Shown here piece by piece: positions 1 through 64,000 of a stretch of 64,000 nucleotides of DNA (position 1 is the first letter of the stretch; each line of letters starts with the position of its first letter). Source of the stretch: Eremothecium cymbalariae DBVPG#7215. Taxonomy: Eukaryota > Ascomycota > Saccharomycetes > Saccharomycetales > Saccharomycetaceae. The translations under genes were made by a program, and so were the position numbers. The stretch spans positions 310,001 through 374,000 of the forward strand of contig NC_016455.1 in the NCBI RefSeq assembly GCF_000235365.1. The letters are read 5' to 3'. A model generated the notes under the pieces. The model made no database searches. It was not told the origin of the DNA and saw nothing but the letters and a program-made list of their open reading frames with translations.

Positions 1-2
1 AT

Positions 3-731
3 CATCATCACCACCAGCAGCAGCAGCAGCAACAGCAGCAATTGATTAATCCATTGCAAACGTCTTTTCAAAAGACTTATCCACAGGTTTTCTACCCCAG
101 TTCTTCAAAACCAAATGGTAATGGAAGCAATATTTCTTTGCCTTTGATCGCTCAACAAACACCACAACCCGGGCAACAACAAAGCTTTTTGACTTCCAGC
201 TCGTCTTCAGGCTCTACTTCGCCACCTAGATTGCAAAGTTCTATAAGTGGAGGATCTACAATTAACTCGTTAAGTAGTGACTTTGGTGACTATATTATGC
301 CAAGCGACTTCCATAAGCAATATGATAGTATTGCTTATGGACAGACTGCAAGTGGCAGCCCAGCCATGAGCAACTTTAACATGGTATCTCCTTTTGTTCA
401 GAGCAATAGTCCTCCGATCTCAAGTGCTGCAACTTCTAACGATTTGATGCAAGTATTCCCATCTTCTTTGCTGGGTGATACATCTTCTAGCGGCAATGTC
501 TCGTCTTTGAATGGATCCAGGTCTATGGTGGCATCCATGTTCTCCTCTAACTCGTTTCCTTCTTCTTCCAATCAATCTACTTTTACGATGTTGCCGGCTG
601 CTAGTTCCACCTGGGGGAATTCAACTGGTGTTTCCACTGCTGGTCCTACAACGGTTAATCAGTCGAGCACCTCGTCTACTGCCTCAGGTTCTTTTGGTAT
701 TTGGAATAACGACATGAGTGTCTGGGGTTAA
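3..731 (+). CDS. C-terminal part of a YBL081W-like Ser/Asn/Gln-rich protein (5' end outside window)
   Basis: The reading frame is already open at the left edge and begins with a His run and a Gln run, so only the last 243 or so residues are present. The rest is Ser/Thr/Asn/Gly-rich and low in complexity, ending in the short conserved-looking tail FGIWNNDMSVWG. It converges on PET112, as YBL081W does with YBL080C in S. cerevisiae, and the tail matches my memory of the YBL081W C-terminus. No domain or catalytic motif is visible; the function of the family is unknown. Assignment rests on synteny plus the tail and was not checked by alignment. Confidence 0.7.
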   Translation, partial: HHHHQQQQQQQQQLINPLQTSFQKTYPQVFYPSSSKPNGNGSNISLPLIAQQTPQPGQQQSFLTSSSSSGSTSPPRLQSSISGGSTINSLSSDFGDYIMPSDFHKQYDSIAYGQTASGSPAMSNFNMVSPFVQSNSPPISSAATSNDLMQVFPSSLLGDTSSSGNVSSLNGSRSMVASMFSSNSFPSSSNQSTFTMLPAASSTWGNSTGVSTAGPTTVNQSSTSSTASGSFGIWNNDMSVWG

Positions 732-1698
732 AAGTAACTGGTTAAGACTTGTTCAATGCTTTTATCACACTCATATGTCAGGATCATCTTTATTGTTGTG
801 TTTTTTGTTTCTATTACTTGTAAATTTATGGAGGATTCAAACTATATTGTTTTTTTAACATACTGAATGAACAGTAAGACGCGGATCTTTTTCCACATTA
901 CTATCAGACATTTTTATCACAGTCAGGAATTGATATTCCCATCTTTGAGCTTCTTTTACTTTTTAAACCTTCAATTTCCATCACGAAGTTCTCACATTGA
1001 CCAAGTTCCTGTACTCTTTTATTTATATTTTTACTTGATTGTGATTCACAAGTTGATTTTATGTTGGTGGTTTTTTTTCTTTGATGTTGAAGAGTCTTAC
1101 ACACCTATAATTGCTGAACTGTGGGCGTTCATTCACTGTTCTAAACATTCTAATGAATCAACCAATGTTTAGTATTCTTTTTTTTTTGTATTTTGTTTTC
1201 ATCTGCTGGGCTATCTTTTTTGGTATCGGTTTTCGAGTGTTATACTAGAGTGGTTTGTTGGCAATGTATCACTGGATTTGGAGTTTATGTATCTGTTGAG
1301 TTATCCTATCTTGGTTTGCGTGGTCATTGGGGTGGACTTATTGATAGTTCTTTTATCTTGTTATAGATAATTGGTTATAAGACATGATTACTTCTAATTT
1401 TTGGAAAGAATAAGGTATGAAGACGAGGCCTGTATAAAGTTATATTCATATATAACATTGTTGTCGGGGCGGGAATTTTGAAGAATGTGACTTACACTTC
1501 CGTTGAAAAATGAAATGAACGTTATAAGAAAGTAAGTTCTTAAAAGGTTTGCAAATCTTGGCTTCTTTTCAATATAGGAAGTTTTTTTTCCCAACTTTTC
1601 TTAGTGACTTCTAACAAGAAGCTGAATAACATTTTTATAATACTATTAATGATAATTTTTGAAGTTCTAGTTATAAGATTGTATTTACTTTCAAATAA
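732..1698. other. Convergent intergenic region
   Basis: T-rich, AT-rich spacer between two converging genes. It presumably holds both 3' UTRs. Short open frames here have no recognisable motif, and I see no RNA gene or repeat. Confidence 0.6.
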
Positions 1699-3309
1699 TT
1701 ATTTCTTGATGCCTAATATCTTCTTGAAAGTGTTTTCTAATAATGGAGCTTCAATTCTCCCCTGAGAGAGCTTCATTCCTTGGCCAACCAGGAAATGTAT
1801 GGCGTTCTTTTTCTTACCAGATATAATATCTCTCCTTACTCCATCATCTACTCCATTTAGAATCTCTTCGCAAATACCTTGCAACTGAGTTTCATCTACT
1901 TGGTTGAGTGGATTCAACTCGTACTCTGCTATCAGACCCTCAAAATTTATACCCTGCAAGTCAGTAAAGCCAGAAGTTTTGAAGTTGTTCAAAACATAAA
2001 ATAATAATAGTTTACCACTTGCTTTAGAAATGGACTTGCGATATATTAAATTCAAAAACTCTCCAAATGTTTTTGGGTCAAGAATTTTAGAAGCTTCGCT
2101 TAAGGGAATGCGTAATTTGTTTAAATTACCCAATAATTCATGAATAATCCAGTTGGCAGGTAACTTGCTTTCGATAATAGAACCATTAAATTTGCAAAAT
2201 TCTTCAAACGTTTTCATGTAGAATTCTTGCAACTCTGGGGTGGAGTATAAATTAGTATGGCTGCTACTATTTGTTGTCAAAAGTTTGGCATCTTTGAGAG
2301 ACATGGAGTACGGTTTGCTTAGCAATTTCGTCAAAATGGCATCTGGTAGTTCTGGAAGTTCTGAGGCAACACCAGTAAGTACATCAGAGCTTAACGTAAC
2401 CTTAGGTAATTCGGGATCTGGCATATATCTATAATCAATAGTAGTCTCTTTACTTCTTAACTTTACTGTTTCGGAACCGGTCCAACCTCTGGTTTGAGGC
2501 TCGCTAAGTAATTCTTCAGCCTTACCACAGCGAATAATATCTACTTGCCTCTGATATTCGCAGATAATTGCATTTCTAATAGAGCTTGTATTAGGTAGAT
2601 TTTTCAGCTCTACACGTGCATTTCCATTAACTGATAAGTTTACATCTACTCTCATAGCACCTGTCTCCAGGTCGCCAGTCGAAATTTTTAAGTGCCTGAG
2701 CAAGTTTTGATACTTCTTGATAAAGGCACAAACCTGTTTGACATCGTTAAATTGCGGCTTTGTGACCAGCTCTATTAGTGGCACATTAGAGCGATTTAAG
2801 TCAATAAGCGTACCTGTTTCTGACCCGGCATATAATGATCTACCCGTATCCTGCTCAATTTGTATTTGAACAATTTCTATACGCTTCATAACTTCGTCAA
2901 TATTATCAAGATCTCGGTACATGATCAACTGCCCCCCCTTGGCAAACGGTTTGTAGTGCTGTGTAATTTGGTATCCTAACGGCTGGTCTCCGTAAAAGTA
3001 ATGCTTTCTATCAAATTGAGAGTTAAGGTTAATATCGCATTGTAATGCTAAGCATAGCTTTGAAGCAAATAACACCGCTTCATAATTTAATTTTGGCTGA
3101 GTACCAGGTAATGATACATCAAAGTATGACGTATGATAATTGGGGTTATTGGCAGCGTGAAATGGATCATTAGTTGACATTGAAAATAATTTGTTCTTGG
3201 TATTTAACTGTGAATGGATTTCTAGTCCACATTTAAGTTTATATTCTGGAAGAAACTTCACCCCTCCAGAACCACGCCTAGAAGAGTACAACCTTCGGAT
3301 TAGTAACAT
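1699..3309 (-). CDS. PET112: Mitochondrial glutamyl-tRNA(Gln) amidotransferase subunit B (GatB)
   Basis: This 536-residue protein is the GatB subunit of the mitochondrial GatFAB complex, which converts Glu-tRNA(Gln) to Gln-tRNA(Gln) and so supplies Gln for mitochondrial translation. Family signatures are clear: KCGLEIHSQLNTKNKLFS near residues 26-43, RKHYFYGDQPLGYQITQ near 101-117, then LNRSNVPLIELVTKP and GDLETGAMRVDVNLS in the core. The C-terminus carries the helical YqeY-type tail, with the motif GKKKNAIHFLVGQGMK. The N-terminus (MLLIRRLYSSRRG) is Arg- and Ser-rich and free of acidic residues, as in a mitochondrial presequence. Length and start fit the yeast family. It converges with the YBL081W-like gene, as in S. 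cerevisiae. Confidence 0.97.
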   Translation of the reverse strand: MLLIRRLYSSRRGSGGVKFLPEYKLKCGLEIHSQLNTKNKLFSMSTNDPFHAANNPNYHTSYFDVSLPGTQPKLNYEAVLFASKLCLALQCDINLNSQFDRKHYFYGDQPLGYQITQHYKPFAKGGQLIMYRDLDNIDEVMKRIEIVQIQIEQDTGRSLYAGSETGTLIDLNRSNVPLIELVTKPQFNDVKQVCAFIKKYQNLLRHLKISTGDLETGAMRVDVNLSVNGNARVELKNLPNTSSIRNAIICEYQRQVDIIRCGKAEELLSEPQTRGWTGSETVKLRSKETTIDYRYMPDPELPKVTLSSDVLTGVASELPELPDAILTKLLSKPYSMSLKDAKLLTTNSSSHTNLYSTPELQEFYMKTFEEFCKFNGSIIESKLPANWIIHELLGNLNKLRIPLSEASKILDPKTFGEFLNLIYRKSISKASGKLLLFYVLNNFKTSGFTDLQGINFEGLIAEYELNPLNQVDETQLQGICEEILNGVDDGVRRDIISGKKKNAIHFLVGQGMKLSQGRIEAPLLENTFKKILGIKK

Positions 3310-3725
3310 CTCTAACGGTAGAGTTTCAGAGACATAGATTCAAGCCGTTGGGACTGTTTTAGCTATTGCAGTGAATGAGAGATGATCGCCATCATGTTTA
3401 ACGTTTGCATGAATTTCAGATTTTATGATGAAACGTCTTCGGTGATGTCTATACTTGGCGCCACAATCATACCGATATGTCACAGATCAATTAATTCATA
3501 TTATAGATTAATGAGATGAGGATATGTAATTTTGGGTTCTTAAAGGTTAGCATATGTTTCAATTATATTGTCACCCTGATTCCGCAGCTAAATGGGTGGA
3601 TATGGGCTCAGCACAATTATTGCTTTTGTATAAAATACACACGACATACATAGAAAGGTATCAAGTTCCGCGATAGCCAGAGATTTCAGAGACCATACAG
3701 ATAGTTGAGCCGGTATTTAATGCTC
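3310..3725. other. Intergenic, upstream of PET112
   Basis: Promoter side of PET112 and 3' side of the next minus-strand gene. I see no gene, repeat or recognised site. Confidence 0.5.
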
Positions 3726-4732
3726 TTATTTGGGGAATACAATGTCAGAAGTTTTGAGGATGCGTTTTCTTAAAGCACATTTTGCCTGTGCGGAAGGACA
3801 GTGTTCAAAACTGTCGTTTGGAAAATCCCAATTTGATAGTGATGATGATGATGACGACCATTGTTTGAAAATTCCACTCAAGTCAATTGATTCTTCGAAG
3901 GCTTTATTGTTAGATCTGATTTGAAGGACAGTTGCCGGTAACCCTTTGTTTGGTTTGGGTGCTACATCCTCGATTAGCACATCTACGTCATTTATACATG
4001 CATCCTTTGTAGGTTTGACGTCTATCTTTGGTAATACTAGCCATTCCTTGCCTTGCCACTCTTCCTGTTTCAGAGCATCTTGGGTTGAAGAAACAACCCA
4101 GTTACTGTCAACAGCATTATATACTTTTTTGCAGTAACATTGAGTTCTTAGGTTGCCAATTTCTATAGCATCTTTATTATCAAAGCACTCTAATTCGAAC
4201 AAAAAATTGGTGCGACATTGACATAAATTTTCTGGTGATAACCCTTCTTGGCAAAACATATGATCACATTCAGATATCTGCTGCACTTCAAATTCTCGGA
4301 TCAGGAGCTGCAATTCCATCAATGAGTCTTTGGTTAATTTTCTAGTACCATTTTCTTTCGCAGCTTTTTTAGGTTGGAAGCATTGGTTCAATTCTTCTGT
4401 GAGATTCCCCGCAGTAGTCGGAGAATCGCCAAATATAGTTGTGTAGACCTGATCTTTTGCAATTGGGTTCTTGTTCTCCTTATTTTTTCATCGTTATCAT
4501 AAAATGAAGCAGATGATGATGTCTCGTTCATGAAGCTGTTCTTATTGCGTAAACTTCGTTTCCGTTGAACATTGACATCAAATTGTTTTAACGCTCTTTT
4601 GTATGATTTCCTGTCCATCTCTAAGTTTATAGAGGTAAAGCCTTGATTAGTACTATGTGTACATATTAATGTCGTTTCGCCAGCGCTGACGGGGATCGAT
4701 TTATATATGTGCATGACAGGCGCCTGTGACAC
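3726..4732 (-). CDS. Unrecognised protein, frame apparently broken at an A-run
   Basis: Two overlapping minus-strand frames lie here. The first (4732 to 4388) starts with ATG and encodes a basic, Ser/Asn-rich stretch. The second runs from about 4480 to 3726, has no ATG near its beginning, and opens directly behind a six-A run (T-run at 4483-4488 on the plus strand). One extra A in that run would fuse the frames into a single protein of about 335 residues, continuing DEK into NKENKNPIAKDQ, which includes a KEN-like triplet. The C-terminal half has several Cys (CQCRTNF, QCYCKK), an acidic Asp/Ser patch and a basic end (ALRKRIL). I do not recognise the family. Sequencing error, true pseudogene or programmed frameshift are all possible. 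Its neighbours (PET112, JSN1) give no functional clue. Confidence 0.55.
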
Positions 4733-5042
4733 AAAGACGAAGCATGGGAGGAGATTCGGGGAGATAAAATCAAAATGCCCATAACTCTAGTCAATAAATT
4801 AGTCTTTAGCATTTATCTAACTTACATCATTAATTATTATGTATATCATAAAACTGAAAGGCCTTCAATTAAAACCCCTTGGACGATGGCAGGACTTGAT
4901 ATATATATATATACATGTTAATTTTAAAACAAAAAATAAAGCGGACAAAAATATCTGTACGAGTTTTTAATTCAATATAATATTAACTTAAAAAAAATGC
5001 TTCTTGCCATTATTAGATCAGCCTTTATGATTTTTTTTAAGT
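4733..5042. other. Short AT-rich intergenic region
   Basis: Holds a short TA repeat near 4901-4913 and A/T runs. It includes the 3' region of JSN1. Nothing else is visible. Confidence 0.5.
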
Positions 5043-8000
5043 TTAATAACCAAACGTCCCATTGGTGTTCGCATAGCTGTTGTTAGTGCTGCCATTCATT
5101 TGGTTGTTCATGCTTAATAGTGGTAGGGATATCTGTGTATTGTTGTTCAATGTCAACATATCGAATTGGGAGGTTAAATCCTCTGTACCCATGGAATATG
5201 AGCCAGAGTTTCCTGGGAACGTTCCAGGATAGTTATAACAACATAAAGTTCCGTTTGAACTTGGTTGGGCAGTAGAAGTGGATTGAGACTGACTGCTAGT
5301 CAAAGTCCTAGGAATGGAACCTGTACTACGGTTGCTACTAACAGAAACAGTTCTCATATGCCCGGAATTATCAGTGAACACATGTGAGAGTGTGGGCCGG
5401 TGTTTGGAGGGCGTTGCATTGTTAGTACCTGAAGAACTTCCGTTGTTTGTAGCAGCAAATCCAACCTCTTCCATGAGACGGCGATGTTGAGGGCCACTAT
5501 GCTCTGACAGAACTAGACGTACTTGCTGAATGACATGATTTCTGACATCGCCTTCTAGTAATGGAGTAGAAAGAACCTTGTAAACAAAAGTGGAACCGTA
5601 GTTTGTATCACTCAAAATTTGATATAATATTTGAGGTGGTGGTTTAGCATCTTCTGAAGAACCGAACACAGTGTCCAAGATGATCTTTTTTGCATTTTCA
5701 TCGCTTCTGAAGTTCAAAATCTTCAAGATTGTCAGCGATGCCAATCGATCGCAACATAGCTCAACAATATGAGGAAGCAACTTCTCAGTCAAAATAGAGT
5801 GTCTATTTAATAAAGAAGAAGTGTCCAAAAACCAAGTCACTAATAAAGCACCATTGCTGTCTGTGGCCAAATACTCCGCATACAGAAGTATCATGCCGCT
5901 TAGAACCAATAATTGCTCCTGTGTAATTATATCGTGAGCTTCCAAACAGGCTCTAACGGCACGCGCACCATACCGATTTTGCACAATCGTGCAAAAATTG
6001 GAGACAATACTCTCAAAAATGAAGTTATTCCATGGAAACCCGAACTTTAAAACACATTGAATAACATAATTGCCAAATTGATCATTGAATAATGGTGTGC
6101 AGTACTTGTAAACCCCTCTAGCTACCATGTCCATTTGCCTGGGTGTGTCAGCCATCGTAGTCATTTTTTGACAAGCCCAAGTACCGTTCTTATGAACACC
6201 CATAGATGTTAGGTATTTGCTTGTCCGTCTTAACATAATATCTTTCACTATGGTCGATGAATGTTCAAACAATTTCTGAACAATAGTATTACCGAGATAA
6301 TCTGAACTCAATTCAGGTAGTTCATCTAGCATAGCAATTGAGAGCTGCTCAATTTCCAAGTCTGTTATATTATCAGCATCAATGAGTTTCCTTAGCTCAC
6401 GTAGCTTCGGGGCATCAAACTCACGATGTGGTAATGGTTCAGGCAACGGACCAAAGTCAGTAGTGTCACCAGTACCATGATAAGCGAGGGCATTAGAAAT
6501 AATATGTTTGATTTTGCTATCGTCATGTTCAATTTTGAAAGATTTAATAAGATCTTCCAATAAAGAAACCTGTTCTTTAATATCAGTTGGTGGCAGTGGG
6601 AATGGACAATGTTCTTTATCTGGTTGGGTATGAGAAAGCGAACTTAACGAATGAGTTGCGTTAGGGTGGTTCGAGACCTGTGTTTGCCCCTGCGATTGAT
6701 GTGATGGTGGCTGCTGTTGCTGAGCATTCAATCCATTAGAATTAAAAACTGGAATAGCGATCCCATTCTGCTGCTGAAAGGTCACAGCACCAGAAAACAA
6801 TTGTTCCTGCAACAACGATTGTAAGCCATTGGAATTTGAAGGCATAGGAGGGATAACATTAACTTGCTGATGCATGGGTAACACCTTTGCAAAGTGAATT
6901 GCGCTAGGTGCACCCACTAAAGACACCTCCTTGCCATTTAGCGCATCCTTTGCACGCACAGCAGCGTCAACCGTGTCAAACTCTACAATAGCCATGTTCA
7001 CGGTCTTCATAGTTCTCGCAGAAAGAACCTTACCAAAGTTCAAGCATAGGGTAGCTAGGCTTGCACTGGTTAAGTTGACAGCGTTAGACAAATGAGGTTG
7101 TTGTTGTTGTAAGGGATATACATTGGAAATTGATATGGTATTGGATGGCAATAAATGGGATATTTGGTTTATGGTTGGTACAGCTGGATCGGTGGAAACC
7201 CAATTCAACGACCTAGGGTCAACTTCATCTTGAATAATCGGACCTGAAGGAAGAATACTATTGTTCACAATACTCGGAGGTTGAGTAGTGGATGCAAACG
7301 TAGATGCTCTAGACCGACCCGGTTGTGCAGCAGGCTGAACGCCAGAAGGGTCAAATAACTGAGCATCCGCGTATATACTCGAGGCATTCGATTGTGACCT
7401 AGTCCTCTTATCCCAAAAATTCCCACTACCATGTGGAACAGACAGAGAAGTAGTTGTTTGTGACTGCTGTAACTGTTGCGGCTGTTGAGCAAGCACATCG
7501 TAAAAATTTGGTTGAGGAAAATCAGGAAGTGGAATCGGATTGAATTGTGTGGAAACCATGTTGTTTATAGTATCAGCAGGACTAGCAGTAGAATTCGTCC
7601 AGATGTTACCCGAATTAGACGTTGCTATAGGCGCCGCTGCAATGCTCGACAGAGACGTTATTTGTGATGATACCGTATTGTTCCTAGTTCTGGATATACC
7701 GTTAGAAGTCGTAGGCTGTAAATGACCATTATAACCATTATTGCCATACGTGTAAGATTCATTAGAATTCCTAGGCTGAGTAATACCATATGTAGAATCA
7801 GGAAGACTAATCACATTCTGTAAATCATGCGGTGGAGTAATGCTCCCCGTCATTTCAACAGAAGTTGAGTGTTGCTCCGTCAACGGCTCGGAATCTACAA
7901 CACTCACAACATTTTTTCCAGTTCCACCAGCACCCTTTCTATTATGATGCAATTTCGCACTAATACTAGGAAGCAAGTTGGATAGTGTGTTGGAAAACCG

Positions 8001-8225
8001 CCCTGCCTTAGCTCTGTAAGATCCAAGCTTCTGGGGCTGCTCCTCCAGACTTATCTGTTCTTGGTCGTCAACAATATCCTCTTCGTAAATTGGCACCGTA
8101 ATACCAGGATCAATCACCTCTGGTATCTTTGAAAGACTCGGTCTAGTATGGGACTTCGACCCTGGACTCGAGCCAGAACCACTCGACGAATTAGATGTTC
8201 CTTTTCTATTACCCTTATCAACCAT
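5043..8225 (-). CDS. JSN1: Pumilio-family RNA-binding protein (Jsn1/Puf2 type)
   Basis: This 1060-residue Puf protein binds mRNAs, many for membrane or mitochondrial proteins, and represses or localises them. An RRM-like domain lies near residues 367-450 (TLCLNFGKVLSARTMKTVNM, AIVEFDTVDAAVRAKDALNG). Pumilio repeats lie about 620-900, with repeat cores such as NTIVQKLFE, GTWACQKM, GNYVIQCVL and GARAVRACLE. The flanks are Gln/Asn/Ser-rich and disordered. I start at the ATG giving MVDKGNRKGTS; the frame is open upstream but without ATG. Position next to BUD4 in divergent orientation matches YJR091C-YJR092W. S. cerevisiae also has the duplicate PUF2 (YPR042C); here there is one gene, so it is co-orthologous to both. 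Confidence 0.95.
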   Translation of the reverse strand: MVDKGNRKGTSNSSSGSGSSPGSKSHTRPSLSKIPEVIDPGITVPIYEEDIVDDQEQISLEEQPQKLGSYRAKAGRFSNTLSNLLPSISAKLHHNRKGAGGTGKNVVSVVDSEPLTEQHSTSVEMTGSITPPHDLQNVISLPDSTYGITQPRNSNESYTYGNNGYNGHLQPTTSNGISRTRNNTVSSQITSLSSIAAAPIATSNSGNIWTNSTASPADTINNMVSTQFNPIPLPDFPQPNFYDVLAQQPQQLQQSQTTTSLSVPHGSGNFWDKRTRSQSNASSIYADAQLFDPSGVQPAAQPGRSRASTFASTTQPPSIVNNSILPSGPIIQDEVDPRSLNWVSTDPAVPTINQISHLLPSNTISISNVYPLQQQQPHLSNAVNLTSASLATLCLNFGKVLSARTMKTVNMAIVEFDTVDAAVRAKDALNGKEVSLVGAPSAIHFAKVLPMHQQVNVIPPMPSNSNGLQSLLQEQLFSGAVTFQQQNGIAIPVFNSNGLNAQQQQPPSHQSQGQTQVSNHPNATHSLSSLSHTQPDKEHCPFPLPPTDIKEQVSLLEDLIKSFKIEHDDSKIKHIISNALAYHGTGDTTDFGPLPEPLPHREFDAPKLRELRKLIDADNITDLEIEQLSIAMLDELPELSSDYLGNTIVQKLFEHSSTIVKDIMLRRTSKYLTSMGVHKNGTWACQKMTTMADTPRQMDMVARGVYKYCTPLFNDQFGNYVIQCVLKFGFPWNNFIFESIVSNFCTIVQNRYGARAVRACLEAHDIITQEQLLVLSGMILLYAEYLATDSNGALLVTWFLDTSSLLNRHSILTEKLLPHIVELCCDRLASLTILKILNFRSDENAKKIILDTVFGSSEDAKPPPQILYQILSDTNYGSTFVYKVLSTPLLEGDVRNHVIQQVRLVLSEHSGPQHRRLMEEVGFAATNNGSSSGTNNATPSKHRPTLSHVFTDNSGHMRTVSVSSNRSTGSIPRTLTSSQSQSTSTAQPSSNGTLCCYNYPGTFPGNSGSYSMGTEDLTSQFDMLTLNNNTQISLPLLSMNNQMNGSTNNSYANTNGTFGY

Positions 8226-9570
8226 TACACAACTGTTTAAAACCTTCAATCACCAACAACTAACGCAAGTCTCAGGGAGTTTATGCTCCAAAGAGGACAC
8301 AGCTTAATAACAAAAAAACCAAAACTTTTCACAGCAAGCAAAACTGCTGTAGAAGTCTAATGAACTAACCGTTTATATTATGATTTTAGTTGCCAGACGA
8401 GTTTATCTATTCGAAAGCAAAATGGTCTTGCTTCTTGTAGTCCCATCAAAACGTTATTTAAGAAGATTGACCATCATCACCAATTTCCCCTTTTCTCTTT
8501 TAGACGTCGTTGTTCAATAACGACACTGCCTCTGGAAAATTTGCCTCGGGATCGTGAAACTATAAATGAATCGCTTTGTACGTAGTAGGTAGAAAAGACC
8601 AAAGTTGGTTATTTAGATAGATCGTTTCTTGGGATTGGGAAGGTAGGGGGTGTACATTGGGACGTTGTTCTGGTTTTATGGGTACAAACTGTGGGTGTGC
8701 TGGTTGAACGAGCCGATAATGTTCTGATAGAGGCATGCAGCCGGGTAAAAATGTGAAGAAGGAGAGGAAGGTTAGTCGTGTGCGCTACGGCTATGGACTG
8801 CGTAAGACGGGCGAAGACGGGCGAAGCAGAGGTATGTGCTGGGGACTTTCTGTTTATAGCAGTACCAGGAAGTGGTTTAAAGTTGTTTGTTTAATTTTTG
8901 GCAGCAAGTTGCTGTTTGGCCACGCAGGCAATTTGCTCGGTGGTGGCATTGGCTGCGTGGCAGTTTTTTGACAGAAGACGCCTACGGCGTCTGCTTTAGG
9001 TGCTGGGGTGGTTTAATTTAGTCCTTGTGATTTTTATTTGGGCACGATAAACGGTTGGACATCAACTACGATCAAGCAGAACTTCGAAACTCGACAGCCG
9101 AATTGAAGAGACCAGGGAAAACTTATCGGGGCATGCGCATTGTACCTCCATGCATCAATTCTTTTTTCTTTTTCTGGGTTGTTCTGTTTTTAGTCTTAGA
9201 GCAACAATTGAATGCGTACTTAATCCTCTCGAGCAGGTCAGGTATGTCCGCTCGAGGAAATTAAATCACGTGAGATATATTTATTTATTTCCCTATTTGG
9301 AAATAAGCTTCCATAAATGAAAGGTAAACAAACATTATGTATTTAGAAAACACGGGAAAAGATCTCTGGCGAATAGTTTAGTATAGTTTAATATCATATA
9401 TTCAAAAGTTTTGATATCTAGTTCAGTGTAGTCCTTATTAGATTCTGGTGATTACGATACAAGTTAGATAACGAGGGAAGATATTTCGAATTGGAAGGCA
9501 GAGATACATTGTATTTACAGCAACATTTTTCTAAGGAGTACTACTTAAAGCTAATATACATATAGTCGTC
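8226..9570. other. Divergent promoter region JSN1/BUD4
   Basis: A long 1.3-kb spacer serving two divergent promoters. It contains a direct repeat of GACGGGCGAA near 8807-8827, a small hairpin at 8976-8992, and a CACGTG E-box near 9267. A 78-residue plus-strand open frame at 8735-8971 has no homology that I recognise and is not called. Confidence 0.5.
8976..8992. repeat. Small perfect hairpin
   Basis: AGACGCC and GGCGTCT arms flank a three-base TAC loop. It is shorter than the GC-rich hairpins further right but of the same style. Confidence 0.6.
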
Positions 9571-12500
9571 ATGACTGAACAAAATGGCCTCTATAGAAGT
9601 GAGGTAGCCGAGAAGGTATATCCATCAGAGGTAGTTATTGATATGGAAATGTCCGCAACTCAAGATTTACCAAGCAATGCCTTTAAACTGGCCAATCTTG
9701 CTCCATTAGGCGGGGTCCAAGAGAGAACAATGCAGGAGACAGGGTCATACAGTGCCACCACAAATCCAGCAGAAAGTGGTGCCAACATAAGCGAGCAAAA
9801 ACGAGGAGAGGGTATGGTCTTTTCTACATCCCATAAATCGGTTACCTTCGATGAACAGCCACCCAGCGTTCATGAATACAGTGTGGTTCTTGAACCAAGC
9901 GCAGAGTCCGATAATAATATGTGCGTTGATAGTGATGGCGGCATTTCTTGGGATGGGTACAATTTAAGGGGGGTAAACACTTCTAGTGAACTCAGCTCAA
10001 AATTTAGTATGGAAAGTGGCCAAGTATTAAGCCAGATGCACGGTAATATTGTGATTTCTGGAGAGTTAGACCATGAGAGTAGCAGTTCAAGTGCTTATGC
10101 CCAAGACGATTTATCCCTCGGTATTGAAAAGCTGCGTTTAAAGCGTGTGATCCATACTATAGAAAGCCCCGCTAGCAGAATTGACAAAGGGAGTTATTCA
10201 GATTCACAAACTGCCCGACCAAACCTTGCTTCACATAAGAAAGAGAATTTAGAGTTTGAAACTTCCACTCATTCAGCTATCTTCAGAATAAGGCCTACAT
10301 CACCAATGACCCCGCCAACGTCTGCAGCCCGCATCATGTCACAAGAACAATCCACTTTGACGTCTGAGAAGGCATATCTTACAAATAGCCAAGAGCTTTC
10401 TCAGTTACAAAAATCATATGCCACAAATATACCAACAGCGTCCTCTTTACAGGATATACATAGCAAGTTTGCATCTTCGAGAAATTCTGAAGATTTTGAT
10501 AATTCACTCACTTCTCAATTACCAAATTTCAGCAGCTCACCACATCAAAACATATCTATGGGGGATATGCGTTTTATGGGGGAAACAAAAGATAAAAGTA
10601 GGATGCTAAATGTTTGCTCTGCCGCAGCCACAATTGAAGATAAATATACAACCGAGTATTCAGGTCGATCTTCGCCTTTAGATTCCCTACAAGGTGGTTA
10701 TAGAGGAGAAGCATCAGTAGAAGATTTGGCAATACCAAATGAATTATCCCGAAGCGACACTCTCAAAACTTTAGAACAGTCTACATTTTCAGAATCATCA
10801 TCTACCTTGACACGTCCTCAATTACCTCCACTGGATCCTAATTTGTTTAGAAGATTGGAGATAAACGATGCAGACGGTACAGTGCACTTATATAGGCAGC
10901 AGTCTTCCTCCTCCTCCTCCTATGGTGATGATATTAATAATGATGACGATTATTATGATGGTGATGATAGGCAAATTGATGCAGATTTAAAGAAATCTCC
11001 AGGTAAGCTAAGTTCAGAAAACAGTGTTAACCGTTCTAAAGACAGCCTAAAAAGCCAATCATACAAAAAGGGACAACTTGAACTCCCGGTAATAGAATTT
11101 TCCAATGAAAATGGAGAGATCATAGTGGAAAGTTCAGAAGATAAACGAGCAACTGTATCTGATACTAATGATGGTGAAACTATTCAAAATGAAAGTCAAT
11201 CATCAGCAGATGACGATGATGCACTTGCTTCCGTTCACGACTCATCCCCCGTTCTGAAGCTTCCACCAGATCTTCCAACCCTGCCTAGGTATGAATCGTT
11301 TTTTGATGATACATATCCTTTTGGATTTGACTCCGATAAATCAGCAGGTTCCATTACTATTGGGAACCCCCCCAGACCTGATAATTATTTGAGTATTTGG
11401 CATGCTCAAGAGAATCAATTGAATCATATAAATGCTGATAAAGGGCCAATTTTTCAGTGTCGCCGAATAGCTCATGATAATGAAGCAAATAAAACAGCCA
11501 AAAAATCATTAGAATCAACTCCACCGGTCAGTATTAGGGACAAAAAGTTTAAGTTTAAGCCAAAGATCGTCACTAGGCCAACGATTTACTATAGCAGGGA
11601 GCAATGGCAAAATTTACAGGAAGCTTCTCCATTTTACAGCTATGAGGAAGTTGGAATCCAGGAAACTCCATCCTTGAAGCAATTGAACAAAAGTATTTTG
11701 GATCCATTAAGAAGGAACTCAATTGTATCTAAGAAGATTCAACAGGAATTAAAGACTAGTGAAAGAATAAACGCATATTATTTCAATCGTAAGAGTTCGA
11801 TACGTAATAGCCATAGAAGGGGCATCCGTTCTTCTTCTTCGGGTGGAATGTCTGACTCTTTTTTTAAAGAAAATACAGACGACAGTACTGAAACTATGAA
11901 TCAAGAATTTCTGCCAAAGCTTGTATCGGGAAAAAATGAATTTGCTAATTTAATTGAAGGCTTTGTCAATAATGAAAATTCTCAAGTTAATACCAGTGGT
12001 TCAACCGACGTTGTAGCAGGAAATCGTGATTCAAAAATATTCAAGCTTTGGGAACATTCAGATCACGAAAATACAATCTTTGATTATATCAATTCACAAA
12101 AAGTCACGAATAATGTCATCGACAAATTATTGTATCGTTCAGACGTTGTAAAAGAGGAGGATGAAAATAAAGTTATTGGAATAGGCATAATTAAAAATAC
12201 AAAAAAAGATACTAAAGTGGATGCTAAGAAAATCGAAAGCATATATGGCTTTGAGGCAGTGCACTCAAACTCGTTAGGTAGCTTCAAAACCATTGAAGGT
12301 TCTTTAACCCCTGTGAAGGAGCAGTTCGAAAATACAAACCCTTCTTCCTTATCGCATATTAAATCGTCATCCAAAAATGTCAGGGTTTCAATGCCTTATA
12401 ATATATATAGCACAGAACCTGGTAGCCCACAATCGTTGGGACGGAACAATACAGTTCGGAGCAGCAAATCTAAAGCTGTCGCTCGGTTTGATAGGCAATC

Positions 12501-13623
12501 AAATAAACATGGTAGTATGCTTATTGGAGGTAATAATAGAGATCGGGGTCAGTTGTATATCGAATTGTCTGATATCAATAATCTGAAACTTTCTGATATT
12601 GAACAACATAAAACAGAATATGCCATTGAATTTGATAATGGGATGAATGTTATCCAAACAGAATGGACAAAATTACCAAATGATGGTAGAATTGAATTAG
12701 GACACGAATATTCAGTAGTTGTTGATCATAGTTTGGAGGTTTCTTTGATTATTACTTTGAAATGTCGGTTTGAAAAACCCAAGCAGGAGTTGGTAGAAGT
12801 GATCGAACGTGTACCAATAAAAAATAAGTGTAAGATTTTTGGTAAATCAAAATATAAGTATGTGAAAACGTACGTCAACAGAGATTCAGAATATGATTCT
12901 TGGGAGTATAAGTTTGCACAAGATGGTTCCTTCGCGCGTTGTAAAATACATCTAAATGAGGAGGAATTGGGGAAACTAGAGTATAAGAAGCAGGACTCTG
13001 AGTGGACATTAAAAAATGAATGGCAAAGGGAAGTTAAACCGTCTAAAAATATCTCGGCGAGGGGAGTGTGGGAATTACCTAGAGTCGCTCCTTATCCGGT
13101 AGGTATCATCAATATGACGATGTGTTATTTACCACGGATATCACCTCTGGAAAAGTTTCCCAAATCACTTAAGGTAGCCGAAGATATTGTTGAAGGTTAT
13201 AAACAACAACAGACAATTCAATATGAGGGATATATGTGGCAAGAGGGTGGTGACACAGATGTCTTGAAGAGGAGATATTTTAAGTTAAATGGCACGCGGT
13301 TAGTGGCACATCATGAAGTCACGAGACGGCCAAGGGCCCTTATGAATATGCTGAAAGTTGTAAGGCTCGTTAATCATGGAAGCTCACGGGAGCTGGTGGA
13401 TGTAAAGAAAAGATTTATTACCGATCTGGTTCTTCTTAATGAATGTTTCAAGTTACACTTTGAAAATGGCGAAGAGATATTATTTAATCCAGATACGAGA
13501 GTAGAAAAGCTAGAATGGGTAGAGAAATTAACTGCAGTAATAAAGTTAAACCGATTTCATCAGCCTTGGGTCAAGAAACTTTTGGCCGAAAGTGTTGCTG
13601 AGACTTCCAATAATGTAACCTAA
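9571..13623 (+). CDS. BUD4: Bud-site selection / septin-associated protein Bud4 (anillin-like)
   Basis: This 1350-residue protein has the layout of Bud4, the axial-budding landmark that associates with the septin ring at the bud neck. The first 950 or so residues are low-complexity, Ser-rich and acidic. An anillin-homology region follows from about residue 995 (LYIELSDINNLKLSDIEQHK), then a PH domain at about 1217-1336 (YEGYMWQEGG, VLKRRYFKLNGTRLVAHHEV, LEWVEKLTAVI). It starts at the first ATG after a long AT-rich leader. Divergent from JSN1, as in S. cerevisiae (YJR092W). An acidic Asp run (GDDINNDDDYYDGDD) is encoded near 10927-10965. Confidence 0.95.
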   Translation: MTEQNGLYRSEVAEKVYPSEVVIDMEMSATQDLPSNAFKLANLAPLGGVQERTMQETGSYSATTNPAESGANISEQKRGEGMVFSTSHKSVTFDEQPPSVHEYSVVLEPSAESDNNMCVDSDGGISWDGYNLRGVNTSSELSSKFSMESGQVLSQMHGNIVISGELDHESSSSSAYAQDDLSLGIEKLRLKRVIHTIESPASRIDKGSYSDSQTARPNLASHKKENLEFETSTHSAIFRIRPTSPMTPPTSAARIMSQEQSTLTSEKAYLTNSQELSQLQKSYATNIPTASSLQDIHSKFASSRNSEDFDNSLTSQLPNFSSSPHQNISMGDMRFMGETKDKSRMLNVCSAAATIEDKYTTEYSGRSSPLDSLQGGYRGEASVEDLAIPNELSRSDTLKTLEQSTFSESSSTLTRPQLPPLDPNLFRRLEINDADGTVHLYRQQSSSSSSYGDDINNDDDYYDGDDRQIDADLKKSPGKLSSENSVNRSKDSLKSQSYKKGQLELPVIEFSNENGEIIVESSEDKRATVSDTNDGETIQNESQSSADDDDALASVHDSSPVLKLPPDLPTLPRYESFFDDTYPFGFDSDKSAGSITIGNPPRPDNYLSIWHAQENQLNHINADKGPIFQCRRIAHDNEANKTAKKSLESTPPVSIRDKKFKFKPKIVTRPTIYYSREQWQNLQEASPFYSYEEVGIQETPSLKQLNKSILDPLRRNSIVSKKIQQELKTSERINAYYFNRKSSIRNSHRRGIRSSSSGGMSDSFFKENTDDSTETMNQEFLPKLVSGKNEFANLIEGFVNNENSQVNTSGSTDVVAGNRDSKIFKLWEHSDHENTIFDYINSQKVTNNVIDKLLYRSDVVKEEDENKVIGIGIIKNTKKDTKVDAKKIESIYGFEAVHSNSLGSFKTIEGSLTPVKEQFENTNPSSLSHIKSSSKNVRVSMPYNIYSTEPGSPQSLGRNNTVRSSKSKAVARFDRQSNKHGSMLIGGNNRDRGQLYIELSDINNLKLSDIEQHKTEYAIEFDNGMNVIQTEWTKLPNDGRIELGHEYSVVVDHSLEVSLIITLKCRFEKPKQELVEVIERVPIKNKCKIFGKSKYKYVKTYVNRDSEYDSWEYKFAQDGSFARCKIHLNEEELGKLEYKKQDSEWTLKNEWQREVKPSKNISARGVWELPRVAPYPVGIINMTMCYLPRISPLEKFPKSLKVAEDIVEGYKQQQTIQYEGYMWQEGGDTDVLKRRYFKLNGTRLVAHHEVTRRPRALMNMLKVVRLVNHGSSRELVDVKKRFITDLVLLNECFKLHFENGEEILFNPDTRVEKLEWVEKLTAVIKLNRFHQPWVKKLLAESVAETSNNVT

Positions 13624-13770
13624 AAATGTACAGTAGGATACTGCAACATATACGTACATACGTATGTATATATGTATGTGTATGATGGCAGGTTGTGTAT
13701 TTTCTATCTATAATTCTTAATCAAAAACAATCGTGAATTCATTACAACGTATATATAATATATTTCTATA

Positions 13771-14982
13771 CTATTTACCATTGTTGTTATTACTGGTCGA
13801 AGAAAGGTTGTTGGTCGTTGTAGCGGCGTTATTATTATTGCCACCATTATTGTTGTTGTTGATGTTGTTGTTATTACCGTTATTATTGCTGCTGTTGCCA
13901 TTTTTGTTGCCTGCGCTCTGGCCACCACCATTAGTATTACTAGCAGGATTTAGGTGAGGCGGCATCATACCAGGGAATGGGAAGGGGGGAAACCCGCCAA
14001 ACATTGGTGGGATCCCCATAGGAAATGCAGGCGGCGGCGGCATCGGATTGACACTTGTGTTGTTCTTATTAGGTGACTTCATATCACCATGGGAAGAGAC
14101 ACCGCCCACGTTACAATTACCTCCATTGCCGCTCATGGCTCCATCTCCACTGCTCGTGCCATCCGTCAATTTACCTTGCTGCTGCAACGAAAGAAGACCC
14201 ATAAGAATCTTACGTGGGTTATATTCCTTACGTAGCTTCTCCTGTTTGTGCAAATATTCCATCCAAGTATCCTCGGTAAAGCCATAGTTGAAATAATCTG
14301 AAATATTAGCCCCGGGCTGTCTCCATGGTTTCTCCTTCAACACTTCAGGATCAACATCGGTAATAGGCTGGCCTTCATATTCACCTACAGCGTTAAGATC
14401 TAACGCTCCAACAGCTTTCCCTACAGCCGCTGAGGTATCATTGACCACAGCTGCGACAGTTGCAGTTGTTGTTACAGATCGCTCAGAAACAGGTTCTATT
14501 GTCGATTCAGAAGCCGATGTGATCGTAGCTGCTGTTGAAGGTGTAGCCAAGTTCTTCGAATCGAGTTTAGATGAGTCTGTGCCTGTTCCAATGATTATTT
14601 CCACATCGGAGTCGGAATCAGAAACTGATTCTGATTGTTCTGATTCCGACTCCGAGTAATCGGAAACCTCGTCTTCCAAGTCTTCGTCCTCATCCTGGTC
14701 TGCCTCATCCTGGTCTGCCTGTGCTTCTTGTGTTTCCTGTGTTGGCAGTGGTCCTCCCTCACCTGGATTGCCCTCTTCCTGCTTCCTCTCCTTGCTGTTT
14801 GCCCGTTCAACCAATATATCTGCCGCAGGCTGCTCTGCAGGTATCTTCACCCTCTTGGTATCCGGTTCTCCAGTACGAAGAGCAGCTTGCACATTCCGCT
14901 TACGTTTGTTCTGCACAGCATTTCCAGGTTCCTCATCAGATCCATAGAGAAACTTGTCGTCTTCGTCCTCGCTTGACACCAT
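13771..14982 (-). CDS. FIP1: Fip1, cleavage/polyadenylation factor subunit
   Basis: This 403-residue protein is the CPF subunit that tethers poly(A) polymerase during mRNA 3'-end formation. The Fip1 signature is at about residues 197-255 (YEGQPITDVDPEVLKEKPWR, then QPGANISDYFNYGFTEDTW). The N-terminal half is strongly acidic (a DQDEADQDEDEDLEDE-type stretch), as in yeast Fip1, the part that contacts Pap1. The C-terminus is Pro/Gly/Met-rich (PPPPAFPMGIPPMFGG), followed by an Asn-rich tail. S. cerevisiae Fip1 is 327 residues, so this one is longer, mainly from the Asn tail. Order BUD4-FIP1-IME1 matches YJR092W-093C-094C. Confidence 0.96.
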   Translation of the reverse strand: MVSSEDEDDKFLYGSDEEPGNAVQNKRKRNVQAALRTGEPDTKRVKIPAEQPAADILVERANSKERKQEEGNPGEGGPLPTQETQEAQADQDEADQDEDEDLEDEVSDYSESESEQSESVSDSDSDVEIIIGTGTDSSKLDSKNLATPSTAATITSASESTIEPVSERSVTTTATVAAVVNDTSAAVGKAVGALDLNAVGEYEGQPITDVDPEVLKEKPWRQPGANISDYFNYGFTEDTWMEYLHKQEKLRKEYNPRKILMGLLSLQQQGKLTDGTSSGDGAMSGNGGNCNVGGVSSHGDMKSPNKNNTSVNPMPPPPAFPMGIPPMFGGFPPFPFPGMMPPHLNPASNTNGGGQSAGNKNGNSSNNNGNNNNINNNNNGGNNNNAATTTNNLSSTSNNNNGK

Positions 14983-15891
14983 TATCTAAGTACCTAGCTG
15001 GGGTAGAGAGCTATGCGTTACCAGCTTCTGGTACGTTTCGAAAGCCGGCCGTGGGGGGGTTGGGAATTGTAGCAGCCTTGTGTGTGTGTATTGTGAATGT
15101 GTGCGTCTTGCTTTAAAAGGAGTTCTAATTAATCTAAAAAAGGCTTAAAGATCACTTTGTACGTGTCCATTGATCATCACCATTATCGTGATCGCAAAAT
15201 CACCACCAGGAAGACCAACCATTTATGATCGAAAGCGTATATTACAGTATAGATAGGGCGCGTGTGCGTTTTGAGCCTTTATAAAAAGCTTATAGAAATA
15301 GACATCTATATAAGGAGAAGGGGCGGGAAAACAGGGGTAGGGAGTACACACGTGTTAGCACTACCGCTGAGATCTGCAGCAGAGGGACAAATATAGCAAG
15401 CCATTGATTGCTGTGTTGTGTTATGCTCCTAGTGTGTTTGCTAGCTGCCGCAAGCATGCCGAAAAAAGGTGTCTTTTAGGAGATGTAAGCTGCATTCCGA
15501 AGGTGAGAAAAGGTAACAAATGTCAAACAAAAAAATATACATGGGCGAAGAAGGATCATGTACGTGTAAATGTGGTGCTTGTGTCAGGGTTTCCCCTCGA
15601 GAACTTAAGATTGGTAGCAGCAAACCCTGGGGGGAAGGTAGTCAGTGATGGGCTAGGCAGGTATAGCGCACGAGGCAACGAACAGAATAGTAATGGATAC
15701 AAGAGAAATCATTCGACGGCATGCGATGGATGGGGAGGGGCGACGACTGGAAAACGAAAAACGGGGAAATATTATAAACCAAAAAAAGCTAAACGCACGA
15801 CATTGACACTATATGACGGTAAATGAATGGAATAACGAAGTGAAGGGACAAAAAAGGTAAAGGGGGGAGGGGTGACGGTCAGAGCATCTGG
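14983..15891. other. FIP1 upstream / IME1 downstream region
   Basis: G-rich on the plus strand, with no supported gene. The open frame at 15404-15826 (plus) begins with TTG, is Lys-rich, matches nothing I know and faces the flanking genes antisense. Confidence 0.5.
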
Positions 15892-16147
15892 TCATGTGAA
15901 GTATGTCTTCGATAACCGGTATTCTATCTCTTGTAACCTGATCTTATCGAAATACTCCATTTCCTTGGAATCGGCAACAAAGTAGCCGCAGTACCGTGAA
16001 AGTTTGGATGTCAATGTGTGAACAAACTCGTATTGTTCCGGAGAATCCCAGTTCGCGTCGTCATGGTAAGTGTGAACGGCCTGGACGAACTTGTTCAGGT
16101 CCAGCGATGGGCCCAGCGACCTATGGATCTGATCTTGAAGAGGCAAC

Positions 16148-16179
<32 letters not shown>

Positions 16180-16722
16180 CTGCTGCTGATGCTGCAGTTG
16201 GCCCAGATTGACAGGCGCGGATAACTGCAGCAACAACTCATCATCCGCAATCGCAAACGGATGACAGTTGTAATCTAGCTCCTCCCTAGCTACCGCACGG
16301 GGAGGCACCACATTCACAGCCGGCGGCGGCGGCGCAGCTGCCGCCGCGCGTGGCTTCTCCAAACAGCTAAACGGAGGCTGGTGGAGACAATCTGGCGTAA
16401 GCGTGGAACCCACAGCATGGAAGGAATTCTCAGGAAACACGTCCTCGTCGTTCAGCAGCCCGTGGATATTGCCATTCGAAGAAAAAATAGACGACTGTCT
16501 AGTCCCCAAATATGTGCTGTTCAACTCCGGCTGTTGTACCACATGCTGCTGCGGAGTCTGCAACTTCGAAGTATTGATCAAATATATAGGTTGCGTATGA
16601 ATTAGCATTTGGCGGTGCGACGACAGATCAAGATCGAAATTCAAAACATCCTCATCTGGAGTCCGTACGTCTTCCGGATCTTCGTCGATCTGGAGATACG
16701 AATCCATGAGATTTGTAGACAT
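15892..16722 (-). CDS. IME1: Ime1, master inducer of meiosis
   Basis: A 276-residue protein assigned to Ime1, the transcriptional activator that starts meiosis by binding Ume6. Ime1 is very divergent, but two blocks are recognisable: HTQPIYLINTS near residues 38-50, and the C-terminal Ume6/Rim11-interaction region over the last 70 residues (LTSKLSRYCGYF, EYFDKIRLQEIEYRLSKTY). A Gln run (CAG/CTG repeat, 16141-16200) sits between them, plus an Ala/Pro stretch. I use the ATG giving MSTNLMDSYLQ; upstream codons stay open to 16899 but lack ATG. It is shorter than S. cerevisiae Ime1 (360). Position between FIP1 and RPL43 is conserved (YJR094C). Confidence 0.9.
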
Positions 16723-16926
16723 CTTGCGTTTCCGGCTCTGGTTTTTTCTGCTAACCGCTGAGCTGGGATCTCTGTTGTGTAAATACGCCTGCTGACGATG
16801 ACAACTTTCCCCGTGTTTGTTGATCCTATCCTGGTGCTTTGTAGCCGATCGACCAGGAATTCTAAAGGAAGAGGGGGACGGAAATAGAAGAGACAACAAT
16901 CAAACCTTTGGCTGCTGTTGATCAAA

Positions 16927-16966
16927 CAAAACAAACAAACAAACAAACAAACAAACAAACAAAAAC
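16927..16966. repeat. AAAC/CAAA tandem microsatellite
   Basis: About nine to ten copies of a four-base CAAA unit, located about 200 bases upstream of the IME1 start in the probable 5' UTR or core promoter. Confidence 0.85.
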
Positions 16967-17866
16967 TACAATTTTTTGTCAACAACCAGGGGAAAAAATA
17001 ACAAACAACTAAAAGCAGAAGAAGAATAGTATAATAATCGTTGACTCGAGCGGTGTGGCGTGGCGTGTGCCCTCTTTCTTTATGTGAAACAAAAGGTTTT
17101 ATATAATGCACAGTTGCCAACGTAACACAACTGTTTGTAATCTAATTATCGAAAGGGCGGCGGATGGCGGCGGGCGGGCGGGCGTTATTGGTAAGGGAGG
17201 AGGAAGGAAGAACAAGAAAAAAAGAACGAAGATAATGGCTAAAGGAAATCAATTAAAACTGAAATGGTATGGCTTATATATATATATATGTATGCATACA
17301 CAATAAAAACCCCATGTTCTTGTTTGTGTTTATTGTAACGGCTCCTGCTGTGTTCCTGCAAAGTAAAATATAAAATATAATGAAAAACCACTCCAGCCTA
17401 ATAGAAAGAAGAAACAAAATCAATAACAATACCCAGAACGGTAGTAGCAAAAAGCTGTTGATGATGATATTAACAATACATTTGGGGGCTGTTATTAGCT
17501 AGCCAGTTTCTTCTAGGGGGGAGGGGCGCGCGACTAATCAATGGGAAAGGGACTTACTGGTTTTATTCTCTGATTTCTGTCTGTGCGTACGTAAGTGAGT
17601 AAAAATAAAGTCTAAGTAGCCTTGGCTTGAATACGTGCGCGAGTGCGTGCGTTTACTGGCGCTGCAGAAATTTAATCAACACGCAGCACAGTTGCAAGTG
17701 GTGATGCTGGGGGACGGGGTTCTGTTCCCACAAGCTGCATCTTTTGCTGCCGGTGTGCTGGGCAGGCAGCTGGCCAGCAGCTATCGAGATTACAGACTGG
17801 CAAAAAAACCAAGCTATTTACTAGCGTACAGCAGCTGATAGAGAGAACTGATAGATAGTGTATGTT

Positions 17867-17892
17867 ACTTCGGTTGCAATAGCAACCGAAGT
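17867..17892. repeat. Perfect hairpin, 11-bp arms
   Basis: ACTTCGGTTGC and GCAACCGAAGT flank an AATA loop. The stem can be lengthened by a G-T wobble and one more pair. Confidence 0.85.
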
Positions 17893-18403
17893 GAATATTA
17901 TTATGATTGCCTTTGGAGGGGCTAGTGCGGGATAACAGATAGGGACTAAAGTGGTCTTAGCACTGGTGTTACAATAGCAGCACATAACGGCGAACGTTTA
18001 TACCAGGTGTGGTTCTTTTTTCCACCCCAGTGCCGGTCCGCGCTCCCAACCAAACCCCCCTTCATCCCTTCCCCTTTCTAGAGTCAGTCAGTCGATCCGA
18101 CACAACTTTAGGCAAAATGTAAATCGATCCGCTAATCATCTCTCTGGGCTTGGAATATAATTAGAGTAGCAAATAAACAAGCAGCACACACAACGATGGA
18201 AAAAAGGGAAAAACAAGATTTGGCCTCAGCTTACCGAAGGTTTACGCAGAGAGAGGGAGCGAGATTTAACGGAGGGCCGGTTGGGAAAACACAATCGCAG
18301 CTGGGGCGTAATGTGCTGCCGGTGTGTGGGTTTTGGATCGCTTTACTTTTACCAGGCTATCATCAGATTATGAACATATGCACACGATATATGCGCTTCG
18401 GTG

Positions 18404-18421
18404 TTTACCCTTTCGGGTAAA
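18404..18421. repeat. Small perfect hairpin with TTTC loop
   Basis: TTTACCC and GGGTAAA flank the loop TTTC, the same loop as the larger hairpin at 18648. On the opposite strand the loop reads GAAA, a stable GNRA tetraloop if transcribed. Confidence 0.7.
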
Positions 18422-18647
18422 GACATTATCTATGTCGACGACGAAGTCAGAAGCACTGTTATTCAGCAAGAAAAAAGAGCAACGTAAGCCTTTACCGATT
18501 AACAAGCAGGGCCCAGAGAAGGGCAGAAGAGCACGAGCGGCCAAAAACAAATTTTGTCTTCTTTGTCTTGAGTGTTGAAACAATGTGCCCGCGCCAGCAC
18601 GCCAATCTAAGCTGATCTCCGTGGGCTGTGCATCTTTCTCTTCGGTG

Positions 18648-18683
18648 GTCTCCCCCGCCAGATTTTCATCTGGCGGGGGAGAC
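18648..18683. repeat. Perfect GC-rich hairpin, 16-bp arms
   Basis: GTCTCCCCCGCCAGAT and its exact complement ATCTGGCGGGGGAGAC flank a four-base TTTC loop (GAAA on the minus strand). No mismatch in 16 pairs. It lies in the IME1-RPL43 spacer. Confidence 0.9.
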
Positions 18684-19079
18684 AACGCGCAGAGGCTGCT
18701 GCTGCTGCTGTTTCTTGGTGGTGCCGCCCCACCCATACCCCCAAGACACATAACAAGGGTATTTTAAACCGTGGCCCAGATCCAGCGGGGATTTGGACTG
18801 GGTAGCGATGGAGGAAGGCATGAAAACAGTTTTTCTTCCTATTTGCCAAAAGCGGCATACAAGACTGCAGGTTAGTGGTAGAGGCGCGATCCACGGCCAG
18901 GAAAGGTCTGGTGACCGTGGGCTAGGCTGGGCTGGGTGTGGCATTATGAGCCTGTCCCTCGGTACGGTTTGCAATGGTATACAGACATGCAACAGAGTTG
19001 CATGGTGCACATAACCGAAGTGTGTGTATGCAATGGAACGGGTGTGGGCGGGGGCAACCGTATGTATGTTATTATATAT

Positions 19080-19109
19080 ACCGCGGCCGTCAGGCCGCGA
19101 GGCCGCGGT
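19080..19109. repeat. GC-rich inverted repeat cluster
   Basis: ACCGCGGCC at the left and GGCCGCGGT at the right enclose a further GGCCGCG copy, so alternative stems are possible. It lies just upstream of the Rap1-like site of RPL43. Confidence 0.6.
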
Positions 19110-19116
19110 GACTGCT

Positions 19117-19129
19117 GCACCCGTACATG
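19117..19129 (+). promoter_or_regulatory. Rap1-type site upstream of RPL43
   Basis: GCACCCGTACATG closely matches the Rap1 consensus ACACCCRYACAYM that drives ribosomal protein genes in budding yeasts. It lies about 200 bases before the preferred RPL43 start. A weaker CACCGCACCATG match follows at about 19145-19156. Confidence 0.65.
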
Positions 19130-19331
19130 CGTGTGTACCTCCGCGCACCGCACCATGTGCATAACAAGAAAGTGGTGCGTTGCGCCCAGGCGCCCCTGCC
19201 GGTCGCAACGCGCCGTTCAGCATGATGGGCGCCAGCGTACAACCGACTTCTGAAAAAATACAAACTGAAGAGACTCCATCAAGTGTAAACCTTGTATCAT
19301 CTAGCAGCTACAGAACGAACGACAGACAAAA

Positions 19332-19714
19332 ATGTATGGATATCCGTGTTAAAACCTATTGCTGGTCCAGAGTACCCCAGAGCTCTCTGCGGTGCTCTGG
19401 AGCCCCCGCACCGATCATATTACTAACATCCCAACAGGGCTAAAAGAACAAAGAAGGTTGGTATTACCGGTAAGTACGGTGTCCGTTATGGTTCCTCCTT
19501 GAGAAGACAAGTCAAGAAGTTGGAGGTTCAACAACATGCTAGATACGACTGTTCTTTCTGCGGTAAAAAGTCCGTCAAGAGAGGTGCCGCTGGTATCTGG
19601 AACTGTTCCTCGTGCAAGAAGACTGTTGCTGGCGGTGCTTACACTGTCTCAACCGCTGCCGCCGCCACGGTCAGATCCACCATCAGAAGATTGAGGGAAA
19701 TGGCTGAGGCTTAA
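19332..19714 (+). CDS. RPL43: 60S ribosomal protein L43 (eL43), spliced, 2-nt first exon
   Basis: Exon 2 (19438-19714) encodes the zinc-ribbon protein eL43 of the large ribosomal subunit: [20 protein letters not shown] at the start, the Cys4 zinc site CSFCGKK and CSSCKK, and the end [19 protein letters not shown]. It needs two upstream bases (AT) to complete ATG-GCT, as in S. cerevisiae RPL43, which has a 2-nt first exon. Branch site TACTAAC is at 19421-19427, and the 3' splice CAG ends at 19437. I prefer exon 1 at 19332-19333 (context ACAAAAATG, donor GTATGG, intron 104 nt) because the Rap1-type site then lies upstream. An alternative exon 1 at 19062-19063 has the perfect donor GTATGT but would place the Rap1 site in the intron. 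Confidence 0.85.
19334..19437 (+). other. RPL43 spliceosomal intron (preferred model)
   Basis: Donor GTATGG, branch TACTAAC at 19421-19427 and acceptor CAG only 11 bases after the branch A. A 7-bp stem (CCAGAGC 19377-19383, GCTCTGG 19394-19400) sits before the branch site. The alternative donor at 19064 would make a 374-nt intron. Confidence 0.65.
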
Positions 19715-20512
19715 ACCACGGACTGGGGGACGAATTTCTCATTTTGTAAAGTTACATAAAAACGACTGTTTTTGAACATATAATATATGCGCCTGCCGCT
19801 GTTTTTTTCTCTAGCACGCTGTGGTCACGTGCCTGTTGCTCGCCGATCACGCGACCGCGGTCCCGTGATCGGCGACGCGAACGCGCAGACGCGGCGTTAC
19901 CGCTTCCCCCGGGCGCGCCGCTGGTACCTCGCCCGCCCCCATTCGTCCCGCCCGGGCCCCCCATAGACAAAGGCTTTGGTCCGGAGTTAACCGCCCCAAC
20001 TTTTTCTGTTGCCCATTCACCGGTGACTCGAGAAAATTGCATACTGGGATAATCGGCGGAAACAACCTGAAACAAGCCCGCCAAATTAATTCCTTAAAGG
20101 CATTTTCCCCGTATCAGTTTTTCAAAAACTATGGCGGGCAGCGAGTGTAGCTTGTGGAAGCTCCCAAGTGCAAAAGATGTGCTTTTCATACGATTCCAAT
20201 TGGCCGATGAGGTGCAGTGTGTATATGTATGTACGTACGTTGGCGTTAATTGGGCGGCTAGGGTCGGGACCTCTGGGCTTGCGGGTGATAAGTAATAACG
20301 ATAACAGTTAAATAAGTCATGTGGACATTAAAAGCTCTTAAAGGCGGGTGGGCGGATATTTTTCGGTAAGCGGAGTCATTCTTTGAAATATATATATACG
20401 ATATACAAGTTATATGTGCGGTGTGGGGTATATATATCTGAATATAGGAAACAAGCTGGGAACGGAATTTGCAAGATACACGTCGTAGAAGAGAGAGCCA
20501 GCACAGAAAGAT
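19715..20512. promoter_or_regulatory. SFC1 upstream region
   Basis: Very GC-rich near 19820-19980, unusual for this window. It carries a near-perfect 36-bp palindrome (19840-19875), a CACGTG box at about 19826, and at 19939-19949 CCATTCGTCCC, one mismatch from the carbon-source-responsive element bound by Cat8/Sip4, which controls SFC1 in S. cerevisiae. The regulatory role is inferred, not shown. Confidence 0.5.
19840..19875. repeat. 36-bp near-perfect palindrome
   Basis: TCGCCGATCACG at the left and CGTGATCGGCGA at the right, with the centre GACCGCGGTC itself palindromic. The only mismatch is one C-C pair at 19852/19863. Confidence 0.85.
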
Positions 20513-21484
20513 ATGTCGTCGAAGAAGAACAGTTCCACGCATCCAGCTGTGAATTTGGTTGCAGGTGGTACAGCAGGATTGTTTGAGGCGCTATGTTGTC
20601 ATCCGTTGGATACGATTAAAGTGCGTATGCAGATTTATCGGCGGACCACGCATGAGGGCCAGAGCAGTCCTGGGTTCCTGAGGACAGGGTCGAGCATCTA
20701 CAAGCAGGAAGGGTTTCTGAGTCTTTACAAGGGTTTGGGGGCGGTGGTGATTGGGATTATTCCGAAGATGGCGATCCGGTTTTCGTCGTATGGGTTTTAC
20801 AGGAGTGTTTTGGCGGATCCCAATACGGGGGTTGTGTCCACGGGGAACACGTTTATTGCGGGTGTTGGAGCAGGTATCACGGAGGCGGTGATGGTGGTGA
20901 ATCCTATGGAAGTGGTGAAGATCCGTTTGCAAGCACAGCATCTCAATCCGTCGACAGGGGCAGATGGTAAGGAGGTTGTCAAGTACAGGAATGCTTTGCA
21001 GGCTGCATATGTAATTGTCAAGGAAGAGGGGATAGGGGCTTTATACAGGGGAGTATCCTTAACTGCGGCTAGACAGGCCACCAACCAAGGTGCGAACTTT
21101 ACGGTTTATTCTAAGTTGAGGGAGTTCTTGCAGAGCTACCATGGGTCTGAAACACTCCCCTCCTGGGAAACGTCGTTAATTGGATTGGTATCTGGAGCCA
21201 TCGGCCCTTTTTCCAATGCTCCTCTTGATACAATTAAAACCAGGTTGCAAAAGGATAAGTCGACCAAAAACCTGTCCAATTGGGTGCGTATTACAACTAT
21301 TGGCAGACAATTGATCCATGAAGAAGGTTTCAGGGCTTTATATAAGGGAATCACACCGAGAGTAATGCGGGTGGCTCCTGGCCAGGCTGTCACATTTACT
21401 GTCTATGAGTTTGTGCGTAAACACCTCGAAAGCCTTGGTGTCTTCCCCTCCTCAAACAAGCCCCAGCCTAAACCATTGAAGTAG
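20513..21484 (+). CDS. SFC1: Mitochondrial succinate-fumarate carrier
   Basis: This 323-residue inner-membrane carrier exchanges cytosolic succinate for mitochondrial fumarate and is needed for growth on ethanol or acetate. It has the three-fold mitochondrial carrier repeat, each with the P-x-[DE]-x-x-[KR] signature: PLDTIKVRM (about residue 31), PMEVVKIRLQ (about 131) and PLDTIKTRLQ (about 237). The matching second-half motifs EGFLSLYKG, EGIGALYRG and EGFRALYKG are present. Length equals the S. cerevisiae protein (322). It follows RPL43 as YJR095W follows YJR094W-A. The first half uses G-ending codons unusually often. Confidence 0.97.
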   Translation: MSSKKNSSTHPAVNLVAGGTAGLFEALCCHPLDTIKVRMQIYRRTTHEGQSSPGFLRTGSSIYKQEGFLSLYKGLGAVVIGIIPKMAIRFSSYGFYRSVLADPNTGVVSTGNTFIAGVGAGITEAVMVVNPMEVVKIRLQAQHLNPSTGADGKEVVKYRNALQAAYVIVKEEGIGALYRGVSLTAARQATNQGANFTVYSKLREFLQSYHGSETLPSWETSLIGLVSGAIGPFSNAPLDTIKTRLQKDKSTKNLSNWVRITTIGRQLIHEEGFRALYKGITPRVMRVAPGQAVTFTVYEFVRKHLESLGVFPSSNKPQPKPLK

Positions 21485-22064
21485 AAAAAATTACAAAAAC
21501 CGTTTCCATCCGCCTGGTGTGTGTTTTGTTGTTTTGTTATTCACTTTCTGTGCTTCTCTTTTACCACAACAAGTCATGTACAGTTTTTAATAAATAGAAG
21601 CAAGCTTCTTTCAAGAGTTTTTAACAGTATATTATTAATCTAAACCAAGTATATAATAGAAAATCATTCACATTTTGTCTCTTAAATCAAAATTATAAAA
21701 ATATACACACACACTAACCCATATATAGGCTGCTACAAGTGTTCGTCATGCATTATCTTCCTTTTAACTTGTTAGTAGTATAACGAACTTTATTTTTTTT
21801 CTTTTGCACCATTCAACAAGATTTTCGATTTGGAAAATTCAATGGAAGTAGAATATCATCAAAAAAGCACTACGGAAAAATCCCAAGTTCACAGAACCTT
21901 CAGTATAAAACAAACAAAAAGCGTCATCATCATACCCATATAAAATATTAACCTAGTTCACCACTTGTTTTTTTCAATGTTTAATTTTTTTAGATCGTTT
22001 TCGTAGTGAGAGAGTAAGTAGTCTTTCCATATTATTTGTGATGATTTCCTTTTCTTTTTTGTAA
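21485..22064. other. Convergent AT-rich spacer
   Basis: 3' regions of SFC1 and the unassigned gene. No gene or repeat of note is visible. Confidence 0.5.
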
Positions 22065-23951
22065 TCATTTATAATACTTGTACAGATTATCCAGCAGCTG
22101 TCCAAACATTGATAATGGTCTATACTCAGTTTTATTGTTGAATCCTTCCATAAACTGCGTATTTTTTGGCTGTGCTTGTCTCAAGGGTGTTGAGTGCCTT
22201 TGGAAGTGCGGTTTATCGTTGCTGGTAGTATTAGATGTCTGTTCTTCGGGATCCAGTGGTTTGAACTTGCCTACATTACGTGCTAATACACGTCTCAACA
22301 ACTCACGACTTTTCGTTCTTCTCACCTTGCCCTTGGGCTTACGGCGATATCTTCCAATTCCACCAGTTTCGGAACGACCAATGTTGGTGTTACTGCTCTC
22401 AACTCCTAATGATTCCATACTATAATTTGATCTCAAATACTTATGATGGTTTGCCCCACTAAATGTCCTCACCATACCTGGACCGCTATCTGCAGTTCTC
22501 GATGTAGTCGTGCTGATGGTGCTTTCGAGGAAGGGTTCCTGTGAGTCCGTATAGAGGTCTAGTTCTTCTTCGATTTCATGCAGGAAACTGTGGTGACTAA
22601 ATTCCAAGTCGATAACAGGTAGACGAAGAACTTCTGGTTGACAAGGACTAGCCAGAGCATCTTGTAGTTTCCTTTCGTCGCCGGATTTTAAGGTAATTTC
22701 CTCTATTTTCACAGGCTCTGTTTCTGTTTCCGCTTCCAAAGTCTGTTCCAAGTTTTCTAATCCAATGACAGTGATATAAGAATTCCTTTGTAGTTCTGGT
22801 GAACTGGCATTCTGCAGTGGATCCCAACTTTCCTCTACCTTTTCTTCGAGAGCTCCCGTGCTCTTTGGAGGGTGGAAATAGCGTTTTTTATTGTTCCCAA
22901 CTCTTGACATCTTTCTCCTGATGTAGAAAGGCCCTTTGATAAAACCGCCAAGCCAAGATTGAGTCCTTGAAGTTCCGCTGGTGGCTTCAAAGCTCACTTT
23001 CCTAGAACGGCCTTCAGAATCCAGACGATTGGTTTGCAATGATTCATCTGTATTTGTTTCTTCACTAATATTTGGCGATGAATAATGCACCGCACCGTTT
23101 CTGGGCTTCTTTCTTCTCCTGGAAAACGAATCTTTTATGAATACTCCAAACCATGACCCTTGGGTTTTGCTACGACGAAATCTATAACCTGTCCTTCTTT
23201 TCTTTAGAGGGACAGATCCTTCCAGCGGAAAGTCCTTATCTGATCCACTAGATTGATTTTCAAGAGGTGAAGTCGCTTGCTGCTTCTCTGTATTTTTCTT
23301 GTGCGCCACTTGTTTCAAATTAGTCTGTATCAATAGAGGTTTTTGGGTCTTTGGCTTCGATCCATTTGGCTCGATTACACCGTTAACGATAGTGAGATGC
23401 CCTTTGAGATTATTCCCGAGCCTGTACATATCCTCTAACCGCTTTACCTGTTTCTGCAACCATTGGTCTACTTTGAGTCCTAAAATTTTGTCGTTGTTGA
23501 AGACAGCATCATTTAAATATACCAAATCCATCAACCGTGCATCATTCTGTAGAAAGGCACGACTGAGGTTGGTGTCATTGTAAAAGTCGAAGTGCTTGCT
23601 AAACAAAAGCTTATCTTCTCTGGTAATTCTTAACGCTGTAATCCTCGATAAATCCAGTTTCGGAAATTGCGATGAATTGATTTCATCATCTTGCCTGGCA
23701 AAACCTTGATTTACGTCAGCAGAGGTATTCTTCTTATTTTCTTCTCTCCAGTCCCTCTCATCATTAGCAGCTGATGAGAACTGTGGTTTCTTGAAATTTA
23801 GAAGCGAATCCTTACATGCAGCCCATGCATTAGTGCGGCCCAAAAACTTTTCACGTACATATAGACTAGGCCTTCTAAAAGAAGGATAACCCAACTTGTG
23901 ATTATTGGGACGCCTAACTATGTTCACAGACGCTGGCAAGTCGTGTTCCAT
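22065..23951 (-). CDS. Unrecognised basic 628-residue protein with a duplicated WxGxFIK motif
   Basis: A clean ATG-started frame of 628 residues that I cannot assign. It has no signal peptide or membrane segment. A plausibly folded, helical part lies at residues 98-190 (ITALRITREDKLLFSKHFDF, VDQWLQKQVKRLEDMYRLG). Two related basic motifs occur at residues 265-283 (GSWFGVFIKDSFSRRRKKP) and 331-349 (QSWLGGFIKGPFYIRRKMS). An acidic centre (EIEEELDLYTDSQEP) is followed by a very basic KPKGKVRRTKSRELLRRVLA stretch and a Tyr-rich end. S. cerevisiae has no gene at this place between SFC1 and YJR096W. It looks like a fungal-specific, fast-evolving protein; the basic motifs might bind membrane or protein partners. 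Confidence 0.8.
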   Translation of the reverse strand: MEHDLPASVNIVRRPNNHKLGYPSFRRPSLYVREKFLGRTNAWAACKDSLLNFKKPQFSSAANDERDWREENKKNTSADVNQGFARQDDEINSSQFPKLDLSRITALRITREDKLLFSKHFDFYNDTNLSRAFLQNDARLMDLVYLNDAVFNNDKILGLKVDQWLQKQVKRLEDMYRLGNNLKGHLTIVNGVIEPNGSKPKTQKPLLIQTNLKQVAHKKNTEKQQATSPLENQSSGSDKDFPLEGSVPLKKRRTGYRFRRSKTQGSWFGVFIKDSFSRRRKKPRNGAVHYSSPNISEETNTDESLQTNRLDSEGRSRKVSFEATSGTSRTQSWLGGFIKGPFYIRRKMSRVGNNKKRYFHPPKSTGALEEKVEESWDPLQNASSPELQRNSYITVIGLENLEQTLEAETETEPVKIEEITLKSGDERKLQDALASPCQPEVLRLPVIDLEFSHHSFLHEIEEELDLYTDSQEPFLESTISTTTSRTADSGPGMVRTFSGANHHKYLRSNYSMESLGVESSNTNIGRSETGGIGRYRRKPKGKVRRTKSRELLRRVLARNVGKFKPLDPEEQTSNTTSNDKPHFQRHSTPLRQAQPKNTQFMEGFNNKTEYRPLSMFGQLLDNLYKYYK

Positions 23952-24779
23952 TCCTCTGTATAATATACTCCTATTAGCTCTGTCCTTTTGAAACGGTTAT
24001 AGTATAATATACCCTCCTTCTGTAAGAACTTCGGTTCAATTAGCTAGGTATAATATACGGCAACAATGTCTATATAGACTGACGTTTCATTTTCGAATAA
24101 ATCCAAAACGCTACTTGTTATTTATGTTAAATGAAATTAACAAGAGGATCTTATAGCAATTCAATCTACTCTTTCACTTGCATAACAATTTCGTTATTTT
24201 ATTTTAATAAATAACTGAATATTGCCGTAAAGGCCGTTTGTTGCAGGTTGTGTCCATCAAGAAGTTTCCTTCCTCCGATTGAAAAAAAATAAAAAAACCG
24301 AAAACTAATACTGACGCCGCAAATGTCAGTGACACCTTCGAACTCAGACGCATGCCGTACGTAAAAAAACGAATTTGTTTTTTGAGCAAGTCAATAAAGA
24401 ACCGTATATAGTATATATATTATACAGAATTTGATCCTGCATAGAGGTAATCCCTGCTGCATACCCACCTAGTGAATCATAATTGATATTATCATTTTCT
24501 CGGTCACTGCGCACTCTTCCTCTTCTGTGTTCAATACAGACAGACGATACATCTGTTCAAGACACATTCGAGTTCAAAAGAAACCTCTCCTCCCCCTTCT
24601 CCTACCCCCTTCCCGTTTCCTCGAGACGCTGCACCCCCGAAGTGAAACAAAGAAGCAAAAGAAAAAAATGAGCGCAGATCAAAGCAACTTTCTAACAGCA
24701 ACCACCACCTGCTACTTGACAAATAACTGGTAGAGCAATATTTCGACTGCTCCGACCAGCTATCTACCCACCTGCAAAG
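23952..24779. promoter_or_regulatory. Divergent promoter with three copies of GTATAATATAC
   Basis: The 11-mer GTATAATATAC occurs at 23958-23968, 24002-24012 and 24048-24058, that is at spacings of 44 and 46 bases just before the leftward 628-residue gene. The right half serves the aldo-keto reductase and includes a short ATG frame at 24668-24733 (21 codons plus stop), which could be an upstream ORF. Confidence 0.5.
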
Positions 24780-25595
24780 ATGGTTCCAAAAACGTACACG
24801 CTCACAAACGGTTGTTTGATGCCCTCGCTTGGGCTAGGATGCTACAGCATTCCTAAAAACACCACTGCCCAAGTGGTCCACCAAGCCCTAAAATGCGGTT
24901 ACCGCCACTTCGACACTGCTGTCTTCTATGGCAACGAAACAGAAGTCGGAGAGGGGATTGCGGCTTGGTTAGCCGAAGACCCCTCCAGCAACAGACGGCA
25001 AGACGTCTTCTATGTCACTAAATTGTGGAACTCTCAAAATGGATATACAGAAGCAAAAACGGCGATTCAGCAGTGCTTGCAAAAAGTCGCACCACTCGGC
25101 TACATCGACCTTCTACTCATCCACTCCCCCGCATGCGGCTCTGCCAAACGTCTAGCGACCTACGAGGCAATGCAGGAATCCGTAGACGCAGGCATCGTAA
25201 AATCCATTGGTGTTTCCAACTACGAACGGCACCATCTCCAAGAACTATACGCAATGCCCAACCTCAAACACAACCCAGTGGTCAACCAAATCGAAGTCAC
25301 CCCATGGCTACCAAGAAACGACCTCGTCGACTATTGTAAATCTATTGGCTTGGCAATCCAAGCTTATTCTCCCTTAGGCTGCGGAGACAGAGTCAACGAT
25401 CCCTACATTGCGTCACTTGCGACCCAGAAAAACTGCACCCCTGCCCAGATCCTAATCGCATGGTCCCTCGCAAAGGGCTACGCCCCACTTCCAAAGACTC
25501 AGAACATACAGAGGCTTCAGAGCAATCTCGACAGCTACAATGTCTCTCTTACAGCAGAAGAATTGACCAATATAGAAAAGGCGTACGCACCGTAG
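24780..25595 (+). CDS. Aldo-keto reductase (YJR096W type)
   Basis: A 271-residue NADPH-dependent aldo-keto reductase, a TIM-barrel enzyme reducing aldehydes and aldoses. The catalytic tetrad is visible: Asp in GYRHFDTAVFYGNE with the Tyr of the same motif, Lys in YVTKLWNSQNG and His in LLLIHSP. NADPH-binding sequences KSIGVSNY, VVNQIEVTPW and PLPKTQN are also present. The best counterpart is YJR096W, a xylose/arabinose reductase-like protein of 282 residues; order after SFC1 is conserved. Codon choice is rich in C-ending codons, unlike the neighbouring 628-residue gene. Physiological substrate is not deducible. Confidence 0.95.
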   Translation: MVPKTYTLTNGCLMPSLGLGCYSIPKNTTAQVVHQALKCGYRHFDTAVFYGNETEVGEGIAAWLAEDPSSNRRQDVFYVTKLWNSQNGYTEAKTAIQQCLQKVAPLGYIDLLLIHSPACGSAKRLATYEAMQESVDAGIVKSIGVSNYERHHLQELYAMPNLKHNPVVNQIEVTPWLPRNDLVDYCKSIGLAIQAYSPLGCGDRVNDPYIASLATQKNCTPAQILIAWSLAKGYAPLPKTQNIQRLQSNLDSYNVSLTAEELTNIEKAYAP

Positions 25596-25884
25596 GGGAA
25601 TGACCGCCCAAGGGTTACCCGCACTCCAACACCCCAACACCACCATAGGGCTTCTCCTCGCGTGAAAAAACGCTCGCTATAAAAAAAATTTCAACCCGTC
25701 CTCTTCCACCTCCTCTACCTCTACTAGTTTGCTATGTCTCGAATAACAAACCACATATTTTTAAAACTATCTTCCGGATTACCAGCTATGGCATATTCTC
25801 TTCCATATGCTCAATAGCAAAAATGGCCGGAAGTAGAACAACTCCCCACCTGGCATAACATAATCCGGCTAAAAACAAAAATGC

Positions 25885-25925
25885 TTTTGGCCGCCCTCCG
25901 TTCATGAAACGGAGGGCGGCCAAAA
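25885..25925. repeat. Perfect hairpin, 18-bp arms
   Basis: TTTTGGCCGCCCTCCGTT and its exact complement flank a five-base CATGA loop. It lies about 300 bases after the aldo-keto reductase gene and is the longest perfect stem in the window. Confidence 0.92.
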
Positions 25926-26030
25926 CTCAACTTTTAAGCTGGTTCGCTCTAGGTATACAAATTGTGCAACAACTCACTTTCTAAATAGACTAGTACAAAA
26001 CATGTCTGCCGCAAACAGAGATAACAAAAT

Positions 26031-26063
26031 ACAATAGGGCGTGCCGAAGGCACGCCCTATTGT
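26031..26063. repeat. Perfect hairpin, 15-bp arms
   Basis: ACAATAGGGCGTGCC and GGCACGCCCTATTGT flank a three-base GAA loop. No mismatch. Confidence 0.92.
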
Positions 26064-26252
26064 CTTGCTTGCCCTTACGAGCGCAGAGCACATTTACGTC
26101 TTCGCTCTGCCATTGTCTCCTTGTGAAACCTAATCTCGCTAAAAACCCCAAAATACATCCACTGTTGCCTCTCGCTGTACGCAGTTCGCACACCAGCCCC
26201 ATTTGCCGCCAACAGCCTTTGCTTCCCCTGCTCCTGCTCCTTTCAACCCACC

Positions 26253-26268
26253 CGTTGCCGCGGCAACG
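26253..26268. repeat. 16-bp perfect palindrome
   Basis: CGTTGCCGCGGCAACG reads the same on both strands without a spacer. Confidence 0.8.
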
Positions 26269-26350
26269 CCGCAACCTTATACGAAATATCCAGCTCATCC
26301 CTTAATCGGGTAAAACAAGAACAATAGCGAATTGCACATGCAACAACGTG

Positions 26351-26394
26351 CGCATGCTCTCCTGTATGCAACAGGAGATAGCCAATCGCATGCG
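26351..26394. repeat. Nested inverted repeats
   Basis: Inner stem TCTCCTGT (26358) with ACAGGAGA (ending 26378) around an ATGCA loop, and an outer pair CGCATGC (26351-26357) with GCATGCG (26388-26394). Confidence 0.7.
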
Positions 26395-27455
26395 GTTGCG
26401 CCAGGAATGGCCTGCTCCTTCGAGAAAAACAAGAGATATATAGGTATACAATACACCACACCACCCACACCTGCCCGGCCCAGCCTTGCGCTGCGTTTTT
26501 AATACTACGTCAAGAGCAGGAAAAGGCGGTGCTGCAGCGCCACTGCCCGCCGTTGGCGTTGGTTTTCGGGCTGCCGCCGTATACAAACTTCTTGTCGTGT
26601 AGCTTTTTCCAGCCTGCAGGGCTTGGCCGGAATTGACAGATTTGAGGACAAATACGAAAATGCCAAGTCATGGGTTTTAGATTAGCATGTCGGAATCATG
26701 TGTCTTTGCTTCTCTTTTCCAGTTTTTCATGGTTGGCGGGATTGTTGTTCTATTCCCTGTTTCTGCCATCAGTTGCAGTTCGTTCTTGTTTGGGTTCACC
26801 ACGTCTGTGACCGTTGGTGTCTTTCCACACATAATTATTATTTATATATTGTTTTTGGCGGGGGGCCCGGGGCGGGGGTACGGTAAAGAGAAGGATATAT
26901 GTAATAGAGTGTTGTGAAACAGCAGATAATGAAGAGACAGAGATAGATAGATAGGCAGGTTATACAGAGCGAGAGAAATTGTTTTTAGGATATTCATTGG
27001 ATAAGAAAAAGCAGAAAATAGAATATAATTTTTAAAACAAGGAAACAAAAAGTAGGAGGGGATTTCTAATCAGATTGCCCTTGCCCCTTTTTGTTAAACT
27101 CAGGATATATATTATAAGGGAGTTTTACAGGAGGTTTAGTACAGCAGTACACGGGAGTTTGAGCTAAGAAGAATAAAAAAGCTTTTGAAAGAGGAGGTTA
27201 TTTTGTTTTATCCGATAACAAGAAAGGTTATATATTTTATTATCGAACGGTTTTTAGGATCAAATAGAAAAGGAGAGGAGAGAGACTTCTTCTGGGTTTT
27301 TTGTTGGTTTGTTGTTTGTTGTTATTGGTTTGGTTTGTTTGGTTTGTTTGGTGAGAAAGTAGTTAAAAAGCAGAGCGGAAAAAAGGGGGGAAATTTTTGT
27401 TTGGATTTGATTTTCGGTTTATGAAAAAATAAACAATAAAAGTTAAAATAGTCGC

Positions 27456-29549
27456 ATGTTCGAGACGTCTACAATTGGGATGTTTAATCCGTTTCATACG
27501 TTTGGTATGGGCCATAAGAATCGGAAGAGGATTAGTATATCTAAGCCTATGGTTCTGGGAACGTTCCCGGTGGTCTCTACTACGAGGAGGAGGGAGTCTG
27601 GGCATGTAGCGACGGAGCCGTTGGCAGCAGCGTCGGCGTCGGCGGCGGCGTCGGCGGCGGCAGTTGGTCGGAAAAAGGTTTATTACGATGTTGTGCAGGA
27701 TTATTTGCCGAACAGTGATGAGGAGGAGGAGATTGAGGTGCAGAGAGGGTTTGTCGGACAGTCGTCGGGGTATTTGAACATACACCAGGGGGACATTGTG
27801 CAGCTTATTAACAAAGGACATAATAATTTGCTCTATGTGAAGCTGGTTAACCGGCTCGGGGAGGGATTTGTTCCCAGCAGGTGTCTCAGGATCAATGAGC
27901 AGCTTTCTGGCGATGCAGGCAGTCTGCGGAGTGATGCGGCTGCTTCTGGGGGGTATCCTGGCGCTAAGCTACCGCCGTTGCCTATTGGCCTGCCGCCACC
28001 AACTCCACACCGGGTTAATCCTGGTAATCGGCAAATAGTGGGGAGTATTGACGGCGAAGGAGGTTCGTGGTGTTCTACTATGCTTGACGACAGTACGCTT
28101 AACAGTGACGGCAGTAATAAGGACACTGCTCATGATGATAATGATACTAATAATACTAATAATACTAATAATACTAATAAGGGTTCTCAGCTGCAATCGG
28201 GGGTTTCATGTTACGTGGACTATTGCAGCGTTAAAGATAACCGTGTATGGTACAAGATTGAGTGTGAGTTGAGTACGGGGCATCACAGGACCCTGTGTCG
28301 TTACTACCAGGATTTTTATTGGCTCCATCTGGAGTTAATTGATCGGTTACGGCGGGTGAATTCGAATGCAGATATTTCTATTCTTCCAAGGCTCCCAGCA
28401 CCGTCTAAGAATGTGACCAAGGAAGGTGTCGCTGCTACCAGGGTAGAGGGTTTTAACAAGTACCTGAAAAGTTTGTTTCAGTCGGAGCATATTCCGGAAT
28501 TAGTCAAGGTTACCGTCATTGTGGATCAGTGGCTGGCTCCGCGATCTGGGGACCTTGTTAGAACCCCCCAAGGGTACTTGTATAGGGTTCGTGATGTCGG
28601 CTCATCTGACGCGCGCGCTCCTGCAGCGGCAGGGACGGCGAACTCGGAGACGGCGGGGATAACGCTTGAACACCCAGAACAAGCATGGGAGGTTATTCCT
28701 GAGAAGGAGTCTCCAGGGATAATTCCGCAGCCTCCAAACATGGCAGAGACAACGTGGTTTCCCCAATCCAACCCGTACCCTACTATTGCAACGTCTCGGT
28801 CAATGTCTGCCATTATTCGCAGCGGCGTTTCTCCTAAAAGCACCAAGACAATTGAAATGGTAAATTCTGCACCGTCTACCCCGCAATTTTTCGCAAGCTC
28901 GAGTTTCCAATCATCTGCTCTTCCCTCGATGCTTGTCTCCACGCTTGTCAAGCCGCCATCCTCAGTAGGCTCTTCGGTAAACTCCTCTCCCACGGTTGTG
29001 CCGTCCGCTCCAGTGGCCCCCTTACAATCACTGGATGATCGGCTCCCACAGCCGAAAAACAACCATTTGTCGTTACCACAGCCATTGCCCACTGCTTCTG
29101 ATAGCAGTAAGTTTGTCCCGATAAAAATGAAGGTCCACTACAAGGATGACATCTATGCAGTGAGATGTACATGGGATCTGATATGCAGCTACGAATCCTT
29201 GTTACACATGATATTGCCAAGACTAAGAAAGGACCTGGAAGTGGATGTTGGTAAACTCCAGTTATGCAGGCGACTTACTACTGATGACAAGCATAACAAG
29301 CATAGCAAAAAATCATCATCATCACCGTTATCTACTTCCTCATCATGCAAGGAAACTATTCTAAGCCCTAAAAATTACAAGGAACTGATGGCTGACCTCA
29401 GAGTCCTAGCGGCGTCTAGTAACAGAACTCCAACGGTTGCGAATGCAACTGGCATTGCATCAAACAAAGCGACTGACTCTGCGGAACAGAACCAAACCTC
29501 TGTTGGACAGGGCAGGTTGAATATATTTGTTAGGATCAAGGCAGAATAA
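27456..29549 (+). CDS. Bem1-like SH3-PX-PB1 scaffold protein
   Basis: A 697-residue protein resembling the polarity scaffold Bem1, which links Cdc42, its activator Cdc24 and PAK kinases. An SH3-like domain lies near residues 94-146 (YLNIHQGDIVQL, YVKLVNRLGEGFVPSRCL), most like the second Bem1 SH3 with its GRLG-GLVP ending. A PX domain at about 250-358 has CELSTGHHRTLCRYYQDFYW, close to the Bem1 phrase ELSNGKTRQLKRYYQDFY. A PB1-type C-terminus starts about 554 (IKMKVHYKDDIYAV), with a low-complexity insert before the final LNIFVRIKAE. Ala-rich and TNN repeats occur in linkers. It lacks the first Bem1 SH3 and is longer than Bem1 (551), so I read it as a Bem1 paralogue. S. cerevisiae has no such gene at this place. 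Confidence 0.8.
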   Translation: MFETSTIGMFNPFHTFGMGHKNRKRISISKPMVLGTFPVVSTTRRRESGHVATEPLAAASASAAASAAAVGRKKVYYDVVQDYLPNSDEEEEIEVQRGFVGQSSGYLNIHQGDIVQLINKGHNNLLYVKLVNRLGEGFVPSRCLRINEQLSGDAGSLRSDAAASGGYPGAKLPPLPIGLPPPTPHRVNPGNRQIVGSIDGEGGSWCSTMLDDSTLNSDGSNKDTAHDDNDTNNTNNTNNTNKGSQLQSGVSCYVDYCSVKDNRVWYKIECELSTGHHRTLCRYYQDFYWLHLELIDRLRRVNSNADISILPRLPAPSKNVTKEGVAATRVEGFNKYLKSLFQSEHIPELVKVTVIVDQWLAPRSGDLVRTPQGYLYRVRDVGSSDARAPAAAGTANSETAGITLEHPEQAWEVIPEKESPGIIPQPPNMAETTWFPQSNPYPTIATSRSMSAIIRSGVSPKSTKTIEMVNSAPSTPQFFASSSFQSSALPSMLVSTLVKPPSSVGSSVNSSPTVVPSAPVAPLQSLDDRLPQPKNNHLSLPQPLPTASDSSKFVPIKMKVHYKDDIYAVRCTWDLICSYESLLHMILPRLRKDLEVDVGKLQLCRRLTTDDKHNKHSKKSSSSPLSTSSSCKETILSPKNYKELMADLRVLAASSNRTPTVANATGIASNKATDSAEQNQTSVGQGRLNIFVRIKAE

Positions 29550-30535
29550 AAAAATCATCACATTTTTAGTGATGACGTAAAAAAAAATAGAAGGTTTGTC
29601 AGTTTGGTTGTTTTGTTTTTCCCCAATATACTTTACCTTTTGTTATTATTTTGTAGACATACACAAATCATACACATGTTACGAGCATTCAAAGTTTGGA
29701 TGATATTTTTAGTTTGACTGTCAAAACATGTAAAAACTAAAAAAGACACATCACACACATCATACATACATAACCAACTTAAAATCTGATGAAGTTTTTA
29801 GTTGGTCTGCTTAGGACCTAGACTAGTTAGAATAATGGTGCATGTAATATTAACAGGTAAATACATACATACGTATATCCATCATGTAGTTTCTACATCT
29901 CATTATTGTGTAGTGTACTTTTTCATATAAGTACGCATACATACATGCGTAAAAGCTTGCTTGAGCTCAAACCCCGTGATTTCACTATACCCAACGCTCA
30001 CCATGCAACCAAGGCAATAATTTTATCCTGCGCCCCCGCCTCCTTGACATGACATGACGTCTTCCGAAGAAGCTCGATGATGCAATCGCACGTTATTCTC
30101 CTAAAATTTTTATTAGCTAGTTATTCATACTTAGGGATGAGATCTTAGCGCAAGAATGGGCATACATACGTCTTTCAGCTTTTTAGAGAGATCTTCTCTA
30201 CAAAAGGCCTAAAAATATAGATGAAAATATCCATATAAAATTGTCGAAGACGTAATGTCTACTAAACATCAGAGCTCAACCAGTACCCCTTGGTATCGTA
30301 TAGGCTCATACTATGTACTCCTAGTCGTATAACACTAAATAGAGATAAGATTCACGTGACACAAATCACAGATGTTCATATAGGTGGAAAAACCGGAAAC
30401 GTCATTCACCAACATTGTACGCTATTATCATTTGATATACAAAATATAACATGCCGCACAAAGTTTTAAAATGTTTAAGTTCCAAGACATAACTAACCAC
30501 TAAACAATAATATATTGCAAGTGGTAAACACTAAG
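29550..30535. other. Intergenic region upstream of YUH1
   Basis: Starts with a 7-bp hairpin at 29555-29575 (TCATCAC, loop ATTTTTA, GTGATGA) just after the stop codon of the scaffold gene. Also holds tandem ACATAC-type repeats near 29862-29950 and CACGTG at about 30354. No gene is visible. Confidence 0.5.
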
Positions 30536-31252
30536 ATGTACGAGAAAATTAAGGCGGTGATTCCGTTGGAATCAAGTCCAGAAATCTTTACCAACTTTGC
30601 ACATGAGTTGGGTTTAAAACGTCAGATGGCATTTGATGACATTTATTCGTTGACTGAGCCAGATTTAATGGCGTTTCTGCCAAGACCTATGAAGTCTATC
30701 ATATTATTATTTCCAGTTAACGAATTTTTTGATGCGACTAAGAAGAAAGAGGGTGAAAATGACGATGAACCTATTGACTCTCCAGATGGTCCTGTGATAT
30801 GGTTTAAACAAATTATAAGCAATGCTTGTGGTTTATATGCATTGCTACATTCGCTAGCAAACAATCCAGATTGCTTGACGGAAGGGTCGGTACTAAAGGA
30901 ATTTTTGTCATTGAATAAGAGGGAAGATGGTAAATATAACGATGAACCAACGGCCGATTTTATGCTATCGATTAGTGAGTTGTACCATAAGAATTCCAAA
31001 CAGGGCCAGACTGAGGCTCCGTTGCCAGAGGCTACTGTTGACCTACATTTTATCACGTTCATAGCGCATGGTGGCAAAATATTTGAACTCGATGGCAGTA
31101 GGAATTCGGCCCACTGTTTAGGGCCTGCTCGTGGCGAAGACCTCTTGGATGAGGACTTGGTAAAAGGTCGTGTTCAATGGTACATGGATCATGCGGATGA
31201 AAAAATGAAGCACCAATTCTCCTTAATGGGCATGGGTCCTTCCTGGGATTAA
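30536..31252 (+). CDS. YUH1: Ubiquitin C-terminal hydrolase Yuh1 (UCH family)
   Basis: A 238-residue cysteine protease that cleaves small adducts from the C-terminus of ubiquitin and processes the ubiquitin-like Rub1. UCH signatures: WFKQIISNACGLYALLHSL holds the catalytic Cys (about residue 98), DLHFITF the His (about 170) and KIFELDG the Asp (about 187). The ATG at 30536 gives MYEKIKAVIPLESSPEIFTN, which aligns with the N-terminus of the S. cerevisiae protein; codons open further upstream lack ATG. Matches YJR099W in synteny. Confidence 0.96.
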   Translation: MYEKIKAVIPLESSPEIFTNFAHELGLKRQMAFDDIYSLTEPDLMAFLPRPMKSIILLFPVNEFFDATKKKEGENDDEPIDSPDGPVIWFKQIISNACGLYALLHSLANNPDCLTEGSVLKEFLSLNKREDGKYNDEPTADFMLSISELYHKNSKQGQTEAPLPEATVDLHFITFIAHGGKIFELDGSRNSAHCLGPARGEDLLDEDLVKGRVQWYMDHADEKMKHQFSLMGMGPSWD

Positions 31253-31349
31253 AACCGAGTTGAGTACAAGTACGCTCTCATTTAGTGCAGCCTATGCATA
31301 ATAAGTAATACATATTCTTATGCCCGAACGCACACACTTGCACACACAG

Positions 31350-31352
<3 letters not shown>

Positions 31353-31381
<29 letters not shown>
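31353..31381. repeat. TA dinucleotide repeat
   Basis: Fourteen or so TA units in the short spacer between the converging YUH1 and THP3 genes. Confidence 0.85.
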
Positions 31382-31385
<4 letters not shown>

Positions 31386-31400
31386 TTTAACCGTGTCCCG

Positions 31401-33143
31401 TCACTTCTGTCCCTTAATATCAACCTTTACTGGCTTATTATAGCGACTTAAAATAGTAGATCGACATTCTTTAAAATTCAAATACATAGTGTCCGCATCA
31501 CCCTCAGGTAAGACCACAAAATCGAATAAATCGAAATCAGTCAAAAACTGGAAGGTTTCATCTTCATCCTTGAGACTTAATTCTGAAACTAAAAAAGACA
31601 ACCGTAATTGATTGTAGGCACAACACATCGTTTTCAAGGCTTTTAGCCTTTCCCGCTTGATAAATTCATTTATTAAACTTTTCATTGGACCCTCTGTCTT
31701 ACCATATAGCTTCATAAAAGAATGATAATCTCCCTGAGATTGAGCTTGTGCCATATTTAGAGATAACTCAATCATTGGGTCATTACACAAATCATTATAC
31801 TCAACCAATAATTTTAACCGGATCTCATTAATTGAAGCATGATCCTCAGTCAACAAGTGATATAAAATACGATAACTCATAAATTCAGCAAAATGCTTAT
31901 TTTCTATGTGTTTCTGTTCAAATAGTTCACTGATACTACCCTGACATTGGTTATATTCACCCAAATCCCCATTTTCTAATGCAAGTTTCGCATGCGTCTG
32001 GTATACCTTTAAAGTAAAATCATTCTCTATAAGCTGGACCTTCAAATCCTGTCTGATGGATTTAAACTGGTCACAAAGGTAAGCATATGATGCTTGCTTC
32101 TGACGCTTCTCCATTATAAATTGAAAAGCTCTTTCCAAAATATGTAGCGGACGAACATTGTTGGGATCAGGTTCACTTGTTAATCGTAGGTACCTTTTTT
32201 CCAACGTGTTACAACGCCCTACCACAGGATTATTCTTGTCAAACTTGTAGAAATGATTACTTGTGGCATTTAAGTTAGAGAAATCGTCATCATCAGCAAC
32301 TGTGTTTTTCTTCGATGCCGATCCACTAGCAGCAAACCGCTCTAGTCTTCGTCTCTTTCTATCTTGTTCTGTTAGGGATTTCTTGTCGTGCAGTCCAGAT
32401 CGAGGTAAATGTGGCTGCTGAGTAAAGCCAGCTTTGTTACTACTATTCAAGTTTTTACCCACTGCAACGGATTGAGCAGGAGATGGTGAATCTAGTACAG
32501 TTTCTGTAATGACAAGCTTTCGCTTATTATTGTATGCAGTTTCGTTCATTTCGCATTGTAATTGCATTGGAGGTGTCAGACCACCTCTACTAAATACAGG
32601 CACGTGAGGCTGCTGGAACCAGTCATTCTTCCATTCTTTGTTAGTGGCATACGCCTTGGAAATTAGTTTATTTGCTTGACTAATAAACATCTTCATCTTT
32701 ACCTCATTAAACTTCTCCTGTGTAGCCCTGGCGTATTGTCTATCAATCCAGTTAATCAACCCAGGGGGTTTATTAGCATACGCATCTTTTGGAGAAAAGA
32801 AGAGAGAATAATCAGGTATACATAAATTGTCAGGAACTTTTACAGCATTCCCAGCAATGGTTGATTGAGGTATAGTGTGGCTGCTGAGAGTGCCTCCATT
32901 ATGTTGCTGCTGCAGTACAAAACTACTGTTATGACGACCACTTTGAAATCCAATGTATCCACTGCCGCAAGACTTCAACGCATCAAACTGAACAGTATCT
33001 ATTGAATTTTTACCGCTTACAGAAGACGAACCACTATCCTGAAACTGGCTTTTTATACCAGAAGACATAGATGCATCGTTGTTCGCTTGCGCCTTAGACC
33101 CACTACCCAACTTCAGGGGCGTGACTTGGTTGTAATTATTCAT
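31401..33143 (-). CDS. THP3: Thp3, SAC3/GANP-domain transcription-elongation and splicing factor
   Basis: A 580-residue protein with a SAC3/GANP-type helical domain in the C-terminal half (EKRYLRLTSEPDPNNVRPLH, then HILERAFQFIMEKRQKQASY, DFTLKVYQTHAKLALENGD, EFMSYRILYHLLTEDHASI). Thp3 pairs with Csn12 in mRNA maturation and elongation in the nucleus. The N-terminal half is Ser/Asn/Gln-rich, with a basic RKRRRLERFA patch. I start at the ATG of MNNYNQVTPLKLG, since the upstream open codons have none. In S. cerevisiae THP3 (YPR045C) is next to MCM16 on chromosome XVI; here MCM16 is two genes away, with YJR101W and YJR102C orthologues between, as expected for a pre-duplication order. Confidence 0.9.
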   Translation of the reverse strand: MNNYNQVTPLKLGSGSKAQANNDASMSSGIKSQFQDSGSSSVSGKNSIDTVQFDALKSCGSGYIGFQSGRHNSSFVLQQQHNGGTLSSHTIPQSTIAGNAVKVPDNLCIPDYSLFFSPKDAYANKPPGLINWIDRQYARATQEKFNEVKMKMFISQANKLISKAYATNKEWKNDWFQQPHVPVFSRGGLTPPMQLQCEMNETAYNNKRKLVITETVLDSPSPAQSVAVGKNLNSSNKAGFTQQPHLPRSGLHDKKSLTEQDRKRRRLERFAASGSASKKNTVADDDDFSNLNATSNHFYKFDKNNPVVGRCNTLEKRYLRLTSEPDPNNVRPLHILERAFQFIMEKRQKQASYAYLCDQFKSIRQDLKVQLIENDFTLKVYQTHAKLALENGDLGEYNQCQGSISELFEQKHIENKHFAEFMSYRILYHLLTEDHASINEIRLKLLVEYNDLCNDPMIELSLNMAQAQSQGDYHSFMKLYGKTEGPMKSLINEFIKRERLKALKTMCCAYNQLRLSFLVSELSLKDEDETFQFLTDFDLFDFVVLPEGDADTMYLNFKECRSTILSRYNKPVKVDIKGQK

Positions 33144-33679
33144 AATATATGTTGAATGTATGTTTTTAGACAGCAAATTTGCAATATATTACTCCCAGGA
33201 TGCCTTAGTTCGGTACTTCAAATACAATAAATCTTTTGTAGAGCTAGGATTAGGAGTGAAATAAAATAAAATATCAGTAAAACGGATTTAAACAACTCCA
33301 ATGCCAAAAGTAAATAAATCGCTATGTACGAATTATCTGAACTGAACTGATTTATAAAATGGAGCTGTGGGAATATTCACCTATTACTCCTCCAAATAGA
33401 TGCCTAATTCTATATTTTAATGCCAAGTTTAGTGGCTAGATACATTTCATTTTAATCGCAGTCTTTTGCGTTTATTTTTGCCCTTGTTTTCTGATGCAGA
33501 CGTTTGTTGACTTTGTCATATGAATTCAGCGACATCTAGAATAGTTAAATCTCTAATCTTAAGAGATGACCATTTGTATAATGGTATAAACGAATATGTA
33601 ACAATTAGAATACAGAAAGTAGAATGAAAAATTTTAGGGTGGCATAACAAAACGACGAATTCTTTTCTCCATCTAAAAG
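33144..33679. other. Intergenic region between THP3 and the AIM25 pseudogene
   Basis: AT-rich. Contains the THP3 promoter and the former 3' region of AIM25. No further gene is visible. Confidence 0.5.
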
Positions 33680-34470
33680 CTAGATGCCTGCAGTTCCCAG
33701 AGTTGAATTACGATTCTTGGAATATTGGGAAGAATAATCAAAGTCTAAGAAACTGTATTAGCGAGCAAGACTGCCCTCTGGTCCAGTGGCAGATTCCGTG
33801 AGCCTATTACATCTGATGATAGACTTCTTGAAAAGATATTTCTGAATCCATATGAAGGACATACACTCTTGTGTCCATCAGCAGCTCTCTTCTCATGCCT
33901 GGCCAGCTTCCTTCTAGATCACCAACGATATTGCCATCCTTTGGGCGACAGGGGACTTGAAACTTAGGTGTGATGAACTTACTTCGGCAAAGTGTACAAA
34001 TTCAGCGTCAGCTGAAGCAGCGTTCTTATGATGTAGTCTATACTTTCTTCTCCATACACGCCACTTTTGGACGATCTCATTAATAATTACTCCACTATCG
34101 TGTGGAGAATAATTTCCAGCAAATTCACCATTCGATGGTTCTGCTGTAAACTGGTGTTGTATTCGACTGGTGTTGTATTCGACGTTGTTCTGGCAAGATG
34201 GCTTCTATACGCGAATTAATCCAGAAAATGGTCTTATTATAATCAGGATATGACTACCATAATTATCATAACATCTATTATAAATGAACGACTAAACCGA
34301 AACATTTGTCTCATAAATGAATTATCAAACCAGATTTACGTTTCCTCATGTGTCCAATTTTGCTACCAAAACATCCATTATCACATACCTATTAGCCTAT
34401 TCCAACCCAAAAATTAAAGTTCTCATGCCAATTTGTCTCTCCAATGTTATAGTAGGTTGGTTAACTATCG
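33680..34470 (-). pseudogene. AIM25: Decayed AIM25 (phospholipid-scramblase family) gene
   Basis: The minus strand holds ordered fragments of a scramblase-like protein in shifting frames. From 34468 downward: IVNQPTITLERQIGM, then an in-frame TAG between FGLE and ANRYVIMD, GSKIGHM, MRQMFRFSRSFIIDV, DNYGSHILII, FWINSRIEAILP, EIVQKWRVWRRKYRL, GDLEGSWPGMRRELLMDTRV, then LPLDQRAVLLANTVS and LDFDYSS, ending at a TAG at 33680-33682. At least four frame changes and one internal stop are needed, so no intact product is possible. A 16-bp tandem duplication (34151-34182) is one visible lesion. Position between YUH1 and RSM26 on the minus strand is exactly that of AIM25 (YJR100C) in S. cerevisiae. The N-terminal end is not recognisable. 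Confidence 0.9.
34151..34182. repeat. 16-bp tandem duplication
   Basis: CTGGTGTTGTATTCGA occurs twice in direct succession inside the AIM25 pseudogene. As 16 is not a multiple of three, it shifts the frame. Confidence 0.85.
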
Positions 34471-34985
34471 TGGTCGCAATATGATGATGCACCCGAATTA
34501 TTGCAAGCCCAATATTCGTAATAGAATGACACCATGTTTTACCCCGGCGTTTCTTCGTAATCCTGCTTACATCTTTCTATAGCAGCCAAGCTAAATGATA
34601 TTTGGATACACGCAGCAATATGTGTCAGACTATTCCGCAACAGCAACAGGTATTCACTGTCGATCGGAATGTTATAGGATCAAATAAGTTGATGGCTATT
34701 TTCTTTTTACCTCGTATATATCCAATTTGAAATTGCAAAATACTCCTAAAAATTCGTTGGATACATTCTCACAAATAAGATTGCTTAGTCTTAATTCATA
34801 AAACTATCTCCGCATAAAACAAATCACAAGCCAGATAAATGCGATAACTTCTTAGCGTTATTCACTTAACTTACTGACTATTACATCTGTGTCGAGCTGG
34901 ATATTTCTGTCTGTTGACAGATTTGCGTAAAAAGTGATTATAAATTTTTTCGATAAATGAAGATGGTTGATAAAACTGAATAGTG
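34471..34985. other. Upstream region of RSM26 and remnant AIM25 promoter
   Basis: No gene is seen. A nine-codon upstream ORF (ATG 34957, stop 34981-34983) ends two bases before the RSM26 start codon. Confidence 0.5.
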
Positions 34986-35783
34986 ATGGCCAAGTTCTTT
35001 AGAATTAGTACTCTGAAGTTAGGTTATATGATCAAATTTGCTGCTCGAAGAGCCATCCATACGGTACCAAGGCTGCCGGGAATCTCCAAGCTGGAAACTG
35101 AAGGAATTCCTAATATCTTTAGCGCGGGAGGTTTTAAACAATGTTGGTTAGATCAACAGAAATACTTGTGTGACAAACTAACGTTAGCAACCGCTGGTAC
35201 AGCTTTAGAGTCATATCTTCCTTTCCATATTGTGTTGAACACTGCAAAAAAACCGTTTCAAACACATATATTCAACCTAGCATCTGCAGCACATAATAAC
35301 CATTTGTTCATCGAGAATATATTACCAACAGATGGTGTTGAGACTAAACCATCTAGATTGTTTGAGCAGCGTATTAGGGCTCAGTTTGACCACAGTTGGG
35401 AAGAGGTGAAGGAAGAAATGGTTAGGCGTTCCGAACAAGAGGTTTTGGGCCAAGGCTGGTTGTTTCTGGTAGAAAACGCTAACAAAGAAGTGCATATTCT
35501 CACTGTTCAGAACAATGGTACGCCATACTACTTTCCTAGAAACCAATCGATCGACTTCAATGCTCCTGTTTCAACCGAAGATCTCGATCAGTTCAAGGAA
35601 ATTGAAGCGTTGGCGAGCAAAGGAGATGTTGAAGATTGGACGATGCCGTTAATAGCCGTCAATCTTTGGGATCAGGCCTACTTGAAAGACTATGGTGTTG
35701 CCGGTAGATCCAAGTATGTGAAAAACGTATTAGATAACTTGAACTGGATTGCGATTAATAAAAGGCTGTATTCTGGGAACTGA
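34986..35783 (+). CDS. RSM26: Mitochondrial small-subunit ribosomal protein Rsm26 (mS42)
   Basis: A 265-residue protein of the mitochondrial small ribosomal subunit, derived from an Fe/Mn superoxide dismutase fold without its enzyme activity. The N-terminus ([20 protein letters not shown], then [12 protein letters not shown]) is a clear mitochondrial presequence. Relics of the dismutase fold: [18 protein letters not shown] in the middle and [17 protein letters not shown] near the end, in place of the metal-binding DxWxHAYYLDY of active enzymes. I start at ATG 34986, right after a GTG in the same frame. Matches YJR101W in synteny. Confidence 0.93.
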
Positions 35784-35929
35784 TCCATAACCAGCTCATT
35801 TCAACCGGCTTTTCCATTTGGTTACGAACATTGGAGCCATATATATGATGATGTAGCTCCAGCAAAAACTTAAGGATTAAGCATGTATTCTAGTGTAAGT
35901 ACATAGTTGTGTCCTAAAAAAATTCCTGT

Positions 35930-36505
35930 CTATACTACCTTAACGGCAACCACTTTACCATCGTTGGTAATCATCGTAGCTCTACCTCTATCTACCAACT
36001 TACTTAATGCGAGCTCACAAATTTGTTCGTTCATGCTATAAAACTCCCAAGCAGAAGAATCATCGCCTGAAACTATTTCATATATCGTTACCACTTGATT
36101 TAGTTTTCCAGTGGTTTCGAACCACTGTAATAAAAGAGAACTCCAGGAATCTAAGGACTTCCACAAGATGTAAAAGCTATCATTAGTGTGTTTTAGGACA
36201 GTTCCCTTTTGAAGGGCATACACCCAGATTTCATCGATGAAGGGATCTGGAACCTGTCTCTGAATGTTTTCATTTACAAACAAACTATGGTCCTGCTTCG
36301 GCTCCAAAAGTTTTCCATCATGTGAGATCAACCAACCTTTATTCTCTCTAGCATGCTGAATCAATATATTCACCCACGTCTCTAACTGCTGTTTACGTAT
36401 AAGCGAATTAGGCTGCCGAGTATATAGCGGCGGAAAGTCATAGATTGGAGGGAATGGCATTGGTAGCGTAATTAAATCACACTTTGCACCGTTGCAGCTG
36501 CTCAT
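35930..36505 (-). CDS. VPS25: ESCRT-II subunit Vps25
   Basis: A 191-residue protein with two winged-helix domains. Vps25 is the ESCRT-II subunit that contacts Vps20 of ESCRT-III on endosomes during multivesicular-body sorting. The family opening is present: FPPLYTRQPNSLIRKQQLETW (the PPxYT-Q-N core that docks onto Vps22/Vps36), then W--LI pattern helices, and the second winged helix around LDSWSSLLLQWFETTGKLN with the ending GRATMITNDGKVVAVKVV. It is divergent from MCM16, with only 90 bases between the starts. Matches YJR102C. Confidence 0.94.
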   Translation of the reverse strand: MSSCNGAKCDLITLPMPFPPIYDFPPLYTRQPNSLIRKQQLETWVNILIQHARENKGWLISHDGKLLEPKQDHSLFVNENIQRQVPDPFIDEIWVYALQKGTVLKHTNDSFYILWKSLDSWSSLLLQWFETTGKLNQVVTIYEIVSGDDSSAWEFYSMNEQICELALSKLVDRGRATMITNDGKVVAVKVV

Positions 36506-36595
36506 AATCTAACGAAACTTATATCGGTAAGGGATTTCTTGAACCCTCCTTCCCGAGCAGGACCATAGAAACACAACCAATAAAGCGTAAAACAA

Positions 36596-37105
36596 ATGGA
36601 CACTATACATCTACAAGAAGAATATGAGGCCCTTACTAGGGAGTTACTAGAGGAATTAGGCAAGCTCTACCTCTTGCAAAATGACAGTGGTGTCCTGGAC
36701 CCCGTGGACTTTGAGGCATACATACAACAACAGTTTGCAATAATAATGAATGGTGCAACTACCAGTCTCTCACCTGGAAATATCTTATATGAGCGTCTAC
36801 GACAGCTACGAACTCTCAACCATACGAAAGATAAGGGCGTGCTCGAACAACTGGAAACCCAATGGAATCTCATACAAAAATTCACCGAAGCACGCACTAA
36901 ATACACTCAACTTGTTAAAGAAACCAAGTTAAACTATAACCAGCTGAAGGCTCGTCAGTACATCCAAGATCAAAACCTACAAACTTCTAGAGAAGACCCC
37001 AAAACCACCCAACTACATGAATTACTACTCACATTGATCATACAAGGCGGATACCAAGGTACAAGTGATAAAATCGATCAGTGGTTACAAGATTTAACAA
37101 CTTGA
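36596..37105 (+). CDS. MCM16: Kinetochore protein Mcm16 (CENP-H-like, Ctf19 complex)
   Basis: A 169-residue, largely helical, coiled-coil protein (LQEEYEALTRELLEELGKLY, LEQLETQWNLIQKFTEART). No catalytic motif. Assignment to Mcm16, a CCAN subunit of the inner kinetochore, rests on size (S. cerevisiae 181), coiled-coil character and location: in S. cerevisiae MCM16 (YPR046W) is adjacent to THP3 (YPR045C), which is also in this cluster. The sequence itself is too divergent to be certain by eye. Confidence 0.75.
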   Translation: MDTIHLQEEYEALTRELLEELGKLYLLQNDSGVLDPVDFEAYIQQQFAIIMNGATTSLSPGNILYERLRQLRTLNHTKDKGVLEQLETQWNLIQKFTEARTKYTQLVKETKLNYNQLKARQYIQDQNLQTSREDPKTTQLHELLLTLIIQGGYQGTSDKIDQWLQDLTT

Positions 37106-37553
37106 GAAAGGTACATAGTTCTTAATCGCTGCACCCCCCTCATACTGAACTACAGCATCTACATACGCAATCGATGTGTCCCCAACCCCTATTTATCTCT
37201 TCATCTTGCCATTCTACGGCCACCATCAGGTTTCTGTCTCGCGAACCAGCGTTTCTTTTTTCTAAAACGTGAACTTGAAAAATTTCCTCCTCTTATGTTT
37301 AAATCTTCATCATCTCATCGAGTATATAAATATGAAGAAAAAATCTTTCTTTTGACCTGTCGGTTATTTCTATCTTATTAGGTAGCTTCATTAGTTTTTA
37401 TATAGCTTCACTCACCCCCTTCTCTCTTGTCGTTGTATTTGTATAAGTTTTTATTTATTCTAGGACCAATCTTTCTATCTGTCCTAGCCACTTTTCTCGT
37501 CGTTGTTTTAGGTGGTTGTGTCGCAACATTAAATCGGATAATCACTAGTCCCA
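37106..37553. promoter_or_regulatory. CTP synthase upstream region
   Basis: Pyrimidine-rich leader with TATA-like TATATAAATATG at about 37321-37333. No gene is visible. Confidence 0.45.
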
Positions 37554-39290
37554 ATGAAATACGTTGTTGTATCCGGAGGTGTGATTTCTGGTATTGGTAA
37601 AGGGGTTTTGGCATCGTCCACTGGTATGCTTCTTAAGACCTTAGGTCTTAAGGTGACTTCTATTAAGATCGACCCGTATATGAATTTAGACGCGGGTACT
37701 ATGTCACCATTGGAACATGGGGAATGCTTTGTGTTGAACGACGGTGGAGAGACTGATCTTGATCTAGGAAACTACGAGCGTTATTTGGGAGTCACGTTGA
37801 CCAAAGATCACAACATCACGACTGGTAAGGTGTATTCGCATGTTATTGCAAAGGAGAGAAGGGGCGATTACTTGGGCAAGACGGTTCAAGTTGTGCCCCA
37901 TTTGACGAACGCGATTCAGGATTGGATTGAGCGCGTTTCGAGGATTCCTGTAGATGACTCTGCTATGGAGCCGGATGTTTGTATTATTGAGCTTGGTGGT
38001 ACGGTTGGTGACATTGAATCCGCACCATTTGTGGAGGCGCTCAGACAGTTTCAGTTCCGGGTTGGAAGAGAGAACTTTGCATTGATTCATGTGTCCTTGG
38101 TTCCTGTTATTCATGGTGAACAGAAGACCAAGCCTACTCAAGCAGCAATCAAGGATTTACGTTCTCTTGGGTTGACGCCAGATATGATTGCTTGTCGTTG
38201 TTCGGAGACTTTGGACAAGCCAACTATTGAAAAGATTGCAATGTTCTGTCATGTTGGACCTGAACAAGTTGTGAACGTCCATGACGTCGCTTCGACTTAC
38301 CATGTGCCATTGCTATTACTAGAACAGAGGATGATTGACTATTTGGCTGAGAGATTAAAGTTATCTGACATCTCTTTGAATGTGGAAGACAAACAGCGTG
38401 GTGACAAATTGTTAGCGCGTTGGAGGCGTTTGACCACTTCAATTGATGAATCTTTTGAAACAGTCAAGATAGCCCTTGTGGGTAAGTACATAAACCTGAA
38501 GGACTCCTATTTATCAGTCATCAAGGCTTTGGAACACTCTTCTATGAGATGTCAGAAGAAGTTAGAAATTGTCTGGGTCGACGCGTCGTACCTAGAACCG
38601 CAAGCCAATGAAGCTGATAAACAGCACTTCCATAAGGCGTGGAAGGATGTGTCTTCGGCGGACGGCATCTTAGTTCCTGGGGGATTCGGTACTAGAGGAA
38701 CAGAAGGTATGATATCAGCTGCAAAATGGGCTCGTGAGAATAACGTCCCATATCTGGGAGTTTGTCTGGGCCTTCAAATCGCTACCATTGAATTTGTAAG
38801 AAACGTATTGAACATCGAAGGCGCCACATCGTCTGAGTTCTACCCAGAAACCCCAGAAGACAAACAAGTTGTGGTTTACATGCCTGAGATTGATAAAGAA
38901 AACATGGGAGGTACCATGAGACTTGGCTTAAGGCCAACTACTTTCCAACACGATACAGAATGGTCAAAGATCAGAAAACTATATGGTAATGCAGCCACTG
39001 TGGAGGAAAGGCATCGTCACCGTTATGAAATTAACCCCAAGCTCATTCCAGAACTGGAAAAGAAGGGTCTGATGTTTGTCGGTAGAGATGACACCGGGCA
39101 GAGATGCGAGATATTTGAGCTGAAAAACCACCCATATTATGTTGCTACCCAATACCACCCAGAATATATGTCTAAAGTGTTAGATCCTTCTCAACCTTTC
39201 TTAGGTCTAGTCGCCGCCTCTGCAGGCGTGCTCCAAGACTTTTTAGCAGAAGAGAGCATCCGAGCAGCACAGGTCAAAGCTGACTTCTAG
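37554..39290 (+). CDS. URA7: CTP synthase
   Basis: This 578-residue enzyme makes CTP from UTP, ATP and glutamine. The N-terminal amidoligase domain (residues 1-275) begins [20 protein letters not shown] and contains [20 protein letters not shown] and [20 protein letters not shown]. The C-terminal class-I glutamine amidotransferase domain has the oxyanion sequence [11 protein letters not shown], nucleophile Cys in [11 protein letters not shown] (about residue 403) and the His-Glu pair in [10 protein letters not shown] (about 534). S. cerevisiae has the duplicates URA7 (YBL039C) and URA8 (YJR103W). This single gene is co-orthologous to both: its neighbours include orthologues from both blocks (SOD1 YJR104C, ERD2 YBL040C). 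Confidence 0.98.
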
Positions 39291-39483
39291 CTATAACTAA
39301 TAACCCACATATATAATCAAAGCAATACGTAAATAAGAACTGCACTGTACAAAGAAGATATCGTATGTCATATGCATATATATATATATACGTACTAATT
39401 GTAAATTTTAAACATAACAGTCATAAACCAACAGGCAAATCACCCACATCAGTTTTAGCTCTCGTACACACTCCTTTGCATGC

Positions 39484-40065
39484 TCAATTAGCAACACCAA
39501 TCACACCACATGCCGACCTAGCGCCAGCATTCCCCGTCTTCAAAGACTCCTCATTACCCCCCTTACCCAAGTCATCCTTACCTGCGTGCACAACCACAGA
39601 CCTACCTACAACAGACGTAGGCCCAAATAACATCACCAAATGGTCCATCTTCGAACCCTTGGCTACTCCGTTGGAATCGGCCCGAATATTCCCTAAATCA
39701 CCTACATGTCTGGCATCATCCTCCGGTGCACCATGTGTCTTCTTATAAGGATTGAAATGCGGCCCGGCAGAAGTGCAACCGTTAGTGTTGTCACCAAACT
39801 CATGAATGTGAAACCCATGATCAGAATCTGGTTCGAACCCACTCACTTCCCAGCTAATCTTGGCTGGTTCCTGTTCAGAACCCTGTTCCAAATGAACAAT
39901 ACCAGAAATCCCTGCATCACCTTTCAATACTGCAACTGCACGATTCCTTTAAACGTTAGTAAAACTGGCTACTGCATGAAAAAACAATAGGTCATAGACA
40001 GACCTAATCCCTTTGAGATCCCCGCACAGGCAAACACCTGAAGAATACGTACCTGCTTTGACCAT
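39484..40065 (-). CDS. SOD1: Cu/Zn superoxide dismutase, spliced
   Basis: Exon 1 is 40065-40053 and exon 2 is 39935-39484; joined they give exactly 154 residues, the length of yeast Sod1, with N-terminus [13 protein letters not shown]. Without the intron the frame lacks the first beta strand. Metal-binding features: [28 protein letters not shown] (copper, bridging and zinc His) and [11 protein letters not shown]. Cys pair for the intrasubunit disulphide: NGCTSAGP and SACGVIG. At the C-terminal loop it has [10 protein letters not shown], where S. cerevisiae has Pro at both variable places (GNAGPRPACG). Convergent with CTP synthase, as URA8-SOD1 are neighbours in S. cerevisiae. Confidence 0.96.
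39936..40052 (-). other. SOD1 spliceosomal intron (117 nt)
   Basis: On the minus strand: donor GTACGT after a 13-nt first exon, perfect branch site TACTAAC (39961-39955), acceptor CAG ending at 39936, 20 bases after the branch A. Splicing is in phase 1 and restores the family N-terminus. S. cerevisiae SOD1 is intronless. Confidence 0.93.
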
Positions 40066-40985
40066 TTTGGTACCTATCTTACTATAATAATATGATGTTG
40101 AGCTAATTTATTATAATTCTCTACCACAGAGGTTATAAAACCGCAACCTAGCAAGTATAAAAGGAGCGCCTGCGCAGAAACTTATTTTGCTCCTGTTTTT
40201 ATATATGATCCGTTATTGAGCAAAAATACCTATTGAGGAGAATTCTAGTAAATTGAACGAAAGGTTGGCAGCGCCCCCGTTATACGTGATCGTGTGTCAT
40301 CGAGGATGGGATCTTCTTTCTCTATGTCTCGGTTCTCCTCTCCTCTAACGAATCGCTCGAGGGATCGTATGGGTGGACGACGGAGAGGGCTCCAACAAGG
40401 AAGGATAGGCCGGATTGGAGAAGGGTGCATATGAAAAAATTCAAGTATAATAATAGCTAATAATAGATAGACAAGGGTAGGTAACTAACGTAGCGAATGC
40501 CGGGACGAAGAGGACTCCTTACCACTCTGCTGTGCCTTGGCTATGTGTTTGGGTTGAAAGCTAATCGGAGGAATTCTTCATTTCTTCTTGCGGTCTAGGC
40601 CAGGCGGTGCCGGAGACAAAATAGTAGCAACGGTGCTGGTGATAATCAGTCCTGTGAACAACCACATTACGAGGGAAGAGGGTTTTCTAAGGATATTATG
40701 AAAGAAATCAATGACAGGGTTATGGTAAAAGAAACTCATTTACAGGATTTGATCGAGGGTTAATGCTTTGTGTGGGAGGGTAGTTTTAGTTTCCTGGGGG
40801 GAGAGAAGAGATGGTTGGGTGGGCCGACATTTAAGCTTTATCATGTTCTGAAGCTGAGACGGCTCGAAAATTTCTAGAGGCAGGGTTATACAACGGCTTG
40901 CATGATGGAAGAATAGGCGGAACTTAAAGAGAAGAGAAGCGTAGATGGGTTTCTGCTCGAGGATTTAGGACTAAGAGGCCGGTGG
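40066..40985. promoter_or_regulatory. Divergent promoter region SOD1 / thioredoxin-fold gene
   Basis: About 0.9 kb. A TATA-like TATAAAAGG lies near 40155 on the plus strand. The S. cerevisiae neighbour ADO1 (YJR105W) is not here. I see no gene. Confidence 0.45.
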
Positions 40986-42083
40986 ATGTATAGTATGAAG
41001 AAATTTAGCGCGGGTTATATTTTGTTGCTGGGGATCTTGAGATTTGTACTTTGCAGTAATGTTTTTGAGCCATTAAATATTCAGGATTTGTACCTGCATC
41101 TAGGTTTAAGTGCTGCGTATGTGGTACTGTATCTTTATGCACCCGGTTGTGAATGGTGCAGGAAGCTGAATCCCAGATACGAGGTTCTTAGTAAGAGTTT
41201 TGCAAATGGGAACTTGACATTTGTTAAAGTGAATGGGAGGCAGTTTTCGCGGCTGTGTATGGAGTTTGGGGTAAAGAGCTTCCCAGAATTATTGTTGTTG
41301 GAGCCCAAGGAGCCACCGCAGATACAGCGGGGTAAAGGTGATTCGAAGGCGGCGGGATTATCGCAAAGATATGATTTGGTGTCTGTGTATTATGGGGAAC
41401 GGGAACTGGATAAGTTGGCTCTTTGGTTGACAGGGATGACATGTGTGATACCTGATTGGGAAGATTCATCGGTGATCAGAGGTGAGGATAATCCAGAGGA
41501 AATTGCACGACGACTACCTGAATACTGGAGCGTGGAGCTACAGTCAGTCATAAGCAATATTGGACACAAGGTGGATCAACAGGTCGCTGCACGGCCTGTA
41601 GTGTTGGCATTTGTTACTCCCTGGATGAACACCGAATTCGATGAGCGTTTTGGCCCCGATCCTACAGTATCCTTAATAGAGAAGATGGCAAATGAAATTC
41701 CACAGGTCGAATTTCACAGCATAGACGCATCTATAGAGTCATTGGCACCCATTGTTAATGCTTTTAGATGTAGCATGTTTCCAACACTCGTTCTTCTTAC
41801 GACGACACAGACTGCAATCAGATTCACATACATTCAAAAGAATGCACTGTGGGACATGGATGGGAAACTCACAACTGAAATCATCAAGAATTGTGGTACT
41901 GCAGGTCTCGAGTCGAGAGCATGCAAAAACAGTCTCTCCCACGCACATCACCTCGGGGTATATGCGTCTCTGCAGGAATTACATATAAATACTGAGGAGC
42001 CAGTACTGGACGAACTGGACAAACTGGACAAACTGGAAGACCCTGACGAACTATACATATATGACTTATTAGGAGACCTATAA
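40986..42083 (+). CDS. ER thioredoxin-fold protein (Mpd/PDI-like)
   Basis: A 365-residue protein with a hydrophobic signal peptide (FSAGYILLLGILRFVLCSN) and a thioredoxin domain with a CxxC active site, YAPGCEWCRKLNPRYEVL (Cys 55 and 58). The cis-Pro segment follows as FGVKSFPELLLLEP. A second, CxxC-free thioredoxin-like unit seems to follow (VVLAFVTPWMNTEFDERFGP to CSMFPTLVLL). It resembles the minor yeast disulphide isomerases Mpd1/Mpd2, but I cannot choose between them. Unlike those, it does not end in HDEL; DPDEL occurs 10 residues before the end, followed by YIYDLLGDL. LDKLDKLE repeats precede this. It is next to the HDEL receptor gene ERD2. Confidence 0.7.
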   Translation: MYSMKKFSAGYILLLGILRFVLCSNVFEPLNIQDLYLHLGLSAAYVVLYLYAPGCEWCRKLNPRYEVLSKSFANGNLTFVKVNGRQFSRLCMEFGVKSFPELLLLEPKEPPQIQRGKGDSKAAGLSQRYDLVSVYYGERELDKLALWLTGMTCVIPDWEDSSVIRGEDNPEEIARRLPEYWSVELQSVISNIGHKVDQQVAARPVVLAFVTPWMNTEFDERFGPDPTVSLIEKMANEIPQVEFHSIDASIESLAPIVNAFRCSMFPTLVLLTTTQTAIRFTYIQKNALWDMDGKLTTEIIKNCGTAGLESRACKNSLSHAHHLGVYASLQELHINTEEPVLDELDKLDKLEDPDELYIYDLLGDL

Positions 42084-42316
42084 TTAAACAGAAATGGTAT
42101 GTAAAGATAATTTGACAAAATATCCAATGACTTTGTTATCACGTGACAAAATTTGTTGCATATATAATACATTTTGGAATGTTTGAAAATAATAAGAGGG
42201 CTTTTTTTGGCATATATCACAGAGAAACTGGCCAACTACGATTTAGTAGTAAAAAGATACATTCATTTCAAGTGTCTACACTGTTTAACAGACGGGAGCA
42301 CACGTTAAACTGAAGT

Positions 42317-42976
42317 ATGACCAATATATTTAGACTGGGTGGCGATCTCTCGCATTTGGCGAGCATTCTGATTCTGATAAACACCATAACGAAAACTAAA
42401 TCCGTGGATGGAATTTCGTTAAAGACTCAAGTTTTGTATGTGTTGGTGTTTATTACTCGTTACATTGATCTATTCACAAAATGGTATTCGTTTTACAATA
42501 CTATGATGAAGATATTCTTTATAACCTCTTCAATATATGTGGTGTTTGTCATTAAGCAATCAAAGAGAACGAATCCAGTTGGTTTCCAAAACATGATTAC
42601 CCGTGACACTTTCAAGATTAGGTTCTTAATTGGGTTTGCTGCTTTAATGGCGTTGTTGTTTCATCGTAAATTTTCTATCGTTGAGTTGTTCTGGTCTTTT
42701 TCAATGTGGTTAGAGAGTGTTGCCATTTTACCCCAGTTGTTTATGCTGTCTAAAGCCGGAAAAGCTGATACATTGACCACCCACTATATCTTTGCTTTGG
42801 GTTTGTATCGTACATTGTACATTCCAAATTGGATCTGGAGGTATTTTGCAGAAAACAGATACGATAAGTTGTCGATAGTCACTGGCATTCTACAAACTCT
42901 CGTGTACTCGGACTTTTTCTACATATATTATAAAAAGGTAATAAAGGAGGGCACCGGCTTTGAATTACCTGTGTGA
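42317..42976 (+). CDS. ERD2: HDEL receptor Erd2 (KDEL-receptor family)
   Basis: This 219-residue, seven-helix membrane protein retrieves escaped ER-lumenal proteins from the Golgi by binding their C-terminal HDEL-like tail. Family signatures run through the protein: GDLSHLASILILI, VDGISLKTQVLYVLVFITRY, WSFSMWLESVAILPQLFML, HYIFALGLYRTLYIPNWIWR and LVYSDFFYIYYKKV. Length equals the S. cerevisiae protein. A CACGTG box lies at about 42140-42145 upstream. With PRE7 next, the order matches YBL040C-YBL041W. Confidence 0.97.
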   Translation: MTNIFRLGGDLSHLASILILINTITKTKSVDGISLKTQVLYVLVFITRYIDLFTKWYSFYNTMMKIFFITSSIYVVFVIKQSKRTNPVGFQNMITRDTFKIRFLIGFAALMALLFHRKFSIVELFWSFSMWLESVAILPQLFMLSKAGKADTLTTHYIFALGLYRTLYIPNWIWRYFAENRYDKLSIVTGILQTLVYSDFFYIYYKKVIKEGTGFELPV

Positions 42977-43211
42977 AATACCAGATATCGTGTTGCATTG
43001 CACAATTTCAAAGGTGAATGAGTACTCATAACTTCTGTGCATATATGTGTATCTATGTATGCCTTGATATTTAAATGCAGGATACTTTTACTTTTTTAAG
43101 AAGAAAATTAAAATTTACAAATCTTGAATCATCATTGATTATATATTTATACACCAGGACTAGGAATATATAATAACCATATAAAGAGACGTGCAGTGAC
43201 AGTAGTGACGG

Positions 43212-43940
43212 CTAGTCCTTTTTCAAACTGTGATATTCCTCTTTTACACCTTCTTTTGTAATAATCATGATTTGTAAACTGTCACCGACATGAATATGTC
43301 TTTCGGTAGCGGAAGTAAAAGCATCCCTGACCAATTCGATTACCTCATCAAGCGACAAGAACCGTATACTCTTTGGCTTAGTGCCTTTGGAATCTGGCTC
43401 GTATTGATTCTTAAAATTGACTTGATTGTCTAAAAATGGCATGATAATTGATGCAGCAGCACCACCAGCTCTGCACTGTTCCCTTTCGTATGACCCAACT
43501 GGGTCAAACGAGTACACAGCTCCTTTGCCGTCTTCATCAAGCCCTGCAATAATCGTGTGTACATAGTACGGAAACATTCTCTTCCCATATAGCAGATGTT
43601 GGATATTCCTAGCAGCCGACTTCAAAGTCATCTTTTTGTTGTTGTGATCAAAATGATACCACTTCAAGTTGTTCTTAAATTTCTTCACCAAAGCATCCCC
43701 ATCAGCAGCAAATCCATTTGCAGAGATTAAAATATTGTCTCCACAGTCAAAAACCTTCGGCTCATTACGAGAATTAATGGAATAACCCGTAGTATGTCTA
43801 GTATCCCCTGCAATAACTGCAAAATCTTCACCAGCAATACCTAGAATGGTTCCACCATTATCATCATAAGGATTGAATCTGTGTTCAATGGGAACATGTT
43901 CGATCTCATTGGAATACTCAGAGCTTATTGTAGCCGTCAT
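43212..43940 (-). CDS. PRE7: 20S proteasome subunit beta-6 (Pre7)
   Basis: A 242-residue subunit of the beta ring of the 20S proteasome core. It is a non-catalytic beta subunit: after the propeptide the mature domain starts GGTILGIAGEDFAVIAGDTR, without the active-site processing of beta-1, -2 and -5. The signature FDPVGSYEREQCRAGGAAAS and the preceding YVHTIIAGLDEDGKGAVYS are nearly identical to S. cerevisiae Pre7. I start at the ATG of MTATISSEYS; three upstream codons in frame begin with GTG. A perfect PACE element lies upstream. Convergent with ERD2. Confidence 0.97.
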   Translation of the reverse strand: MTATISSEYSNEIEHVPIEHRFNPYDDNGGTILGIAGEDFAVIAGDTRHTTGYSINSRNEPKVFDCGDNILISANGFAADGDALVKKFKNNLKWYHFDHNNKKMTLKSAARNIQHLLYGKRMFPYYVHTIIAGLDEDGKGAVYSFDPVGSYEREQCRAGGAAASIIMPFLDNQVNFKNQYEPDSKGTKPKSIRFLSLDEVIELVRDAFTSATERHIHVGDSLQIMIITKEGVKEEYHSLKKD

Positions 43941-44256
43941 AATATGCACTATACCTTTTTAATAGCTCTATGTGTTGCTTCTTGACGAACGCTTTTGAAT
44001 AAACATCCTTCATTCATAAAGTTTGCCACCTTTAACAATACTCATATTAAAAGTTAACGGATAATATAGTCACGTGATAAGAATTTAATCAGCGTCAGCG
44101 TCTGTCCAGTCGGTATATTTATTATAAATTACATGTTATAGAATAGTTCTAAATCAAGAACTTGATTAATAATAATCAAAATGGTTTTTTAGTATAAATA
44201 ATGTTACATTATAAGGTCCAAAATGAGGGATACTCGTAAAAGGCTTATAAAATCAT
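43941..44256. other. PRE7 promoter and CPS1 3' region
   Basis: Contains the PACE element (44022-44030) and a CACGTG box at about 44073. No gene. Confidence 0.55.
44022..44030 (-). promoter_or_regulatory. PACE element (Rpn4-type site) for PRE7
   Basis: Minus strand reads GGTGGCAAA, a perfect match to the proteasome-associated control element bound by Rpn4, 82 bases upstream of the PRE7 start. Confidence 0.85.
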
Positions 44257-45969
44257 CTAGATTGCATGAATATAGTTGTACACAAAGGCGACAACATGCA
44301 TAACCGTTTCAACGTTCACATGTTCATTTACTGAATGAACAGTTGACATAGTGTTAGCGGATGCAAACCCTGGTTGAAAGCGGTAGATGTTTTCCGTCAA
44401 CTTCCAGTAGTTAGTCGAATCTGTACCTATATTAACGATGGAAGGTGCCACTACTAACTCACGAGTAGCATTAAATTTTAATGGTATCACGACGTCTTCG
44501 TATAGGCCTCTCAATGCGCCGACAAATTCTCCCCAAACGTCATTTTCTGGGGATACTGGAGATGGCTCCTTACCACGACCAGATATTATAATATTGCCTT
44601 TTTCTGTTGGGGCGAGTAATACGTTATCCATAACCTGTAATCCTAAATCGAACCTGTCAGCAACGTCAAGTGCCAAAACAGTATAGTAATCAATTGTATC
44701 ATTAACAGTTGATTCCATGGCAAGTCTGGTATCGACATAAAACCTCACAGAATCAGGTAATGCATTTCCTTTGAAGCCGCCCTCTATTAAATTGACGGAT
44801 TTCGAAGTTTTCAATAAATACTCTGCTTGTCTACCACCCTGTTGGATGATGTGTTCCATAATACGCTTCCTAGATTTGGAGTTAGACATAGCGTTCGCGT
44901 AGTCCCACTTCAAGTTCCTTGACATTGAAGTTGAGTGTTCTGCAATGCATCTGAATGCTTGTGTGGCGGGATTTTCCTCTGTAAAGAACATTGGAAGTTC
45001 TGCCTCCTCAATGCTGCGGATAAGCTGCGCCGCCATGCCGATTGCAGTGTGTTCTGGAGGTACAGAGGAATGCCCCCCAGGAGCTATTATGTTGAACCAA
45101 AGATTAAGTTGACCCTTCTCAGAAGTTGCAGGTGTGGCAATTAACACATCATCCACCTCTATGATCCCATTCATACCTTCGTCAACAATTGCATAAATAC
45201 CATTCTGCCCATACCTTTTTAGTAAAAGGTCGTTTATGGCAGCTGCTCCGTATTTGCCTCCGGTCTCTTCATCGAAACCAAGGGCCACTATTACAGATCG
45301 CGTTGGCAAAAAATAAGGCTCATCAAGTAATGTCTGCTCTATAGCTTGCAATATTCCGATCATCATATTCTTGTCATCAAAAGAGCCACGGCCCCAAATT
45401 AATGGACCTTGTTCACTGTCATAGGATATATCACCGCTGAACGGTGGATGCTGCCACTCGTCCCATGTAGATTGGTCAACAGGCACAACATCCATGTGAG
45501 CTGAAAACAACAATGGTTCTAACTGTTGATCTAACCCATCCCATGTAATTAATAAACCATAAGTATTTACTGTTTCAACGTGTAGGTTCGACCAGATAGT
45601 AGGGAAATCATCTGCTAACTGTTGATGCATTTTCTTGAACGAGCCCCAATCAGACGCTTTAACGTTCTGCGCAGAGTCTGGCTGCCAGTATATCGTCTCA
45701 GTTGGGATTCGTACTGCATTTTGCAACTTAGACACTGTCGCATTAATAATATCTGAATCCATTAATATTTGACCCAACCTGTCAGGCGATGCTCCGCATA
45801 ACTTCTCGTAAGTTTTACACTGAAACGGAGCTGGTGGAGCTATAGTCTCTGTGCAACTTCCAAAGTTAGAAATTATAATAGCAACTATAGGAAGTATCCA
45901 TTTCACACTAGGATGATTTACCTTGGTGCTGCAAAAGGGATATTTATTATGACTATATTGTCCTGTCAT
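44257..45969 (-). CDS. CPS1: Vacuolar carboxypeptidase S (M20 metallopeptidase)
   Basis: A 570-residue zinc peptidase that releases C-terminal amino acids in the vacuole lumen. A short cytosolic tail and one membrane anchor (residues 22-38, VKWILPIVAIIISNFG) fit a type II protein delivered through the multivesicular-body route. M20 metal and catalytic motifs: LLFSAHMDVVP (about 155), WGRGSFDDKNMM (about 193), GFDEETGGKYGA (about 232), the dimerisation-domain GGHSSVPPEHTAIG, and the C-terminal THS-type stretch SANTMSTVHSVNEHV. S. cerevisiae CPS1 (YJL172W, 576 residues) is elsewhere, so its presence here is not explained by the YJR/YBL synteny. Confidence 0.95.
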   Translation of the reverse strand: MTGQYSHNKYPFCSTKVNHPSVKWILPIVAIIISNFGSCTETIAPPAPFQCKTYEKLCGASPDRLGQILMDSDIINATVSKLQNAVRIPTETIYWQPDSAQNVKASDWGSFKKMHQQLADDFPTIWSNLHVETVNTYGLLITWDGLDQQLEPLLFSAHMDVVPVDQSTWDEWQHPPFSGDISYDSEQGPLIWGRGSFDDKNMMIGILQAIEQTLLDEPYFLPTRSVIVALGFDEETGGKYGAAAINDLLLKRYGQNGIYAIVDEGMNGIIEVDDVLIATPATSEKGQLNLWFNIIAPGGHSSVPPEHTAIGMAAQLIRSIEEAELPMFFTEENPATQAFRCIAEHSTSMSRNLKWDYANAMSNSKSRKRIMEHIIQQGGRQAEYLLKTSKSVNLIEGGFKGNALPDSVRFYVDTRLAMESTVNDTIDYYTVLALDVADRFDLGLQVMDNVLLAPTEKGNIIISGRGKEPSPVSPENDVWGEFVGALRGLYEDVVIPLKFNATRELVVAPSIVNIGTDSTNYWKLTENIYRFQPGFASANTMSTVHSVNEHVNVETVMHVVAFVYNYIHAI

Positions 45970-46628
45970 TGTGTCTTTTATACAACCATGTGCTTGTTTT
46001 ACAGGAATCTACATCCATTATTAGCAAATAACAAGAGTTTGCACACAATTATATATATTATTCCTCTTGGATTTCAAATATTGAATTTATTGTACACGCA
46101 ATTATTTTTTGTGTTTTTTTATTAGTTTAAATTTTATTCAAGTAATTTGAAAGTCTTGAGATGAGAGAACATCTGCAACATCCTTCTCTACTCGTCATGT
46201 TTCATCACCAATATTATAAGCAAGATTCTATCCTGCCTATCATGAAAGGATCTCATCGTGTATTGCCATTCCTAAACCACAGATGTTTCTTTTGTGAGTC
46301 AGTATAAATATTATTATTATGGCGGGCCACAAGGAAACTGAAGGACGACTCGCTGAATAAGAAGGAACAGTTTCAAATTTTAGCACCAAATTTCAACCGC
46401 GAATTTTGGAATCCCATAGACTGAAAGTATTCCCCGTATATGCAACATAATTGCTGCTGCTGCAATAATGAAATGCTGAAATGCTGAAATGCTGAAATGC
46501 TGAAATGCTGAAATGCTTTTAGTAATCCATTGCACTTTCTTTATCAAGGGGTTTCCTTTTGAAGTCATCGCTTAATTGTTTTTTGTCCCGTTATACAAAC
46601 AAGGCCTGGTTCTCACAAACGGAAACGT
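45970..46628. other. CPS1 upstream / ECM13-like downstream region
   Basis: AT-rich, with an 8-bp tandem repeat at 46470-46517. No gene is supported. Confidence 0.5.
46470..46517. repeat. Tandem repeat, GAAATGCT x 6
   Basis: Six perfect head-to-tail copies of an 8-bp unit, preceded by a partial copy. It lies between CPS1 and the ECM13-like gene. Confidence 0.93.
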
Positions 46629-47249
46629 TTATACGTAGATAGGGCGCAGGGAAAATAGGCCTTCATCTTCGGAGAACCGATCATCATCTTCGTCTATCTC
46701 CGTGCTTGAGACCCGTGTAATGCTATTTGCATCTTCTAGAACGTGCTGTGGCTCAGATAAGTTTAACTGGGAGAGTTTCAGGGTGTCGTTGTAAGATTGG
46801 TAGATGTAATGGTAGGGTGCTGTGTTTGTACTGTTTTCTTCTTCCTCCTCTTCCGATGAGCATGCATAGTAATATAGGTAGTCAGTGTCAGCGCATTCGG
46901 CATTATCTCCTTGCTGCTTGTGAAATTCGCCATTCCTAAACTCTGATTCAGCATCAGACTCAGAGTCAGATTCACTTGAGGAACCAAATTCCGAATCCGA
47001 ATCCGAATCAAATCCGGAATCCTTTTCACAATGTTCCACCTCATAGGCCTGTGTGTCGTCGGTTGAGTGAGCTGCTGAAACGAAGATCTTCCTGTTGCCG
47101 AGAGCCTCTGTAACACGATCCAACAGGTTAGCGTGGCCTACAAGTACTCTCAAATCATAATCCCGTCCTTTGCATTGTGCCGCAAATAACAACTTGCTTC
47201 TGGCCTTATTGGCTAAAATATACTGTTCTGATGGTGTTAGCTGTTTCAT
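46629..47249 (-). CDS. ECM13: Ecm13 / YJR115W-family protein
   Basis: A 206-residue protein starting [20 protein letters not shown]. The N-terminal 60 residues, with [18 protein letters not shown] and [18 protein letters not shown], are the conserved part of the Ecm13/YJR115W family; the rest is acidic and Ser-rich, with repeated Asp-Ser and Glu-Ser runs. Function is unknown. The frame is open upstream into a TA-repeat-encoded Tyr/Ile run but without ATG, so the start at 47249 is chosen. In S. cerevisiae ECM13 is YBL043W, two genes from PRE7 (YBL041W) as here. Confidence 0.85.
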
Positions 47250-48238
47250 CGATACTGCGGGCTTCCTGATGCCTCTGTGGCTATACTCTCTTGTATACTC
47301 TCTTGTATGCTCTTTATTGAGAGAGCTAGATACAATATTATATATATATGCATATATATAATAATATATAATATATATATATGCGCTGGACACAAACAGC
47401 GTGTAACAATAGTCGTTGGCCGGCAAACCAAGCTTATCACTGCAGTCAAATTCTTACAAAGGAAAAACATGGGCTGTGGGTTATGTCTACACTCTGCGCA
47501 TTGTTCGCTGACAAACCAAATCGATTTTGCAGCAGCAACCCCCTCCCAACCCCCTACGCACCAACAATCCCAAATGTCGCCTTCTTATACTCGCCGACGT
47601 TGAGACTCTAAGACAATTTTAATTGATTGGCAACTACGCTATAGATTGTATGCCCACCCCTCAGCAGTACTGCACGGCAATCTAAGTATGTAAATGAGTC
47701 CTGATGGCCTTTTCAAGAAAACGGGCAACTAACAGCGCAACATGTGGATATATGTACATGTTAGCGAGCTCACCTCAGCCTCTCTCTACCTTATGATCGC
47801 CGTCTAGTTTCCTTTGTAACATAGGTTGCCCTTAACCGGTCTGGTGGTAATTCAAAATGCTTATATAATAATGGCGAAAACGTTTTTGTTCCATGTCAGA
47901 AATTAGACATTTTCTTAAATTGGACAGATTATAAAACGGCATTGTCGTGGATGACGAACCAATAGGATCTTGCTATTTCTTGAATCCCTACACCACATAC
48001 ATTGTTTAACGAATGCAATTTTTGTCGTTTTTTCGTTCTCATTCCTGGCTTGTAATGAGTGCCAACTACATCGGTGACAAGCTTAAGCAGAAGGCCAAAA
48101 GTGGTGAACGTCTAGTCGGCTATTCTATCCCAATATAGGTTTGAAGGTTATTTGCTATAGGCTGTTTTAAATCTTTCTAAACCAGTTGGTTGTATCTATA
48201 TTGTCTTTCAGACTGATAATTAGCCAATTCCAGATAGA
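47250..48238. promoter_or_regulatory. Divergent promoter region ECM13-like / COR1
   Basis: TA repeats at about 47335-47382 and a possible HAP2/3/4/5-type ACCAAT at 47958-47963, upstream of COR1 and fitting a respiratory gene. A 27-codon ORF at 48055-48138 is listed separately. Confidence 0.5.
48055..48138 (+). CDS. Short ORF upstream of COR1 (27 codons)
   Basis: ATG-started frame encoding MSANYIGDKLKQKAKSGERL followed by VGYSIPI, 100 bases before the COR1 start. Its codon choice looks like coding DNA, unlike the surroundings. It may be an upstream ORF of COR1, an independent micro-gene, or a relic. No homology recognised. Confidence 0.3.
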   Translation: MSANYIGDKLKQKAKSGERLVGYSIPI

Positions 48239-49576
48239 ATGTTGAGATCGATTTCTAGATCTTCGTTGTTGAGAAGGTCTATTGCCACTCAAGCAGCTCC
48301 CAGGGCGGAGATTACAGAATTGTCAAATGGTCTAGTTGTTGCTACAGAGCCAAACTCCAATGCTTCGACTGTATCTGTTGGTATTGTTTTTGGTTCAGGT
48401 GCTTCTTCAGAAAATCCATACAACAATGGTGTGTCTAATTTGGCGACTTCGACATTTAGATCCGTTCACGCCCATGATGCGATGAAACACGGGTTTTCAT
48501 TGTCTTCTGTTGTTGATAAAGAGTATCAATCGTATATTGTGAATTCTGTTCCTACCAATGCTTCCAAAGCGTTGGAATTTTTACAGTCTAAGCTGTTAGC
48601 TCCTATTTCTGAGTCTGCGTTCCAACAAGTGAAGACTGACACTTTAAATAAGGTGGCTGCTTTTGAAGAAAATGATCATGCTGAGCGTGTTATGGAACAC
48701 TTGCACGCTACTGCCTTCCAGAACACACCTTTATCTTTGCCAAAGAGAGGTACTGTCGAAAGTTTAGCTGATTTAGAAAAAGTAGATCTCGAGTCCTTTG
48801 CCAAGAACCATTTTATTGCTTCCAATGCTGTTGTTGTTGCCTCTGGTAATATTTCACACGACGACGTGCTCAAGTCTGTTGAATCCCTAGTCCGTTTGCC
48901 TTCTGGATCCAAGCCAGTAAACAAAAAGAAATCTTCCTTTTTGGGTTCTGAAGTTAGAATGAGAGATGATACCCTCCCAAAGGCGTGGATTTCTTTGGCA
49001 GCTGAAGGTGAAGCATTTAATTCTCCACACTACTATGTTGCTCAAGTTGCTGCACAAATATTTGGTTCCTACGTAGCCCATGAACCTTCTTCTAACTTAC
49101 AAGGTATCAAGTTATTGGACACAGTCAGAGAATGGCATTTAGCAGACTCCTTCAACCACTTTTCTACATCTTACAAAGATTCTGGTTTGTGGGGTTTCTC
49201 TACTGTTATTTCCAACATTCACCAAATTGACGATTTGATGCACTTCACGTTAAAGCAATGGAACAGATTGTCCATATCCATCACGGACACTGAAGTGGCT
49301 CGTGGTAAGGCCTTGTTGAAGTTGAACTTGGCCAATGCTGAATCAGACACTGCTACTGTCGCAACTATATTGGGTGCTCAAACTTTGGCTTTTGGTGCCA
49401 AGCCGCCCTTGTCTGAAGTATTTGCCAAAATTGATGCCATCACTTCAAAGGATATCAAGAATTGGGCCGGTGAAAAATTGTGGGATCAAGATATTGCCAT
49501 TGCAGGGACTGGTCAAATCGAAGGCTTGCTAGACTACATGAGAATGAGGAACGGTATGTCTATGATGAGATGGTAA
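48239..49576 (+). CDS. COR1: Ubiquinol-cytochrome c reductase core protein 1
   Basis: A 445-residue core subunit of respiratory complex III, of the M16 (mitochondrial processing peptidase) fold. The N-terminus MLRSISRSSLLRRSIATQAA is a typical mitochondrial presequence. The M16 region starts ITELSNGLVVATEPNSNAST and VGIVFGSGASSENPYNNGVS. The zinc-binding HxxEH motif of active peptidases is absent, as expected for Cor1. The second half-domain includes PKAWISLAAEGEAFNSPHYY. The end NGMSMMRW is typical. Length is close to S. cerevisiae (457). Matches YBL045C. Confidence 0.97.
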   Translation: MLRSISRSSLLRRSIATQAAPRAEITELSNGLVVATEPNSNASTVSVGIVFGSGASSENPYNNGVSNLATSTFRSVHAHDAMKHGFSLSSVVDKEYQSYIVNSVPTNASKALEFLQSKLLAPISESAFQQVKTDTLNKVAAFEENDHAERVMEHLHATAFQNTPLSLPKRGTVESLADLEKVDLESFAKNHFIASNAVVVASGNISHDDVLKSVESLVRLPSGSKPVNKKKSSFLGSEVRMRDDTLPKAWISLAAEGEAFNSPHYYVAQVAAQIFGSYVAHEPSSNLQGIKLLDTVREWHLADSFNHFSTSYKDSGLWGFSTVISNIHQIDDLMHFTLKQWNRLSISITDTEVARGKALLKLNLANAESDTATVATILGAQTLAFGAKPPLSEVFAKIDAITSKDIKNWAGEKLWDQDIAIAGTGQIEGLLDYMRMRNGMSMMRW

Positions 49577-50034
49577 TTATTTTTACCCCCGCTCCGCCAT
49601 TTTTTTGAATATATATCTATATTCTCTTCATTACTCCACTATTTCCATATTTATGAAACTTTCATGAACTCAAAAGAAAAATATCAACATTTTTTTAAAC
49701 TCTACCATCACTTTCTATTATTATTCCTAGTCCACGTCATTTCACCATCAATTGAATATTATCTAAAATTACGTTTACCGAAGATGTACAAACCTTCAAG
49801 AGGTTAACTATTAGAATACAAAGAGTATATTTTTAATATATACTTAAACACCGGCAGGTACCCACTATCGCCGTATTATTTATTATTATTGTATTTAATA
49901 ACTTTTGTTATTTATTAAATTCCTCTTGATGCTTGTATGCAATTATAAAACAAAAAATTACATATATTTATTATAAATTACAGAATTGGATACCAATAAC
50001 ACAATTAAGTGGTTGAGTGTGACGCTATGTAGAG
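49577..50034. other. Convergent AT-rich spacer COR1 / PSY4
   Basis: A/T-rich 3' regions of both genes. No gene or notable structure. Confidence 0.5.
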
Positions 50035-51324
50035 TTAATATTTTTTGGGTCTATTTTGAAGTGGACTATCTGCGTGCGCTATCGCAGTCATTTTGGTTGT
50101 CGTCTCGGATATATCCGATGGAGACACAAGAGGGGAAACTTGTTTATCTGACTTTGAAGCATCGAGAACGGCAGAAGAGTTACCATCAATAACCTGCGGT
50201 ATTGGCGCTAAGGAATCTGATGGTGCTGTTGCGAGTTTTTCCGGGATCGAGGATTCATCTACGAGAGGTGAGCTCACAAATAAACCGTCTTCTAATTTCA
50301 GTTTTGATCTTTTTGGCGTTATAGCGTCATTCTGTACTACTTCTTGTACCTTAGGATAAGCATCAGTGTTTTGAAAGTTGAACTCATCGAGATCGGTGGT
50401 AGTTCTCTTCTTTGTGCCCAAATCATTAACGTGCACATTCTTATCTTGCATAGATATATCACCATCAGCAGTAACATTATGCATAACCATGTTTTCTTGC
50501 TCATCACCTTCAGACGACGCGGCTCCATTTCCAACTCCGTTGGAATTGTGTACATACTCTCTCTCGGATTCCTGCTCACTGCGTTCTTCATCTTCATCTT
50601 CATCATCTTCATCCTCACTAGTTGAATCCTCGTCTTCTACATAATCCTCATCCTCATCCTCGTTTTCATCTTCTCCACCTCCTTCATAATATTCTTGGAT
50701 TATAATATCCCTATCCTCACCATCCTCATCGTCATCATCGTCATAACCAAAATTCACCGAAACAATAGACTCTATCTTTTCAATAAATTGTTTCAAATCA
50801 TCTGTATCACCAGAATCTAACCATGGTATTTTAGAAATAGATATATCTTCACTTGAATTCTTCTGATCACTAACTCCATTCATATTTTCATTACTTGTTC
50901 CATTACCATTCACACCATTGTGTGATGCCATGGGCACGCCATAGTTCTTGCACCATCCACTTCTTACCATACATGACTTCTCTATCGCGTTTACAAACTT
51001 TGTCAGTTCTGAAGATTTGAAATACTTCAACGGATCATAACATAGTTCACATATTCTTTGTATTGTAAAAGGAAATATGTTCTTCTCTGCAAAATGTTTG
51101 TTCATGTACTCAACAATAATTCGCAACCTATTCATATCATCTCTCACCTGCAAGTCGTCATTGCCATCATTCACAAATATATCATGCGGTATAGTAATCG
51201 ACATGTGTTCTAATAACTGCGGCAAAAACTCTTTTGCTGGTGTTGTCTGGAACCACGAAGAATCATGATCGATGACTATCTGTGTTAAATTCTCATAAAG
51301 TTCTTCAGATTTGATTCCCATCAT
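50035..51324 (-). CDS. PSY4: Protein phosphatase 4 regulatory subunit 2 (Psy4)
   Basis: A 429-residue protein taken as Psy4, the regulatory subunit of the Pph3-Psy2 phosphatase that dephosphorylates phospho-H2A and Rad53 after DNA damage. The conserved PPP4R2 region is the N-terminal 140 residues (FLPQLLEHMSITIPHDIF, PFTIQRICELCYDPLKYFKS, KFVNAIEKSCMVRSGW). A very acidic Asp/Glu run follows (DDDDEDGEDRD and a longer ED repeat), then a Ser-rich tail. Two adjacent ATG codons (51324, 51321) could start the protein. Upstream codons remain open but begin with GTG. Synteny with COR1 and EDE1 (YBL046W) supports it. Confidence 0.88.
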   Translation of the reverse strand: MMGIKSEELYENLTQIVIDHDSSWFQTTPAKEFLPQLLEHMSITIPHDIFVNDGNDDLQVRDDMNRLRIIVEYMNKHFAEKNIFPFTIQRICELCYDPLKYFKSSELTKFVNAIEKSCMVRSGWCKNYGVPMASHNGVNGNGTSNENMNGVSDQKNSSEDISISKIPWLDSGDTDDLKQFIEKIESIVSVNFGYDDDDDEDGEDRDIIIQEYYEGGGEDENEDEDEDYVEDEDSTSEDEDDEDEDEERSEQESEREYVHNSNGVGNGAASSEGDEQENMVMHNVTADGDISMQDKNVHVNDLGTKKRTTTDLDEFNFQNTDAYPKVQEVVQNDAITPKRSKLKLEDGLFVSSPLVDESSIPEKLATAPSDSLAPIPQVIDGNSSAVLDASKSDKQVSPLVSPSDISETTTKMTAIAHADSPLQNRPKKY

Positions 51325-51818
51325 ATTGCAGAGAAAAGGCCCCCCTAGATAGTATCTGGGATAAAAACGCTCCACCGATAACTTGTAACACGGGTCCCAA
51401 TACCAAGTCTGTGTATACTAATTATTAGTTCTTGTTTATCTATGTGTCTAACGTAAGTAAGCTTTTTTTTGTTCCCATTAAGCCCATCGGGCACAACGCC
51501 ATGCAATGATATATGATGATGCATATAATAAACGAAAGGAAAACCGAAGGATCTGATCCCCTCAACTAACTGCTAAATGATGCTGAGAACTTTTTGGAAC
51601 GCTAGAACCGACACATAGACACTGTAATACAACCACTGAGTTTGAAGCTTCCAACAAATACATATACATTCATGAATATTATCGTCGTACAGTATATACG
51701 TTAAGATATTCAATGTGTTTCGTCGAAACTGTAAAAAAATTTTCCAATAGCTCATACATACGTTCGATAAGGTGCAAAAGGTGGATCTTGAAGGTATAGT
51801 AAAGCGTTTTGGAGGTTT
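51325..51818. promoter_or_regulatory. Divergent promoter PSY4 / RSM7
   Basis: AT-rich, with no gene or recognised site. A 60-residue minus-strand open frame at 51573-51755 is not supported. Confidence 0.45.
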
Positions 51819-52643
51819 ATGGGGGTAATGTTTGGACTTAGGAGATCAGTTAAGACAATAAGCCCTGCCGTTTCATGTGCTTTGAGGGTGGGTGTTGTTA
51901 GGAATGCTGTTGGAAGTGGAGGTATGATGCTGTTGAGGATGCAATCTACGACATCCAATGAGGTTCCCGCAAATAAAGATAGCAAGAGTGAACAGTATAA
52001 TGGGCACATGACGGAAAAACAAGTTGATGAATGGCTCCAAGCGATTGATAGTTTAGAGGCGGAGTTCAGCAGTCAGTCGATTTTATCGGATGTTTCGCTT
52101 ACGCCAGATGGGAAGGGCAGAATGAACTTGTTAGAGGAGGCTATGAAGTCCAAGAAAACCTTTGAGCCTACGAAGGAGCAAATTGAAGAATGGGAAGCTC
52201 TTAAGAAAGTTCCGATCCCACGTAAGGCAGATGATGTGTTGGAACATGTTACGAATATGATAATGAGACATGGTAAGAAGGAGAAAGCACGCAAAATTAT
52301 GTCGCGGGCATTATATCTGTTGTTTTGCGCTACTAGGAAGGACCCGGTAGAAGTTTTGAAGCAAGCTTTAGATGATCTAGCTCCCTTGATGGTAGTAAAG
52401 ACATTTAAAACTGGTGTCGCAAAGGCAGCTGTGATTCCCGTTCCATTGAACCAAAAGCAAAGATATAGAATCGCATGGACGTGGATAGTAGAGGCTTCTA
52501 AAAAGAAATCGTCTTCGGACTTTGCGGTCAGACTAGGTGAAGAGTTGATAGCTGTTCACAAGGGGATCAGTAGTGGTTTCGATAAGAGAGACAGCTTGCA
52601 TAAGACTGCCATCGCTCATAGAGCCTACATCAAATTGAGGTGA
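51819..52643 (+). CDS. RSM7: Mitochondrial small-subunit ribosomal protein uS7 (Rsm7)
   Basis: A 274-residue mitochondrial member of the bacterial S7 family, which nucleates assembly of the small-subunit head. The N-terminal 45 residues ([20 protein letters not shown]) are basic and act as presequence. The S7 domain covers the last 150 residues: [40 protein letters not shown], then [20 protein letters not shown] and the [17 protein letters not shown] ending. Matches YJR113C. Confidence 0.94.
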
Positions 52644-52803
52644 GACGTACAACATTTGCCCAGCAACAGCAAAAACACACCAAAAGATCACTAGATTTAT
52701 CTAGAGAGCCTGTACATAGCCACAGCATTAATTACCATATTGCATATATAGAAATATAAATATGCGCGTATTAGACTCGGACTTGTCTTTTTGCATGGAG
52801 TAA

Positions 52804-53262
52804 TTACCGCTCGATCCAATACGCAGTGCCTATTCCGACTAGACTTCCACAGATATTATATACAACATCCATTACATCAAACTTCCTTCTACCCCAAGAG
52901 AGGATAAGCTGCAGACACTCACTACCAACAGCTCCAAGAACAATGCACACATATATTGACACACTGTATTTGCTAACGTGGTGCACTGTCGATTCCTCCT
53001 CCATCTCATCATACTGTCTCCCGTAAATACCTCCCCACCTCCTCCATACCACCAACAAACTCTCAACATCAAGTTCTGAAGATTCAATGGACCTTGTGAA
53101 AAGCCAGGACTCCAATAAAAAGGTAACGAAGTGCGCTAGCTTGTCGTGCTCATTAGTTATCATACCAAATCGGTTGTCGCCAGTCAAGCCCAGGTAAAGC
53201 GCCACCAAAGACGCTACGCACAGTACATAGAAGTATCCCCAACGTATTTGAACCCCAAGCAT
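52804..53262 (-). CDS. VanZ-like small membrane protein (YJR112W-A type)
   Basis: A 152-residue protein with three or four hydrophobic segments (YFYVLCVASLVALYLGL, VSIYVCIVLGAVGSECLQL, VVYNICGSLVGIGTAYWI). The pattern of NEHDKLAHFVTFLLESWLF and GSECLQLILSWGRRKFDVMD-VVYN resembles the VanZ-like family (DKxxHFxxF; E-xQ--PxRxxDxxDxxxN). Its place next to NNF1 and RSM7 fits the poorly characterised S. cerevisiae YJR112W-A. I use the ATG of MLGVQIRWGYF. An alternative model uses ATG 53342, a 65-nt intron (donor GTAAGG, branch TACTGAC at 53300-53294, acceptor CAG ending 53275), giving MEFESMLGVQ. Confidence 0.75.
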   Translation of the reverse strand: MLGVQIRWGYFYVLCVASLVALYLGLTGDNRFGMITNEHDKLAHFVTFLLESWLFTRSIESSELDVESLLVVWRRWGGIYGRQYDEMEEESTVHHVSKYSVSIYVCIVLGAVGSECLQLILSWGRRKFDVMDVVYNICGSLVGIGTAYWIER

Positions 53263-53599
53263 ACTTTCAAACTCCTGTTTATTCCTCTCAGTGGTCAGTA
53301 ATCGCCAAGATATAATATTGCAATGCGTTTCCACCTTACCATTACCCGGCTCTGTCGTTGTCTCCTTTTTTTAAAAATATCGAATTCATCATGTTGTTAT
53401 TTATGATGGCCCAAATAGTATAAAAAGGTTGTGGCAAGTTGTCCAATAGTGGTTCATAATATATAAGCGACAGCGGAGTCTTTTGTTTTATTGGGGTTTC
53501 ATTATAATATTAATCACTGTTGCATAATATATCTTTATCTTGTGATCCTTTGCAAAAGTTTGTGTTTTCCATTGCTGTTTGGTTATCGAAAACAGCAAA
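53263..53599. promoter_or_regulatory. Divergent promoter region of EDE1
   Basis: AT-rich spacer with TATA-like TATAAAAAG near 53420. No gene beyond a possible short first exon of the VanZ-like gene. Confidence 0.45.
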
Positions 53600-56500
53600 A
53601 TGTCTAAAATTATCTTTCGGGTTCCTCTAACACAGGAAGAACAATCAAAATACGTGTCCCAGTTTGAATCTTTAGATACTGATGACTTGGGTATAGTTAC
53701 TGGTGAATCTCTGAAGCCTTTCTTCAGCAAATCTGGGCTTTCTAGTCATCATCTTTTGCAAGTTTGGGCACTAGCGGACACCGAGAAACAGGGATTTTTA
53801 AACCAGGCTCAATTCAGTGCGGCTATGCGTATGATAGCGCACTTACAGTCTAACCCGCAGCTTTCTATTACATCAGAGCTATATCAAACGCCAGCTCCGA
53901 GGATAGCAGTTTTGGGCTCATCTGTGACTCCACCTATTGTAGGTATGGCTACAGGAAACACACCCTCAATACCTACGGTATCTGCACACGATTTTGTTAA
54001 ATTCAATCAACTTTTCGATAGATCCTCTGAAGATGGACGAATTATTTCTGGTACTAAGGCGAAGGAGGTCTTCTTGAAAGCAAAACTACCCAACGTTGTT
54101 TTAGGCTCTATCTGGACATTGTGTGACAGGAACAATACGGGCAGCTTAGATAGAGCGGAATTTACACTAGCCATGCATCTAATTCAATTAGCGCTGGCAA
54201 AACATCCCGCCGTAGCTACACTTCCCGCTAATCTACCACAATATTTATGGAACTCCGTTAGCCATGGTGGATCGGTCTCTCATTCCGCTGACACGAAAAA
54301 TCTTTCTGCATCGCCTTCTGGAGCGACGCCCGTTACTTCAGTTGTTATCCCATCTAATTCCTTTACTAATGCTTCAACCGACTGGGTTTTAACTCCGGAA
54401 AAGAAACAGCAATTTGATAATATTTTTGATTCGTTGGACAAGAACAGGACTGGTGCACTAGGGGCGGACGTTTTAGTGCCCTTTTTTTTAACGTCCAAGT
54501 TGAGTCAGGATACTTTGGCAACCGTTTGGGACTTGGCAGACATACACAACAACCCTGTATTTACAAAAACTGAGTTTGCAATAGCTATGTTTCTTATTCA
54601 GAAGAAAAATGCTGGTGTTGATCTCCCAGATGTTGTTTCAGATCAACTGTTGATCTCTCCAGCTTTAGGACTATACCCAGGCAGCATTCAACAGCATTCA
54701 ACTCAACAAAATGTACACCCAACAGTTCCATCTAGAGATACAAAACCTTATTTTGATCAGGTTCCGCCTCCAGCAGCCAACACCTCTTCTTTGGATGAAT
54801 TGATGGGTTTAAATTCGTCATTCACGCCGCCTCCGGGACATCACCATGTCAAATCTATCTCCAACAATAATACAGGGAATTCTGCTAATATTTCTCCAAG
54901 GCACTCTAGTATAAACTTACCGCAAAGATCGAGTGCCATTGGTGGTTATAATGTTTCTCCGACTATACATCATAGTAACTTAATGGAGCAAAATACCCAA
55001 AATATTAACCCTCAATCAGTGGTAGAAAGCAGAAACGCCCCCTTGAATTCACCACTAAACATGTCGGCCCAACAGCAACTTCAAAAGCCAGCTTTCACAT
55101 CGAATTTACCAACAGTACCTGACTTTTCCTCTGTATCATTACCACAACAGCGTTCCGTTACTTCTACTGATTTGTACGCGGATGCTGAAGCATCGGGACA
55201 GCTTTCCGAAGCTACGACAGATTTAGCCAACCTTTCCACCCAAGTTACCTCTTTAACAAGCCAGGCCACCAGATTGAATAACAAGAAAGTAGTCGCGCAG
55301 CAGGAGCTTAACCGGATAACTGAACTGAAAGCTTCGATAGAGTCTAAGCTAGCATCTTTGCGTGCATCCTACGAACAGGAGACGAAGCAAACCGAAGAAG
55401 TGGAACAGCTCTTGCTGCAATCTAGAAAGGACACTGATAGTCTCACACAACAGCTAAGCGTTTCAGAAGAGAACTATCATAGTGTTCAATCGCAGTTAAC
55501 CAGTTTACAACAACAACTCCAGGAGTACGAACAAAATAATTCTCAGCTAAAGGAACAAATTGGTAATTACAATAGTTTAACTGCTTCTTTACAGAAAGAA
55601 TTAGCCGAAAAGCAGCAGCAAGTTAAACAACAGAAATCTATGGTTGATGTAAATACTAAACAAGCTGAATTGAGTGAAATAACAGCAAATAATCTAAAAG
55701 CTGAGATTGAAGGTCTGGATGAGCAGCTGGTTGTCTTCCTCAATAAACGTAAGGAATTAGATGAATATCAAACTAACATTGAGAAGCAACACAGTAGTCT
55801 CGAATCTAAACATCAGAAGTATGTTGCCAGATCTCAAGAGTTAGAAGCTAAATATCTAGAATCCTGTCATCGTGAGAAAGAAGTTCAGGAGCGCACCAAA
55901 CAGATTGTTGAACAAGAGCGTATTTATCATCAGCAAGTTTCCAGGTTACAAGAGCTCTTTAAGGATCTCAACAAGCAACGTGAGTCATTTGAACTTGCGG
56001 AACAGGATTTACAACAGCGCAGGATGGAATACACTCAGCAGGTACAGGAATTGTCAGACAAACAAATGAAATTTGCGATGGGTGAGTTGCCCCAGGATTC
56101 GTGTAAGATTTCCAATAATTCTGAAAATGTCGATCCAGTTTCCAAATTTGTTGAGGAAACTGTCACCAATTCGAAGTTAAATGTGGCTGGAGCTGTAGGA
56201 GCTGCTGTGGGTCTTAGTTCCTCTAGGGTTGCTTCATCGTTACCTCAAGATGAAGAAGGTAAACAGGATAGCGTGTTTGACAAAGATTTTCCTACTTCTC
56301 CATCTCAGACTGAAGTAGAGGAAGAAGAACAACCTGCTACAGCGGAAACCGCTGCCCAAGCAATGGACGAAGGAGATATGAATGTCTATCGTATGCCTAG
56401 AACGGAATCGGTTACGTCATCAACAGCTAACAATGCGCCGCAGTCTTTGAGAGACGAAGTGGTAAGTGATACCCAAGAACCATCAGCAGAAGATGAGACG

Positions 56501-57409
56501 GAACAAGCTACTCTGACAAAACATATAAATGCTTCCAGTGATGAAGAAAATGATGATGCCACCCGGGAGACTGTAAAGCCTACTCCAGGTGGCTGGGATG
56601 ATCTAGGCTTGCAAGGAGATGATAAGCTTACACAGCAGAGCCACTCTGCAAAACATTCATCTGTGATACCTGTAGATAACGCATTGCCTGCTGTCAGTTC
56701 TGCAAAACAGCAAACGCCTCTAACTACATCAAAGGATGAGCATGTTTCTCAAATGACCAACCCAGTTTGGTCTAGAACTGTAACTTCTGATACCTCAGTA
56801 GCCAGTGAGACTGCAAATAAAGTATCCGCAACTCATGAGGAGGCGTTTTATGAGGCAACAGGGTCAACGTCTCTAAATAAGAACAAGAATTCTATTCCGT
56901 TTAGTGACGACGCATTTGCTGATCTCGAGCAAGCATCTCCTGAGGATGACTTTGGAAATGGTTTAAACGGAATGAATTCCATTGAAGAATTTGAAACTAT
57001 AGAAAATGGTGATCTAGACGATGAATTACAGGAAACGGGTTTTACAGGAACTTCAACCATAGGCACCGTTGGAGCTTCTTATGGCCCTCCTCCAACCCAT
57101 ATTACTTCAGGCCAAGCAACGTCACCAGTTGGCAACGATGAATGGGAAGAGCTCTTCTCCGGTTTCGGTAACAGCACACCTGGCCTCAAAAATCCCACTC
57201 CCCAAACAACTGTTGGTCTCGGCTCCTCGAACATGGAATCGCCTACTTTGAAATCTCCAGTAAATCGTGCAATTGCCACCACGCCAAAATCTATAGCAAT
57301 AGAAGAACTTAGTAACATGGGTTTTTCTGAAGAAGAAGCTGTTAAAGCACTAGAAAAATGTAAGTGGGATCTAGAAGCAGCAACTAATTTTCTATTGGAC
57401 AATGCCTAG
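53600..57409 (+). CDS. EDE1: Endocytic scaffold Ede1 (Eps15-like)
   Basis: A 1269-residue early-arriving endocytic scaffold that recruits cargo adaptors through EH domains and phase-separates at the membrane. Three EH domains: about residues 10-95 (DLGIVTGESLKPFFSKSGLS; LLQVWALADTEKQGFLNQAQ), 130-220 (VLGSIWTLCDRNNTGSLDRA) and 265-355 (TLATVWDLADIHNNPVFTKT). A Pro-rich, Asn/Ser-rich linker follows, then a coiled coil at about 540-830 rich in Gln and Glu, a low-complexity acidic region, and a C-terminal UBA domain (IEELSNMGFSEEEAVKALEK). The ATG is at 53600; upstream in-frame codons begin with TTG. Matches YBL047W. Confidence 0.97.
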   Translation: MSKIIFRVPLTQEEQSKYVSQFESLDTDDLGIVTGESLKPFFSKSGLSSHHLLQVWALADTEKQGFLNQAQFSAAMRMIAHLQSNPQLSITSELYQTPAPRIAVLGSSVTPPIVGMATGNTPSIPTVSAHDFVKFNQLFDRSSEDGRIISGTKAKEVFLKAKLPNVVLGSIWTLCDRNNTGSLDRAEFTLAMHLIQLALAKHPAVATLPANLPQYLWNSVSHGGSVSHSADTKNLSASPSGATPVTSVVIPSNSFTNASTDWVLTPEKKQQFDNIFDSLDKNRTGALGADVLVPFFLTSKLSQDTLATVWDLADIHNNPVFTKTEFAIAMFLIQKKNAGVDLPDVVSDQLLISPALGLYPGSIQQHSTQQNVHPTVPSRDTKPYFDQVPPPAANTSSLDELMGLNSSFTPPPGHHHVKSISNNNTGNSANISPRHSSINLPQRSSAIGGYNVSPTIHHSNLMEQNTQNINPQSVVESRNAPLNSPLNMSAQQQLQKPAFTSNLPTVPDFSSVSLPQQRSVTSTDLYADAEASGQLSEATTDLANLSTQVTSLTSQATRLNNKKVVAQQELNRITELKASIESKLASLRASYEQETKQTEEVEQLLLQSRKDTDSLTQQLSVSEENYHSVQSQLTSLQQQLQEYEQNNSQLKEQIGNYNSLTASLQKELAEKQQQVKQQKSMVDVNTKQAELSEITANNLKAEIEGLDEQLVVFLNKRKELDEYQTNIEKQHSSLESKHQKYVARSQELEAKYLESCHREKEVQERTKQIVEQERIYHQQVSRLQELFKDLNKQRESFELAEQDLQQRRMEYTQQVQELSDKQMKFAMGELPQDSCKISNNSENVDPVSKFVEETVTNSKLNVAGAVGAAVGLSSSRVASSLPQDEEGKQDSVFDKDFPTSPSQTEVEEEEQPATAETAAQAMDEGDMNVYRMPRTESVTSSTANNAPQSLRDEVVSDTQEPSAEDETEQATLTKHINASSDEENDDATRETVKPTPGGWDDLGLQGDDKLTQQSHSAKHSSVIPVDNALPAVSSAKQQTPLTTSKDEHVSQMTNPVWSRTVTSDTSVASETANKVSATHEEAFYEATGSTSLNKNKNSIPFSDDAFADLEQASPEDDFGNGLNGMNSIEEFETIENGDLDDELQETGFTGTSTIGTVGASYGPPPTHITSGQATSPVGNDEWEELFSGFGNSTPGLKNPTPQTTVGLGSSNMESPTLKSPVNRAIATTPKSIAIEELSNMGFSEEEAVKALEKCKWDLEAATNFLLDNA

Positions 57410-57612
57410 GCTATGTTTAATATTTCAAAAGAGCTATTCGCTCTTCGTTCGTAGTGTAGATTTTTCTTTTAGATCAGGTAATTAGTTTAGTTACAAGACG
57501 GCTCGATGTTTGTATTTGATTCAGGTTGATAAAATACAAATCTAAATGATAATTATCCGGTGAATGTACTTTATTTATATACTACAACGTTTTTTGATGG
57601 CTGCGTAAATAT

Positions 57613-58212
57613 TTATTGGTTCTCCCGCGTTTCCAATAGCATGTTTTCCATACCTTGTCGTAGCTCGGATGTTCTACCACCAATATCGTTACCCATGTAT
57701 CTGTTGTAGATATTCTCTAAGTCATCCAGCTCGTTCTTTATTGCCTCATTGAGTCGGCTTAATTCGTCTTTTAATTCTGAATTCATACTTTCTAAAGTCT
57801 TGGCACGATCATCCAATTTCTTCACTGACATCCATTTGCAACTCTCAATGTTCCCTAAGATAAGTTGTTCCGGTGAAAGTTCTTCAACCTTTATACGATT
57901 CAAGTTGTCGTCGTTTGAAGACTTTGATCTTAATTTTGCTTTCAACATCAAGTCATCTAACTCGTCTAACTTCGCTTGGGCGTTACGTTCTTCAAATATA
58001 GCTTGAAATTCTTGCTTGCATAGTTGGGACCAAAACTCACACACCTGAGTTTGACACGTTTTTAGATTGTTATAACCTTCTCTGGTAGAAATGTAACTTG
58101 GATAACAACTTGATAACTTATCCCAATTTTGCAATTTTGCAATAGATTGCGATAATGCCTTATCACAAACTTGGTTCAATCTCTTGAACCTGATTCTATG
58201 ATCTGCAGTCAT
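57613..58212 (-). CDS. NNF1: Kinetochore protein Nnf1 (MIND complex)
   Basis: A 199-residue coiled-coil protein with the Nnf1 opening MTADHRIRFKRLNQVCDKAL and the central FWSQLCKQEFQAIFEERNAQ, KLDELDDLMLKAKLR. Nnf1 is a subunit of the Mtw1/MIND complex that connects the inner kinetochore to the Ndc80 complex. Length equals the S. cerevisiae protein (201). I use the ATG at 58212; two upstream codons open with TTG. Position next to EDE1 and PXP2 matches YJR112W. Confidence 0.93.
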   Translation of the reverse strand: MTADHRIRFKRLNQVCDKALSQSIAKLQNWDKLSSCYPSYISTREGYNNLKTCQTQVCEFWSQLCKQEFQAIFEERNAQAKLDELDDLMLKAKLRSKSSNDDNLNRIKVEELSPEQLILGNIESCKWMSVKKLDDRAKTLESMNSELKDELSRLNEAIKNELDDLENIYNRYMGNDIGGRTSELRQGMENMLLETRENQ

Positions 58213-58422
58213 ATCCAAAACTCCTTATTCTGTTATTAAGTTAGTTGTGTTTGTTGTGGGTTGAAGATAAGAATTGTTTTTAAAAGGCGAAAGTTGGTGA
58301 ACATAAAAACCCTTTGAACATACTGTCAACTAGTTTTGTTAGTAGTTCTTCAGACAAGAGAAAATTGAATAGGGCAACATACTTTTAGTGTTCGAAATTA
58401 CTTAGTCGATGGTCAGCGGAGT

Positions 58423-59310
58423 ATGAAGGGATATTTACCTGCACCAATGGGCCAAGTTTTGAATGTTTCCAACTTGCTGCACCTATCATCGCAGTACAAG
58501 TCTGTAACCAAAGCAGGTCTCGCCCCACGTTTGGATACACTTTGGTACTTGGTAGCAGCTGCTACATTTACTTCTTGCAATGAACCTAAGGAAATTCCTA
58601 AGTTATACCACTTTGCATTGCTGCAAGAGGCTAGTAAAGCTCGGGCTACTTTGTCAGATGAAGATATTGCTAGACAAGTTATTTCTTTGTTTGAAAAAGA
58701 GGAAAGGATAAGAAGAGAAGTGTTCAGTAGGTGGTACCAGGAGCCAACCTCAGGCCAACTGCTTATCACAAAAAGGTTTAGAGAAGCTATTTTAAGGACG
58801 AGCGCATTGAGTGGGCTACCAAAAGCTATAAATAGTCTTCGAGAATTGGCACAAGAGACCCCTGAAAACCTATTACCTTTCCAGCCAACAATATCAAGCG
58901 ATGAAACCGATTCTCACAAATTGTTCAAAAATGTTCATAGAGATATTGATATGTCTACCCAAGAGGTTGTAGACCGAGGTATGGCTCTTTGGAATCGTAT
59001 CTATGGCAAAGTCTCAAATAAAGTCATTAACAATCTAAACAACAGTTATCCTGACCTTTGGTATCATACCATGGCCCATATATATGGACCACTTCTTTCA
59101 GAGGCAGGAACTCTTGATCCACAAGAATTGAGTATGATAATTATTGCGAGCCTTGTACCCCAGGACGTTAATGCTCAATTATGGGGACATTTAAAAGGTG
59201 CATCCAACCTAGGTTGTGATCGTGAGGTGATTGATGTGGTGAGAGATTTAAGTATCACCATATCAAGATTATGTAATGTTAACTGGAAAATGGGAATCAC
59301 AAAATTATGA
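58423..59310 (+). CDS. PXP2: Peroxisomal Pxp2-type protein (CMD-like fold)
   Basis: A 295-residue protein resembling YJR111C/Pxp2, a peroxisomal matrix protein with similarity to the carboxymuconolactone decarboxylase (alkylhydroperoxidase D-like) family. The region MAHIYGPLLSEAGTLDPQEL and SMIIIASLVPQDVNAQLWGH LKGASNLGCDREVIDVV has the pattern of that fold: helix, Glu-hydrophobic cluster, H-x-x-G-A-x-N-x-G. The canonical CxxC is not obvious. A peroxisomal signal is not evident; it ends ITKL, a weak PTS1-like tripeptide (TKL). A six-codon upstream ORF (58409-58426) overlaps the start ATG. Convergent with YMR1. Confidence 0.85.
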   Translation: MKGYLPAPMGQVLNVSNLLHLSSQYKSVTKAGLAPRLDTLWYLVAAATFTSCNEPKEIPKLYHFALLQEASKARATLSDEDIARQVISLFEKEERIRREVFSRWYQEPTSGQLLITKRFREAILRTSALSGLPKAINSLRELAQETPENLLPFQPTISSDETDSHKLFKNVHRDIDMSTQEVVDRGMALWNRIYGKVSNKVINNLNNSYPDLWYHTMAHIYGPLLSEAGTLDPQELSMIIIASLVPQDVNAQLWGHLKGASNLGCDREVIDVVRDLSITISRLCNVNWKMGITKL

Positions 59311-59432
59311 AGCTGAGACGCACTTATTTATTATCCGGTGTATCATAATCGTTAGTCTAAATTATCTATCTATGTACAATGACTTATGTGGTTACATTAC
59401 ATTTGGGAAACAAACGATATCTAGAGGCCACA

Positions 59433-61426
59433 TCATTTCTTGCCAAATATGTCTAGTGAAAATGTAGCAAGCTTAGAGGTTATTTTGTAAATTTTTATAC
59501 TATTACCATCATCAGGAGTTTGTTGAGAAGCCGTGTTGTTGCTTTCATTGGAAGCCGAGTCATTAGTATCAATCATTTCGTCAAACTTACGGCCAAACAA
59601 TTGCCACCACCATTGGACTTTGTTAAGGTCAGGTAAAATCCAATCTTCTTCTTCCTGTGGATTGATGGGTTTAAAACTCGAGTTGGTAAATTCTCGGGTT
59701 CTAGAGCGGAAGTAGTCCCAAACACTACGAGTTGTATTATATGCATCATTGAATACTCTTTCCTTTTCGTTATCGAAGATGAACGTTCCATATTGGCATG
59801 AATAAAGGTGATAGACTAATCTTCTTAAGAAACGTTCGTTGAATTCGAACTGCTCTGGATTTTGTATTAGTAATTGATATACGCAGTCCAAAAACTGCTG
59901 GAAAATCGGCGAACCGAGTTTTAGATTAGTCTTCTTTTTAATATGACTTGATTTCCTTACCACTAATTCTGAAGTGGATACAGCAACATCTGTATATTCA
60001 CCATTATCTATTGGCTGGTTATTCGAGATATTTATACGATTGATTGAGTTGTCTCTGAAAACTGACTCTGAGCTGAGATGGCCACATCTTTCTGCAAATC
60101 TATGTCCAAATGAAAGCCAATCCTTTTCGACAAGAACCATGAAACCTTCAAAAGTTCTGAAATAAGGATCTAGGCAAAGCTGGACAAGTGAACAAATTTG
60201 AGCGGTACGATCCCAGCCATCGGAGCAATGGACTAAAATATTGGATCTATTGAAAATGATAGATTTTGTTAATGTATCTGCTGACGAAAGTAATAGCCTT
60301 ATGTGCTTTAACCAATTCGCTGCTTTGCTGATGTTTAACGAGTGCCTGTCTATAGGTAAATTCAAGTCATTGTCAACTATGAAGTTCTCCACCATGAAAT
60401 TTAGTGTATCTCTCATAACATGGATATTGTCTATGCCAAGAAACATCCTTGTGCAAGTATTGTTGAAGCTGTAATTGTCCATATTTTCGGTACCTCCGCC
60501 TAAAGCAGTTTGGGCCATCGCATTGGTGGCAGGCCTTGCATCGACAATCAGGTTCTTATTCGTTTGGTTTATCGCACATTTGAAAGACTCATAAACAATT
60601 TTTTCATCTTGGATCGACCTTTGTTGAGTCAATCCAGGAAGGGGTTGTGCAGATCGTATGATTGAGGCCCCTGTCTTCTTATAATAATAGGTCAACACCG
60701 GTATTCTGTTTTGAGATCTATATTTGCTTGCATGCTTTAAAAGAGCATCAGAAATCATAGCAGGTACCACTAAAATTCGGGGATATGTGCCACACAATTG
60801 GAAATTATCGTTAACGCTAGTAGATCGCCAAGTTGAATCAGAGTCCAAGGTTAATCCTTGTCTTCTAAATTCCAATAACGGTTCATAAAGCTTCCAACTA
60901 TTAAATTGCAACTCTGTTTTATTTGGAACATATATAAACGCATAGAGTTGTGAAGCTTGGTGTAAAACAGTTAAATGTAAAATAGAGTCAAAAACGTCCT
61001 GCGCCGTGGATTCTATAGGGAAATCTAACGAGAAAACTGTATAATCCTTACCAACGATCTTAACGTTTGCAAACCCCCATATATCTTTCCCTCTATATAA
61101 AGGCTTGGTACTACCATCCAGATCATGCTTATGCTTCGATATAATCGCACTACCTTTATTTTTAAAAACAGTCCCAATAGTAGGATAAGAAACCCAAAAC
61201 TCTCTAGAAATAGACCCACTAGTAAATATCAAATGATGTGTAGTCAGATGCAACGTACCTTCTATCGATACCCCTTTTTTATGGAGTATAACGTTGTTAA
61301 CCTAAAAATAACAGGCTATAGTTAGTATTCATGAAACAAAACTGCTTGCTGCTACAGCTTCCCATTGATATAATATAACTTCATTCCATACATAACACAT
61401 ACTTTTGCGACTTTGATATATTCCAT
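59433..61426 (-). CDS. YMR1: Phosphatidylinositol 3-phosphatase of the myotubularin family, spliced
   Basis: Exon 1 is 61426-61403 (24 nt), exon 2 is 61301-59433; together 630 residues. Splicing gives MEYIKVAKVNNVILHKKGVS followed by IEGTLHLTTHHLIF, matching the N-terminal PH-GRAM domain of Ymr1; exon 2 alone would begin inside it. The phosphatase domain contains the myotubularin P-loop VHCSDGWDRTAQ (about residue 368), with preceding MAQTALGGGTENMDNY and SNILVHCS. WLSFGHRFAERCGH is the following conserved block. Ymr1 removes the 3-phosphate of PI3P on endosomes. S. cerevisiae Ymr1 is slightly longer (688). Synteny YJR110W. Confidence 0.96.
61302..61402 (-). other. YMR1 spliceosomal intron (101 nt)
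   Basis: Minus strand: perfect donor GTATGT, perfect branch TACTAAC (61327-61321), pyrimidine-rich tract and acceptor TAG ending at 61302, 20 bases past the branch A. Phase 0. S. cerevisiae YMR1, as I remember it, is intronless. Confidence 0.93.
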
Positions 61427-62467
61427 CTCATCCAGGTTTTGAAGAGGGCAAATAACACTATATACTATCCTTCAGAAAACCTAGAAGCGAACAGGAACTC
61501 TGCGATGAACGGCCACTGCTTAGCTCCATCTATCGGGTTCTTCCTTTAACAGGGGAGAGTGAGATATGCAGTATTAGAAATCCCAATGTTCCCAACCAGG
61601 GCCCATCAAATATAGTGTTACCCGCACAAAATATCCTTAACTGAAGGGCGCCATGAACCTGGAATCTGAATGACAGCATCCAGACCGATAAATGATAGAG
61701 GTTTGGGGAATAAACACACAAGATTATAGAGTTTTTTATGTATATTTTATGACGATATTTACCAATATTTGAAGCGGTAAACATTTTGTACAGCAAAATA
61801 TGAAGATAGGAACCAACCATGAAGAGGCAAGGGTTAACATAGACAAAGACCTTTTTTTATATCAAAGATAAAAATACAACCTTAGTAGACCTTTGATAAC
61901 ATCTGAAGAGCAATGGAGCTTAATTTAGCCTGGATTTCAACCAATATAATATGTGTCAACAATAAAGGAAACCAATAACAAGTAAAAATAATTAAAAAAA
62001 TCCGATAACATAGGCACTTCTGTTGAACGAATTGCACAAAATGAGTGTGATATAATCGCAGAACCCTCTCTACATATTTCTCGTCCACTGCCAAAGCCAA
62101 TGCAATTCTAAGTTTAATAGTAGTAGTAATAATAATAGTAATCAGATGATGGTGATAGTGGTGATGATAAAATAAGGGTAAAAATGTGGAGTCAAAAAAA
62201 TATAATAAAATAAAATAAAATAAAATAAAAGATATGCTCCAGTGAAAAAGATGAATACACGTCACACGTCGCTCTATGGACATCATTAAGTGGTTGGGAT
62301 AAAGAATAAGAACGGCAAACTAAAAATGAAAAGTGGACAAAATTCCTTAGCGGCCTGCTTCTTAGCTCATTGTTTTAAGAAATGCTTCATGTTCTTTTTC
62401 TCTTTTTTTGTATTTTTTCATTTCTTCTCTTTTCTCTCATAAATAGTATACTAAAGTTCACGTTTCT
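61427..62467. other. YMR1 upstream / MOH1 downstream region
   Basis: AT-rich, with an AAAAT tandem run at about 62202-62230 and T/C tracts near 62390-62440. Open frames here (for example minus 61882-62286) encode low-complexity hydrophobic sequence and are not called. Confidence 0.5.
62202..62230. repeat. AAAAT (TAAAA) pentanucleotide repeat
   Basis: About five to six copies of a five-base unit in the spacer between YMR1 and MOH1. Confidence 0.8.
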
Positions 62468-62842
62468 CTAGTCACATTCAGTGATGGGCTCTAGCTCCAG
62501 GATGTATTTGCCCTCCTTATATTCTTGGTCTCTTTTCTCACTCATCAGATACTTCCAACCAACAAGGTTCTTGCAAGTGTGGCAATATATATCACATACA
62601 ACATATCGCCCTGTTATCATATGCCTAGTTTCCCTGTGACCTTCCGTCACGTTAATGACCTTCCTCATGAGATATGCGTCACCCGTCACACCACGATAAT
62701 CTTTCGACATAATATGGTTAGAGGATGACAGATGTGTCCTGCAATGACTACAACCATATATCTCTAATTTAGCATATTTGGTTTTGATGCCAATAGCTCC
62801 AGAGGCAGGACGCTCTATGTAAACCGAATATCCTATGGCCAT
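62468..62842 (-). CDS. MOH1: Yippee-family zinc protein Moh1
   Basis: A 124-residue Yippee-like protein with two CxxC pairs forming one zinc site: YGCSHCRTHLSSSNHIMSKD (Cys 31 and 34) and CDIYCHTCKNLVGWKYL. Also typical are SKDYRGVTGDAYLM, ITGRYVVCDIYC and EYKEGKYILELEPI. In S. cerevisiae Moh1 (YBL049W, 138 residues) belongs to the GID/CTLH ubiquitin-ligase network and is linked to stationary-phase survival. Start MAIGYSVYIERP aligns with the yeast family. Order relative to EDE1 and YMR1 fits both the YBL and YJR blocks. Confidence 0.95.
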   Translation of the reverse strand: MAIGYSVYIERPASGAIGIKTKYAKLEIYGCSHCRTHLSSSNHIMSKDYRGVTGDAYLMRKVINVTEGHRETRHMITGRYVVCDIYCHTCKNLVGWKYLMSEKRDQEYKEGKYILELEPITECD

Positions 62843-63538
62843 GATAAGAGTACTATATAGTACTTCTTTCTGGCTTCCTCTTTCCGCAATAATGATAATA
62901 TCTACGTCTTGGTGCCGTTTTTTCCCTATCTTAAAAATTCGTAACTCCCTTCTGCTATTTTGGTAGAGTAGTAATAGAAGTTAGCTAGCTTCTAAGTGAA
63001 CCCCCCTGTTATGGCTTTGTAAATTTTATAACTTCAAGATGCTTTTGATGTCGAAATCAACCTCTTTCCCTATCAAAATGGTGTATACGTTTGTGCGTGT
63101 ACGGGGGTTTAACAAAGTAAGGGGGTTGCTTAATATAGGAGAAACAACTATCAACAGATCGATCAACAACACAGCAGCGATGACAGTAGAAGTAATCGTA
63201 ATAATAATGTGGTAGTGGCAGTGGTAGTAAAGATGTAATAATATATCGTCTACTCAATCCAACAATGAGTAATAGATATTAAAGAAAATGAATGTGTAAC
63301 AGGGGTTTTTATTTTCTTTTTTCCAAAAAGCTTCACTCAAAACGATTAAATGTTGAGATTATTGTGTATAAAGCGTTTGGAAGTTTCTAGGTTTCCACGA
63401 CTAGAATTTGCTGTTGATATTATGCTAAATATCTGTAAAGGTTCCTCCCTCCCTCCCCCCGGATACCCAGTAACTCGCTTCATAAATGCGATTCTCACAT
63501 CTGGGCTTTATCTATTACATGTTATGAGACATTTTTGA

Positions 63539-63580
63539 GGGGGGGGCGGTGAGGAAAGGGTGGATGGGGGGGGGGGCGCT
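63539..63580 (+). repeat. G-run cluster, quadruplex-capable
   Basis: Several runs of three or more G (two of eight or more) within about 40 bases on the plus strand. Confidence 0.7.
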
Positions 63581-63834
63581 AGATGGATAGCCACCATCTT
63601 CTAATAAAGGGATGTATTGCTAGGACTCGGGATTCCAATATGTGTGTACGGGTGTTTAACTATCACGTGAATTGGGAGTGTTATTGAACCAGTCTAATAC
63701 TTGTAGAATAATAGTATGGGTATCATTGGGTTGGTAGAGAAATAAGATTTGTGGTTTTAGTTTTATCAAGGTGGTTTGTAGGATAGTCGTTTAGTTCGAT
63801 AGGTAGAATGTGTTGGACGTTTGCGGCAAAGCGC

Positions 63835-63864
63835 TGTCGCATCAGAAAAGATCGCGATGCGACA
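63835..63864. repeat. Inverted repeat, 9-bp arms
   Basis: TGTCGCATC and GATGCGACA separated by 12 bases. Confidence 0.75.
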
Positions 63865-64000
63865 TGAGAAGCAGAAAAATCTGTCTACGATACATGGAGG
63901 CAAGTACAGACGGCCAGGCGTAGGAGATTATCAGAATACCACTGGTCTTCTTAGAGTACTTAGAGTATAATAGCATAAATATATATAAATATATATATAT

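Follow-up and report, generated by a model that had tools for sequence, protein, structure and literature searches.

The product of YJR100C is Slm35, and in the available part of PMC5270667 the mutant is described, after earlier work cited there, as having raised loss of mitochondrial DNA. In the accessible portion of PMC12817334 (2026), Slm35 is presented as a tubby-like protein, soluble in the mitochondrial matrix, that keeps mitophagy and RTG signalling in check, and a section heading of that paper states that it does not alter growth under respiratory conditions. Here, we analysed a window of 64,000 nucleotides from Eremothecium cymbalariae DBVPG#7215 (contig NC_016455.1, positions 310,001 to 374,000 of the forward strand), in which a sequence-only reading had claimed that AIM25, the YJR100C gene, died in place. 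Gene identity, gene order, strand, multiple lesions, lost constraint and the finding of no second copy are all concordant with this claim. With a probability of about 0.95, we regard the interval as a unitary pseudogene, i.e. as the AIM25/SLM35 orthologue and the sole PF03803 gene found in this genome, decayed at its ancestral locus.

With the read-through of the relic alone as query, a protein search returned 237 candidates, none of them at E 0.001. A two-row alignment of the read-through and a family-like sequence led to 1284 homologues, and P0010, a protein of 324 aa encoded on a 19-kb contig of a Logan assembly, led as query to 1217, the best 120 being used in each case; the latter 120 extend well past the family Saccharomycetaceae. 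A search of solved structures with the profile of the two-row alignment gave no match. Similarity to PF03803, the scramblase-type Pfam family, spans the domain in the relic, as it should in an AIM25 orthologue, in two stretches (Table 1). When 120 homologues were compared with positions 33401-34900 by tblastn, a check that the sequence-only reading had proposed, the top E-values of the 12 homologues that led by summed score ranged from 3e-19 to 6e-37 and their blocks lay in frames -1, -3 and -2, which confirms the scramblase-family similarity of the interval. The nearest kin of the relic are Saccharomycetaceae Aim25 proteins, again as for an orthologue, and the six peptide fragments quoted earlier are indeed found on the minus strand, in the order given and in three frames.

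Aligned in a frame-tolerant manner to a profile built from 22 Aim25 proteins of Saccharomycetaceae type, the relic extends over 264 codons and shows eight frame breaks and one in-frame stop. The first run gave the same lesion counts as four additional settings, which varied the profile (two in all) and the frame penalty (14, 20 or 25) and of which three used a profile without P0010. The alignment scores 450, whereas no more than 44.5 was reached by 40 pieces taken elsewhere in the window and no more than 38.3 by 30 single-base shuffles. The intact frame of an AIM25 orthologue is thus missing, and the frame-breaking lesions of a unitary pseudogene are present, five of the eight breaks of this finer alignment lying inside the frame -1 tblastn block. 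The in-frame stop and the 16-bp duplication reported before are both there; the duplication is a perfect one, its length is no multiple of three, and it may be among the later lesions. The alignable remnant corresponds to residues 46-318 of P0010, while the first 45 residues, which should be the mitochondrial leader region, do not align to the relic. The interval proposed earlier (33680..34470) had the locus right but its 5' end wrong, beginning about 35 bases late, as the alignment reaches 34504.

The neighbouring genes place the relic at the ancestral position and on the ancestral strand of AIM25. Beyond VPS25 follow a CENPH-type gene and then a CTP synthase, and the PDB record 1u5t names YJR102C and the YUH1-URA8 region. 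In S. cerevisiae, YUH1, AIM25, RSM26 and VPS25 are YJR099W-YJR102C, and on this reference order the neighbours YUH1, RSM26 and VPS25 match the locus and strand of YJR100C/AIM25 that had been assigned to the relic. Since THP3 and MCM16 of S. cerevisiae are located on the duplicated sister block, the gene order of the window fits the pre-duplication order. The relic had been described as lying between YUH1 and RSM26; RSM26 is its direct neighbour, but YUH1 is not, as THP3 sits between YUH1 and the relic. The relic adjoins RSM26 in divergent orientation, as would suit a relic that is transcribed and kept as a regulatory RNA, or retained within the RSM26 promoter region. Of the alternatives to an unused pseudogene this one fares best, yet we consider it very improbable, as the interval holds no Rfam match at gathering score and its recognisable content is decaying protein code.

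Table 1. Coordinates of the relic, of its neighbours and of other features of the window (position 1 is the first letter of the window).
Feature	Position	Strand	Evidence or remark
AIM25/SLM35 (YJR100C) pseudogene remnant	33695..34504	-	frame-tolerant profile alignment, tblastn, PF03803
PF03803, stretch 1	34022-34483		E 6.7e-8, over the curated cut-off; 6 stops inside
PF03803, stretch 2	33831-34031		E 4.2e-4, not over the cut-off; 3 stops inside
tblastn block, N-terminal and middle part	33956..34510	-	frame -1, P0010 row
tblastn block, later part of domain	33813..33962	-	frame -3, P0010 row
tblastn block with LDQRAVLLANTVS segment	33748..33846	-	frame -2, P0010 row
16-bp perfect tandem duplication, linker region	34150-34165 / 34166-34181	-	sequence repeat
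YUH1, intact	30536..31252	+	open frame; PDB relative 7en4, E 2e-60
THP3 (SAC3/GANP), intact, 3' side of relic	31401..33143	-	open frame; PDB relative 7ewf, E 3e-75
RSM26 (mS42), intact, divergent, 5' side of relic	34986..35783	+	open frame; PDB relative 8d8k, E 2e-98
VPS25 (YJR102C), intact	35930..36505	-	open frame; PDB relative 1u5t
DUF5349 match, near window edge	297-728	+	profile positions 254-359 of 360 only; below cut-off
MAM1 (monopolin) ORF	3726-4714	-	begins at profile position 100 of 257
Near-perfect 19-nt inverted repeat	18645-18686		95% complementary; 4-base loop
snR5 H/ACA snoRNA	25754-25962	+	full-length Rfam match, 96.2 bits

Among the features away from the relic, the MAM1 frame appears by eye to be open upstream of its first ATG, at least to 4478, and the gene may have a missing 5' exon or another frame problem. 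The inverted repeat belongs to a region of some 3.8 kb (16723-20512) whose two ORFs of more than 100 aa are without a Pfam match; with up to two mismatches allowed, the 28-base core of the repeat matches the genome once.

Constraint on the relic was examined at 108 columns that are invariant across the 22 intact proteins, 103 of which align to a codon of the relic, the remaining five falling on breaks or gaps. At these 103 columns the relic has kept 61 residues, changed 41 and gained one stop, so that 42 of 103 are changed or stopped, whereas the intact proteins, each of the 22 being left out in turn, showed 0-7 changes at 108-115 columns and hence at most 7 of 115. Such a loss of constraint is that of a unitary pseudogene, and the losses of conserved residues occur along the whole gene, its middle part included. 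At first and second codon positions where the amino acid fixes the ancestral base, 38 of 156 differ (0.244; 95% interval 0.18-0.32), evenly split with 19 changes at each position; transitions account for 28 of them and transversions for 10. In 7 of 59 cases the third-position class, too, is broken.

These figures leave little room for an intact gene whose damage is only apparent and stems from sequencing or assembly errors. Indel-type read errors do exist, but they do not resemble 38 changed bases at first and second positions of invariant columns, where the 28 transitions against 10 transversions look more like mutation, nor would they be expected to put eight frame breaks into about 800 bases beside neighbouring genes that are open. 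We give just as little credence to a gene that still functions by means of introns, programmed frameshifts or a shortened protein, for although the middle part has a stop-free stretch in one frame, conserved residues are gone there as well, no ATG-initiated ORF of more than 55 aa overlaps positions 33144-34985, and all eight frame breaks would require decoding. The intron, recoding and read-error readings were thus rejected on residue drift, stable lesion counts and ORF absence.

For the pseudogene, the Jukes-Cantor distance at the same first and second positions amounts to 0.295, or about 0.3 substitutions per site, which is a low estimate because the alignment chooses the frames that maximise likeness; a few of the counted changes may be older than the death of the gene. 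The mutation rate of yeast is a few 1e-10 per site per generation. With such rates, the relic would date back, in order of magnitude, a thousand million generations, and it is therefore readable while its loss is not fresh. The earlier impression that the loss looks recent was accurate insofar as the remnant is easily read, but this distance and the 42 invariant residues lost speak against a fresh event.

Whether another copy exists had been raised as a question, and none was found. In six-frame searches of the genome (9,669,424 bases, 8 contigs), for which scoring was confined to the top candidates of an initial pass, PF03803 and P0010 as queries each led to the relic locus only, and the related, tubby-like LOR family PF04525 gave no match. 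Within this scope, the 9.67-Mb genome yielded no functional copy, as is to be expected for a unitary pseudogene.

Among the matches listed, P0010 is the closest intact kin of the relic. The two form a pair with a support of 97/80 in a tree of 83 rows (the proteins of 285-345 aa among the 120, plus the relic) and of 95/95 in a tree of 24 chosen rows, values that call for caution because the branch of the relic is very long (~6 changes per column). The AU test speaks against a grouping of the relic with five rows of Kluyveromyces type (p 0.024) and only marginally against one with four rows of Zygosaccharomyces/Torulaspora type (p 0.052), these groups having been named after a tree had been inspected. 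Furthermore, the relic carries four of the eight private residues of P0010, but of the private residues of the remaining 21 proteins, 57 in all, it has only two, and the four shared with P0010 persist when the profile is built without P0010. In a tree without the relic, P0010 stands on its own long branch and falls neither into the Kluyveromyces group nor into a starred set. Judging from these protein comparisons, P0010 may come from Eremothecium or from close to it. With 7 changes at 115 columns that are invariant in the others, P0010 also ranks highest among the 22 intact proteins, and constraint on it may have loosened, too.

No row named Eremothecium or Ashbya occurs in the best 120 of 1284 or the best 120 of 1217 homologues, many rows of which are without a full name. 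This hints that the annotated proteomes of Eremothecium might be without an Aim25 protein, and a loss across the whole genus is possible but unproven. As a more specific scenario, which we put forward tentatively and think rather doubtful, AIM25 would have been lost repeatedly within Eremothecium, its constraint having loosened already on the stem of the genus as a filamentous, multinucleate lineage did away with the mitochondrial restraint on mitophagy and on retrograde signalling; the decay would then be caught midway in E. cymbalariae, and the relative that encodes P0010 would still have an intact gene. In the part of PMC3276169 available, E. cymbalariae is described as having eight chromosomes and a Ty3 transposon, and as missing 86 A. 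gossypii genes that have S. cerevisiae homologues; since the list of these genes is in the supplement, the absence of AIM25 has possibly been published already. Our literature search found no paper that joins AIM25 with either Eremothecium or Ashbya, though supplementary tables may contain such an entry, and none on a pseudogene or gene loss of a phospholipid scramblase in yeast. In the accessible part of PMC6121567, Slm35 appears in the reference list only, and Ashbya gossypii in another context.

As to how the gene was lost, we propose that the Aim25 protein became dispensable in this lineage, that selection on AIM25 then lapsed, and that substitutions and small indels would afterwards have gathered neutrally. 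Because Slm35 of S. cerevisiae is reported to restrain mitophagy and RTG signalling, the lineage presumably lives without this brake. The genome does contain a Ppx-GppA protein of the RTG2 type, which is probably RTG2 (open frame of 589 aa), and ATG11 (open frame of 1116 aa), both matching without stops, and therefore at least parts of the pathways that Slm35 is reported to restrain remain. There is nothing unusual in a non-essential mitochondrial gene becoming a unitary pseudogene, but this one also gives a clue to what may be a genus-wide loss: if other Eremothecium species are likewise without the protein, the relic suggests a true loss and not a missed annotation. Moreover, E. cymbalariae, a filamentous relative of baker's yeast, would be naturally knocked out for AIM25/SLM35, and what is reported of Slm35 in mitophagy and in retrograde signalling could be compared there with no need to construct a deletion.

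In comparison with known systems, the relic shares with AIM25/SLM35 of Saccharomyces, Lachancea and Kluyveromyces the Pfam family (tblastn E-values down to 6e-37) as well as the strand and the neighbours, the latter according to the S. cerevisiae gene order, but differs from them in a frame that is broken many times and in conserved residues that are drifting. With P0010 it has 121 of 264 aligned codons identical, yet P0010 is intact. The more distant likeness is that to the human PLSCR family: in the available part of PMC5270667, Slm35 is assigned to the phospholipid scramblase family, whereas the authors of PMC12817334, in the portion of the text at hand, report a soluble protein and argue that it plays no part in phospholipid metabolism. 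The word scramblase, under which the relic was first described, is best read as the name of its family, the discussion of PMC12817334 arguing against lipid scrambling by Slm35.
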